From: Dermanyssus gallinae
Lineage: Eukaryota > Arthropoda > Arachnida > Mesostigmata > Dermanyssidae
Reading direction: 5' to 3'
DNA length: 64,000 nt
Assembly: GCA_003439945.1 (NCBI GenBank)
Contig: QVRM01003999.1
Coordinates: forward strand, 333,792 to 397,791
Shown here: positions 1-64,000 of the stretch, in pieces
How the letters are laid out: each line of letters begins with the position of its first letter
How positions within the stretch are numbered: position 1 is the stretch's first letter
Translations under genes and position numbers: made by a program
Notes under the pieces: model-generated
The model's database searches: none
The model's input: only the letters and a program-made list of their open reading frames with translations
Told to the model about the DNA's origin: nothing

Positions 1-124
1 GTTAAATGTATAACAAAAGTAACGTTGTTTCCTGACTGTGTCCGCTTTTCGTTGGGGCAACTCTTTTGCAGCGCACATATTTAAATTAAAACCACATCAA
101 GCGGTAGAACGATTACTTCGAAAT

Positions 125-180
125 CGTGTGTTTTGTCGGGATTGAACTCGCGACTCCTAGAATCGGAGGAGCACGACGTT
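125..180 (-). repeat. tRNA-like (SINE-related) fragment
   Basis: Read on the minus strand, the block contains GAGTTCAATCCC, close to the RNA polymerase III B box (GGTTCRANNCC), at plus positions about 138-149. Just upstream is a 5-bp stem (CTCCT/AGGAG) resembling an anticodon arm. The D-arm/A-box part is poor. It shares the pattern GTCRTGCT...GCGAGTTC with the block at 52294-52334. A decayed tRNA-derived SINE or tRNA pseudogene is the most likely reading; it is not a functional tRNA. Confidence 0.35.
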
Positions 181-3100
181 TACTCCTCTCCGTCCCGTCC
201 ACATAAATATGTGATGAGAAAGCAGAGGGAGCAATGGAAAATAGCGAGATATACTAAATTATCTGTATCTTTGTGGTGTCGCATACATCGACGCACGTTA
301 GAGAAAACGCTTGTGGAAAATGCTTATGGAGCAACAACATAGGCAAACGAGAGGGAGACCCCTGTTCCGTACGCTGCTATGCTGTTACCGTAGCCCGAGA
401 AAGCGTCATCTTGAGTATACGCCTTCCGTTTGATCAATGCGAAGTCCTCTTCTAATGAAAGTAGATCCATAGTGCATCATCGAAGTGCTTATCGTCTACC
501 AAATCCATAATATATCAAGCATATCCCCTAGCTAGTGAGCAATTACATACTGCAAGTTCTACTGCAACGAGTGTATGTCATGTATAGCCGATTCTGCTGT
601 TGTATTTACCGCTATTTTTAGTTGCACCAAAGGTAGTGTAGTTTAGAGACAGATTGACTCACTTTTTCAACGCATTTCTAGTTTTGGTTCGGTAAGCGAT
701 GGAGCTATTACGTGTTTACTATATTATATACATGTAATTACGAAAAATACGAGATACGTACGTGCAAAAATGTTAGTCATGTTACCAGCAGTGAATGAAA
801 ATGCGTGAGCTGGCATTTTTATAACGTCACTGTGTTATAAAGAACTTATAGTTTAGGAGAGACTTCATACTTACGAAAAACGAATATAAGTTGAATGGTT
901 AATACTCCCCGAGGCGTGGAACATTCTCCTCGATTGCGCAAGAGTTTCTAAATTTTGCTCCATTCTTCAGTTTAAAGTTTCCACCACCATTATGGACCAT
1001 ATTTGGCCGGTGCCTCTGCTGTAAATAGACGAAAGCATTGCTCAGTGCTGTTCCAAGACGGCAGCTATAGCTTTAAAATTCTTCTCGAACACATACAGAA
1101 AACTAGAATAAAATGGAACAGAACACGCTATCATATGCACCACAAAGAGGGTTGTTTTGTACACAAATCCACTTTGACATACGTTAATCAAAATACTGTT
1201 TATGTGTTTAAGGGCGTGCAATTCTCTTCGAGTAGACGGAGCACCGACTTTTTAAAGAGTTTGATCTAACGTTAAAGAGGCGTTGTGTGCTAGATTCGCT
1301 AATTCGCAACTGAAATGACTGACAATCCTGATAGTAGTAATGCGATTTCTGGTAGGAACATATCCAACGGTGCCTCTTTATAAACTGCGACTGTGCTCGT
1401 TCGGTAATTCGTGTAAGTGAGCCACAAAAAGAGCAGTGTCTCTGTCGACGCTGCAAATAGAACAGCAGTGGAACATGGGTCGGCAAGGATTTCAGAAAAA
1501 CTCCATCACGTTTAAACAGGTATGCACACGGATGAGCACAAAATCACTAGTAAAATCCACGAGAGAAACTGTCAAAGAGTCAACTGGATATTTTCACGTT
1601 ATAGGGCGTGTATATATATATATATTAATGTGTTGTAGTGTGTGAAAAATTTAGAGGCGGAACAAAACAAATCATGTATAGAGGAGTGTGAGCTGAGATT
1701 TTTTCTTAAATCATATGAGTGCTATAAAACTGGGAGACAATTGTCTTTAACTGTGTGCCTGTTTCTATTAGCGTCTATCAGGAGGGTACACTGTGTTGAA
1801 TCCGTTATGAGGACAAATAGGTTGGTTTCTAGTGGCGTTATTTAGGGATGTGTTTCGTTCTACGTGGTGCTAGACCATAGCAGCGGTACGGGAACGCGTC
1901 CCGGTGGCCGTCAACGGTGATTGTGTGCCTGCCTCTATTTCCACCTCTGAAGACATTTTCAGCCGGCCCTACCGGTGCTGATATCTCTCTACCTCGAGTG
2001 TCTCCTTTCTCTTTAAAAGTTTTTTTGTTAGCTCTCTCAATATCGCTGTCTCTTTTTCTCGATTGAGTCCGTTGGCTCTTATACCTCTTCGCGTCTTCCC
2101 TACCTTTCCTGTCTGTATAGCAGCCAACACCCCGCTATGCGTTCTGAGTTTTGTCCGTTGTTACCTTTATGGCTTCCTCTTTTCTCCCCACACAGCGCTG
2201 TTTGAAGTCTACCGAGCTGTGTCTTTTTTTGTGTAGTTCTTTTTCTATCTCGAAAGTGGTCCGCTCTCATTCCCACTCTGCATTCAAGGTTGGAAAGAGA
2301 TGTTTGCTGTCTTCCCTGTGCTGCCTTTCCAGCAGGCCATTTTACCATGTTTGCTTTCGTCAACCTTTGCAAGGTCAACAGCTGCCACTGACTGTTGTAG
2401 GGTCGCGTGTCCTACAACAACATTTTTCCACGCATCGCCGTTTCTGTGCATCTGTGAAGAGAGCACACATGCGGCGTGCGCCAAGCTGATGGATGCTGAA
2501 CCAGGCAAGCAATGAGCGATAGCGTAGAGCACCGTAGTCATCATCGTTGTCGTCGTCGTGGTCGTCTACCTCTACGCCTGCAGGCCGACCGAATCGATCA
2601 ACCAACCAACAACCAGTCAGATCAGTGTGGCTTTAGTGAAGCGGGCAGGTCTCTCGTTCGTTTACTATCTAGTCTCAGCCTTGATCAGATGTTGCGGTGG
2701 CGTCAAACGGTGATAGTAGGATGATCGAGAGAAGCCAAGAGAGAGAGAGAGAGAGAAGAATAAGAAAGAGCATGAGATAGAGGGAGAGGGAGAAGGGGGT
2801 AGACAGGGGAAACGGCGAGAAAATCGATGGGTTGGGTTCCAGTGTTCTCCAGACATGCAACTAGCCTGACTACGTTATAGGCAACGTCGTCAGCATCATC
2901 ATCATCATCATAATTAACATCGTCATCATTATCAGGAGCAGCAGCAGCAGCAAAAGAACAGCAACAGCAGTGCTACGATCGTCAGAAGTTACGACGACGA
3001 CGACGACAGCGGCGGGGGTGGCGGTGGCGGCGGCGATAGTGGTCGGTGCTGGCAATATTACTGCGTTATATGTACAACTATATGATGCCATTCTGACCAA

Positions 3101-3195
3101 CGGTCGTCGATGTCGTTGTCCGTTTACGTTGCTGGCGTCGCCTATTACGACGGCGCGACGATGGCAGCCGCCCCTGTCATTTCCCCGCCCGCACC

Positions 3196-3335
3196 CCATT
3201 CCATCCCCGGCCCCCTCTGCACCTCATCCCATCCCCGGCCCCCTCTGCACCGCATCCCATTCCCGGCCCCCTCTGCACCGCATCCCATTCCCCGGCCCCC
3301 TCTGCACCCCATCCCACTTCATCCCCGGCCCAATT
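3196..3335. repeat. Minisatellite, ~28-bp unit
   Basis: A C-rich unit containing GGCCCCCTCTGCACC recurs with GG starts at 3209, 3237, 3265 and 3294, plus a degenerate fifth copy near 3327. The period is 28-29 bp. The proline-rich frames that cross it are repeat translations. Confidence 0.85.
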
Positions 3336-4577
3336 ACCCCACGGCAACTGCTTGTGTTCGATAGACACACGAACAACATTGAGTGAGATAGAAACGAAGA
3401 CCAAGAAGACAAGGGCAAACGGGAAGGGAAGGGATGAGGAGCAACCCATCGATGGTGGCCGGCCACAGCTGCATCGTTGGTTGACTGACTGGTGGCGCTG
3501 GCCACGCCGCGTTCATTGTGGTGCGGCGCTTCTGATGCCGAGAACGACGGTCGGCCTCGACCCGTCAGCTTTTAGGTGACGCCGCCGCCGCCGAGACGGG
3601 GGTGAGCGCCGGCGGCACCGAACGGCGGCGACGGCAGCGGCGTTTGGAAGACCAAAGGAGAAAGATCAGGAATAAAGAGAATCGGGGCCGGGGTAGAAAG
3701 GCACAGCATACAAGCTTCACGCACGCACAACAAAGTGACAAAGAAAGAACTGAACTAGAGAGAGAATAGCAAAGCAAGGAAGGATGCCAGTTAGGAAGAG
3801 GGAAACGAGACCGAAAATGGGGGAGGAGAGATGAAGGGAATCAGGACTTCGAGGTCGAGCGGCACCGCAAGCAATCTCGCGGAAGCGGGAGATACGACCG
3901 GCGAAGGATGTCGAGGTTGCCGGTGGTGGTGGTGGTAGTGGTGGTAGCTTGCCGAGGGGCAGGAATAGACGAGAGACGACGTTTCGACGGCGGCAGCGTT
4001 CTGCTATAAAAATCGCCATGTAGGCGTGCACGCTGCACGCAGGACTCATAAAACTAACGGACTCTCACGTAACGACCCACGGCAACGGCGGCCGCCACCG
4101 GGACAGCGTTCGGCTCGTCACGCAGCCGCCAGTTATGCGGCGGGCGGAGACACAAAACCTTTGCTAGACGCGCAAATTGTAGTCACCAGTTCTACCGGCC
4201 GCGAATGATCAACAACAACAACAACGACAGCAACAACAAAACAACAACAACAATAATACAGCAGTCACTAGGGTAGCCTCTGCTGTCGGAGCAACCGGCG
4301 CCACTTTGCGTCGTTCGAGGTCCAACCGTTGCACAAAGACGCAGACGAGCAACGGCCGCAGCAACAAAAACGACACAGCGGCAACAATAATCAACGCAGG
4401 CCGTCAGCACCGCCAGTGATAGTAGCGTTGTTAAGATGACCAGAACAACGTTGAGGTCTCCACTGACCACCGACAACCCGACGAGACTCGCCGGATACTT
4501 CCTCAGCTAGCCTTAGGGGCACAACGCTAGAGAACAGAAACATCCAATGTAAGACTAGATTCTTCGTCAGTGTTAAT

Positions 4578-4579
<2 letters not shown>

Positions 4580-4609
<30 letters not shown>
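4580..4609. repeat. (AT)15 microsatellite
   Basis: Uninterrupted AT dinucleotides, ending about 10 bp before the mariner terminal repeat. Confidence 0.97.
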
Positions 4610-4613
<4 letters not shown>

Positions 4614-4619
4614 ACAGGT

Positions 4620-4642
4620 AGTTCAACAGGTTCTTAAAATGA
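4620..4642 (+). repeat. mariner left terminal inverted repeat
   Basis: 23 bp beginning AGTTCAACAGGTTC. It matches the reverse complement of the right end at 21 of 23 positions. Confidence 0.9.
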
Positions 4643-4788
4643 GCTTTTCAGAATTCGAATTTTGGCGCTTTCACCGCTATTGGAAACGGCAACTTTTCGA
4701 CTGCTAGCAGTCAAAATATTATGGTGATTGGCCATTGCGATTTCGTTTGATCGCTTTTCCCGTGCAACGTATCGGCGTGATTTTGAAA

Positions 4789-5870
4789 AATGGAGAAAAA
4801 GAGTTTCGGGTGGTTATCAAGCATTTTTATTTCAAAGGTTGGAATGCGACCCAAGTAAAAACTGAGTTAGACGAGGTGTACGGTGACTCTGCGCCATGTT
4901 TTGCCACTGTTTCCAACTGAATTAATGAGTTAAAAAGTCGCAGGAGCACCGAGAATGACCTACGTTCAGAACGCCCTAAAAACGGCAACTGGTGAGGAAA
5001 ACGTGGAAAATTTGCGAAAAATCGTTGCCGCAGATAAGCGAGTGAACATTAGGGAGATAGCGGAGGCCTTGGGGATCGGTTTGGATAGGGTGAATTCATC
5101 CTGCACGAGAACTTGAAGATGAAAAGCTCAGAGCAAAATGGGTGCCGCATTTGCTCAACCAAGGTCAAAAAGACGCGCGTGTTTCCGCTTCACAGCGAAA
5201 TTTGGCCAAGATGTCGAAAAATCCGTCGGATTTTTGGCGCAGATTCGTGACCGTCGATGAAAGCTGGGTCGATCACTACACTCCCGAGACCCAAGAAGCA
5301 TCTCGCCAATGGTGTGCACCTGCTAAAGGACTTCCGAAGAGGGTGCGGACAACAGCATCGGCCGGAAAGATGAGGGCTACGGTTTTTTGGGACCAACGTG
5401 GAATAATTCTGGTCAACTACCCTGAGAGCGGTAAAACGATCACGGGAGAATATTCTGCAGGACTGTTGGTCTGCCTGAAGCAAGAACTCATCGTGAAACG
5501 GCCCGCTTTGCAGAAAAAGGTTCTCCTTGTTTCACCAGGACAATGCTCATGCACACAAGTCGCGACAAGCATCGGCAAAACTGGCCCAACTGAGGTTCGA
5601 ACTTATTGAACAACCTTTCTTTTCTCCAGACCTGGCCCCCACTGATTATTTCCTTTTTAGACATTTGAAGAATAGTCTCGGTGGAAACCGTTATTCCAGC
5701 AATGAAGAGGTTAAGGCTGCTGTCAATGCCTATTTTTAGTCTAAAGACGCGAAATTCTACTCAAGAGGTATAAATGCTCTGAAATCTCGGTGGGAAAAGT
5801 GTATTGAGCTTCTCGGGGAGTATATCGAATCAGAAAAAATGAAAAACAAGATTTGGAAAATTCTTGGTTT
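4789..5870 (+). pseudogene. mariner transposase, disrupted
   Basis: In an active element this enzyme would bind the terminal repeats and cut and paste the element. The N-terminal helix-turn-helix region is near 4789-5100. The WVPHLL block is near 5137. The catalytic triad is visible: D in VTVDESWVDHY (codon 5256), D in FHQDNAHAH (codon 5539) and D in SPDLAPTDY (codon 5644). The last two have exactly 34 residues between them, which defines DD34D. Lesions: a shift near the presumed start (4790), a TGA at 4918, frameshifts near 4970, 5100 and 5518, and a TAG at 5737. The frame then continues through a KSRWEKCIELLGEY-type C-terminus. All three catalytic aspartates survive even though the frame does not. 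Confidence 0.92.
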
Positions 5871-5893
5871 TCATTTTAAGAACTTGTTAAACT
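5871..5893 (-). repeat. mariner right terminal inverted repeat
   Basis: The reverse complement begins AGTTTAACAAGTTC and matches the left end with two mismatches. Confidence 0.9.
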
Positions 5894-6195
5894 CCAGTGT
5901 TGATTATCCGCACGAATTTTGTCCATTGGCGTTCAAGCCTATGGGAGCTCCAGCCCCCTTGCGCTCAAGCAGATTCAGCGCGTAGGTAGAAGCCTTAATT
6001 TTTCAACAAGAGACTCGAGAGCATCCTTGCGTCAGAGGGTGTCGCTCGACATTTAATGAGGAAATGCAGCGCCTGATCGGGGCACATTGTTGAACTGGGC
6101 TAACCCTGGGTTAGAGAACCCGTAATCACACGTTCGCGCAAAGACAATTGTCCACTCCATAGTGCCAACATAGCGAAGTTATATATATTAAAAAA

Positions 6196-6255
<60 letters not shown>

Positions 6256-9200
6256 ATATATGTGAACACTTTCACGTGAAAGTACATTACTACGAACATG
6301 AGTTGCCACTTTATTACAATCTCCGTGTCGCGCGTATATTGAGAAATAAGTATTGCAAGACAGCGCCACATCAATCGCAATGCACTCTGCTATTTGAGAA
6401 CTGGTGCTTAGATTCATTCAGAGAGAGCATTATTGTCTAAAACTTAAATATACAAGCTCATGTGTGGGTTTAGTGTATAAAGCTAGCTATGTGTACTTGC
6501 GCCAACAGCATTCATGATGGCTAAATCAAAAAATCCTAAAAAGTAGTGCGCTAGTCTTATTGTCGCTAGAAATGACGAGCGTACACACCGTCGATTGGCG
6601 ACCTAATTGCGGCTTACTACGTCGATCTTACCTGATTATGCATTTCGAGGCTAATCCTACAGCATCAACAATATTAGGAACTCATTAGGGTTAAACCCTG
6701 CTTAACCTTCACGTGCTGAACTTACAGATGAGTACGCAGCGTTTTGCTCATAAAAATAGACATTTCCTCGAACTTAGGTCAAGCGCATGCTATTTTATTC
6801 TATACTGCGCGCATCTTACGCCAGTATGCAAGGTTAAGGTATTCATAATGGCTTGTTACTGCGTTGTCGTCTGGTTCTTAATGAAATGTTGTTCCGTATA
6901 TATATATATATAGATATAGATATAGATAGCTGTTTTTATTCCCACGGTGTCTAAACTAAAATAATTAATCAGTCTATATCAACGATTGGTGGTTTATGAC
7001 AGCGGCTCGTCGAAGGCAAACTACACCGAGGCAACTTGTGTCAGCTAAATTACAGCAAAAATGCATTGCTTTTTGTTTTGTAGTTTAGGTTCAACCGTTG
7101 CGCAAAGGCACAGACGATATAGAGTGCTCACCCCCCAACATTTGCTGCTAAATGGATAGAGATGCAAAAATCATATTTATCTTAGACTCAGTAGTGCTTG
7201 ACTTCGTTTAAAAATCTTTTCCTAGACGTGCGGCTTGCGTTCATTCGGGCATCTAGCAGCTTGCCAGCTAGCTAAATTTAAAGCGTCCTTCCGAGTAGTG
7301 TACGTTGTTCGCGTTCAGAGGCAAGAGGGCAAGGGGGGGGGGGTTGCGATAGGTTTGCGATAGTTGTGTCGCATAGAGAAGACTCTAGGTGGGGCGGACG
7401 GGGGGCGGGGGAGGGTTAGTGGGAAGGGGTCTAAAGTAATAAACACTACGAAAACCTAGGGAGAAGAGATGGCCTGGAGCCAGTTGATTGATTACGCATG
7501 ATCTTTCTGCAGGCGTCACGTTGCCGTCGCATCGTCTCAAGCATCCGCCTCAAATACGTACACACACACACACACTCAGACACATGCACCACGGTGCGGT
7601 GAACGTGGACGTGACACGTGGAAGAGCACACGTAACGCACGCCCGGGAAAAGAAGTAGGAGAATAAGACGAAGGAGAAGAAAAAAGCAGAAGCAGCAAAA
7701 TACGTCATCATGACGAGACAGTTTGGAAGCAGACGGCTGAAGTGTCGCGGCCAAAACTAGCCAGTTACGGCTCTAGAACGGCAGCGGCAGCAGCAGCAGT
7801 TGAGTACGCAGAGCAGGCGGCCAAGCAACCGGGGTTAGCGCAGTAGCCTGAGGCGTGATAATGATCATTGAAATTCCCTCGAGGCGGCGGCGCTCCATCG
7901 ACGAGGACGGAGGACGACGAGAACTTCGATGATGACAATGATGACGGCGTTCGGTCGTCTGTCGTATCGATTCGTCGTCATTGATAACTACGAAAGATTA
8001 CGCCGGTGGCAGCGATGTGTGATGGTGATGGTCGTGGGCGGCGACCCGCGACCCATGCGCTGTCGACGTATTATTCTTCGGGCCTGTGAAAGGTAGGGCA
8101 AGTCGGCGCAAGATGGTGGTGATGGTGGTCCTACTCCAATGGTGCTCCTGTAGCTTCTGCTACTACTGGATGGCTCTCGTAGTAGTAGTAGTAGTAGTGG
8201 CAGTGGCAGTGCGATTCTTGCAGTGGCCGCGCGTCAGCTTGTCGATCGAATATTCTTTGAGCGATGCTCATTGAGATTAGATGATAAACCAACCACCGCT
8301 GAGAGTCAGCGGCCATGCTGCCACAAGGACTGTGCCGGAGACACTCTAGATATGTGGTCGGTCCTCGGTGCAATAAAGATATGCCTCACGGCGATTTTAG
8401 GCCCGTAGAGAGCGAGTGATAGAGAGGTCTAGGTGTTAGCAACAACTATAACATTTTAAATTCGAGTGGGCTTCTCGCATATGTGCGCATAGTTGAACTG
8501 TGGCACTGTAGTATGTCAAGCCCTATACCGAGCTAGGGTATCAGGCGCCACCCAGACCACCGCTGCTGCACATATGCAGACAAACCCTTCTCCTTCATTT
8601 AACATTTGACACAACCGCCAGAGATACATCGGGGAAACTGAGAGCCCCACGAAGTTGGGGGCTCTTAGCATGACTGCATCGGCGGCGGCGACGGCAACGA
8701 AAACGCCAGCAGCAGGGGTTGCCTGAGCCTCACCGAGGTAATAGTATCTGTAGGCTGCCGGCGGCTAAACCAGACAGACCGGTTGGTCAGTCAGGTCGTG
8801 CGTAGTCGGCCAGCACGTGACACGAATCTCATCCCCGCATTCCCCCGGGAGGAGGTGTTTCTGGTCCCCAGCTTTCTGGTCCCCCCCCCCCCCCGGTTGT
8901 TTCTGGACGGTCGGACAACAACGACGACGACGAGGACGCTGCCGCCACCGCTGCCACCACCACAACCGCCGTCAATGAGCTGCAAGATAGACGCTGTAAG
9001 ACCCAGAGGCCGGACAGAGACGCGAAACGATACGGGCTGGGCTAAACCCGAGGGGTTCGTTGCCTGGCGGCCACCGTTGTGTTTCCGTGTCCTGAGCGCT
9101 ATAGCGGACGTCGGGCGGATACGATGCCAACGTACAGACCGACGGATAGCAAGGGGTTAGACAGATACAGCCGGACAGTTAGACAGACGGACATACAGAT

Positions 9201-10198
9201 AGATAGACGAAGAGAGACACAGAGGACGAGGCAGCACCGAACATAGAGTTGTGGTAGGTAGGAACATCCGTAGTGATCGTAGTAGAAAGTAGTAGTAGTA
9301 GTAGTAATAGTAGCAGTAGTAGGCAAACGTATGATTGCCAACCGTTTGGGTTGATCCATCTACGTCACCACCACAAGCACCACCCGAACACGCTCGCTTG
9401 CTGGCTCGTGCCTGCCCTTTCTCTTCGATCGGACAAGGCACCCGGGAACAGGTGTTAAATGAATGAAACAAGCGCTTTGTTTATTGCTTGCCTCACCTGT
9501 CACACCCCCGGCCACAGGGTATATATGTGTGTAATACACGTAGTTTGTTAGGTACATATATATATATATATATATATACCTATCCACGATGAATTATGCT
9601 TATGTATTTTTTGCCACAGTTTTTTGTTCTAAGGTTGCAGGCGTATATGGTTAACTCAATTCACTGCACAAGGGTTTGAGGAAAGCGCCACTAGTCGAGC
9701 TTGCCCTCGCAGCAATCCCTTAGTGTGCCCATTATTGCTGCTGCCGAATTGCCGCGCTAGATAGACCGGGAGTGATAACCGCTGAAGTTGATAGTGAAGA
9801 AATATTTTCTTTCCTGTCGCCACTTCCAGTTCGATTCGCTTGTCAAACGTCTGAAGAAAGGACTATGCCTTGGGGCCGGGTCCTGTGTCTTGAATATTAG
9901 AGGCACGAAAATGAACTCGATGGCGATGCTGGGCATATTTGTTAAGCGCCGGTGGGAGTCAACGGCCTCCAGGTCAGCAGTATTAGCCTCCAGGTTTGAG
10001 GTAAAAACACACGTATTGTATATTTGATTGCACATGTATCGATCTTTTTCGTTTCTTATTCCTCTTTTGACAAGTTTGGAATCCTGCGCGGTCTTGACGT
10101 GTTTGATTGAAGTAAATCTCAGACAGCTTGCATGGAGCTAACAAACATCTACAATACGGCGACTTATGAGACATGAGCGGCTAGTTGAAAATTTGATC
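5894..10198. other. Non-coding stretch with microsatellites
   Basis: No gene is recognised. It holds (AT)n at 6201-6251, 6897-6912 and 9557-9578, a G run near 7337-7344, a CpG- and CAG-rich block at about 7770-8260 with (GTA)n near 8182-8200, a C14 run at about 8881-8894, and (GTA)n near 9283-9330. The block at 7086-7116 resembles 4317-4347 (see findings). A short hairpin at 8641-8665 has 8-bp arms. Confidence 0.6.
6201..6251. repeat. (AT)n microsatellite, ~51 bp
   Basis: Pure AT dinucleotides preceded by an A-rich run. Confidence 0.97.
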
Positions 10199-10650
10199 AA
10201 ATTCACGAATTGTCGCATGGTCATATCAGATTGAACCGACACGCGGAAATTGTCCGTTGAGACGGTCAAGACTATCCATACCCTACAGGTTTGCAATGGC
10301 CGGGTGGCATATTTTTAATGTACCAAACAGAGTAGTACAGTTCAGTACAGAAGTTCAGATGCCGGACGTATGGAGATATCTAGGATTTGCCCACAGTCCT
10401 TATGACCTTTAGACGTCCTGGATACATTTGCCCTTTTCCGTCTTTTCCAAATTCACGAGTCGTCGCATGGCCATCTCAGATTGAATCGGCACCCGGAAAC
10501 CATTCTCTAAGACAGCCTAGACTATCCTCCGCCTCTACGGCTTTGGAATCGCCGGAATACCTTCAATGCACCAAGGGACGAACATGTTGAGATATCTAGG
10601 GTTTCCTTGTGGCCTTGGAATTGCCTGGATGCTGCTACTCCTTTTGCGTT
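10199..10650. repeat. Tandem dimer of a ~250-bp unit
   Basis: Two head-to-tail copies begin with AAATTCACGA at 10199 and 10449. Matching landmarks follow in the same order: GTCGCATGG(T/C)CAT, CAGATTGAA, GACTATCC, AATG(T/C)ACCAA, GAGATATCTAGG and CCTTTT. The copies have diverged clearly, so the duplication is old. I see no coding potential or RNA polymerase III boxes, and no third copy in the window. It could be a satellite seed or a duplicated transposon fragment. Confidence 0.85.
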
Positions 10651-12329
10651 GGCTATATCGTTGTCATCTTAAATCCTCTCATCCCCCAATCAAGCTTTAG
10701 ACAACTAATTGTGCGCCTTACCGCTGACACTCGCTAACCAGCGGCGAGGGCCTACCAGATCCGCAGCGTGCACGCGGATAGATACCCCCTCCCCCCTACC
10801 ACACATACACAAAAGCCAATAGGTACGCGAATCGGCGCTAATAGATGAGACGAAGCAAAAAAAAACATTTAAAGACCGATCATACTAAAACGGTGATGAG
10901 TCGTTCTCCAGTCTGGAGGTTCGGTTAACGTTCCACGGGTCTGCGGTTTCAACGGATCTCGCGGCCGTTCCGCCGTCACCCATCGGCGAGCAGGGGTGCA
11001 GGAATAGGATATTTATCCAGCGGGTAGGGCTAGAAATAAGTGATTAGTGCAAAGAGCAACCCGATGCAACCTCGTCGTCTCGTCTCCGACGTTGTCGTCG
11101 TTCTTATCGCCGTTGGGGCAGAGGAATTAGGGTGAGTTTGTACGCGTAATCACTCACTGTCAAGCCTGCTAAGCAGGCTGGCTGCTAGCCCCCGGTAAGC
11201 TGAATCTGCTGAAATAGGGCCCCCATTGAAGTGTTTTCATTATGACCAGTGACACGTATCCGCAGCAGCCAGTAATGTATACACTACGCTGACACGAACG
11301 TACATATTTCTCTTCATGATACTTTTGTGATAGGAGATTTCTCACTATGTGACTTTCATACCTGCAGAGATAAGTTAGGGTTTCATTTTCTGCTTGTTCG
11401 TACCCTTCTTCAAAGCTAGAGGGTACAATGGCAGAGGCTATGCGACTACGTTAAACGTAAGGGTTAGTGCCGAATCCCACACTTTCTAAGTAAATGGAAT
11501 GTATTATCTATTATACATAATACACTTCACCCATGGTTTTGGCGAGAACATTTTTTTTACAAATCGAGCGTACGGGCGGGTCGTACAAATCGCGAGACTG
11601 TTATTTTTACTATTATTGCTCAAACATAAAGAACAAGCGTGCATATCTGTGGCCGTTTATGAAAACGTTTTTAAGCTCTGACAATCACATTTTTAGACGC
11701 TCGTAACTGGCTAAGTTGCCTGTGGCAGGATAACGTCTAAATGCGTCTATCGTCATCGCGTTCCCGTTACTGGTATCTCGTTACTTATAAAAGCTGTCTC
11801 CAGCAAATATGTGTAACAGCATGGCAATAACAACCACGTTCAACAAATACAACCAGCAAAACCGGGGTTTGAACCTGCGATTGCCCGTTAATTATGGCTG
11901 CTCTGGTAACGCCTCGTTTCAAACGGTGCGCTGACGCCTAAGCCACCGCCGCTACAAAAAAAGTGCATCGCTTAGTTTAGAATAGCCCTCGCCAGATGTG
12001 CCACCATCCGTTCTACAGCCCAAACTATGAAGACTGCTAATACCTTATTGAGCTGAGGAAATCTCTCTGCCTTTACGTTTAGTAGTAGTAGTAGTAGCGG
12101 TCGCGGCAAACAGGAGTAGTGATTTTCACGGCCCTGGCAACTCAACTTAAACTTATTATGGCATACCATAACCATGTCCAGTGAAGCAAAATACTTTGGG
12201 GGTACTTTTAAATTCTGGCCTGACAGGCGCTTCACTTCGCGGCTGCTAAAACCACCAACGCTATAACAGATCTCTCTCTAAATTGCTTCCACGTACACGG
12301 GACGCCCCTTGACAACCGGTGCCTCCCGG
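10651..12329. other. Non-coding stretch
   Basis: No gene is recognised. Apart from the tRNA-like block at 11855-11954 and a short (TAG)n run near 12080-12098, the sequence is unremarkable. Confidence 0.55.
11855..11954 (-). repeat. tRNA-derived SINE-like copy (class II tRNA-like)
   Basis: On the minus strand an A-box-like GGTGGCTTAGGCG (plus 11935-11947) is followed about 70 bp later by a B box GGTTCAAACCC (plus 11865-11875). The wide spacing is like that of tRNAs with a long variable arm (Ser/Leu type). The acceptor ends do not pair, so this is not a functional tRNA. I could not define a SINE body, tail or target duplication. Confidence 0.5.
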
Positions 12330-12331
12330 CG

Positions 12332-12790
12332 ACGATAGTAGATAGCATCATGTCATACGCAGCCCCGCTATGGCAGCGTAGCTACACGGGCTTTAGTCGG
12401 GGTGGCTCCTGGATACAACGCAGAGGCCGTTGGGCCTCAAAATAACAAGAGCCAAAACTGCAGTCACCGCTGCAGTCCAACCCGGCAGGTACTCCGGCAA
12501 ATCCCTTGGGAACTACAGGTTCTAGAGAGCGCAATCGGCTGAGCCAACTCTTCCCACTCGCAGGTGGACGCCGACCTCAGCTAATCGACGCATGGAACAG
12601 AATATGGGTGGAGATCCAGGCGGGCCACCCCTGTTTCTGGACGCGCCCCATTATCCCAGATGTGAGCAGGTGGTTCAAAAGACGGAAGGGATCACTGTCC
12701 TACCGCTGATCAAATGTCTGACGGGCTACGATACGTTCAGAAATTCTTTCGTACGTATTAGACGGGCTCTGTCGCCAGAATGATTCTCTG
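12332..12790 (+). pseudogene. Jockey/R1-type LINE, 3' coding end (relic)
   Basis: Translation begins with IVDSIMSYAAPLWQRS, the thumb-region motif that follows the reverse transcriptase palm in Jockey/R1-type non-LTR retrotransposons. A stop at about 12444 is followed by LIDAWNRIW and then IIPDVSRWFKRRKGSLSYR. After a frameshift near 12709 comes IKCLTGYDTFRNSF. These are the segments that normally precede the terminal zinc-knuckle-like motif. The same block order occurs in the relic at 26621-28080 (SVIDTIMLYAAPLW; ILPDLKIWYSLKRGSLTY), so both belong to one clade. Palm and endonuclease domains are missing. No target duplication was seen. Confidence 0.8.
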
Positions 12791-13629
12791 AGACTCTAGG
12801 TTTAAAGCAGTACTGAGGAACGGCACCAGCGCTTCGCTTTGTCCTGGACCCTCAAGGTGAGAGCTCATTAAGTGGGTGTTATTCCAGCAACATCGACATC
12901 AAATCTTACACTACCCGCTTCAAGTGCGCGTAAAGGATTTTTTTTAATTATTAAAAATTGTAGTTATTTTGACGCAAGGTTAGTCACAGCTTCGTGGCGA
13001 CCTCCTGTGGGCTTTAACGTAGGAGTGCCTCAGAGTTTTGAAGTGCCTCACAGCCCACCTCTGGTGCTCTTCGTTCGACCACCTCGTTTTGGTGGTTTTT
13101 CCACACAAGCCATCACCCCCCGTAGGGGCATGTCGAGTACGTGTTCACCCTATTTTTTAGCTAGCAAGTAATACGTCCTCATAAAGCTGGCTCGCTACCA
13201 CATTCCATACGTAACCAAGCAAGTCCGTCTTGTACAGCACGTAGCTACACGGTAGGATTCATTCCTAAATATATATATATATATATAGTCCTTAGAGGTA
13301 TTGTCCGCGCACTGCTTTTTGGCAGAGGCTGTTACTCATGACAATGTACCGGAATTGGAGCCATGCTTGGCAATCGGCTAGCGCCGATATCTGACGCCCG
13401 GGCACGACAAACATACCACTCGAGTAGGTAGGTGTAGGTGTAACGCTGTACGTGCACGCGTGCCCCTGTATATATTAACGTACGTCGGTACGGTCGGTTT
13501 CCTCGCTACGAGCCGATTCACCATTCAGTTGGTTCGTGTCGACCAACGTTAACGTTCGCCGCCTCAACTGTATGCTGTGAAACCGCTCTCGGGAGGAGGA
13601 AAAGTTTTCTTTCTTCGAAACGGCTACAT

Positions 13630-13631
<2 letters not shown>

Positions 13632-13663
<32 letters not shown>

Positions 13664-13735
13664 GGCAATGCTGCTGTCAAGTTGAAAAATTGGTATGGGC
13701 TGTAAATATGTATATATATATATATATATATATAT
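13632..13735. repeat. Pair of (AT)n microsatellites
   Basis: AT tracts at 13632-13662 and 13711-13735, separated by about 48 bp of unique sequence. Confidence 0.95.
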
Positions 13736-15473
13736 CCAAAACATATAAACGCATATGGATATAAAATGCTTCGATTGCTCCACTTTTGCGCGTTGTAGTC
13801 TCGAGATCCAATCGGACCATCGCCGGAAGCGGTGGTAGCGCGGCAATATTTCTGCGCTTGGTCGCATTGGCTATTGCGGCCGATATTCGCCAAACCAAGT
13901 GTTTGTTCCGCTGTCTGCGGATCCGACAGAAGGTGGCATTGCCATCAGAAGCAGCAGCAGCGGGCACCCTCACACTCGCAGCAGCAGCAGCAGCACCGGC
14001 AGTAACACCGTAATCTGGACCAGGGCAAATGCCATTCATGGCAATGCGATACAGACGACGATGGGCGGCCGATGGAGCAAGGCGTTGAAGAAGGAGGTGG
14101 AATGCGCGCAAGTCCTGCTCGCACTGGAAATCGTAACCATGATGGAGGAGGGGGAGGAGGGGGGAGAGAAACAGTGAAAGCTGTAGGAAAGAAGGAGGAG
14201 CGATAAGGGGAGAGAAACAACAAGGGAAGGAAACCTCCGCAGATAAAAAAAACATCCGCCCTTCGATTTCTTTCAATCCTTGCTCGTCTTGTCCGTCTGT
14301 GTTTTCTTTTAGTTCCTCCTCTTTTCCCGCCCCGGCTCCGCCCCCGCCGCCCGCTTTTCTGTTCCTCTTTCATTCGTTGCGGTTCGCTGTCTGCTGGTGG
14401 TCGTCTTTTTGGTTCCACGCTTACCTTCTCATGCTGGCCGTCTTTCTGTTTTCCAGAAGGCCATGAATGCACGTCGGGTGCCCGTGCACACGCCAAGACA
14501 TGCCCATTTGCCCAGCCTCCATCTGGCTAGCCGGACGCCGACCGCTGCCATCCCACTACCCCACAACCCCACACATGGCCAGGCCGTTGGCCCAGGTCGC
14601 AATCACCGTCGTCGAAGCGTCGACCGATAGCCGCACAAATGGACACAGAGGAACGTGAAGTACGTCTCGATGCTGCTGCTGCATACGTTACGCGCAGCCC
14701 TAACGCTCGTATCTGTCGGAACGTAGCAATCGCACCCTCGTCTTTCTAGGTCCACCCCCCGCCCCAATAGAAATCTAACTCAACCACTTGGAGCCCCACA
14801 CCCATAAAGCTTGCTCATCTTGCCTGCCCCCTTTTCCGCCCCCGTTCTTTCTCTTGATCGGAGGACGGACGGGGGGGTTAAGGAGCTTCGGTGCGTGTTT
14901 TTCCGGGTCTGCTTTAACTCGCCGCAAAGCTCGGCGGTGCCGGCGGCGGCAGCAAAGGCGACAAACAGGTCTTGCAGAGACGGCGACAGGCAAGAGGTAA
15001 TCCGGTTCGGCCGTGCTCTCGTTTTCCCCCACCTTTCTCGTAGACTATGTCTGCGGTTTCGAATGCTGCAAATACAAAATTCGACAGAGAGCGGAAAACG
15101 CCAATGTCGACGACTACACACCAACGGGCGACGACGGCAACCGATAATACGATGGTGCTTGATCGCCTCTGAAACACAACACCGTACGGCTGGCTGCGAA
15201 TGCAGGTACAAATTTTACAAATAAACAAACAAACAAAAAATAAAATCATGAAGGTTGCAACTTATGTGCACGTGATTATGATTAGCGTGGTTATGGCGGC
15301 TATTTACACATTCTGATATTACAGTCACATCATCTGCTCGGCGAATATGGCCGGTAACCTTTTTGATTCAGCGCTTCAGTGAAGTAGTGGCGATAGCCGC
15401 TATTAAGGGGCTAAAACATCAACTAATCACTATTATTAGTCGTTAATATCGCAGCCATAAAAAGTAGACTGGC

Positions 15474-15551
15474 GTTAGTCATACTTCTCGAATTTGTCCA
15501 TAGTTAGCCATACTTCTCGAATTCGTCCAAAGTTAGCCATACTTCTTCTTC
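15474..15551. repeat. Short tandem repeat, 29-bp unit
   Basis: About 2.5 copies of a unit beginning GTTAGYCATACTTCTCGAAT, with starts at 15474, 15503 and 15532. Confidence 0.85.
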
Positions 15552-15656
15552 ATCGTTGTCGTGCCAGATTAAATTGGGCAATTAGTTTATCGCTGCTAGT
15601 TTTTTTCTGCTGAAGAAGGTAGTTTAAATCCCCGAAAACGCTGAGAGCAAGTGATT

Positions 15657-15681
15657 TATATATATATATATATATATATAA
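15657..15681. repeat. (AT)n microsatellite
   Basis: Pure AT dinucleotides, about 25 bp. Confidence 0.95.
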
Positions 15682-17730
15682 GCCTCTGATTAGCCAACAC
15701 TAAAGATGAGTAGGTTCGATTAGAACTTGCCACCTAACAGACTAACTTGAAGTAACTGCACGATGCGCTTTCCGAGAGAATCACATCGAAGTTGAAGATG
15801 AGATCTTGATCTCAGCCGTTGTTTAGCGAAAACCCTAACTAGCAGCCGTAGTAATTAGATGCGTAATGGCAATAGCTACCTACATATTAGCAATCGAATG
15901 CGAATTCGTAATAGCTAGCTCGCAAATTGAAGCAGGTCCTGTTGCTACGGTACATAGTGCGACCAACTGGTGCCGGTGCTAGTGGTAGGGAAGGGGCAAG
16001 AGAATATGCGTACGTACCACACAAACAGCTTATATGCATCTACTTCACTCACACAGATGCCTGGCGCCTGTCTATGTACAGCTGCATAAACGCTACTTAA
16101 CAATGAATAAGAAGCAGCAAAACACATACTGATAGGCACACAGGGACCGATTAGAACGACAGACGTGCGGGAATAGTCATACGCAGGTGACCGCAGTGGT
16201 TGCCGCAGGTAACGCAGGTTAGCCCTGTTGTCGCTACTGCTGCTGCTGCTGTTGTTGTTGTTGTTGTTGTTGTTTTTCTAATAATAATCATCATCATCAT
16301 CGTCGGCGGTGGCTGCGGTGGCGGCGGCTGTTGATGTGCCTATTGAACCGACGCCGCGAACAGGGGCTCGCGTGTCAGAAGATCATTTAGAGCAGGCACC
16401 TTGTCGGCCCGGGCCCGAGGTCCGTCTCTCTGTATTTGTCTGCCCTTTGATCTCCCCCATCTATCTCTCTCTTTCTCTCGCGCGCACGCTCCCCTTTAAG
16501 TCTCTCTCTCTTTTCTTGCCCCCCTTCCTCTTTCTTCTTCTTTCCCTATGTTTCTTTGTCTTGTTCACGTACTCTCCCTTTGGATCTTATTATCGATTTG
16601 GAGATGAATGTCACCAGCGACAGAGCGTATTGTCGAACACCGAGTAGCCATAGTTTGCCTTCAGTCTATTAGAAGGAGCCCAATTTAAAGGTGCGCGTAT
16701 CTTGACGTGGTTCTCCTTGTTTTTGTCCTTTATCATCATTATGAGCATCATCATCATCATCTCATGCTTCTCCTTCGACTTCGTCATCGTCGTGGAGCTC
16801 ATTCCCCGCTCGTTTCCTCCTTCTCTTTCTGTTTACCTTCATTTTTGTTTGGCGGTCGTCGTCGTCCTCATCGTTAACCTTCTGCTCGTAATCACCTCAC
16901 ACCTCAACTCACCTGACGAGGTCATCGCGGGTACGCACGTCATTGTCGTGCCATCGCCATCACCTACTCCAATAGCATGATGCCTGCGACAATTCGTGGG
17001 GTCCTCCTACACCGCTGCGACAACCCTGCATACCCAGGGCCGGCGCGACCGGCTACTATTCGCCGTCAGCAACAGCAAACGCTACCACTAACCATTGGTA
17101 GAGAAACAGACAGCCAGGCAACAACAACACCAGCAGCAGCAGGAGCACCAACAGCAACAATTGCCACACCGGCCGCACTTAGAGCCGCCTCGCCGTACAT
17201 ATTGTACGACAGCGTGTCCATAGACGTACCTGTTGTTGTTTATTGTTGCTGCTCCCGATGCTGCGTGAACCAGTCCAAAAGAAGAGAACAAACACGCTCG
17301 AGTCAAGACGAGCGTGTTCAAGGCGTTAAGCCTCCCCACTAGTGCTACTGATGATTTTTGTTCGAGTCGTTTTTGTTATGGAGGATGACTTCAACGGGCC
17401 TCGTTGGAACCGTTGTTCTCATCGTTGTTATTGTTGCTGCTGCTGTTGTTGTTGTGTCGTCGTGCTCGCTGCAAGTACGGCTGTAAAGTGACAAGCGCAG
17501 ATCGGAAATGTTCGACATCTCTAACCTGCGATCTTTCGAGGCCGTAGGCAGCAACCAGCTCACGGATAGTCAATGCGCCAACAGCCAGTCAGCGATAAGT
17601 TCGGTCAACAGTAGAGCAGATCGAGCAGCCGCCACCATCTATGACACTCGTGGCCTGCCAAGTCCTTAGTCAAACAGCCACTGGGTATGCATCCGCACAC
17701 TCTCTCGGTACATAGAAACACGCGTGAGAC

Positions 17731-17732
<2 letters not shown>

Positions 17733-17802
<70 letters not shown>

Positions 17803-17809
17803 CTATATA

Positions 17810-17875
<66 letters not shown>
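17733..17875. repeat. (AT)n microsatellite, ~143 bp, interrupted
   Basis: The longest AT block in the window, with single G or C interruptions (GATATG, CTATAT, TGTAT) and one TT. It is self-complementary and prone to fold back. Confidence 0.97.
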
Positions 17876-17878
<3 letters not shown>

Positions 17879-18230
17879 TTCGTACCCTTCATAGCATCAG
17901 CAGCCGTCGGCTGCGTGTGTGCCATTGTAGCAGTTGTTCGGTGTTTACAAAAGCATGCTACACTATAATTATTACATTTTTTAAGCAAAACTACGAACGT
18001 TGTAGTAACGAAAAACTAATTATGATTACTCATATCGTAGCTCGTATCATAGCTCCCGATCACTGCCACTGCTGATAAATGATTAGTGATGGTGGTACAA
18101 TTAGCTACACCGCTCACCTACGCATATATAGGTAGCACAGGCAAACCCGAGTCCCCCGTCGGTAGAACGAGTGTCTACCAATTCGGACTTCGTTGCTGTT
18201 AGATCCTGATATTCGTTTCGGGGACCTCAT

Positions 18231-18266
18231 CGTGAGGTCTCAACGAGTCTACGTTGAGACCTCACG
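18231..18266. repeat. Perfect hairpin, 15-bp arms
   Basis: Arms CGTGAGGTCTCAACG (18231-18245) and its exact reverse complement (18252-18266) flank a 6-nt loop, AGTCTA. The sequence around it repeats parts of the motif (CCTCATCG before, CCTCAACG after). No T-run terminator or gene context gives it a role. Confidence 0.85.
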
Positions 18267-19654
18267 ACCTCAACGTTCGAATCGCTCTAACGGTTCTGAT
18301 GCTGCTGCTGCGGTTTGTTCCGGCAGGTGAAGCGCTGCCACCCACGCGGGTGGCTGCAGTAGCAGTTGCAGCAGCAGCAGGTGAAGCGCCGAGACGTCAG
18401 ATTGGCCAGTGACGCCCATGGTTCTAAAAGCGGCGGCGGCGAGAATCATCATGCTGGTCGAACAACTGTCCGTCGCTGTTTGCTGCTGTGGTCACGAACT
18501 TTCGCCGCCACCGCTACCGTTGGCGGCCACATCCACGGTACGCAGCTGTGTTCGGGTCGCGTTCGAGTTGGCATACGATAATCACCCGCCTCCAAATTGG
18601 GTGGCCTAATTCGGCTTGTGTGTCTGTCTGTGACCTACCTACTCCATGACTACCGATCTGATCCGTTCGTCCGTGAAGTGGTGCTGCTTTCCCCTTCAAT
18701 GTTCGTTCAATCGACGTTTTACCCATTTGCAGTATTGCCGCTCATTCTTGTTGTTGTTGTCGTCGTCGTCGTCGTTTCCGCGTGTTGCCACCGTGGGCGT
18801 TACGTAATGTGTGGTTGTAACGTTGGAACGTGTAGGCAGCCTGAGCAGGCCCATTAGTTCGATAAGAATTCTATAACGGCAATGTCAAAAGAGACACTTT
18901 GCAGCAGCAGCCTTAAGCGCAGTGATCTGCTGTTTTTTTTTGCCTGAGCAAAGTGCGACTTAATAAGGTCAATTTGCTCTTCGAAGAATACGCTGACTAT
19001 TTATTCGTGCATCATGGCTATTCGTAGAAGCAGTAGTCCTAATGATAGCAGTATGCTTGCCCGGAGGTCGAGGGGTCACTCAGACCCCACACAACTGGGA
19101 GGTGGTCCGACCGTGATTGGCTAAAAAGGGATTCCTTACTATTGTATGCTTACCTGCTCGTTACAAGCAAATTCCGTTCACGTGCACGCTTTGAAGGTAG
19201 CAGCAGATTGTTTCACTCATCTAGTAGAGTGGCGAAGCGAATCAATCAAGAAATTCGTCAGTTGATAAGGAAAGTAATAAATTATCTAAGGCTTCATCTG
19301 CCACACGACGTGGATGTCGATACGTTGGGATGGGACGTATTTGGCTAAAATAGTATGGTGATAAGGTGATAAAACCGCTGAATTATTTCCAATACAAAAA
19401 GTGTTTTTTACGTTGCCGCGTTGTGCCAGTACGCTCATACAGGCCCGACATGGGATAAGACTATGCGATATATTTACTTCAGCCCCTTAGCACGCCGCCT
19501 TAGCAATTCTGATCGTATGTGGTGTTTGCACCTAGACCGCTTGGAATAAAAACGATGAACGTCGGCGTGACCATACGTGAAAGAACTATTAAACGATTTG
19601 TATTTAATAATTGTATTATTATTTTATCACTCTGCATCTAAGCGTATTATCTCG

Positions 19655-19763
<109 letters not shown>

Positions 19764-19887
19764 ATCTGTGGTTGTAACGTTCGAACGTGTATGTATGAGA
19801 AATAATGACAATTACTACATCAACGTAGCCCACAATGGTGTTTTCTAATAACGTTTTCCCTAGAAAAGCCAAACAATGGTAATTGAC

Positions 19888-20165
19888 TTAAATATTCTCC
19901 CCTCGCGCTGGTCGCCTGTTACAGCATTGTTTTACTAGTTTCGGAATAAACTTTCCCATGCAGAGTCTGAGAGGGCCCAATGTCTCCAAACATATCGAGA
20001 GAGCTACAAAGTCATAAATATTTTCAAGGCCAGAGTATTTACGTTTTTCCACCATATCGGCATGCTCCGCTACACAGCCGGCAATGCTAGCGCAAGGACG
20101 TACCCTAAAGATACAGCGGTGCAGCACACAGTACCATATCAGGCTAAGCATTGACCACGGGGGTG
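19888..20165 (-). pseudogene. REL-type LINE, endonuclease C-terminal fragment
   Basis: On the minus strand, CLA-stop-YGTVCCTA corresponds to the LVWDATV strand of the restriction-like endonuclease seen at 48006-49116. After a frameshift come AGCVAEHADMVEKRKYSGL and IYDFVALSICLETLGPL. These match the KYADL/HHFSPFAFETMG block of that copy. The fragment ends near 19888, shortly after the segment PARGENI. The endonuclease would nick target DNA before reverse transcription. This copy is short, frameshifted and non-functional, and diverged enough to be a different subfamily. Confidence 0.7.
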
Positions 20166-20445
20166 GTTAAAGGCAGCTCGCTTCTATGAACGCTTGTTAT
20201 TTGTCCTGATTTACGTGGTTCTGCGCGTACCTCGTTAACCAGTCGGAAGGATCTTGGACAGCTACGCGGATAAAAATCGTCCGCTTCGACTTTTTCGACT
20301 ATTCATCGTGCAGGACAAACGGATAATTTATGTAAGCTTTTTCCGACAGGCCACGCAAGCAGTTACGCCGAAAAAGGTGGGCTCTAGCCGGATGTCTACT
20401 TGTGGGCAAACGTGCATCCGCCGACAAAATGAAAATACTTATATT

Positions 20446-20517
<72 letters not shown>

Positions 20518-22629
20518 TACAAACACGGGCGGAAAACTTGACGTTGTATTGGCAGCCTCAAGTCACTCGAGTAATTTGCGTTAAGAGTGTATTGCATTAA
20601 GTATTTGTGCATAATTTGCATTTGTGCACTACAATTGCTGGGGATCTTTCAAGAGCTCGTTGGCGACGTTGAAAAAGAGGTGGGCATGGTTCTCTTGTTG
20701 TTGTGGGTAGAATGCCGACAAATGTTGCTATTGTTGTTGTTGTTGTGATGCTGTTGCTGTCGTCGTCGTTGTGCTCGCCAACGCCAGACGTCATGAGTTG
20801 TCCCTCAGCAGGCACCCCATGAATGATTCCGAATGATTAGAATCGACACCATCATCATCCGTAGACGGCATAGCAAACAGGCCAGTGCTTAGCTGAGTGG
20901 AGGAGGTGGCATCGGTGATCAAGGCCAACCAACAGCAGCAGTGCCCAGCAGAGTCTCGTTCTCTCTCTCTCCCTCTCGCCGTCTTTCTCTTTGTGAACTG
21001 AGTATGCGGTTTTGACTCAAAGCTCCTGCACCCCCCCCCCCCCATCCTCCCCCTCTGACCGACTATTCTCCTCCATCCATTCCCTCTTAGGGCTTCTGTC
21101 GATAGCTGTGGCAACGTTTGTGGTGCTAGGTGGGTTCGTGGTGCCCCTTCAGCTCGTGCTGGTTGTAGAGGACCACGTTGACCAGCTTTGAGATAGAGCA
21201 AAGGTGAAGGCAAAAGAAGAATACAGAGATAGAAGGGCATAGAGAGAGAGAGGGAAAGAGAGAAGGCAGATACACAGAGTGAAAGAGGGAATATAATTCT
21301 GTCCGAATCTCATCTGGATAGCGGCTCAACATCTGAATGTCTCTGTGTGTGTGCGGCGATAGTGCCAACTCCACCCTCGATCTACGTCAACTTTTTGCGT
21401 CGTCGTCGCCGCTACCGCCGCCATTGCCGTCGTCGTCGTCGTCATCGTCGCATATCGTCTTGTCCATCTGCCTGAACATATCTCCGGTCTAAAGTCGAAG
21501 ACACAGCATTGACGAGTTTCGGCTACTGGGTGTGGTTACTTGGCACTGGGTCATTTTGTTGCTGGACCATTGCTTGGCTGCGTGGCCCTCCGTCCGTCTG
21601 TCTGTTCAATGCTTAGCTAGTTCCTTGTGGTCGTTCTTCTCACCTTCCCGTGCCCTTCTTACCTCCTATTGTCGTCGTTTCGTTGTTCACGAAACAAATA
21701 ACGAACCGACTCGCGGTATCCACATTGAGAGGCTTTGTGCTCGAAGCCCGCGCTGTTGTCAGCCTTAACGACATGGGCTCCATACGACGTTTCCGACCGG
21801 TTGCCATCCATCGTCAGCAGAATGCGTGTTTTCGGGGAAAGGCGTTACCGGAAGCGAGACTTTTGGAAAACAGCTTGCGTTTTTCTTCACTGAGTGGCAT
21901 TCTCGAGGTCATCGTCAACAGTGGGACAGGCTACAAACTGCGGTTTGGGATCAATGTTGAGGACGGTAGGCATTCAACAGCAGCAGCAGCAGCAGCAACA
22001 ACAACAGCAGTAACAGCAACAGCAACAACAACATCATAAAAGAACGATATGAACGATATGAACAACAACAACATAAAAGAACGATATAGGCAGCAACAAG
22101 AATGCTCGAAGTCCACCGCTAAAGCGTCAATGCATTGAATAAATGTGCCACAATCGGCTGGGTGGCCTGTATTCATTTATTTCTGGACGTGCGTCCGTAG
22201 AGATGCTTTGTATCCGTCGACCTCGACGTTGAATACTGGGTCATCACAGACCCCACAAACCCAACGTTTAAAGTTTAGCTGGGATCATTCGTAATTGGCA
22301 TTGCTACAAACGTTTTACTACGAACTTAAGCCCTGGACAGGTACGGGACTAGACTCAGTGATATCTTCTAAAGCCGCATAAATCATTCAGAGTTGATTAT
22401 TCAAGTCTTCTTGCCTCAATCTATCATCTTCTTGCATCAATCCACGGGATGCGATGTCTCTTCATTGTCCTCACGAGTTAGGGCGAGCAAGCGTATCAAA
22501 AGTCGAGCGGAGAAAGTACCTATAGCATCGAGAACTTAGCTTGTTGCAGAGCAACATCCGCACAAATGGCCCCGAGCGTCAAGACGATCATCATGATCTC
22601 TTAGTTCGTCTTCTACTCTTCTAACACAC
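20166..22629. other. Non-coding stretch
   Basis: No gene is recognised. It holds (AT)n at 20457-20514, TTG/GTC runs near 20727-20775, CT-rich DNA near 20957-20990, a C13 run near 21030-21043, GA-rich DNA near 21240-21265, GTC runs near 21395-21450 and CAG/CAA runs near 21978-22032. Within 22035-22090 the string ATAAAAGAACGATAT occurs twice. Confidence 0.55.
20457..20514. repeat. (AT)n microsatellite, ~58 bp
   Basis: Pure AT dinucleotides after ATATATACAT. Confidence 0.97.
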
Positions 22630-22659
22630 TTTAATAACATGTTTTCGTAAGTGAACACC

Positions 22660-23896
22660 ATGCCGCGAACTAATCGGACAAACCAACGATACGATAACGT
22701 GGCGAACGCGCCACAATTTCATTCTGGCAGGAAAGAGCCACACAGCCATGGAAAAACTTCACTCAAAACGGTGAAACGCCTGATCAGACTCGCAACGAGC
22801 ACTTTAGGGAAGCAATCGTGTTAGGCTCTGTTGCATTTCGCACTTCCGCGTGTGTTTACGAAGCGGTCGGTATTCCCGATCACTGGCAGAGTGCCCTGAT
22901 GTCAGTTATCCCAAAGATCAAAGGAAGCCCACATGGACCCAGCGTGTGGCGAGGAGACGAGTTATGAAGGCCACCCTGGCAGATCAACGTTTACTGTTTG
23001 TCAAGTACTATTTGAAAGATTTGGAATGTGACAAAGACAAATAAGAAAACAACAATTTTTATATTCAGCATTTGTAGATTTTCGATTTGTCGGGGTTTTC
23101 TGCGCAGTGCTGCGAAAGAGCCCAATCACTATTCAAAATAGCACTCTTCATGCACACACCACTGGCGTCGCACAGGCTGATAATCCTAGTTCACTGATGT
23201 TCTCTTTGCTACTGAGTGATCTCCTTTGTCGCGGAGTGGTTAACGGCGAGTTGGTACGAGCGGAGATCTTTCTCTATGCTGATGACTTTATCTTGTATGA
23301 GATCAGCTGATTTCAAATTCAATAAAGATTGATACACAATTGGAAATATGTGCAGAAGTCGTTAGTCTTAAAACTAACTTTAACAAAAGCAAAGTTATGC
23401 ATTTTTGGGAAGCAGCTTGGCAGCTCATGATGAGCTGAGGTAGTGATACACACACATCTAAAGTACACGAGCAAATTTTCATATCTCGGGCTCTCTCTCT
23501 GTCCTCATCCGGCCAATCATTAACAGTTTATATTACTCAACCGGCGCGTAAACCTCTTGTAGCCAGCATAGGGGTTGAGAAGTCGGCGTCCTTCTTCCTA
23601 AGTATGAATCTCCTTATATTCGCCTTTTACCAATGGCCTCAGATGACACTCAACTTATCCGGAATAAGCTCAGTGCAATCCGACTGCAAAAGCTCGACAA
23701 CGACAGCGAACCCCGTCTTGTCAGCCTGGGCTTACACACGACCACCCAAAACCGCCTTGTCTACTTACTTGCCGAGACATTGCTATTCGTCAAGGACCTG
23801 CAACGTAAATTCAATCTGCGGAAAACGTCGTCCTACGCGGCCTTTATTTGTCAATATGGAAAGAAGATGACCGAGTTGTACCCTAACTTTTCCTGA
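22660..23896 (+). pseudogene. Non-LTR reverse transcriptase relic (family of the 31.9-kb copy)
   Basis: Frameshifted pieces appear in the correct order for a LINE reverse transcriptase. Near 22735-22930: TPDQTRNEHFREAIV and IPDHWQSALMSVIPK, a fingers region. Near 23150-23290: TTGVAQADNPSSLMFSLLLS followed by the catalytic box YADD (codons 23275-23286). Near 23350-23410: a KINFNKSKVMHF-like stretch. From 23633: QNRLVYLLAETLLFVKDLQ, which corresponds to QNRLVYALAGTGPYLEDL in the 31.9-kb relic. Stops and shifts separate the blocks and the C-terminus is cut off at 23896. No endonuclease domain is visible. Clade assignment beyond non-LTR is uncertain. Confidence 0.8.
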
Positions 23897-23899
23897 GCG

Positions 23900-24919
23900 G
23901 GCCCATGACAAATGAGGCCTGAAAAGGTCTGAATCGCACGAAACGGCACGTTGTAATTCATTACGTGGTACATGATTTTAATCATGTATGTAGTGTACAA
24001 GAAAACAGGTTTTCAACTCATTTTCATGCGAAACCCCCTCCTGACCCCAATGAACTATGTAGCTGTGACAGAATATACAGGTGGGATGACAGACGCGCAA
24101 GAGATATCATGCTGGCAACTGCTCGAGGGTATCCTCTCTAAGCAGCTTGACTTAGTGAACGAAATTGATGTTTTAATGGTTTATTTTATTTATGATTGAT
24201 TTACACCTAGCAGAAGTAATGACTAGGCGAAACTTAGTACTTAAGGGTGGCTCCTTCGGGCTACAGGAAAAGTTCGTACAAAACAACCCGGTCAGCACCC
24301 AGATTAGAACCTTTCCAGATAAGGCCGGAGCCTTACTTCCTGGACCTTTTCCTATATGTTTTTAAGACGTTTTTATACTAACACGGAGTGTTTTCAAATA
24401 TTACGAGAAAGTGGAACGCCCAACAAAGCCACCCCTCGTAGATCTTGACGTGAAAAACATGATTTGTGGTTACACGTTGTCCACACACAGAACTAAGCGG
24501 AATATAAGAGTCCTATTGTCGTTTTTATTGTGCTTGATTTACCTTTTTTGTGCCAGAGTCGGCCGACTGTGGTTAACGTTGCTGGGCTGTTACAACTGGG
24601 CATAGTGTTTAATCAGAAGGGACAAACACTCGAGTTGTCCGGGGAAGATTCGGTGGCTTCACCTTCGAGGGTGATTTGTTCTTCGTACCGCAACGCACAA
24701 GCACACACGAAATCAAATAGTTTACGGCTTTTATTGAATCCTTCATTCTGCTAGCCACCTCTCGAAAGCACAGAAAGGCAATAGAAGCAAATATGAAAAA
24801 GGGGCCAAAGCTGAAGGGCACAAAGCAGTGGGCCGATTCGACAAGACGAAAAACCCGCCGTGCCTCTCTATAGGCCAATTTAAAACAAAGGCATTCTTCT
24901 ATAAAGGTTTCAAAGGGCC

Positions 24920-24969
<50 letters not shown>

Positions 24970-25012
24970 CTTGCCAAAAAAATACAGCTATCTTTTTTTA
25001 CTTTTGCCACAT
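23900..25012. other. Non-coding stretch
   Basis: No gene or transposon recognised, apart from the (AT)n tract at 24924-24968, which ends about 45 bp before the Tc1-like element. Confidence 0.55.
24924..24968. repeat. (AT)n microsatellite
   Basis: Pure AT dinucleotides, about 45 bp. Confidence 0.97.
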
Positions 25013-25014
25013 TA

Positions 25015-25228
25015 CACCCATTTATTGTAACCAGTCGTGCAAAGACTACATGCTCATAGAGTAACAGCGGAGACTTTCATCGACATTTGGGGTCTCGTAT
25101 TACTTTAAAACACGAGATCTGTATATTTGACACAGCTACGCCGCGAATAAATGATACAGCCACTAGCAAGATGCATGTCTTAACGAATGAATTAAGCGGA
25201 ATAACATAGTTTGGGACTATTTTACGGC
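25015..25228 (+). repeat. Tc1-like left terminal inverted repeat
   Basis: It starts CACCCATTTATTGTAACC and ends in TTTTACGGC. It pairs with 25885-26106, with small gaps near its outer end (the right copy has about 10 extra bases there). Confidence 0.85.
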
Positions 25229-25230
25229 GG

Positions 25231-25790
25231 ATGGGCTTAGGCCGTCGCCTCACGCGTGACGAAAAAGCCCAAATAAAGGCTTATAAGGAAGTCGGCCTCT
25301 ATAATCGTGAAATTCCCCGTCGATTGGGACGTTGTCCCCAACAACTTTGCGAATTTAGGTAAACATTACGCCGTAAAAATGAGTTCCGGGCGCCCAAATG
25401 CCATTTCGGAACGAAGCAAGCGTGCAATTCTGAAGAAAGCGTCGAACTCTGCGCTCTCGGCAAGGGCAATGGCGGCGGCGGCTGGTGTGCAAACGAACGT
25501 GCGCTTTTTAAGCTGATAGGAAAGTCCGACTTCGTTTCTTTCAACACAATAGCGCCCCGATGCACACCGCCGGAAGCTGGTTCGAGCAACGTCACATTGA
25601 GGTCCTACGCTAGCCTGCAGTCGCACCTGATCTTCATATCATCAGGAATGTGTGAGGCTGGCTCACCTGAAAGGTTTACACCAACGAAAAGCAATTTGCG
25701 AACCAGGTAGTACTAAAAGAAGCATTTATGAAGGCTTGAAGCGAGCTCTCGCAGAATGTTAGTCGAATCTTGTTTAACACTATACTAAAG
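25231..25790 (+). pseudogene. Tc1-family transposase, truncated
   Basis: Transposase that would bind the terminal repeats. A start ATG at 25231 gives MGLGRRLTRDEKAQIKAY, then YNREIPRRLGR, the first helix-turn-helix. After a frameshift, from about 25377, SSGRPNAISERSKRAILKKA carries the GRP hook and second helix-turn-helix. The middle, including the first catalytic aspartate region, is deleted. The frame resumes with HNSAPMHTAGSWFEQRHIEV, equivalent to the DNAPxHxA block, where the expected catalytic D is replaced (HNSAP). A degraded PACSRT segment stands where SPDLNPIE is expected. Several stops and shifts are present. Confidence 0.8.
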
Positions 25791-25884
25791 CGCATTTTGA
25801 GGTTATCCGAGTTAACGGAAAGTTCGCTAAGTATTCAGCATAATTGCCGGGTGCACTGGATGTGTCTGGCCTTGTTTCTGTCGA

Positions 25885-26106
25885 GCCGTAAAATGAGCCC
25901 ACACGCCGTTATTTTGCTCAATTCACTCGTTATGACATGCACCTTGCTAGTGGCTGTATCATTTTTTCGCGGTGTAGCTGTGCCAAATGTGGAGATCTCG
26001 TGTTTCAGAGTAACCCAAAACCCCAAATATCGATGGAAGTCTCCGCTGTTTCTTTATGAGCATGTATCACTGTAGCCTTTACAAGGCTAGTGATAATAAA
26101 AGTGTG
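25885..26106 (-). repeat. Tc1-like right terminal inverted repeat
   Basis: The reverse complement starts CACACTTTTATTATCAC and contains the same internal landmarks as the left repeat: AACAGCGGAGACTT, CACGAGATCT, ATGATACAGCCACTAGCAAG. Confidence 0.85.
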
Positions 26107-26530
26107 TAATGGGGAAAAAGTGGGTGGCTGTTTTTTTTTTTCGCGGACTATATATATATATATATGATGAATATAATCAACGACAATAACACGTGCCGCA
26201 TATAATTATTTTAACGTGTAAAGAAAAATGTAGTCCAACCGCCTGTCAGCTTCGTCATCAATTTGCACGCCTAGCGGGTTGGATGAAAAGGTTCGAGCTA
26301 GACCATAGGAAAGTAACAGATACGCAGATACGAACGAAACAGAGACCCAGATCATTAGATGCGCGCACCTTTAGAAGACTCAGCCAATCGTCAGCAACAA
26401 CCCTGTCTAATGATTATCTGTTTTGCAGGATGGCAGCGTGTCGGCCCGTACGAGTCGGATCGTGAATTAGCTTCCCTCTATGGCAGGGATGCTTGGTTTG
26501 TCTTCAGTATGGTCAAGAATACCAAAAACT

Positions 26531-26567
26531 TTTTTGGGCTGACTTTTAGCCAGAATTTAACGTCCGC

Positions 26568-26570
<3 letters not shown>
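26531..26570 (-). repeat. Fragment shared with the 46.6-kb SINE body
   Basis: Reads TTTTGGGCTGACTTTTAGCC then AGAATTTAACGTCC. It aligns to 46648-46683 with about 27 of 35 bases identical. It ends exactly where an (AT)n tract begins. No tRNA-like head is present beside it, so it is a truncated copy or a shared LINE/SINE tail. Confidence 0.5.

Positions 26571-26618
<48 letters not shown>
26571..26618. repeat. (AT)n microsatellite, ~48 bp
   Basis: Pure AT dinucleotides. It sits exactly between the SINE-like fragment and the start of the LINE relic. Confidence 0.97.
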
Positions 26619-26620
<2 letters not shown>

Positions 26621-26624
<4 letters not shown>

Positions 26625-28080
26625 AGCAATTTTATCAGTTAATTCGGTTGACTCATTAAACACTTTAAAATTAGTTGCATGTATATACGAGTACATTTCT
26701 GCTCCGGTCTTTCCCTACCTACGACGTATTCTAGCTTCGTACCTAAAAGACCAAGCATTTACATACGAAGGCGTGGACTACGCAGTTACAGCCGGGGTTC
26801 CCCAAGGATCTGTGCTGGGACCAATCCTTTGAAATGTCGCCTACGATGAAGCACTTAGACTTCCGTGTCCCCACGGACTTTTTCCATTGCCTACGCAGAC
26901 GATCTGACACTGATCGTTACCGCCCGTGAGGAGGTCGGCTGAAAGGAAAAAGTGCTGCCGTCTGCTGAAAGAAACAGCCAACATATACTTGTGGATATCC
27001 GACAACACCTCCCACGCTGGGTCTCAAACTGGCTTTACATTAAACAGAAGGAATTATTTGAATCCGCCTGAAACGTCCTCCACAGAATTTTAATTTACAC
27101 CTGGATGGAACCCAGTAAAACCTACGCCCATGGTCAAATAAATGGACGAGATCCTGGATAAGGCTTTCACATGAACTCCATATGTACGCTGTGCAGCAAA
27201 AAAAATGGCCAAAGCCTCAGCTAAGCTACGGACCACAGAACTCTCCCACGGACAAGCGGAGCAACCTCTCGGCACCGTCTCTTGACATCAGTGATAGACA
27301 CCATCATGTTGTACGCCGCACCCTTATGGGAACGCACGACTACCAGAGCTACAACACAACGCCTCCTCAACAAAACCCAAACGCCTATGGCGCTCCACAT
27401 CGTATGAGCAAGTCGCACGGCTTCCACAGCAGCCATAAAGGTCCTTCAGGCAAATTCCCTGGGTCTAAGAAATAAAAACTGGCATCAAGAAACCCCTTGA
27501 TGGCCATCAAGGGGTTTCTTGATGCACTGGACGGAGGGAAACAGCAGAACAGACGCCTTAAGCAAATGAAGCCAACAATAGAAGCAATCCAGCCGAGCCA
27601 TCCTGATTACTGGTCAAAATCAATACTTCCTGATTTAAAAATATGGTACAGCCTCAAGCGCGGCTCACTTACCTATCTACTCGCGCAACTGCGAACAGGC
27701 TATGGTGGCTGTGTTCATCAATACATTCAATACCTACCTTGGTAAAGCTGACTCCGCGTATGCCGCAAGTGCAACTTAGGAGAGACTGACGATTTAAGGC
27801 ACTGCTATAAACGCTGCATTTTTTGGACTCTGAGCAGGAGCTACTGTCCCGAAATCCACAACTGGGAAACCCCCTGACATGTCAAGCCATTATAGAGGCG
27901 CTTCTCAAGGAACATGAATCCAGGATTATGGTAAGAAGATTCGCAGAATCTGTCTCCGAGGTAAAAATAACCGCTACACAAAGTCGAGCAACGTAAATGG
28001 CAAGAAGAGTGGCCAGGGGAAGTAATCTCGAGAAGACAGTATTGCGGCCAACCAAGGGTCAAAGAGGACGACTGGATTTT
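26621..28080 (+). pseudogene. Jockey/R1-type LINE reverse transcriptase and C-terminus (relic)
   Basis: Enzyme that would copy element RNA into DNA at a nicked target. Blocks in order: ISAPVFPYLRRILASYL (about 26692), TAGVPQGSVLGPIL (about 26788), a TGA where W is expected, and YADD at 26892-26903. The thumb follows with SVIDTIMLYAAPLWERT (about 27288-27340), then HPDYWSKSILPDLKIWYSLK with RTGYGG (about 27600-27715). The C-terminus has a Cys/His motif, CRKCNLGETDDLRHC (from 27761). Multiple stops and shifts make it a pseudogene. The endonuclease N-terminus is absent; the relic starts at an (AT)n tract. A 44-bp palindrome lies within it at 27482-27525. It is the same clade as the 12.3-kb fragment. 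Confidence 0.85.
27482..27525. repeat. 44-bp perfect palindrome
   Basis: Two 22-bp arms with no spacer meet at TGG|CCA (27503/27504); the left arm starts GCATCAAGAAACCCC. It lies inside the LINE relic between the thumb and Cys/His region, where no palindrome is expected from coding sequence. It probably arose by fold-back copying or template switching. Confidence 0.95.
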
Positions 28081-28159
28081 AGTAGGTATGTGAGTTCTAC
28101 ACTACCGTGGCTTTTACAGCGACGCCCGGTGCGCATTACGCATTTTACCAATTAACCAC

Positions 28160-28162
<3 letters not shown>

Positions 28163-28201
<39 letters not shown>
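28163..28201. repeat. (AT)n microsatellite
   Basis: Pure AT dinucleotides, about 39 bp. Confidence 0.97.
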
Positions 28202-28203
<2 letters not shown>

Positions 28204-28442
28204 CCAATGCAGGTAGATGTTGATTCTTGGCCTGTGGTCAAACACTGTGTTCGACTCAATGAACGTCAACCAGTAACCTGGTGGCCTGTATGCCTTGCAT
28301 TCAATCTAAGAATATTGAGCTGATTCTTATAACTTTCATCTAAAATCAAGGTGAGTTAGGGCCGCTGTGAACCGCAGGCGATCCGCAGTGATCGGCGTGT
28401 CACAATGCGAATGTTTGCAATCATAATGGGGGGGCTAGCATT

Positions 28443-28981
28443 GGAACAATGTGGAAAACTGTGCACAACAGGTTAGTTTGCCGGAAGGTGTGTGCGCAGT
28501 GGGTACCGAACAACAGTTGGGCAGCCAACGTGACGCTCACCGTCTTTTCCGACGTCCGAAGTCCTATACGCATCGAATTTCGCCAGAACAAATGAATCAA
28601 TAACAGTGGCATGTACTGTGAGACACCCTAGGCAACCTCATCAAGAGTAAACGGCCTGGGCTGCTACCGGAGGGAGTGGTTCTGTTTCACGATGACGCGC
28701 GTCCACATGTCTCCAGGGTCACATAAAGTATAATGGCCAAGTTCTAGTTGGACCAAATTGAGCATCTACCCTACAGCCCGGACATGTCACCCTGCGACTT
28801 CCATCCGTTTTGACCGCTAAAAAACCTCTTAAGGAGGGGCTCTTCAACTCGGAGTATGAGCCGGGTGACACAGTGAAGGACCGACTGGTGTCACAGCCGC
28901 AGGAATTCTGAAAACAGGAAATCCTCCAGCCCACAAAATAGTGTGATAGTCGTGCTCAGACATCTGGTGATTAGTTTAAAA
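28443..28981 (+). pseudogene. mariner-type transposase, internally deleted
   Basis: Second mariner-type relic. GTMWKTVHNRLVCRKVCAQW then VPN is the segment that precedes the first catalytic aspartate, but the first-aspartate region is deleted. The frame resumes in the second half: KSKRPGLLPEGVVLFHDDAR, with the second catalytic D at codon 28691, and LPYSPDMSPCDFH with the third D at codon 28796. The two lie exactly 35 codons apart, so 34 residues between them, in one frame despite two in-frame stops. The C-terminal DRLVSQPQEF and TSGD segments reach about 28974. No terminal repeats were found. It differs from the 4.6-kb mariner at most alignable positions, so it is another subfamily. Confidence 0.85.
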
Positions 28982-29774
28982 CAAAGACTTCAACTATAAC
29001 CACAGTATCGTTTCGAACCTTTTCATTTGAACACGTTTCTATAAATACAATCAATAAATGTGCACACATAAAAGTCGAATTTTACATCTTGTATGTGCGT
29101 GTTTTACAAGGTTGTAATGAGGAGACTCATATATCGCGCTAAGAAATTTCAGTCTTGTGTAAACATTATGTAGTTGTCTATGTACGCTAATCCATCGCTG
29201 CAATTACACATCGATTCCGAGTTTTACTCATTTGACTCTATCCGCGAGTTTTTTTTGCGAGTTTGACTTATTTCTAGGCCAATGTTGTCATTGCTTATCG
29301 TTCTGTTCGCTATATATGTATATATATATATATACATTTTTGTCGTTTGCTTTTAACTTGTAGCACCAGCATACGGCACCAAGACGGAGACCTTCTTGTT
29401 CTAGAGGTCTTTTCATGGAAGGTTTCGGAAATCTATGATTCAAGATTCAAGATTCAAATCGTGGTTTATTAAAGGAACTGCATTATACAATGCTTTAGTT
29501 CTCATTTAAAAAAATATAAAATTGAATAATAATAATTATTATGAGGCACACATGCGTCACTAACAGCCTGTGTGACTAGTGTGAGGCTATCAAACCCACT
29601 ACCTCGGATTCCATCCCGCCCCCCGCCCTCGGGCTCGGTATTACTTTGGCCGTGCTTCAAAGCCTTACTTCAAAGCCGTGGGAGGTTACCTAGAGGCTGT
29701 CAATCAATACATTTTTGTAGAAGGTGAGAATAAATACAAAACTGCAGTACGGAATGACCAATTTGTATCAGCCA

Positions 29775-29851
29775 AAGTTGGTGACGTGAGTTGAAACCGG
29801 GTGATATATATATATATATATATACCACCCGGTTTCAACTCACGTCACCAA

Positions 29852-29854
<3 letters not shown>
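29775..29854. repeat. Long AT-cored palindrome (29-bp perfect arms)
   Basis: Left arm 29775-29803 (starts AAGTTGGTGACGTGAG) and right arm 29826-29854 are exact reverse complements. The 22-bp core is almost all (AT)n, itself self-complementary. A further (AT)n tract of about 41 bp follows directly at 29855-29895. No open frame or transposase accompanies it. Confidence 0.95.
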
Positions 29855-29897
<43 letters not shown>

Positions 29898-30158
29898 TAT
29901 GTATTTACAAGTCTGTGTACATATTACCGCTTTCTTGTATATCAGCTTCTTCAGGCGGCTTTTATGCCTTGCTGGGCGGAAGTCGAATATGTGGCAAACG
30001 CTGTTGTGCCTGGCCGTCCGGCAGCCTTTTCTAGCCCCGTTGCTCAAGGCCGTATCGATTTTGCAGCACTCTCCACCGTACAGTATCGTTGTAGTAGCTC
30101 CAACCCCTACACTTCTCCCCCCCCCCCCCCCCGCCGCTTCCCGCTCCCCCGACTTTCC

Positions 30159-30210
30159 AGCCCGCCCAGTTTTCCCAGCCCGCCCAGTTTTCCCTAGCCC
30201 GTCCAGTTCC
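30159..30210. repeat. 18-bp tandem repeat
   Basis: Three copies of AGCCCGCCCAGTTTTCCC-like units, following a C16 run. Confidence 0.8.
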
Positions 30211-31859
30211 TTCCCCAATCGAGCCACCGCCTAGCTAAGCAAGCATCACGTCGATTTTGTAGGCCTGACGCTCCCGCCACCCCTCCCCCCCTCTTTCTCT
30301 AGCTCTGTTAGCGACAGACAGTTGCCGGTCGGTGACGTCCAGCCTCTTCTAACGTCGCCGTCTGGATCCATAGAAACATAAAGTGTGGGATATGTTCTCT
30401 GTTGCCCCTCTGGCCAGACTTGGGGTCCATCCATGACATGCATGCATGGATAGCTGCTGCTGCTTCAGTACCAACAGCGGCAGCACCAGCAGAATCGGGC
30501 AAACGATTCGCAAACAATTGCAAATGGGCCCTTTCAGCGTTCGGCCGACGTCTTGCGACGAACAGCGTCAAGCCCGAATATGCGAAGGAAAAGAAGGAAA
30601 GCAACGAGTCAACCATGAAAGAAGAATACGCGAGAAGCGCAGAAAAGACTTCGCCGCCAGCAACAGCATCAGTTGCACAGGCCGAAACAGTTGCATCGCC
30701 AAGCGTATCGCTAAACGAAGCCAGGCTTGCCAACGACGCTCAATGATATTTGCCTTCTTGTGAGGTCCTGCTTGTTGCTAGCCTCCTTGATGCCGCCTAG
30801 TGGTCGATGTACGTGATGACTGAACTTTGCTATAGTCTGTCACCGTGTTAGGGTGCAATCAGACTAGCAAATTATGTACGGTACTACTGCTACGCTATGG
30901 TAAATATATATATATATATACATTTTTGTCATGTAAAGCTATAACGTAATGCGCCTCTTGGTCTAGTTCCTGGTAGCAGCTGCACGTAGAGCTCGCAGCG
31001 TGTTTGCTTGTCTGCGCTGTAGGTATTTAATCGCTTAAGTGTGGGTTATAAAACAGCAGCGATTTAAATCAAGCAATAAACGGTCGTCGGCTCTGCGCGT
31101 TATTTGGACTGCGGCTACATTCTCTATGCTCTGTGTAGGTCTCAATTGTTGCTCACACCACGCAGGGCCGGTTATGTCACAAACAAAGGCAGCTTGACTG
31201 CTGCAAACGACGTAAATACTCCACTTTGGGAAAAGTAACACCACTCGCATTTGAAACAGATGGCAACGCAGATAAGACAACGCTTTAAGCGGATTTATTG
31301 CGACGCCTTTTTGCAAGCAAGCGGAAACGTTTGCTGTATTTTCCTACAACACGTTTTCCCTGACGTAGGACGTGGGAATGGCCTTGCTCCCCTGGTCTCT
31401 AGGGACTACTCCTTGGAAGAGGATTGCCCGCCTGATACAATGAACAATGTGTTAACCGGTGTTTATGACTCGGATATTTGAATTACTATATGATGAACTG
31501 AAAAGCTTCCTTCAGCTTGCTTTTAAGCGTAATGCAAAACGACCAACCCCATAACGGGCTTAGTTGGTCAAAGTTTGCGCCCGCAGCATTCTACTATCGA
31601 GAAGAGGAGATTAAACACAGATTTTATTTGCAGTGATTTCAATGAGGGCTAGCTTTTCGTAATCTGAAGTACTATATTTTTTGTTGGTTTAGTAAGTCTC
31701 TGAAATGCAACGACTTAACGCGAAAACCGCACAATTATATATTCGGAAAGAGAGAATACTTTTGATACACTTCAATTTAAAAAATAAAAATAAATTGGGC
31801 TGATATTATTCATAATAACTTGGCTACACATATGTACAAATAATCATTTATATGTAATA

Positions 31860-32866
31860 TTGATGGAGTCTGTGAGCATCCGCCATTCCCCCAGACCACG
31901 GGGTACCCCCAGGAGGACAACCTGAGTCCCCTGCTCTTTGTTGTTCTCCTAAGCGACCTGCCCGCCCTTGTCAAGGAGCTGTATCCCATGGTGGGCATTC
32001 TTCTATATGCGGACGACATCGTCATGTTTAGTCGCATCAGGCGGGACTTCCAGGCTTCCATCAAGGTGCTGGAGAAGTACTGTGACAACAACGGCATGTG
32101 TGTGAACGCGTCGAAGACCAAGGCTGTCAAGTTCAGGGCAGGAGGCGCCCTCGCCTCTCACGATCGTCTTCGACTACGCAACTCGCCCATTGAGTATGTG
32201 AGCAACTTCTGCTACCTGGGGGTGGTCTTCTCCAGCAGGGGTGTGTGCTTTAGCAAGCATATCACCGAGCGCGTGTCAAAGAGCGTCGTGGCCATGGCGA
32301 CGATCGGCGAGCCACAGAAGCTCTCACTGTCGACCGCCCTTCAACTCTTCCACCTCAAGGTATCTTCGGTTGCCTCCTACGGAATCGATGTCATCTGGGA
32401 GCACCTGTCGGCACATCAGCTGGACCAACTGGACAAGGTCAAAGCAACGTTCTTGAAGAGAGTCTTGGGCTTACCGCGGAACGCCCAGAACCGACTGGTG
32501 TACGCGTTGGCCGGGACAGGACCATACCTAGAGGACCTCGTGCCACGCTTCCAGCTCCGGCCCACACCTGCTCTTCAATCGTTCAGGACTACCTTCGCAG
32601 AGAAGATGCGCGACATCCCCACGGATTTCTACCGAACTCGAGCCATGACATCCTCTGCTTGGAAGGAACCCCTGCAGGACCTCCGACATGTCATCACTCG
32701 ATACGCTGTGCATGGCCTCCATCACCAGCTTTGTTCCCGAAGAGACTTTCATGAGCCGCAAGCAACCTGTATATGTAGACATTGCCTTCAGCATTGCCCC
32801 CGATATCATTTCGAGGGGTGCCAGAGCTTCGATAGCCTACGACGGTTGGCAAGGGAAAGTAACTAA
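31860..32866 (+). pseudogene. Non-LTR reverse transcriptase, 5'-truncated, mostly open frame
   Basis: The best preserved reverse transcriptase in the window. TGYPQEDNLSPLLFVVLLSD (about 31890) corresponds to the GxPQGDxLSPLLF motif, with G changed to E. The catalytic box ILLYADDIVMF has YADD at 32006-32017. Next come NASKTKAVKFR and FCYLGVVFSS, then the thumb (SVASYGIDVIWEHL, LPRNAQNRLVYALAG). The frame is open for 293 codons from 31988 to the stop at 32864. The terminal Cys-rich CICRHCLQHCPRYHF looks like a non-LTR C-terminal Cys/His motif. AATAAA lies at 32925, 59 nt past the stop, fitting an element 3' end. The fingers and any endonuclease are missing. Related to the 22.7-kb relic. Confidence 0.88.
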
Positions 32867-33655
32867 TTAACCATTGTTTTTAAATCATATGACGTGTAAT
32901 ATACCTTTTTGGTCAATAAATGAGAAGATTTATATATAAATGCATATTATAAACTGATTAGTAGTGCCCTAAAGTCAACGTCATAGTTTTCTAAACACTC
33001 TCAAAAATATTCAGCCTCCAAGAAAAACGAGATTTGCTGAATACCATTCTGTGCGCGAGACGCAAAAGCATATATTCCTTCGCCTCAATCTTTGTGTGAT
33101 CCAACGTGCATCTGCAATGACCTCGCCCGGTTTCAGAGACTCATCATGAGCAACAACTTTGCTGGCCCGCCAACACGCATATATGAAAATTTTTAAATTC
33201 GCTGTTTACTTAGGTATGCGTAGCCTACCTTTTTAGTTAGTACTCCAGCTTTGTTTCATTATCGTATAACAACTACTTTTTATCACCCAACTGTGACACC
33301 CCAACGAAAAAAAAAATGCAGTGGGACTGCTAAAACAGTGACGAGCAAGCCCACATACGCACCTTTTTGACGTCTTTATCAATGCACGCAGCCAATTCTT
33401 CTCAATTATCTTTCAAAGCGCGTGGAATCTGTCCATTGAGTGCAAATGCGCTCTTGCGGCGTGATCGAGCAAGTTTTTCAAGCAACGTTTTCGGATTTGA
33501 ATTTCAAGAGTATCATTTTTTTTTACAAGAGAAATTAATGTCGAATGCGTGCAAAATGTATTCTAATCCAACAAACCACAGCCCTTTTTGAGGGCTCACA
33601 TTGGTGCCGCCAACACCGCAACGCCATAGTTTAAAAAAGGAAAAACATATTTGCC

Positions 33656-33658
<3 letters not shown>

Positions 33659-33695
<37 letters not shown>
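33659..33695. repeat. (AT)n microsatellite
   Basis: Pure AT dinucleotides, about 37 bp. Confidence 0.96.
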
Positions 33696-33697
<2 letters not shown>

Positions 33698-34629
33698 CTA
33701 CAAGTTAAGCCACTTGTCGCAAATATCCGCAAATAGGGTTAGGAAAGTTGGGTTTTGGCGGCCATTAGCCAATGCGACCAATTCAACCTCGCCTTCTCTT
33801 TTTTTTTCTACATGGATGACTAACAGGACAATGCGATACGCCAGCCCACTCAGCGGACTCAGCATTGATCGTCCGTAGCGCAGACTTGCTAATGTGGCCT
33901 TCTCTACTACCCACTAGAAGCCCCAGCAGTGTGCCCTTCCGTTTACGCTAAAGGCGGTCGGTATGCGATTACTTAGGTAACACTTTTGCGAGACCGATTC
34001 GGGGGAGAGATGGCCCTTCCTGACCTTGTGCATGATATTAACGTAGCAGCGCCTGCTTGCTATAACGCTCGACGACCAGTCGAACGGCTGAGGGAACGCA
34101 CACTTTGGCTGCACTTCATCGAGCGCCATTAACTCATTCGCCGCGAGTCATTTTCTCCGGAAGCCGTTTTCACAGCCGGCTGGCTCGGAATTTCAAGACA
34201 ACCTCACCTGTATCCGGCTTCGGAAAGTAACACAGGCATGCGCGCTCTTCTGGGCCGTTTACTTGTGCTAGCTTAATGCGCTCGCAACACCACGACCGGC
34301 CGTAGTCTCTGAGAACTTCATATGAGAGAGACGGCGAAATTATGCTGGTTCGTGTGGCTGAAGGGTTTGCTTTTGCCCATGATCGACTCGATCTTTCGTG
34401 CCCCGAATAGCAGCACGACAGCAGGGACTGCATTAGCAGATATCTTCAGTAGCAGCAACATCAATGTTGCCATCCATCCATTCATCCATACATACCTCAG
34501 AGGCTGGTGGACAACCTGCTCGTACGTGTTTCGGCCACGAATGGTCAACGACACCTCACGGATAGACGCTTGGTCCGATAATGACGATGCTGGCCATGTT
34601 TTGTCATGTTCATGGCAGACACACATGCG

Positions 34630-34707
<78 letters not shown>

Positions 34708-34728
34708 ATGATGATGATGATGATTATT
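34630..34728. repeat. Composite trinucleotide array (ATA)n(TTA)n(GAT)n
   Basis: About 44 bp of AAT repeats turn into about 30 bp of TTA repeats and then GAT repeats. The AAT and TTA halves are complementary and could fold into a hairpin. Confidence 0.95.
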
Positions 34729-35083
34729 GACATACATATATTCAACAACAGCATTGCGATCGGTTTTAGGCCTACAGAGGAGCCATATAGATGCTGTCGT
34801 ATTATTTTTGAAAGAAAAACTCTACTCGCTGTGTTTGATTAACGTTATTCTGGTAGCGCGCAGCGACGACTGTCTCAGAAGCAATTACGTCGAAAAAGTT
34901 CTCTCGTCGTCATGTGCTCCATTCATCACTTATGTATCTAGTCTTCAGCTTTATCAGGCGAATAGTAAAAAAATATATAGTTCAACAGGCTGGTTTGCCA
35001 TAGAATCACGTTGCTAGAGTTGCCCACGTTCAAAGAAAAACAGCTATTACTGCTTATAATTAACGACATTTAGCAGCAGCAGC

Positions 35084-35117
<34 letters not shown>

Positions 35118-37424
35118 ACACTAACAACCACAATACTATTAAGGACAACAACAATACTGGCAATAACAACAACGCCAAAAAAAACGTATCAACGTCAACG
35201 AAGCATAACAATCGCGATAACACCAACAACAATGGCGTTGTTGGAGCAGCGTACAGATGAAGTTGCTTCATTGGACGAAGCGAGCAGAGTTTTAGCACGT
35301 GCGTTAATTAATTGTTGGTGAACTAATTGGCCCGTCGGCCAGTCTGCCAGCCTGCCAGCCGGCCGAAGGTCGAGAACGAAGACAACAACGACAATGACGA
35401 AACCAACGATCACATTCGATCGATGATTGATTGACTGATTGATTGATCGCCACGAGGAGCAGAGCCGTGCGGCGAGCGGCCTTACCAATAGGCACGCTGC
35501 AACAGAGCCGAAAGTATCTGGCCGCCTTGGCTGGAAGGTACGGTGCTCAGTACATAGTACACGCATTCACTCACTCATTTCCTATCGGGCGAAGTCACGC
35601 CACTGCCAGTAGAGATTCCAGCAGCTGCAACAGCTGTAGCGGCAACAGCTGTAATATTAACAGGAGACTTGGCGCGGCTCTCCAAATCGCTATCTCTCTC
35701 TCTCTCTCTCTGGCTGTACTCTGTAACAGACACATCGCTTCCTACTGAGAGTTTTCCTGTCCAAGTCGCCATCTCATATATAAAATGACGACTCTCTCAT
35801 TCCATCTCCTGCTGCTGCTGGGACCTCATTAAAGTCTTAGCTACAAGCACTATCTCAAGGCGAAGGTCTCGGTGTATACATATAGTCCGCAATGTACGCG
35901 CTGTTCCTAAGGCGCAGCCTTAGAGTAAAGGGAGTTTGAATGAATGATTGAAATACGTAGCTTTATTCATGAGTACTTGCAAATACACTCGAAAGCAGAC
36001 AGCCTCTGTACTGCATGGAGAAAGGGTTATGGTCCTATTACGGAACGATATCAGACCCTTGCCTTATCTCTTGAGGCGAGATGTTCTCAACGGGCATTAT
36101 GTTAACAGGCAGCATCGGCATCGACGTCCCACGCTACCCGTTCTGGGAGTGCGTGTGCTAAGACGCGCCTTTTTTTACCATCGAAAAACGCGTAGTTGTA
36201 GAATATGGCGACTTTTCAAGGTAACGCACGAACAAGCACTTCCAAAGAGAGCGAAACGTGGTCGCTTGGCGTGACAACAACGAACAATCGAGCGCGTGTA
36301 GGTTGCCATTGAGCTGAGGATCGTTGTGAGTTCTTCATGAAGTTTGCTTTGTTGTTGAATCTGGTTGGGCACCCTGTGCCCCCCCCCCTGCTACACTCAT
36401 CTTAAGCAAAAAAGTAAAAATAAACGCATATCATTTCAGTATGAAAACGAGGTCCAGTGAGGCTACAAAAAGAAGAGGCCAAATGATCTTCTGTCCGCCG
36501 GCCTGCCAACACGACTGCGGCAAAGTAGGTTCGATTATGACTCCCCGAGAACTTCCTCTCGATGAACGTCGATGAAATATTGGCCACGTCCTGTGGCCTG
36601 TCCAAGGGGAGTCGCATAGCGGTTGCTGGTGACTAGTCTCAACCTCAAACCGCAGGTTTGAGAAAACTTTTCAAAGTAGAATAAGCAGTAGTCAAAGTCG
36701 TAGTCGAACCACGTGTCTGTATGATTTATTGGTCGCCAACGACCACGTCGGTAGTTTCCTTCTCTCCTACCGCTTTCTCTCTCACTGTTATTCTTTTTTC
36801 CGACCTCTTTGGCCTGATCTGTCTGTGCAAATCGATCGATTGATAGATCTTCTGATTCTTGCCGCTCAAGACCAGACGGCCTACAGCGAAACGATATTGG
36901 ACCAAAAACTACAATAACAAAACCACCAACGACAGCAACAACAACAACAGCAACAACAACAAGCGAAACACCTAACCAAAATGTCTGTTGTTCGCGTAGC
37001 AATTTCTGCACGAATCGCGTCTGCCGTAGATCGCCACCGCCACCTGTGTTCCGCAGTGTAGTAGAGTTTGTCGATAAATTTCGGGTCACTCTGTCTCTCA
37101 TTACGTACGTGTATATATTACGTATATATTACGTATATATAGTAGTATATATCTAAGAGTGACGCAGGTGCGTGGGAAAACGTCCCTAGCGTGTACTATT
37201 TCTCACGCTCAGCACTAGAATCAAAAACACATTAACTCGCCGGCGACTATGACGACCCCCGACTGATATTGCAAGTGGCCGTCGAGTCGACATCCATATC
37301 CTCCGATACCCCTAAGTCGACATCCGGTCGGCCTAGAGAAAGCCATGGTGGACACCTCTCTTAGCACGATTCGATGAACCCCTATAATCGACCGATGCTA
37401 CAGCAATAGCACGAACTAATAAAA

Positions 37425-37428
<4 letters not shown>

Positions 37429-37463
<35 letters not shown>
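37429..37463. repeat. (AT)n microsatellite
   Basis: Pure AT dinucleotides, about 35 bp. Confidence 0.96.
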
Positions 37464-37468
<5 letters not shown>

Positions 37469-37797
37469 GCAATAAAGTCGAGCGTCTGGAGAGGTCCAGA
37501 CTACAGAAATCAGTACATAACTCAAAAATATTTTGTGAGAAAACTTGACGAAGTGTTCACAGAGTGTAGGTGCAGACTTTATGTGAATTCTTGCTACCTG
37601 TACTACTACTTCAACGATGCTCCGACGCTATGTAAAAGAAGACGATGATGCTTACCAATCGACTGTTATTGTTACGGCCTGTGCGTTAGCGGCTCAACCC
37701 GTATTCAGGGTATCTCGATTCGACACAGCTGCGGTTCTATATAAGTAGAAGAAGAATTGTTGGTGGCGAAGGATGACTGTGGTATGTCTACGTGTGA

Positions 37798-38216
37798 ATG
37801 AATCGTTGCACGGTCGCTGCAACGCGGCACTTCGATCGTTTCCGTGGTGAGCGCCCTGATGTGAAAAATCGACCAGAGATGGGTTGGCTCTCTGCTGTGC
37901 TGACGAATAAAATAGTTCCTCTCGAAGCCTGTAAAACACATTTATCTGTCGACAAGATTGCACGCATGGTAGAGTCATCGTATAGATCAGTTCATTTGCA
38001 CTTAATCACTACCCGTGCTGATATATGGGTGCCCTATATTCGAGCATGACAACACCAGTCAGCATCGACCTGCTGCAAGCTCCTGGAATTCTCATGGAGT
38101 ACCACGCACTCCGCACCCAACTCATAATCGTGACCGCGTCTATTAAAATGTATCCTGGTTGGGTTTGTAAATATGAACATAGTACATATGAGATACAAAG
38201 TAGAATCATGGCATGA
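37798..38216 (+). pseudogene. mariner-type transposase, N-terminal half
   Basis: Third mariner-type relic. HFDRFRGERPDVKNRPEMG corresponds to the linker between the two helix-turn-helix motifs. LSVDKIARMVESSYRSVHLH corresponds to the second helix-turn-helix. A WVP-like site (IWVPY) follows near 38025. After a frameshift near 38040 come IIVTASIKM and GWVCKYEHSTYEIQS, which look like the region around the first catalytic residue, here altered (expected TxDE). No second or third catalytic block is found downstream, so the 3' half is missing. No terminal repeats were identified. Confidence 0.68.
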
Positions 38217-39484
38217 GTATACTCGCTGGAGCTGAGAAAGCGACACGGCTTTAGTACAATTTCGTTGAAATTATACAGACCGGCATAAAAGATGACGAAA
38301 TCCGTGAGCACTGTAATGAGTGCCGAGGTGACGCCATGCACGGAGAGGTTCTTTGCAAGCCTGATAGCTGGTGATAAGTAAAATTCTCTAGAATTTAGAG
38401 GCATTACTTGAAAATACTCGTGCCGGAGCGCTTTCAGTGCGGCTGTTTGCAGCAAAATTGTAGCGCTCTACAAGTTCATCGATAAATAATACTGAACCCG
38501 CAAACACTAGTCTGTTGCGCGAATTCAACGAATGGCCAACTACTCGCTGTCGAAAAACTGGCTGCCCCAACCCGGCATTCATAAATGCGAAGCGTTAAAA
38601 TGTTTTTATGTCACTTGAATACCACTTTGAGCTTGAATAATCATGTCATGGCCGTTTGAACATACAGCTGTATTGGGTTTCTGCTACCGGCTGTCCTGAG
38701 AAACGCTTTTCTGTCACGATCAGTTACGTGTTGTGAAAAAGGTGTACTTCAAGATGGTCAAATTACTCTGAGGTAGCACAAGCTTTCTACGACCTACACT
38801 CGAGTCGAGAAATCGCAGTTTATATGCGCGAGCTCGTTGCTTCCCCGTACACTAAAACTTTACAGTCTTTGTTTTTAATACATAACCAATGAGGCTCTTG
38901 TGTGATGAGGTAGGGTTCTCATTGGCTTTGTGTAGTCTTAAAACTTTCGATAGTGTTTTCGTGTGATTGAGGAAATCGATACCAGAGGTGAGTCTTATGA
39001 CGATTGTTGGAGGGCTCTTAGTAGAACCTGCCTCAACACAGAGCATTCTCTAACATACCAACGCGGAGGGCGCCGCATATTTGGTGGTAGTTTCGGAGCT
39101 GATTTTTCAGAAAGACGCCAATCACCTCAGCTATGACCTCATTAAAGGAGCTGTGTCACAGTCATTTAGAGCTAATTCGAGCAGGCAACGAAATAACCAT
39201 GTTGTTATCCAGACGCTTCCCCACGCCGGTGCGTCATTTAATAGTTCTAATCGATTTGATAGCTAGCCTGATAACCAGGGGATATATGTTTCTCAATCCC
39301 CTTCAGTAAAACACGGAAAGCCGGCCCTTTATATGTCAAACTCCGATATCAATATTGTTCAGCTCACCTAAAAGTGTATGAGGGCAGAAAGCGTCGAGCG
39401 CTTGGAATACCGTTTTGTACCGTACATAGTATATACATTTCTGAACTTGCTTCAAGAAGAAAGATCCAGTGAAGTGAATCCCAA

Positions 39485-39486
<2 letters not shown>

Positions 39487-39529
<43 letters not shown>
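39487..39529. repeat. (AT)n microsatellite
   Basis: Pure AT dinucleotides, about 43 bp. Confidence 0.96.
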
Positions 39530-39530
<1 letters not shown>

Positions 39531-40035
39531 CCGTGCAATTAAAAAGCTGAAAATTGCAATCTGGGCTAATTAAGTGGCGGTTGTAAAGAGCGTAAACCCT
39601 AGATAAGTCTTACCACATCACCCCCATTTTCGTTTGCTACTACATACATAATTGACGCTCCGCTTCATGAGGAACTCAAATCCCACAACATCTAGCCGCT
39701 TTGAGTAAACGGCCTTGAGGGCCTTTAACACATTCCGCGTTGGTGGGATAAATGTTTCCTTAACTAACGGGTGAACTACATTTTTTAAGAGAGCTGTATT
39801 TGCGCACGTTGTTTATTTTGGTTGTGATTACCGCAAGTTCCAACTAGATGACGTCGTAGGACACATATAAGCAAGGTAGAATTTCAACCACGCCGTCCTA
39901 TATATATATATATATATATATATCATCGGCAAACGTGAAGAAAGTAAATGTCTGATGCAATACCAACCTGGACGGAACGTAAGAATATTTTAGGCAGAAG
40001 CATCTGACGAGTGTTTCAACTCGATCTGGGTAGAA

Positions 40036-40084
40036 AACAAACTTTACAAATTTCAGCAGAAGCCTGAAATTTGTAAAGTTTGTT
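40036..40084. repeat. Perfect hairpin, 21-bp arms
   Basis: The arms at 40036-40056 and 40064-40084 are exact reverse complements (left arm starts AACAAACTTTACAAA), around a 7-nt loop CAGAAGC. It is AT-rich, with no precursor-like extension beyond the arms, so an RNA role is unproven. Confidence 0.95.
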
Positions 40085-40502
40085 TGATGAACCTACTACA
40101 AAGAAGAAAAAGTACGTTACCATAGCGTAAATGTGCACCTTATCGTGCTGCATGGTGGTAAACTTACTTTCCAACAAGATGATATGCTTTCCCACCGAGT
40201 GCAAACTCAACGGCGGCGCGGCGACAACATGCAAATGTACATTTCCTCAGGACAATGGCTCCCACGCTCGACTGGCCTCAATGCAAACGTAAACTAGTTT
40301 CAAAGGTCTTAAGTCAGCTAGGGGGGAGACAATTGTTTACACCCCGGTATGAGTTAAATAAAATGTGGTTACCTTGTATGCATTCGAAGTCAGCCATTCA
40401 GAGCGAGCGGGAGAAACTTCCGGAGAGCGTCATATATCATGCTATTCACTCCGACATTCAGCTTGTCTAATTTAGCTACGTGTGAGCATCAGCTTTGGAG
40501 TG

Positions 40503-40580
40503 GCCGGTCTAAGACTTGAACCCATGACCTCCGAAATGCAAGGCGCAATGGCTTTCCCATTGAGGCACCTTGCTGCTCGG
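40503..40580 (-). repeat. tRNA-derived SINE-like copy
   Basis: On the minus strand an A-box-like TGCCTCAATGGGA (plus 40555-40567) and a B-box-like GGGTTCAAGTCTT (plus 40511-40523) have the spacing of an ordinary tRNA, with GCGCCTTGCATTTCGGAGG between. The TTGCATTTC segment resembles a tRNA-Ala(TGC) anticodon loop. The acceptor stem does not pair, so it is a SINE head or tRNA pseudogene. No target duplication was found. Confidence 0.55.
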
Positions 40581-41046
40581 TCATTACTTGTACTATCAGC
40601 GCACTGACAGCGCAACATTGACAGCTGCGTCAATGTCGTGTCTAGGCTCGAACAAAACGACGTAGCGCGGTAGCGTAAGCAGCTTAATGTTCGACGACTT
40701 TGGTCAGACCCTCGGGTCTTCGTTCATAGTACCGAAGTTGCGTCGAGCCGATCAGAGGCCATTACTGTAATGACTGGGTTACCGCCTTAACTGTTCTTTT
40801 TTTTTACTGTCGTGCATACCCTTCTACGTGCACACAGCCATGGCAACACGTAGTTAGATTGCAAAGTTTGCGTCGACTGAACAACGAGGCAGGACACCCG
40901 TGGCTGCTGCATCTACTATCCACACGAGGGATCGTAAGGTTTGAAAGACACGGAAGCGCTCGGCAGGGCAGAAGCCAAGAGAGTCTAAGAGCGGGACCTC
41001 AGTGTTTGGCACTCATCGTTTTTATGTGGCCTTTGCTTGGCCAAAT

Positions 41047-41275
41047 AGCACAACAACAACAACGACAACGACGATAACAACAACAATTACAACGGAACAG
41101 CCAATAGCAACAGCAACAACAACAACAACAACAACAATTGCAACGGAAACAGCCAATAGCAACGGAGCAACCATTAACAACTACAACAACAATAGAAAAC
41201 AAAACACAAGAACAATAACAGCAGTAAATCAATAGCAATAAAAAGCAACAGAAGCAACAACAACAACAACAATCA
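41047..41275. repeat. (CAA)n/(CAG)n-rich block
   Basis: Imperfect CAA, CAG and ACG triplets. The Thr- and Cys-rich frames crossing it are repeat translations. Within it, GCCAATAGCAAC is repeated at about 41100 and 41151. Confidence 0.9.
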
Positions 41276-41769
41276 TCTATCTAAGCGAAATAACGACCTT
41301 ATTGGCTTGGCGAGTGGTTTGCGGCCCGTACGGCTACGAAGTCAACGCCAAAAATGACTTAGCTCGCAAATTATCGCCTGCCAGTTCTTCGTTCCATTTT
41401 TTTTTCTGCTAAAGATGACAGTGTTCACCAAACGCGCCCAGAAGCGCACCAACATGCTGAACTTAAAGGTTAAAGAGGGTTGTCAATAGACTACCTGTAT
41501 CAAACGAAATCGGACCTTCATAAAGCAAGGCTTCTATCCGGATCTCATAAATGTGCAATTTAGACATCCACGTTGTTCCAAGACGGTTGTGAAAGATGAG
41601 AATACAATTTTTGAGTAAACGCGGCGTTCTGGCATTTAGTTGTGTTATGCACCCACTGCTAAGTAGGCGCCGTTACATTAAACAATGCCTTTGACACTAA
41701 TAGACTGATACAATCGTGGAACAGGAGACAAAGCGCTAGACTAACGGGATATAACAAAAGCCTAAACTA

Positions 41770-41770
41770 A

Positions 41771-41845
<75 letters not shown>
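41770..41845. repeat. (AT)n microsatellite, ~76 bp
   Basis: AT dinucleotides with a single GT interruption near 41796. Confidence 0.97.
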
Positions 41846-41848
<3 letters not shown>

Positions 41849-42489
41849 AAAATCATTATCTGTTTTTAATTTTAATACAGATATAATGTTTGTTGAATTT
41901 CTAGTGAATGACAATATCGATGGGGTGATAGCCTTTTTGGTGTTTACAAGCTGTAGGCGGGTCTAATTTTTAAGCACTTTTTTTTACATACACAGGGGCC
42001 TGTGCTGATAAAGGTGTAAATCAGGTAGAAAACGGAACCAATAGTTCGTGTCCCTATTGAGCAGAAATTGCACATAATGCTGACAGGTCACTAGCGATTA
42101 TATCCACCGTTACACAAGAACAGACCCACATGTGGAGATGCTAAACCATCAGGCGTAAGCAATTTTTATGCATCTTCACACTTATGTCGGCTAATACAAT
42201 ACAGTACAAGAATTGGTGTATTCGCAGAGCTGCATTTTCACGATGCTCAAACTCTCGTAAAATGAAGTAAGACCAGTGTCTCAGTGTACACACAAATATT
42301 TATTTACACACGTAGTTTACATATAATACACTCATTTGTACACACACAGTTCATACGTTTAGATAAGTTTACACAATTGCACTAATTCCTATATTGTCAT
42401 ATATTTATATTTACATATTTGTTATAACGTATTTTGGTCACATGGCGCTTAACCACCCTCGTAGATTCTCTTACAGAAGATCCAATTTC

Positions 42490-42800
42490 TCAAGGAAGAG
42501 AGATCCAAATAGAGGACTGGCGGTAAGCAGGAGACTCTCTGCTAATTTGATTAAACACGAAGGGTGCTACAGACGTGGTCGTCGGAAGGTTAGAGCGGCT
42601 GACCATTGCGGTGAGTAGGAAGGAGATTTCCGATGGAATCTTACCCCTCATAATTTTAAACGCAAGCAGGCCAGCACGCACTTAGTCCATTTCATTAATC
42701 GAAAGCAGTTCAGACGCGGCAAACACGTCAGCTACCAAATATCTACGACTTCTGCCAAACAATTTTCAATGGGACCGTCTTCTCTGGACGGCAAATTTGT
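42490..42800 (-). pseudogene. Non-LTR retrotransposon C-terminus (relic)
   Basis: On the minus strand, SRRYLVADVFAASELLSINEM, a stop, then VRAGLLAFKIMRGKIPSEI, and finally QISRESPAYRQSSIWISLP. This order (an R-rich start, a leucine-rich 'LLAFKI' helix, a short R/S-rich stretch and a terminal W-x-x-LP) is typical of the very end of CR1/Jockey-like reverse transcriptase proteins. Only this tail is present and a stop interrupts it. It may belong with the CR1-like element at 47.4-49.4 kb, but the orientations differ. Confidence 0.5.
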
Positions 42801-43363
42801 TTCATTTCAGTAACTCCTCATTGAGCTCAAAATTTTCATTCATACACATTTCAGTAAATTAACAAATAAGGGCACTTTGCAGAAAAAAAAAGCTGTCGCC
42901 CGTGTCTGCTGAGAGCATCGTTCTGGATGACTTTGGACTCGACGAGATATTCCCATAAAGCCTCCCCCCAAACGGGAAATAGCAGAGACACATCTGTAAC
43001 TGCGGCTTAGACATGTGGCCATCAACGATACATTCGCACAGACTTTGCGATCAGCGGGGCCTCCCTGCCTTCAAGAACCAACAGGACTTCTCAGATGGCG
43101 GCGCCGATATGACGAGCTATCCTTAGTTTCTCTCGAGAAGAGTCGAAGTATCTGATTTTGAGTTTGGTGACTGGCTCCCTCGCACCTTCAGTTGTCGGTT
43201 ACGGAACGTGCCGTCCTGGCCAAGCGGCTACCCCCATCAAACAAAACAAATTGTGCAAATGCTCTGAACTCCTACATGCATGCGCAATTTCGTTTCTCTA
43301 GCGTTCGAGACACTAAGAAGGCCAATTGAAATTTTGGAAACATACAAATAGCTTGGCGGAACC

Positions 43364-43520
43364 TGATTATTACTAGCACAAAACGAACAGCGTATTGCGA
43401 CTGTAACAGCATTCACCGACGATAGGGTAATATATCGTCCGTTAGTTCAGCGTCCCACCCACCGACTTCAATCATACCCTCTCGGCGGGGATACGCGTGC
43501 CACTTCTCTGCCGCGAACAA
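43364..43520 (-). repeat. Candidate Gypsy LTR (left copy, decayed)
   Basis: Begins TGATTATTACTAGCAC and can be aligned with 44682-44780 over about 100 bp. Shared landmarks are AACAGCGTA, CGACGATAG, TATCG and CGTCCCA. Identity is about two thirds by eye. The outer limit is uncertain. In the orientation of the pol relic this would be the 3' LTR. Confidence 0.4.
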
Positions 43521-43589
43521 GCGCACGCTTCCCTCTTTCCCGTTGAGTATTCTCTCTGGGTTTTATTGACTGAGTATAGGGCATACGCC

Positions 43590-44520
43590 TATTGCTTGCT
43601 CTACCTCCCCCCTTTTCGGAAGCATCATTGCCGCTAGGCCGTAAGTCACCTCTAGGTTCTCCTGACCCGGATCGGAAACGACGCCAAAGGGGCCCGCCGT
43701 TCTCGCGCTGTTCTCTGCTTCAGTATTTGGAACGCTTGCTGTTGTTCCGTCCCCCGCACAAACTTCTCGCTATTCCTTTCATATAGAAACTAGTTGTCCC
43801 AGTATCGACCTAACCTGTGCTATATTGGCCGGCTTCGCCAACTCCCTTATGGCCCTCAAATTGTCCTCGCACGGCCAGGATTTCCCTCTGGAGGGTCGAG
43901 GGCGCAACTCACAAGTCTGTGTATTCTGTCGCGCTCTCAGCACGCACTTACTCTGGCTAGTACCCGACGGAGCCGTTTGTCATGCTCTTCCATCAAAGCT
44001 GCGGACACCAATATCTAGTTTGTCGTCCCGGTAAACTGGCCCTCCCTTCAGGCCCTCAAGCGTTGCTTGCTGCCTTCTCTGGAATTCTGCCGGTGTTGAT
44101 ACTAGTCTAAAGCACACATGTGTATACCTAAGCACTCTTCATGATGTTATGAACGTTGTCAAATCTTTTGATTTCTCTGCTAAATCTACTTGGTGGTACG
44201 CGGAGTTGCATCCAGCTTGGAAAACGACGCCCCCACAACGCTCCGACAGTCTCTCCCTTGGTGAGGAGACTGTTAGGAGGGAATTGGAAGGCTTCAGTTT
44301 CAGTCTTACTTGGTGTTGGCATGTCGGGCACTATAGTCCCGCTAGCCTGTCTTAAATGCACATAGATTCTCACACGCCCGTCTTCCTTTATCGCTACTAC
44401 CATACCCAAAATCCACTCTAATGACTCTACTGGCTCAATTACACCCGCCTGCCGTAACTCTTGTAACTCCTCCTCCAACGATCCTCTCCACTGGCCAGGC
44501 CGTTAGAGATTAGGTAGCTA
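43590..44520 (-). pseudogene. Ty3/Gypsy LTR retrotransposon pol relic (reverse transcriptase)
   Basis: Read on the minus strand in order: EEELQELRQAGVIEPVES and VVAIKEDGRVRIYVHLRQ (44.35-44.48 kb), the first reverse transcriptase block. A degraded palm follows. A YRDD box lies at plus 44022-44036 (YVDD expected), then a 7-bp insertion and ILVSAALMEEHDKRLRRV. The connection is ELAKPANIAQVRSILG (about 43805-43850), and EKFVRGTEQQQAFQILKQR (about 43705-43770) is the tether before RNase H. Stops and shifts are frequent. Gag, protease and integrase are not seen. This is an ancient, inactive copy, flanked by the two candidate LTRs. Confidence 0.75.
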
Positions 44521-44681
44521 GAAGGCTCCGGCTTCCTACAATCTATTAGCATCGCCAACCGCTCCAGTTCATCTCTACTCAAGATCGACTTCCCCTTTGG
44601 TTACCACAGGCACCTACTAGAGCCCTACTTTCCCGCCGCCACACTGCGTCAACTGCGCTATCGTTGTAGTCTGGTGTTTGG

Positions 44682-44880
44682 TGATTATTACTATTAGCAC
44701 GATACACACAGCGTACTTCGGCCGTATTAAACAATCATCGACGCTAGAGTGATTTATCGCATTTATTTTATCGTCCCATTGACCGGTGTCACCGGTGTCT
44801 CGACCGAGGCCGAGTATCATCTTTTGGTGGGATCGCACGACCATCTCTACATCGTCATCATCTTCTCGCTACCGTGCGCT
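44682..44880 (-). repeat. Candidate Gypsy LTR (right copy, decayed)
   Basis: Begins TGATTATTACTATTAGCAC. It aligns with the left copy for about 100 bp and more loosely beyond. It ends near an (AT)n and (GA)n tract at 44883-44923. In element orientation it would be the 5' LTR. No clear primer-binding site was found next to it. Confidence 0.4.
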
Positions 44881-44882
44881 TG

Positions 44883-44922
<40 letters not shown>

Positions 44923-44923
44923 A
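44883..44923. repeat. (AT)n(GA)n microsatellite
   Basis: About 24 bp of AT dinucleotides run into about 18 bp of GA. Confidence 0.95.
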
Positions 44924-46619
44924 GAAAGATAGATACATATAAAGAACGAGAGCAGGTTCTACAGTTAGCTGTTGTTGTTACTCAGTGAGAACAGGTAAGA
45001 ATACAGAGTGTCGGTTAGTCGATCGATCGTATTTGGTCGATTTGCTCGATCCGCCTAGCCTGTATGTGTCGATTGGTCTCGAATGGCCTTCTGCCGAGAC
45101 CGATCGCGTGGCCGTCGTACGTGGGTGTCGTTTGTCCACCGCGGCGACTGCCAACAGCCATCAGTGTCACCGTAAGAACCGTAACGCCTGCTCCGCCGAG
45201 TGACCCTCGTGGGGCGTCGGCTGGGACGTGTCTGCGTGCGTATTGAGGTTGGACAGTCGATGTCGGAGAACTTTTGGGCTTCGGAGCTTTTGGCGCCCAA
45301 GTTGCGAATTGACTACTGACTACTGAATTGCACGAGCCTTCATCATCGTTTACTCATTGCTTCGCTGGCTCGCTGCCGGCACCTGCTGGAAACCTCGCCT
45401 CGATCGATTGACCGCCTCGGCCGATGGAAAGCACGCCCTCCCGCCCCTCAAACCAAAACCAATAGCCGAGGGTCAAGGGAGGTTCTGGTAATGGTCGTCA
45501 TCCACACCTAGGTGAGGTAAGGTGAGGCTGAATGCTACGCTGCTACTGCTGTTTCTATTAGCTGGATTATTATGGCGCCCATCTTTCTATAATTACAGGT
45601 AGAAATGAGGATATGACCAACAGTGTTTCAGTCTGCCGATGTTGTCATTGAACGATGTCATCAATGGTACCGGCCGCCATTGTCAACATTGTCGACAACA
45701 CCTGTACGCACTCTCGCACCCACCCTGTCAGTGGTGGCCTGGTGTATTTGTTTTAAAAATCCACCACAAGCATACTCGGAATTCGATCTAGTGTTGCTAT
45801 CCTGTAGCCATGCCAGAATCCGAAGTCGTTTTTTTCTCAATGCCGCTCTAGGCCTCACAATAGCTCTATGTAGCCGAGTATGCTAACAAAAATATTGTAT
45901 CGGTAGTTATGCTCAAAACAGCCGGTAATTACTCGTCCCGTTGTGATTTGAGTAAGGGCTGTTGACAACTAGGCTGTGGGTACCCTGATTATGTAAACCG
46001 CCATTTCGAGGGCGAGTCCTCGAAAGAGACTATTATTGATCGCGCTGGTATCTCTGTGGAAGGCGTAAATGCCTGCTTTCATGGAGCATTGACTCACCCA
46101 CAGCCTTCGTTGCTTATCGTTTAAAGTTGCCAATCTTATCCAACAAGGCGCTTGTGGTAGCCTTCGAGAATATTCGATCGAAATACACTTAGCACTTTTG
46201 AAATCTATCTGCCAGCAATGGAGTTTTTTCCGACTTTACGGATCTCGGTAGTAGTAGCAGGCAGTCGTCCTCTGCGGGTCTGACGATGAACATCAGTTTC
46301 AATGACAGTAAGCGTGGTATCTACGTACACATCACCCTCTGATGGGAACAATGTATTAGTGTCGCGCACCACGGCCACCTATCAAATATCTAGACACGTT
46401 GTGCCTTAGGGAGTATGTAATCGGTAATATGGGAGATATGAATCGTACACACATTATCTGGGCTATCTGCAGCCTTCTTGTGATCTTACTAACCTAATAG
46501 TTCTTATTTTCTAAATTCTGTCTGCTGAACATTCTGTCTCATGTTATCAGTGCGGGGCACCACCAGATCTGAATCTGGGACACCGTCTGTGACCTTTTAC
46601 GAACAAACAAAGTTTGTCT
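44924..46619. other. Non-coding stretch
   Basis: No gene or transposon recognised. The GC-richer part at 45.0-45.5 kb has short open frames on both strands without domains. Confidence 0.5.
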
Positions 46620-46633
46620 CATATATGATGTGT
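46620..46633. repeat. SINE target-site duplication, left copy
   Basis: CATATATGATGTGT, identical to 46826-46839 on the other side of the SINE. Confidence 0.9.
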
Positions 46634-46825
46634 AAAGTAAAGTAAAGTTTTCGGCCTGACCCTCAGCCAAGATTTAACGGCCACGGGACTGCTTTTCGCA
46701 TTGCTTCATAGACGGAATTCCCCATAAATACAAATGCGCAGCGGTGGGGCTCGAACCCGCGCACCTATCTATGTGTCTCCTCCGGTTGCGAGGCGCAGAC
46801 GAATGCACCACGCCACCGGGCTCGA
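46634..46825 (-). mobile_element. tRNA-derived SINE with 14-bp target duplications
   Basis: A 192-bp insertion bounded by CATATATGATGTGT on both sides. On the minus strand the head carries an A box TGGCGTGGTGC (plus 46805-46815) and a perfect B box GGTTCGAGCCC (plus 46747-46757). Between them is CCTC-GCAACCG-GAGG, a 4-bp stem with a 7-nt loop like an anticodon arm. A tRNA-unrelated body follows, and the element ends in a (CTTTA)n-type tail (plus AAAGTAAAGTAAAG). This order (tRNA-like head, body, short-repeat tail, target duplication) defines a SINE mobilised by LINE machinery. Exact duplications suggest a fairly recent insertion. Confidence 0.88.
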
Positions 46826-46839
46826 CATATATGATGTGT
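46826..46839. repeat. SINE target-site duplication, right copy
   Basis: CATATATGATGTGT, identical to 46620-46633. Confidence 0.9.
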
Positions 46840-47384
46840 GCGCGTGCGTGTCATGCTACCTTTGTTCAAGAGTGATCACGATCCCGTTTCGTTATCTATC
46901 TAGATGCACGGGTAAGTGGATCTGTCAGCACGCCAACATAATTATCGGCGTGCTGATTTCGAGCAAATGGAGTCGACGGTGGACGAAGTTAACTGGAAGT
47001 TTTTTTTTCATGAAGCTGTGTTCGTTGAATATTTGCATTGTCCGCCTCACCGGTCTTCTGCACCACCTTATCGCGTGTCATGCCCCCATACCCTGTTTGT
47101 CATCTGCATTACATTCAGCCAGGTTGAAGCGCGATTTGACTTACTTCATGCAATTTGCAGAACGTCGGAGAAAGCTGCTATTCAAAGCGTTTATTCTTCG
47201 ACCATGCAAATCAGCGTCTTTGATTGCAACATGACATCGTTCTCCTGTCTTCTAACGGTAATATCCTTACAGACCCAACCTCTTAAACAGCATGAAAATG
47301 ACTGCGTGGAGAATCTCGCTCCAATTGCTAGCCATGCGCTTGTAGAAGCCCAGCTCCGGCCATTGACATCGAAAATCTTAGAAA

Positions 47385-47994
47385 CCCCTGATGGGCCTCC
47401 GCCCAGTATCTTCAAAAACTAGCGGGTGTATTGTCCATCATATTCCGTGTTATATACACGACGTTTAGTGAAGTCGAAAGTTTCACAGGCATTTCGGGCA
47501 CACCTGTTAAAGAAGGGTGAGGGTGAGAATATGACCAATTATCAACCTGTCCTTGCAGGGTGACATTATACACTTATTAATGAACAAAATTGTGGTTGAC
47601 GATCTTATTATCAAATTTCTTGCTGGCGCAAGTTGGCTTGACCTAAACTAACATGTCACAAAGAGGCGTCCCGCTACGTGAACTTTGTGGCTAGAAGTCA
47701 TGCAAAAACGAGGTATGGCCCGTGCCCCGTTAAGACTTCTACTGTGTGTACATCGATTTTTCGCGGACCTTTGACTAGGCTAGACGATGGTTAACTCCAT
47801 CCTCCAAAACGATGCTTGTTTAAGCTTAGTGAATCATCTACATTCGAACATTAACGTTATATAGTGTGTGCAATCTTTATGCGGACTATTTGAATGAAAT
47901 GATACTTGAATGAAGGTATACAGCTTGCAGCATCTACAACAGACAGCTATTGATGACGATGCTCACTCTGGCCTGGAATTGTCCGTTATCAAGT
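47385..47994 (+). pseudogene. CR1-like LINE reverse transcriptase, 5' portion (interrupted)
   Basis: Blocks across frames follow the order of a CR1/Jockey-like reverse transcriptase. ETPDGPPPSIF stands near the PDGIP site. YLQKLAGVLSIIFRVIY and the KEG/ENMTNYQPV segment follow (about 47405-47555). Then come NKIVVDDLIIKFLAGASWL (about 47584), a YIDFSRTFD block (about 47748) equivalent to the catalytic LDFxKAFD, LYADYL (about 47877) where YADD is expected, and LQHLQQTAIDD with VIKCAV (about 47928-48000). Many stops are present. The sequence is cut by a nested element at 48006 and resumes at 49128. The catalytic YADD is degraded to YADY. Confidence 0.65.
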
Positions 47995-48005
47995 GTGCTG
48001 TTCTT
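47995..48005. repeat. Nested LINE target-site duplication, left copy
   Basis: GTGCTGTTCTT, identical to 49117-49127. Confidence 0.88.
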
Positions 48006-49116
48006 TTTTTTTAACAATATAGTTTTATTATAATTTAGAAGAATATATATAATGCTTCACGGCGTTGCTGCTCGTCGACCTAGTTGCTCTTCTGCGCGCC
48101 GTAGCCGCTCTATCGCTCATGCCCGTGAGGAAGTCCTGCCCGCCCCCTGGCGCGAAGGTCCGTCTCCATCCAGTCTCGAGAGATCGCGTTACCTCTTTGG
48201 ATCTCCAGGGACAGTCGCTGGGAGAAGAAGGCGTGCGCCCTCTTGTCCATCGTCGCCTACCGTAACGCGTCGCCAACCCGAGAGATCAATGTTACAGTGA
48301 GGGGCCCAGAGCCACCCATCGTCTCGAACGCGAATGGCGAAAAGTGGTGCGCTCGACTTAGGTCCGCATACTTTCTTATCTTTGAAGTCTCAGCTCGCAA
48401 AACGGCAGTCCCCGGGCGGGACGCGCCGGGACCGACAAGGGAAGGGGTCAGAGAGTCGGTCACCGTCGCATCCCACACCAGGGAACGACCCTTATAGAAG
48501 GGTATCAAAGTCATACCGTCGGGGCGCTTACCGTCGTCTCTTGAAAGCCCAGGTGGTTCCAGGACGCAGGGAATCCCCGCCCTCCGCAGCGATTTTGCAA
48601 GCATTTCATTGAGGGCAGTGTGTCTTGGGCGCCGGCCCGCTGCGTGAGCGCAAGACAGGCCGTGTCTGGCGAGTCGCCCGACGGGCTCGCCACACGAGCA
48701 TCTGTGTGGCTTCAACCAAATCAGCCCTCAATCTCAGGCCAACGCATATCCGGGTAGATTGGTCATCAAGGCGGGTACCCAGTGAGTCAGCGGGTAGTGC
48801 ATGCAACCAGTCGCTTGCTGCTGGGCGAGCGACAGCTAGAAGGCGTGCCTTGTCCTGGTCATCCCCGCATTCTTCAAGCAGCGAACTAAGCGAAGCTTCG
48901 TGGGCCTTCTCGGCCCAGGCTCTCTGGCAGGCTAGTCTATCGGGACCAGGCGATGAAGCTTGAAATCCAGTCGCTATATCGTCACGAGCCGCCTCGAACA
49001 TTGCCTGGGCCGCCGGCGGGAGCAGGCGCTGGACATTTTCCGACGTAGCATGCATCGAGGCAGCCACGGCCGGGCGCGCCAATGATCGAGCCGAAGGGAG
49101 ACCAAGGCCGCCCATG
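48006..49116 (-). mobile_element. REL-type LINE, 5'-truncated, nested insertion
   Basis: A 1.1-kb insertion on the minus strand, flanked by an 11-bp direct repeat (GTGCTGTTCTT). It ends in a poly(A) tail (plus T run reaching 48012) with AATAAA-like sequence just before it. It begins inside the thumb region of the reverse transcriptase (MGGLGLPSARS), so it is 5'-truncated, the usual outcome of target-primed reverse transcription. It interrupts a CR1-like LINE: host coding blocks continue on both sides. It has few lesions, so it is among the youngest elements in the window. Confidence 0.9.
48118..49116 (-). pseudogene. LINE C-terminus: thumb, zinc knuckle and restriction-like endonuclease
   Basis: From 49116 the frame reads GGLGLPSARSLARPAVAAS and continues to LGTRLDDQSTRICVGLRL, a post-palm region. 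After one frameshift near 48715 comes a CCHC-like knuckle, HRCSCGEPVGRLARHGLSC, then RPRHTALNEML. The endonuclease core follows: DGKRPDGMTLIPF and LVWDATVTD, which fit the PD...D pattern of PD-(D/E)XK nucleases. KIRKYADLSRAHHFSPF and ETMGGSGPL follow. A TAG at 48256 interrupts the tail, which continues FFSQRLSLEIQRGNAIS. A C-terminal restriction-like endonuclease is characteristic of CRE/R2/R4/NeSL/Hero-type LINEs; the exact clade is inference. Confidence 0.85.
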
Positions 49117-49127
49117 GTGCTGTTCTT
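49117..49127. repeat. Nested LINE target-site duplication, right copy
   Basis: GTGCTGTTCTT, identical to 47995-48005. Confidence 0.88.
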
Positions 49128-49358
49128 AGGATAGGTCATATATATTTGAATTATAGTCTTAACAAGCAAGTTATTCGCGCGTGTATTTGTGACCTTCGTG
49201 TAATTGTATCCAATGATCTTAAACTTCGAGAGTATGCTGCTGAAGTAGCGCGAGCTTCGTTTATGATATGTGACTTGGCACTTAAGTCTTCTATTGTCAA
49301 AATACCCTACGTTTTAAGACAAGCTATATCACGCCTTTGTAGTAGCAAAGTTGTCTAA
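49128..49358 (+). pseudogene. CR1-like LINE reverse transcriptase, 3' portion
   Basis: A 70-codon frame (49146-49358) reads CDLRVIVSNDLKLREYAAEV then ARASFMICDL. This is the DLGVxxSxDLKxxxHxxxVxxKA block that follows the palm in CR1/Jockey-like reverse transcriptases. It continues the relic at 47385-47994 on the other side of the nested insertion, with the same strand and correct order. The C-terminus beyond about 49350 is not recognisable. Confidence 0.75.
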
Positions 49359-49680
49359 TAACGAGCAATGTGGTCGCGAAGCTTAGCATGTGAAAGGTTT
49401 TAATAGAAAAAAAGCTAGATTTATTAGATTATTTTGTGCCAGCGTTGTGAGAACGCATCCGTGCAGTCAAACGAATTTTTGAGGTGAACGAACCAATAGC
49501 TGTGCTTACTCTGTCCCAGTCTCCTCGATAGTATCCGTAGGAGTAGCTTTTGCGAATCATATATAAATGACTGACCTTGGCTCGCGCCTAGTGAATGCTA
49601 AAGCTCTGCCTGCTATGTATACATGAATAGGATAAAAATATACATGTCCGCGCAAAGAGCAGCTGCGACTGAGGCAAAGA

Positions 49681-49956
49681 TCACACAATACGCGCATTAC
49701 TCTCGTTTCGAGCACGTTCTGCAGTGTGAATAGTGACTCTGTCGAAAAAGGTAGGAGGAAGATATAGGGGGTGCGACAGAACGGGTAGTAAGTGGTCCCC
49801 GATAGGCGTCGATTGAACGAGGAGGGCAATTCTGTGTGAGCAATTCTGAACTGCGTCACAGTTCTCTCGCCCCACAGTTGCAGATGGGACGCAGTGTAGC
49901 GCAGGTTGCACCTCAACGTACGCCAACAACAACAGCAACATCCATACTGCCACCAT
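49681..49956 (-). CDS. Possible first coding exon of a small secreted protein (weak)
   Basis: A 91-codon minus frame starting at 49956 begins MVAVWMLLLLLAYVEVQPA, which has the shape of a signal peptide. It is followed by a cysteine pattern C-x11-C-x5-C then IALLV (residues about 22-46). The C-x5-C followed by a leucine pair resembles the first half of a CLIP domain (arthropod clip-domain serine proteases). The ATG is in a fair context (ATCATGG). Against it: the leucine run comes from a TTG/CTG repeat of the kind scattered through this DNA, the other three CLIP cysteines are absent, and no strong splice donor is obvious (a GTAATG lies near codon 86). Could be chance. Confidence 0.22.
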   Translation of the reverse strand: MVAVWMLLLLLAYVEVQPALHCVPSATVGRENCDAVQNCSHRIALLVQSTPIGDHLLPVLSHPLYLPPTFFDRVTIHTAERARNESNARIV

Positions 49957-50263
49957 GATGAGTCCTCACTACGACCTCACTACTACGAAGTGTACAAGCC
50001 GACAAGTGGTAAGTAGGCAAGCAATTTAGCGGGCTGGCTAGTTCGTTCGGCCAATCAGTTAAGTGATTGACTGAAAATATGGGTGGATGTATGGATGAAT
50101 GAGTGAATGCGTGCATGAATGGCAAACCCCCGTCAGAGCCAGGATTTCTTTCCCTCTGAGGACATCTGAAAACTGTTCCCAGAAATCCGGAAAAGTGCTG
50201 CAGGCTTAGAGGGACCCCTGTTGAGCCCTGACTTGGGCGTCGGCAAGGGCGAATTGCGTCGTC

Positions 50264-50318
50264 ATATATATATATATATATATATATACGATAATGATTT
50301 TTAGTATATCGCTAGTTA

Positions 50319-50367
<49 letters not shown>
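50264..50367. repeat. Pair of (AT)n microsatellites
   Basis: AT tracts at 50264-50288 and 50319-50367. Confidence 0.95.
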
Positions 50368-50370
<3 letters not shown>

Positions 50371-50952
50371 CTACTGCTCTGCTTGGCCACACATCCAGCC
50401 TGTCTGGCCTAGTGTGGCCTCACCACACTACACCACTGGCAGTAAACACGGCGCCCGTCACTAGAGCATCCGGAGAGCATGATGGGCGCAGCCGCAGTCA
50501 CAGCGTACGGATGCTACTATTAGTGGTGGAGGTGCGCAGTAGCACCAATGGCTGAATCTATCTGTCTACATGCAGTAGTGGTGTTTGCGTACGTGAACCC
50601 CAGCATTTTGCAGTGACGCAGCGTTCTAGCAAAAGACGGCACCCCAGTAGCAGCCACAGCCAGCAGCAGCAGCAGCAGTGAGCTAGAATACTAGTTGTGG
50701 TTGTAGAAGTCGACGTAGTTGTATTGTAGCATGGCTGGTTGTAGTGGCGACAATAGAGGCAAGGGCGGTGTTGGCGGCGGCGGCGGCGGCAACGACGTGT
50801 TGACACACTGCATAGCCTCGTATCCTAACGTGGCTGGTCCTGGCCCTGCGTCCATCCGTCCGTCCGTCCGTTCATCCGTCTGACAGACCGTTGTGACTGC
50901 CTGTTGCTGGTCGGTGGGTCCGTCGGTCATATACCGTCCGGTCGTGTGTCAA

Positions 50953-50979
50953 ATATATATATATATATATATATATATT
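50953..50979. repeat. (AT)n microsatellite
   Basis: Pure AT dinucleotides, about 27 bp. Confidence 0.95.
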
Positions 50980-51496
50980 ATGTATGTATGCATAGGAGAG
51001 GTATGGGGGTTCTGGGAGGGACATAGGGAAAGCGGTGCGGCGGGGGCTGGGTGGTTGGCGGGGGGGGGGGGAAGGGGTACGGAATATGAATATGTATTCT
51101 TCGTATTTCGTGATGCCACTGCCACCACTGCAGGCCCGGCGGTCTCCGTCGCAGCAGGCGACGATGATGACGAAAACAACCCCCACCACCACCACGGTAG
51201 TGGTGATGATGACGACGACGACAACGACCATAACGATAATGCCTAAAACCACGACCCCAAGGACGACGCTGACGACGACGACAACAACGGACATTCCCCC
51301 ACCCACCCATTCTTCCTGACAAAACTTCACCCACCACCACTCGCTATTGGACCTAACCCCGTTATGCCCCATTTCAACCTAGTCGTAAAAAAATAGTCGT
51401 CGTAGTAGTAGTAGTAATAGCAATCATAATAACAGCATTGATGGTAGCATACTACATGCATATGCATATTTATATATTCACCTAGGCAAATATATA

Positions 51497-51500
<4 letters not shown>

Positions 51501-51530
<30 letters not shown>
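51501..51530. repeat. (AT)n microsatellite
   Basis: Pure AT dinucleotides, about 30 bp. Confidence 0.95.
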
Positions 51531-51534
<4 letters not shown>

Positions 51535-52293
51535 CAGCAAGGTACATATATACATAATATTACATCTTGGCTACACACATATACATGCAGCCGCGTAGCA
51601 GGCAAGAGTTGTCTTGCAGCGGTGAATGTCATATACTAGTATAGCACTAGTTATAGCCGTAATAGTAACGTGTGGCAATCGTTTGCGCTTCGGATGAGTC
51701 GCGAGGATCGGACACAGCAATGCGGGTTGCTACAGAATACAGTTAGCTGAGTTCAGAGATGCGCACTTCTGAGTGCCCATCTTGTTCCAGGCTCGGTAGA
51801 GAAGAAAATCACAACACCCCCCCCCCCCTCCCCGATTGTTGCTCGCCGATGGCATTTGGTGCTCTTGGCACGAGTATGAAGAACTAATGTCGTTGTCACA
51901 CTATACGATATAGCCTCGCTTAGTTTTGAGAAGGAAAAAGATTTAACAATTAAGCCAAAAATGAGCGGCATAGTAGGGACCAGTGAAAACAGTCACGGTC
52001 TCATCCAAGGTCCAGAGGCAGCTCTAACCGGTGAGACGGCTACCTCGACATATGCTAGTGCATTAAGTTGGTCGACTCAAATAACTATCTAAGCAAGGAG
52101 CTAACACAGTCGACTCCATTCGGGACCACAGCCGCTGGGGATTTGATATATTTGAAATCTTAACGGCTGGCGGTCGCAGTACCAGCATTACCTATGCAAA
52201 CGACAGCTCAAAATGCGCTAAGCATAACACGTAACATGGCTGTCAGCAAACTTTCATCGAGGGGTGAGATGGGTCCGTGTAGCCTTTGGATCA

Positions 52294-52334
52294 GGGGGAA
52301 CTCGCGAACTCTAAGTCGAAAGCATGACTGCTAC
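52294..52334 (-). repeat. tRNA-like (SINE-related) fragment
   Basis: On the minus strand: GTAGCAGTCATGCTTTCGAC then TTAGAGTTCGCGAGTTCC. It has the layout of a tRNA anticodon arm followed by a B-box-like GCGAGTTC. It matches the fragment at 125-180 in pattern, suggesting one family with two decayed copies. Confidence 0.35.
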
Positions 52335-55300
52335 ATCATGACAAATGCATAACCATAACCTAATAAAAGGTGCTATGCGTATTGCATTCCCCTCTGGATC
52401 ATCTGGAAGCAGATGTAACGAATGTTTTTTTGCGCAATGATTGGATTAAACTGCTACTCCTGCACCACTGTATCAGTAAACTGGAACTAAGGAAAATGTA
52501 CACACGTGCACAGGTATGTATGTATGCATGTACATTCTTCTACGCGAACACAATGACGGAACGATACGTTTCATTCTCAACGACGAGCTAGAACTATAAC
52601 TCCAACTACAGCAACACTTCGGCAGCTTACGAGTGCTACGCGGGGGAGGTAGAAAAACATTCTACAGCAATTCATTCAAGAGTCGATTAGACGAATGCCA
52701 AGGACCTCAGAGATGCGCTACGCAGAGCTGGCGTAGAAACTTGCCGAAAGCGTGAGCTATGGTTTGGCGGTACACGGAGGTCGTACATACTATTGAATTC
52801 ATTTTACAGGTAAGATAAGCAATTCAACTTAACATTTGTAAAGCTAAATTGCTTTTACTATGACGAAAGATAAAAATAGCAATTGGCACGGCTCGCCTCA
52901 GCTTCTATTGACGCCGCTCAATATTAGTACGTTTTTTAATTTATCATAAGCAGGGACCCTCTGCCCAAAAACCATCGTTATGTTTAATAAGAGGTACAAG
53001 AAGTCGCTGAATGCTAGACACTTTCCATTGAAGTCCAAGTTGGCTTTAACTAAAATCCGCACATCTTAAGAAATATCGCATCGAAAGGATATTGTCGCAT
53101 CAGAGTCAAACCCGCAAGCCCTATGCGCCGGCCACCTCCTGCCATTCCGTCAACTATTTATAAATTTGCATATATATACATATATATATAGTCACAACCT
53201 TCCCCCATGGACCAGACTAGCGACTTCCACGGCAAATAATTATGTTTTTTTTCCATCCCGATAAATTATTACATCTGTCTTTACCCTGCTTTTGGTAAAG
53301 AAGATTTCTTTTCCTGTAGACACTTTTGCAGACATCTGAATAAGTGGTAGTCCGACATTACGACGTGCTGTGAGTATGGTAGATGCAGCAAATTTTCCCA
53401 ACTGAAGCTTCGCTATCCTGCAGAGGCCAGGCAAACCTACAAGCGGCCTCGCGTTTTATTGGTGGAAGATAACGCCCTATTCACTTATTTTCTTTGATGT
53501 TTCAGCCAAAACAAAGCAGACTTTCCAGACGCGTGGCGGGCCTTTCAAAAACAGATCTAAAAACTCCAATTACATTCTGTCCAACCTAATATATACAAGT
53601 CCGGAACAAAAATCAAGCATCACCTACCACATTTTACTTTAGGCACACTCCCCCAAACAGGTGTACGCTCGGCGCTTTTATTAGTTAAACTATTTTTTTT
53701 ATTTAGGCTTATTTAGGCCTAGATAGATAATCCGTTAGCATTTGTTCACATGTGACACATTAGCAAATGTCGTGTGCTGATAACGTGTCGTCCGTGACTG
53801 CTTTCTCTATTCACATGTTACTGACACGACTGACGTGATTTTAGGCACGTAAGTCCCAACGCCTAATAATAAGGCTGTTAGGCTGAGGGCGTTGTCTAGA
53901 GACAACGAACGTCTGTATTCCAACCATGTAATTTTCAAGCAAAAGGCAATAATTAGCTGCCTTAAAATCTAAGAATCTACTAGGCACAGAATTATCAAAA
54001 TAGAACTAGTAGTACTCATACAAGTAGTAGCAAACCTAGTTAAACTGCACGCATGCATGTGAAAGTATAGGTATGGTGTTCATGTATAATGAATTATTCA
54101 AATAGTTGGTTACAATAAATAATGAAAACAATCATAAGCATCGTCATTAATAGCAGTATAGGAATAGCAAGCTCGCTCTTAGCACAGTGCTCATTACGAC
54201 GAACGTCAGCGAAAGCCTGCAGGTGATCGTAGTTTGTAGCGTAAATGAACATTTTGGCTGGATTGTTGAGCGACATGAAAAAAAAGAGGACCGAAAGAGA
54301 CAAAATGTTTAGCGTGTAACTTTATTTAGAAATAAATAGAAAACGTCTTTATACACCACCGCCACGTATACACCAGGTAACATAGTGCATGGTTATCACT
54401 ACCTGGTATGTTCAAACGTATGTGCACCTGCCGGTTCTGCCTGCAAAGGTGTGCCAAGTACCATGCAGTGGAATGCACAACGCTGGACCGAAAATCGTTG
54501 CACTACTTCTCTCGTCGGAAGCGTGAAGAAGGTAGAGCTTCATGAAGAAACATTTTAAATGTATATTATACTCAATTTGAGTGAAATAAACGTAATGGTA
54601 ATTAAAAAAACGTCTTTATTCACCGAATAAAGCATACAGGGAGCCTGGAAAGCGATGAAGCCCACGAAACCGCCTTATTGTGCGAATCTCTGACTAAACG
54701 CCACGCGAACACGTTATTGATTATTTCAGGCCTCACAATACATTTTAGTGAAAGCACTGTTTGACGTTGACGACTGTTTATTGTCACATCGAAAAAGTGG
54801 TCAATAAGATCGGCGCTCACAAACTACGATAGTGCCCGCGCGTCGCTGTTCTTAAATAAAGCTGACACAGCATTCGGCTGAATATTACACCTTCTTCAGA
54901 GCTTTCTTAGGTATCTTCTTCAAACGCATTCAGGCCAGTGTATGTGTTTACACAAGTAGATTTGTTATGAAGGGAAAATTATCAATCTAAACGCCTCAAT
55001 AACACAAGTACGTCTTTATACAGGCGAACACACGCATTTAGATCATTGATAACGAAACCACGGATTAGTGTTCACCACCATGTTCGCACCATGTTCGCAA
55101 GTACAGATGATGATTTGACTAGACCTCCCCCAAAAATCGTGCAGAAAACGCAGGATCCTGTTAACATTGATACATCAAGGTCTCGAGAACATTTGCGATA
55201 GGCAATGTGGTAGGTCAAAACGTCGCTGTGCTGATGGCGCAGCCTTTACTCAAGATGTCACTTGGCTATTTTGGCCGTGACTGCCAGTGTCACGGCTCTT

Positions 55301-56161
55301 TGCTCTCCAAAAAGAGTCGTACTTTTATTCGTGCGTGACGAAAACGCAGAGAAAGTGGCTGCTCAGCTGCCGCCACAGAGCCACGAGCTACCAAAGCATC
55401 GAAGCTCACCGTGGTAGCCCTCAGTGGTGGCAGCGGAGCCGGTTGAGGGCTAGCTCGGATAGGTTTGCATGCCATAATTGCCACAGCTCACTTCATCTAT
55501 CGTACAGCCAGCCGGCTGGTGGAGCTACCGTTTCTGCTGCTGCTGCTGCCGATGCCCCCGGCGCCACCATCCACCTTCTGATGACCACTGATGACGACCG
55601 CCGTAATAATTAGCCGTAACCCCTCCATATCGCGGCATATCGCTTCTTGACACGATCATACACGATCATACGACGTGGTCAGACAGTGGCAAAGCCGTCG
55701 CCCAACAGCTTGCAGGATAAATCACTCTACGGTATTGTTGTTTCCATCACCACTCAATGCTACCATCGCCCCATCATGATACGTCGGGCAGAGTGTTTGT
55801 GAGTGTTTGCCATTGAACACGTCTACATAACGGTTGTGGATGGTGTGGCAGCCTTTCGATAGGTAGAGAACATGGTGACATTCGTGGCCTGCGGTGAGTT
55901 CGTGCACGGACTGTTTGCTTGGCGGATGGCCAAATGGGCGCAGCATGCGAATTCAAACAGCACTCACCGATTTGGCGATTAGTCACGTTTTACTTTCAGA
56001 AGTACGTAAATTGATAACCGTGCACGTGTGACCATGATGATCGTACCACACACCCTTCTATGTAACAATAAAAGTGATGACATGTTATCTGGCCGCGATT
56101 GTTAGGCAGACACATTATTAATTACATATACATTCATTTATTTTCACACCACGTTGGGTAA

Positions 56162-56163
56162 GA

Positions 56164-56244
<81 letters not shown>

Positions 56245-56251
56245 TATTCAA
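56162..56251. repeat. (ATT)n microsatellite
   Basis: About 90 bp of ATT triplets with one interruption (AATATT). It lies about 90 bp from the REL fragment. Confidence 0.96.
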
Positions 56252-56339
56252 TTTTTCAGTATTTCCCTACAATTGTGGGACCCAAACGTGTACCCGCGTA
56301 GGCTCACCACCCCCTCCTCAATCCATAGAGCCGATGATA

Positions 56340-56657
56340 GCGGCGGCGTTTCCCCTACACACTGCGAGCGAGAGTTGCTGACGCAGAAAACTCGCCCTCG
56401 CGCTGGTCACCCGTGTTAGCACTAATTTTGACACCTAGGTCTTTGAGGAGGATACTTGTGCTCTTGCTGATCGGGCCCATCGTTTCCATGGCGACGGGTA
56501 CGAAGTGATATCTCCTCGCCAAATCAGAGTATTTGCGTTTCTTTGCTGATCTCGGCATGTTCAGCAACCTACCCTGACCTGATGGCGCTGTGCATCAGGT
56601 ATGACGGAGCACTGTACATGATACCGTGGCATCCCATACCAGGCATTGCCGTTGGAC
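56340..56657 (-). pseudogene. REL-type LINE, endonuclease C-terminal fragment
   Basis: On the minus strand the frame opens right beside a (TTA)n array with CLVWDATVSCTVLRHT, the endonuclease strand containing the WD pair. A stop follows, then KKRKYSDLARRYHFVPVAME, TMGPISKST and TGDQREGEF near the end (about 56380). This parallels LVWDATVTD, KIRKYADL and ETMGG in the nested 48-kb copy. The upstream zinc knuckle and RPDG block are missing; the (TTA)n array starts where they would be. Non-functional fragment. Confidence 0.78.
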
Positions 56658-56739
56658 CAATTATTATTATTATTATTATTTATTATTATTATTATTATAT
56701 TATTATTATTATTATATTATTATTATTATTATATTATTA

Positions 56740-56774
<35 letters not shown>

Positions 56775-56848
56775 TTATTATATTATTATTATTAATAATG
56801 ATCTGTGCTTTATATGATAATAATAAGTAACTCCATTATTATTATTAT
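56658..56848. repeat. (TTA)n array with interruptions
   Basis: About 140 bp of TTA triplets with frame slips (TATTATAT), then AATAATGATC and further ATT repeats to about 56848. It abuts the endonuclease relic at 56657. Confidence 0.95.
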
Positions 56849-58202
56849 TGAAGTACAGCTAACTATGAGTGCATCTCACACCTACATGCACATAAACCCT
56901 ACTCACATATACGTCTACAGACAATACCACTCCCTAGGCGTGAGGAAGTGGAATATGGCGGACTATTTGAGTGGTGATAATTACTGTTCTATCCTTCTTG
57001 CTTTTTAATATTACTATTATTATTAGTAGTATAGTATAGCTAGAACGACCTGCTTGGCCAACAACGTTTGTGGCAGACGGGAAGTGCGACGAGGGAGAGA
57101 CGAAGTGCTGCCGGTTTCGCGGTGTAATTCGCGCTGCGTCTGGTAGCAGTTTGTTTCGGGACGAGCATGCTACTGCTGATGCTGATGCTGCTGCTTTATG
57201 CATACTGCACCTGCAAGACCAGACGCTAAGCTTTTCTGGGTCGAGACTCTAGGCCAGATTGCCTGGAATCCCTGTTTCCCTTGCAAGATGCCGCCATCGC
57301 TGTCGGGGCCAATACGGGCATGCAACGCACACACCAGCGACTAAATTAGGAAATTAAAACATCTCGAACACCCAGGACAAGAATGGAGTTGGTGCGAATA
57401 GTGCCAATGCCTTTGTAGTACCACTTATATACCCCTTTGTCTACTCCGCCCGTTGCTCGTTTTTCCTTTCCATGTATAATATATCTGCTATGCCTACATT
57501 GCCTCAATTTCCATTTGACCGTATAGGCTTGTCTTACCCTTGATTCTATCATTCGTTCCGATACTTTTGCTATGCTCCTGCCTATTGCTGACTATTGTCG
57601 CTGCGAATTTTATTTTGCAATCCCACTTTCTTTCTACCTTTAGCGCCGTCTCTGAATCTATTTAACTCATTTTTAATGCGACATTCTTAATCATAATACT
57701 AAATCTTGTTTTACTCTGTACTTATTTGGTATACATTTTGATATTCCCTCTTAAAACGGCAACTCAACGCAAATCTTATAATTTATCTTTTTGCTTCTTT
57801 TAACTTCTTTTAAAATCCCGCGCTGTGTGAACCAGAATGACAATTGCAAATGTCAATTCTGCATTGCAAAATACTTGATTTTCCTGTAGCTATATAGCCT
57901 TAAATCTCCAGAGATCCTTACGCCTTACCGCATTTTTCCTCTTTTAGTTTTCTTGTTCCCCGTTAAGGCTTCGTCCTGTAAATTACCATCTCCTGTATGC
58001 ACTACTAGGATAGTGCATTTAACATTAATCACCCTAAGGTACTTGTACTTCGATTTTCCAGTTCCTTTCTTTGTAATGCTAGTTTTTTCCTCCTATCCCT
58101 TAAAATCACCTGGTGCCCCATTCAATATTAGAATTGCGTTCTTTTTTATATTAGGCATTGTGCCCAGTTTCCCCTCTGCTTTTTCACATGCATCCAGCAT
58201 TT

Positions 58203-58204
<2 letters not shown>

Positions 58205-58242
<38 letters not shown>
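58205..58242. repeat. (AT)n microsatellite
   Basis: Pure AT dinucleotides, followed by CACACACA. Confidence 0.96.
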
Positions 58243-58250
<8 letters not shown>

Positions 58251-58471
58251 AGAAAAGCGGACAAGACGCCGACAGCAGTAGAGTGTTTAATGATGCTTCT
58301 TTTGACTGCGTGTACGAATGGGCTAGCTTGGAGACTGGGGGGTACGTATTGGAGCGACTAGGTCACGCCACAACCCATTGATTATGGTCAGTTGGCCCGC
58401 TGCTTATCCCGACAATGCATGGAGGCTGCTTAAGACAATGCATGGAGAAGCCGAACAGGAAGAAATATATA

Positions 58472-58477
<6 letters not shown>

Positions 58478-58526
<49 letters not shown>
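58478..58526. repeat. (AT)n microsatellite
   Basis: Pure AT dinucleotides, about 49 bp. Confidence 0.96.
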
Positions 58527-58529
<3 letters not shown>

Positions 58530-60418
58530 GGACGAGATAAAGCGTGACAGTAAGATGAAAACAGGAATAGAGTAGCAGCAGTAGAACAAGGCGAGTAATG
58601 TGCGTAAAAGAACGGGGACAAACGTATGCGAATGTCCATCGCAAAACAAGTGCTGGAATATGTCTAGCGAACGAACAAGCACGCACGCGGACGCATGGGC
58701 ACACAAGTCTGCTAGCCATCGAGAAGCATCACCACCACCACCACCATCACCTTCACCATCATCAACTAGAGGTGCAGAAACAGAGTGTCCTGCCAACAAG
58801 AAGGTCCCGGAGTCGCATCAATTTGACTCCCCTCGCCTTCCCCGATTCTCGTCACTTTGCCTTGGATCATCGGCTTGCTATACCTCACTTCGTTTCGGCT
58901 CGGCTAGTCTCGCATCGACCTTGCAGAAGCAACAGACACCGAAACATTAACTAGACCTTTCTTTCTCTACGCATTTTTTGCCTACCACCCCCCGCCCCTT
59001 TTCCGGTTCCCCGTCTGCCAACACTTTTTCGGTCGGCAATCCACGCGCCATCCACAAAACCGGCACACATTGTCGGCCATAGCGGACGACAACGACAACA
59101 GTCTACAAGCCTGGACATCCGCCCGCTCAGCTAGCTTCCTTTCTAACTGAAGATGCGCAAACCTTGTCAACTATCGCTGCCGTTGTCGTCGTCGTCGTTT
59201 TTGTTATCGTCGTCGTTTTTGTGTTGTTGTTGTCGTCGTCGTTTTTGTTGTATTTGTTGTTGTTGTTGTTGTTGCTGTTATTGCTTTACTCGTTATCGTC
59301 CACAGCAGCATCAACGGCGAGGCAACGGCGGCGGCTCCAACATCAGCAAGGGAGCGCCTAGCGGGACATAGGATCGAGCCAAGGGACCAACCAAGCCAAC
59401 CAGGCAAGGAAGGATCATGCACGTGTTTCCAGGGACAATCTAAACAACAACAGCAGTAGCAGCAGCAGCAGCGACAACAACAACCACAACAACTACAACA
59501 AGAACAACAACAACAGTGCGGGAAACAACAGGAGAAAGAAGAGCGCAGAGCGAGGCTCGCTTTCCCTTCTTCCCGTTCTAATGCCTAGAGCCAAACTAAA
59601 AGAGGGCCCCGGCCCGCTAAACGACAATGGCGACAACAGCGACGTCAACGTTAAGGTCTTATATATGAGAGAGCGCGTAGTGTACGTACATAGCCGCGCG
59701 TCTCTCCCTCCCTCCCTCCCTCCCTCTGTCCGTCCGTCCGTACGTCCGTGTGTGGGTCTGGGGCGTCTGTGCATCTGAGTGTGTGTATGTGTGTATAGAT
59801 GAGCCTGTGTGTCCCGCTAGGAAAGAGCCGAGGGGAAGGAAAATAGTTGCCCAGAGGAATGTCCCGGAACGCGCGAGCAGGACACGGCGACCTTCTGAAG
59901 GACTCCTCGTGCAACTCCGCACTGTCGGACCGTTGCCGCCACCAGAGAGGCAGCTCTGGGTGCCCGCTGGCCCGCCTGCCTATCTTGGCAATGCCTTCGC
60001 TGCATTTGCCGGCGGCAGTTGCAACTGCTGCTGCCGCTGCTGCTACGGGAGGGGAGACTGCTGCTACCGCCTAGATGCCGCCTGTTTAGATGGGCCGCAC
60101 ATCCTAGCTGCTGCTGCTATACTGCTGCCAGACTATCCCGACCGAAGGGTAGGAAAAGAAGCAAATCTTCGGCCACGCAGAGCTCGCCAATGCGCAAGTG
60201 TGACCGTCGTTCTCGTGGCAATAGCAATCGACGTGAACACCACCAGAGTAATCCAAAGTTGTAAACAACATTTGTAAATTTGTAATGACAACCAGTATGA
60301 ATGAAGCGTACGAGCATCTGTCTGTTTAGTGCTATACTAGTAGAAACATTCTAAAAAAGTGTACATATGTTTAGTGCAACTTTCGAAAATAAAGCACTCT
60401 CGTTTAAATGTAACAGTA

Positions 60419-60420
<2 letters not shown>

Positions 60421-60455
<35 letters not shown>

Positions 60456-60497
60456 TCAACCAATCGCGATATATATATATAACGATTAGATGACTGA
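60421..60497. repeat. (AT)n tract plus imperfect AT-cored inverted repeat
   Basis: After (AT)n at 60421-60451, arms TCAGTCAACCAATCG (60452-60466) and CGATTAGATGACTGA (60483-60497) pair at 13 of 15 positions around a short (AT)n core. The architecture is the same as at 29775-29854. Confidence 0.75.
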
Positions 60498-61197
60498 TTC
60501 TAGTTACACATCATCGCACAATACTCTACGCTAGTTAGTTGTTTAATGCGGCAAGTACTACTGAGCTTGTGGCGTATGTGTATGTAATGCGTTGTCGTGC
60601 AGTATCAAGCCGAAAGAAAAGGAGTGCAGCAAAAGTAACATTTAAACTGAAAGTTACTCCTATATCGAGCTCTTAAAGACTAGACTAGACTAGTGGAGAG
60701 CTGGCCTTCCTTTACGCGGCGGCTTTACTAAACGACCACAACTACAGCTATTGGCTGTCCTGCAAAGGAAAGCATAGGAAAGTCATAAGACTGGCCCGCG
60801 GTGCTAGCTAGAGGGCGCAACTGAAATGCACGTTCAGTACTCCAGTTTACCCTGAAACAGGTAATTGCTGGGCTTGAGCTTCTATAGAGGTGCTAAGTGA
60901 ATAAATAAACCTTGCCAAAACGCTACACATGTGGCACCGAATTTAACTGCTATACGTCAAATATCCATTGAAAATAAGCGTCACAACTCATGTAAACGCT
61001 TTCACGAATCCGCTCCACATTAAAGACACATTGCACTCTAGCTGGACTCCGACATTGATCCCACGAGCGCTTCTGACGCCCCGCAGGTGGTAGGCGAGTC
61101 CGGCCCCAAGACGTTCGACATTAAGGGAAAGCGGCGGCCCATATCAAAACAAAAAGTCATATTGCGGCATTTAAGCGGGCGGCTCAACGTCAAGCCG

Positions 61198-61256
<59 letters not shown>
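61198..61256. repeat. (ATT)n microsatellite
   Basis: About 59 bp of ATT triplets. Confidence 0.97.
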
Positions 61257-61864
61257 GGATTTAATATAAGAACTATATTGTAAATCCATAATATTCATTA
61301 ATTAAACGCACTTTCTCACAAACTCTAAAAATAGTCCAACCTTGATCCGGCGAATCCTCGAAGGAAAAGAAGTCTCTTCTCGTTCGTACGCAATGCCTTT
61401 TCTAGCCTTTCATACCTACCAAAATGATCCTGCACCGGTTCTCACCGTTACAACAAAACATAACAACGCGATATTTGTTGAACCACATTCGGCTCCCAGA
61501 CGCCTGCGGACCATTACGAGCTTCAAAGGAAGTGACGAGTCACTTTCTATCGCAGATGCACGTATATATGTATTTATGTATGTATGTATATATATATATC
61601 ACCATGTGTAATGTATGCATATAAGTAATATATAATATGAAAAAATATATGGTGCATATAAGTTAACGTATGTTGCATATGTCGGCATTCAATTATACGC
61701 AAATCAAATGAGGTACTGTTTCCTATAGCGACGGGTTGTGATGGAGCGTAGAGGTGACCATAGTGGTAGAGCTTTAGATAAATGTGATGCTGACTGATGG
61801 TGATGATAATAACGGTCGTGTGAGCAATGATTGTACACTAGTAATGACTGGTTAAGTTTGATTA

Positions 61865-62056
61865 ATGCGGCCGGTTGGTCAGATAACGGCTGGAAACCCT
61901 TATCTGTTGTTCCTAGCATTGGCTAGTTGGATAGTAGTTTGCACGTTTGGCGCGCTTGAGAGAGAGGGACAGTTTTTTCTCGATTTGAAGCGGAAGCGCA
62001 GCCCGAATGTGGGATTGAAAAATGTCGTCGCTGCAGAAGCAGCAGCAGCAACATAG
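61865..62056 (+). CDS. Possible short secreted/prepropeptide-like frame (weak)
   Basis: A 63-codon frame begins MRPVGQITAGN, then a hydrophobic stretch YLLFLALASWIVVCTFGA (residues about 13-30), then LEREGQFFLDLKRKRSPNVG with a KRKR basic cluster. A hydrophobic leader plus a basic cleavage-like site is the layout of a neuropeptide precursor or a small secreted protein. Against it: the ATG context is poor, the end is coded by a CAG run, and there is no recognisable mature peptide. Chance is a real possibility. Confidence 0.18.
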   Translation: MRPVGQITAGNPYLLFLALASWIVVCTFGALEREGQFFLDLKRKRSPNVGLKNVVAAEAAAAT

Positions 62057-62912
62057 ACAAGCCCAAGTGGGCGAATATACTCAATTAGTTCCTACTAAAA
62101 TACTCCACCATGCTTGCGGCTCGAGGGCTGCCAAAAGGACATCAATATCTCCTGAATGAATCACCCAGCGTGGTACTGACAGCTAAGCTCAGTACCGATC
62201 GATAGATAGCTTTCATCGTTCAAAATTCACGGTGGTGTGGTGACACCGCAGCGCGCTTATACGCAGACATACACAATATTTCCCTATCCCTTATATGTCA
62301 TATCAACCTTTCTGGGAACAGCATGTACGTAGCTGCCCAATCCAATACAAAACTCGTTAGATGTTCTCTAGTTGAGGTACGGCGGTGTTTGTGCTTGGGA
62401 CGGCCCAAGGAGAGTTCACTATATTTTAACAAAAATGCAAAGTCATGCCTGTGCTACGCAATCTTTATACAACAGGTGGAAAAATATTATATATATATAT
62501 ATAATTTAACGTCGGAGGCAGTAGCTAACAATCAATAATATATATATATATATATATATACCTTACATCTCACATAACTGTGACTCTCCTCAGTACGTGT
62601 AGGCCATTTCTTCGAGGTTTGTCAGAGGGTTCTATGCATAATTAAATATACTGGCTTGGATTAATGGCTGGTAGGAGACTGCTATAAAGCGTCTTTCATC
62701 TTTATCTTATTTAGTCACCTTTGGCGTGCTCATACTGGACTTATTTGGGCTTTCTCCAGCAGAGGAATAAAACAGCAGGGCAACACTGCAAAAACCCAAT
62801 TTTAAGAATCAAGATAAATACAAATTCTACCTGTATACAGTTCGACTTCGGTTTTTTTCTTCAAAAGGAGGTTAGCCGCCCAAGTCACAATTGCTACAAA
62901 CGTCTTATTTTT

Positions 62913-62959
62913 ATCCTACATAATCCTGCATACTATTATTATGTAGCATTATGTAGGAT
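62913..62959. repeat. Hairpin, 12-bp perfect arms
   Basis: ATCCTACATAAT (62913-62924) and its exact reverse complement (62948-62959) flank a partly paired centre. It could be the core of a tiny fold-back element. Confidence 0.75.
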
Positions 62960-64000
62960 TCTTCACAGGCACCCGGAGCGGGAGCGTAGCCAGCCGCCGT
63001 AATGAGCAGCATCAACGAGAACTAAAACTACTAAAGCCTAACAAAAAATATTTGCTTAAAGTACCAAGCAATAGTGGCCTAGCCCACACGGCCCAGCACT
63101 GCGGACGGGCCTTTTAAGGGGCGACTATTTCTGGGGGCGCCATGCTGGAAGCGGGGGGCGGCGACCTTCTTGACCGCGCACAGATACACAGGCACACATC
63201 AGGCTCTCAGGATTTCCACGCTCGTGGGCCCACGCGTTGGCCCTGCTCGGCCCTTGTCGACAACGCCGACACAGCATCGAATATGAGTCCGCGGCTAAGC
63301 ACATACGAGACATAATAGACAGCAGTTGTGTTGGCTACCGCTGCTGTGGGCTGTGGTGCTTCAGAAGGGGCGTGCGTATGTATACTTGGGTTTATTGAGC
63401 CCGCCAATTGAGTGGGGGCCAGTCAGTCAGTTGGCGGCCAAGGTCGTTCGGCGTCGGGACGGGCGCCCTATCTGCGGCGCCCCTCTCCGCTCGCTGGACG
63501 CTGGCTGACCGCCACCACGACGACGACGACGACGGGCGGCCAGCATTGGCGCGCTGGCGTCAGGCCAAGCTGCAACAGGCTGCACATATAGGTGGTATAG
63601 AATAACGGGCTGCAGAATCGCCACGGAATTGGGCGACCGGGTAGCCGACAGCGGCGCCTCTACGAGCAGACAAGGACAAGGAAGAAACGAATAAGAAGAA
63701 CGAGAACGCGGGAAGAAACCTGCGTCGATTGCTGTTCTGTTCTCAAGTCTCGCTTCTCGCCATCTGCCATTGGTCGCAGTCGTAGTCATTTGTTCGTAGT
63801 AGATTGTTAACAGCTGCATTTGTCCAACCCGTCTTAAAGGCATGCGGCATTAGCCGCAACGACGGCGACGACGACAACAACCTGAATAACAACAACAATT
63901 ACAACAACAAGGGGCGAGAGCTGCCACTGCTGCTTCTGTTACTGCTGATGAACTCATCCGTAGACACTTGTGGAGTCACCAAGACTCATCGTAGTCGCCG

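What the first reader, a model, noticed from the sequence alone, without database searches (positions are those of the whole stretch)
47385..49358. Nested retrotransposons with intact insertion signature
A minus-strand LINE fragment (48006-49116) sits inside a plus-strand CR1-like reverse transcriptase relic. The junctions carry an identical 11-bp repeat, GTGCTGTTCTT, at 47995-48005 and 49117-49127. A poly(A) tail lies at the 3' junction and the 5' end is truncated in coding sequence. The outer element's blocks continue in order across the gap. This dates the two families relative to each other and shows target-primed insertion by an element that carries a restriction-like endonuclease.
Basis: partly seen in the sequence, partly recalled or inferred. 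Interest (0 to 1): 0.75.

Follow-up and report, generated by a model that had tools for sequence, protein, structure and literature searches.

The report
LINE copy nested in older LINE
A short, broken copy of one jumping gene sits inside the wreck of an older one, with a duplicated 11-base target at both edges; the nesting is ordinary, but the younger family pairs an R2-like cutting enzyme with a separate gag-like gene, an arrangement described mainly for the other group of such elements.

The parts
46884..47994 (+). outer element, left part: decayed relic, probably of a LINE reverse transcriptase
   Evidence: colinear blocks with paralogs L042, L043, L044, L047; RVT_1 hit E 0.0018, below cut-off, in paralog L043
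47995..48005 (.). target-site duplication, copy 1 (GTGCTGTTCTT), at the 3' junction of the insert
   Evidence: exact match to copy 2, the only two in the window
48006..49116 (-). inner element: 5'-truncated copy of a 5.05-kb two-ORF LINE family with R2-type endonuclease
   Evidence: 39 other scored copies at 93-96%; maps to 4000-5109 of the stretch with full-length copy L027
48006..48012 (-). A-run at the 3' end (7 A outside the TSD, 9 with it)
   Evidence: sequence
48013..48022 (-). 10-nt 3' tail CTATATTGTT between AATAAAA and the A-run, also at C5827 and C3297
   Evidence: 24-base pattern: 12 matches up to 2 mismatches, 0 in the reversed control; read
48260..48727 (-). open stretch of ORF2 with CCHC motif and restriction-like endonuclease domain (E57, RPD70, D86 invariant)
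   Evidence: alignment of 41 sequences; AF2 pLDDT 87.6; R2 proteins top of Foldseek and VIA-align
48609..49115 (-). open stretch of ORF2 between RT and endonuclease, in another frame than the previous part
   Evidence: tblastn with P0076, 94%
49117..49127 (.). target-site duplication, copy 2, at the truncated 5' end of the insert
49128..49461 (+). outer element, right part
   Evidence: paralogs L046-L050; protein-level relatives at ten other places

Best explanation
A LINE mRNA of a non-site-specific family was reverse-transcribed into an already old LINE relic by target-primed reverse transcription. The family's ORF2 carries an R2-type restriction-like endonuclease that would nick one strand, prime cDNA near the short A tail, copy about 1.1 kb and stop; a staggered second cut 11 bp away made the duplication. 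Shown: the boundaries, the duplication, the A-run, the truncation, continuity of the outer element, the predicted fold of the endonuclease, the two ORFs of the family. Inferred: that this enzyme did the cutting, that ORF1 takes part, and the order of steps.
For: Exact 11-bp repeat flush with both ends. Family 3' end plus A-run on one side and truncation on the other. Six of 20 other copies have exact 11-13 bp TSDs at unrelated sites; L054 and L076 have 12 and 11 bp. Outer continuity in L047-L049. Endonuclease domain matches R2 by fold and weakly by profile (E 0.014-0.032; DNA polymerase mu next at 0.15); RT matches R2 chains at E 2.3e-05 to 2.7e-04.
Against: No allelic empty site. L050 and L042 do not support continuity above controls (L050: 22 and 13 of 200 controls reach the score; L042: 200 and 200). 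For L049 one random-left control of 200 scored higher (108 against 107). L047 and L048 score 4 higher with two repeat copies than with one. In one search, 5 of 20 family copies gave no convincing TSD and 4 are confounded by microsatellites.
Confidence: 0.88

Rival explanations
1. The truncated copy was inserted in trans by the machinery of another (APE-type) LINE that uses the A-run, not by its own family's restriction-like enzyme.
For: Other LINE RTs are abundant here (150 scored RVT_1 matches of 46,427 candidates); the N-terminus of the L003/L007 ORFs looks APE-like by eye, untested. An 11-bp TSD, A-run and 5' truncation fit both.
Against: The family has long open ORF2 stretches, a 5'-truncation series and similar TSDs in several copies; 3' ends are family-specific and, in the copies read, mostly lack long A tails.
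Confidence: 0.07
2. The two outer blocks are different elements and the 11-bp repeat is chance or a later duplication.
For: Only three of the four through-junction paralog alignments beat controls; 147 identical 11-mer pairs at 500-2500 bp occur in the window overall.
Against: Flush at both edges (2.6e-5 per pair at this spacing); L042, L043 and L047 carry left and right blocks in order.
Confidence: 0.03
3. About the 3' tail only: the bases between the AATAAA-like signal and the TSD are filler added by the reverse transcriptase, or come from exchange between elements that share this 3' end, and are not a piece of parental flank.
For: Tails are mostly private in the copies read; no donor of the 33-nt tail of L053 was found (1 match, itself); at C5827 and C3297 the shared tail is separated from the element body by extra sequence of roughly 200 and 90 bases; the family's 3' end also follows unrelated sequence at L055, L083, L084. 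PMC2881922 (passage) mentions non-templated nucleotides in strand exchange.
Against: The window copy, C5827 and C3297 share ten bases and the last two sixteen; at C3297 33 nt are followed by A8 and a possible TSD (12 bp with one mismatch, 2 of 300 shuffles; exact part only 7 bp, 43 of 300).
Confidence: 0.5

Closest known systems
R2 and other restriction-like-endonuclease LINEs (CRE, R2, R4, NeSL, HERO; passages of PMC4640811, PMC5678591)
   Same: RT followed by CCHC and an endonuclease of R2 fold at the C-terminus; a C2HC-like finger before the RT in ORF2 (PF13913 E 0.00027, below cut-off); TPRT footprint
   Different: Two ORFs, where PMC5678591 describes a single ORF for this group; no fixed target site; knuckle spacing CX1CX9HX3C in the window copy instead of CX2-3CX7-8HX4C; clade not determined
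HERO clade
   Same: Described in PMC4640811 (passage) as containing many non-specific families, some with microsatellite targets; several copies here border AAT or AT microsatellites
   Different: No HERO reference sequence was at hand; relation untested
I factor / Jockey-type LINEs
   Same: gag-like ORF1 with three Cys-His motifs (I factor, PMC2881922 figure-legend passage)
   Different: Those carry an APE endonuclease before the RT; here Pfam found none in ORF1 or the ORF2 pieces scanned, and an R2-type nuclease follows the RT. ORF1 homology untested
Entamoeba EhLINE1
   Same: ORF1 plus ORF2 with a restriction-enzyme-like nuclease (PMC3118788 passages): a precedent for two-ORF LINEs with this nuclease
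   Different: Protist; its ORF1 was not compared here
BLAG R2-like elements of Blattella (PMC7650587, sections 17-18 read)
   Same: R2-like and non-site-specific
   Different: One ORF, 3.2-3.7 kb, low copy; sequences not compared

Membership tests
LINE with restriction-like endonuclease (RLE) | reverse transcriptase domain | tested here: met
   PF00078 E 5.7e-17 in P0076; R2 chains the only PDB matches up to E 1
LINE with restriction-like endonuclease (RLE) | R2-type endonuclease fold C-terminal of the RT | tested here: met
LINE with restriction-like endonuclease (RLE) | single ORF (as described in PMC5678591; Entamoeba in PMC3118788 is an exception, so not a strict criterion) | tested here: not met
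   ORF1 with CCHC knuckles upstream; stop-start overlap AATGA in 8 of 9 copies where the junction pattern was found, of 20 searched
LINE with restriction-like endonuclease (RLE) | CCHC knuckle with spacing CX2-3CX7-8HX4C before the nuclease (PMC5678591) | tested here: not met
   a CCHC is at that place but spaced CX1CX9HX3C in the window copy
R2 clade | insertion at one site in 28S rRNA genes (recalled criterion) | tested here: not met
   unrelated TSDs in the copies with a clear one
HERO clade | placement in the RT tree with HERO references | not testable with these tools
   no reference sequences held
CR1 clade (outer element) | RT phylogeny with CR1 | tested here: inconclusive
   RVT_1 E 0.0018 in one of seven pieces; LINE-RT alignment E 0.003; too decayed for a tree, none built
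target-primed retrotransposition | TSD, 3' A-run or fixed 3' end, 5' truncation | tested here: met

The most novel reading that the evidence does not exclude
An animal LINE lineage with an R2-type nuclease has taken over a gag-like ORF1 of the kind found in I/Jockey-type APE LINEs, coupled its translation to ORF2 through a stop-start overlap, and spread without a fixed target while carrying short pieces of parental 3' flank: a recombinant of the two great LINE groups.
Probability: 0.35. Interest if true: 0.55.

Novelty: new variant of a known kind. Interest (0 to 1): 0.35.

Why it matters
The nested pair itself only orders two insertions. The inner family is more useful. It departs from the usual, though not universal, picture in which LINEs with a restriction-like endonuclease have one ORF and a fixed target. 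If its ORF1 came from the other LINE group, one could ask directly whether acquiring a gag-like ORF1 goes with loss of target specificity. Tails shared between copies might serve as lineage marks.

Tried and rejected
Pfam on six short ORF pieces of the window gave nothing, and phmmer of the 156-aa piece against PDB gave nothing up to E 10. The ORF1 model from two sequences is worthless (pLDDT 33.4) and was not searched. NCBIfam added only weak hits far below cut-off. Searches with the flanks found only the window itself plus weak paralogs, so no second haplotype. The 33-nt tail of L053 has no donor in the assembly. BLAG elements were set aside on the paper's description only. Literature: seven answered searches; in their listings I saw no paper on a two-ORF animal LINE with this nuclease and a gag-like ORF1, but most subscription papers and Repbase are not held, so absence is weak. 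Papers seen: passages of PMC4640811, PMC5678591, PMC5753468, PMC2881922, PMC3118788; abstract and outline of PMC4120745; passages and sections 17-18 of PMC7650587.

L046/L076 at first looked like an insertion at the same outer site; it is another insertion of the inner family next to an outer-family block, 11-bp TSD AACTAAAGTTA. That the outer element goes on beyond it I saw by eye only; BLAST found one side.

Rows dropped: one search aligned the window piece with 40 of the 75 hits (short or partial ones left out). In one search, L021 and L032 are near-identical loci (98% with flanks) and count as one insertion. In one search the 3' end was recognised in 19 of 20 long loci and 12 of 19 short ones; the others were missed by the pattern or by the stretch fetched.

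Changed in checking: the odds for 3' transduction went from about 60% to about 50% because the two other copies with the same tail are rearranged.

Full report
What is in the window. The genome is 958,664,175 bases in 7160 contigs, so a eukaryote, unnamed here. At 47995-48005 and 49117-49127 stands the same 11-mer, GTGCTGTTCTT, found nowhere else in the window on either strand. In the window as a whole, 50 of 1,948,877 position pairs at this spacing (1107-1137) share 11 bases. Between the copies lies a minus-strand element that ends in a short A-run (9 A, two of them part of the repeat) and starts inside coding sequence.

The inner family. A DNA search of the genome scored 40 of 2046 candidates: the window copy and 39 others at 93-96% identity. 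Long stretches for 20 of the 39 were fetched, and short 3' stretches for the other 19. Of the 20, seven are uninterrupted from end to end, about 5.05 kb (two of them one duplicated locus, L021 and L032), two more reach the 5' end with internal gaps (L035, L036), and eleven begin at various points: a 5'-truncation series. The window copy covers about 4000-5109 of that length and changes frame at least once.

Two ORFs. Upstream of ORF2 lies a gag-like ORF. It is open over 620 codons between stops (610 from its first Met) in one of the seven full-length copies (L039) and broken in the other six; ORF2 is broken in all seven. Pfam finds zf-CCHC in it (E 7e-06 in P0197), and I read three motifs by eye, CX2CX4HX4C, CX2CX4HX4C and CX2CX3HX6C (sequence). 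The protein search, capped at 7996 candidates, found two relatives, both open from Met to end: P0198 (604 aa, 96%) and P0199 (608 aa, 72%). ORF1's stop and ORF2's start overlap as AATGA in 8 of 9 copies where the pattern was found, of 20 searched. Mismatches to a reference copy by codon position are 0.035, 0.030, 0.048 in ORF1 (11 copies, p 3e-7), 0.0525, 0.0457, 0.0666 in the N-terminal part with another reference (9 copies, p 0.002), and 0.0205, 0.0117, 0.031 in ORF2 (19 copies, p 3e-27); third position is highest in each. The p values treat sites and copies as independent, so they are optimistic. PMC5678591 (passages) states that LINEs with this endonuclease have a single ORF and the APE group two; PMC2881922 (passages) shows a gag-like ORF1 with three Cys-His motifs in the I factor; PMC3118788 (passages) speaks of ORF1 and ORF2 of Entamoeba LINEs with such a nuclease. 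Hence two ORFs with this nuclease are not unheard of, but I saw no animal case in the searches named under Tried and rejected. Whether ORF1 descends from APE-LINE ORF1s was not tested.

Insertion footprints of the family. In 20 copies, six have exact 11-13 bp duplications that at most 1 of 200 shuffles matched (L027, L033, L034, L035, L036, L040; in L027 75 bases from the 3' end). Five have 12-15 bp with one mismatch (L021, L025, L028, L032, L038; 0 to 6 of 200 shuffles; L021 and L032 are one insertion). Four are confounded by AAT repeats (L023, L026, L029, L031), and five show none that is convincing (L022, L024, L030, L037, L039). One search adds L054 (12 bp exact, 0 of 300), L076 (11 bp exact, 1 of 300) and L078 (12 bp with one mismatch, 2 of 300; exact only 7, 43 of 300); the window copy by the same test has 11 bp, 3 of 300. 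The sites are unrelated, so no target sequence is apparent.

3' tails. The copies read share the end AAATTATAAT, followed by AATAAAA- or GAAATAAAT-type sequence and then mostly private bases; a few share more, such as L066 and L068 (8 bases). The window copy has ten bases, CTATATTGTT, before its A-run. The 24-base end occurs exactly at one other place (C5827) and with one mismatch at C3297; there are 12 matches with up to two mismatches and none in the reversed control. C5827 and C3297 share six further bases, and C3297 runs on to 33 bases followed by eight A and a possible duplication with one mismatch. The 33 bases have no other match. Against a simple reading, in both places the shared tail is separated from the element body by extra sequence, roughly 200 bases at C5827 and 90 at C3297. 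L054 has CTATATT followed by a duplication that could be 17 bp with one mismatch, so part of the tail may be the native end of a subfamily. Short transduction of parental flank is possible at about 50%; added filler or exchange between elements with the same 3' end are the rivals.

The outer element. DNA relatives were found for the left part (three beyond itself) and the right part (five). On the joined flanks, L047, L048, L049 and L050 align through the junction in one piece; L042 and L043 carry blocks on both sides in order; L044 has only left and L046 only right blocks. With the left flank shuffled 200 times, or replaced 200 times by random window sequence, the real score was reached 0 and 0 times for L047, 0 and 0 for L048, 0 and 1 for L049, 22 and 13 for L050, and 200 and 200 for L042. 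One repeat scores best in L049 (107 against 95 for two and 87 for none). L047 and L048 favour two over one by 4 points; in the L047 alignment this comes from a length difference left of the site. L050 is flat (70, 67, 71). So a single outer element is well supported, the single-copy target by one paralog. The RT nature rests on paralog L043 (RVT_1 E 0.0018, below cut-off; six other pieces gave nothing; alignment to LINE RTs of the genome at E 0.003). Ten weak protein relatives of the right part exist. CR1 itself is not shown.

Relative age. The inner copies differ by 4-7% from the window copy; the outer paralogs by 32-39% in the through-junction alignments and by about 16-21% in the best short blocks. 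With the nesting this orders the two insertions; it does not give years, and it does not prove that all outer copies predate all inner ones. At L046/L076 another inner-family insertion lies next to an outer-family block.

Verdict. The finding as stated is ordinary. What raises it above ordinary is the two-ORF family with an R2-type nuclease and no apparent target site.

Noticed in passing
window 56324-56642 (-), 43003-43167 (+), 5925-6113 (+): further, diverged relics (36-48% protein identity) of ORF2 of LINEs related to the inner family
   Followed up: no
window 31901-32641 (+): relic of another LINE reverse transcriptase resembling L003/L007, E about 5e-6
   Followed up: no
L076 (C3039:14000-16700): another inner-family copy beside an outer-family block, 11-bp TSD and about 28 extra bases at its 5' junction
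   Followed up: partly
L055, L083, L084: the family's 3' end follows unrelated upstream sequence; possibly non-autonomous elements sharing the LINE tail
   Followed up: no
L023, L026, L029, L031 and others: several inner-family copies border AAT or AT microsatellites; target preference or tail expansion not separated
   Followed up: no
P0086, P0185, P0097, P0115 and others: relatives of ORF2 carry ubiquitin-hydrolase (PF00443), PHD (PF00628) or SAP (PF02037) domains by precomputed Pfam
   Followed up: no
L021 and L032: near-identical loci on two contigs, 98% including flanks: haplotype copies or a segmental duplication
   Followed up: no
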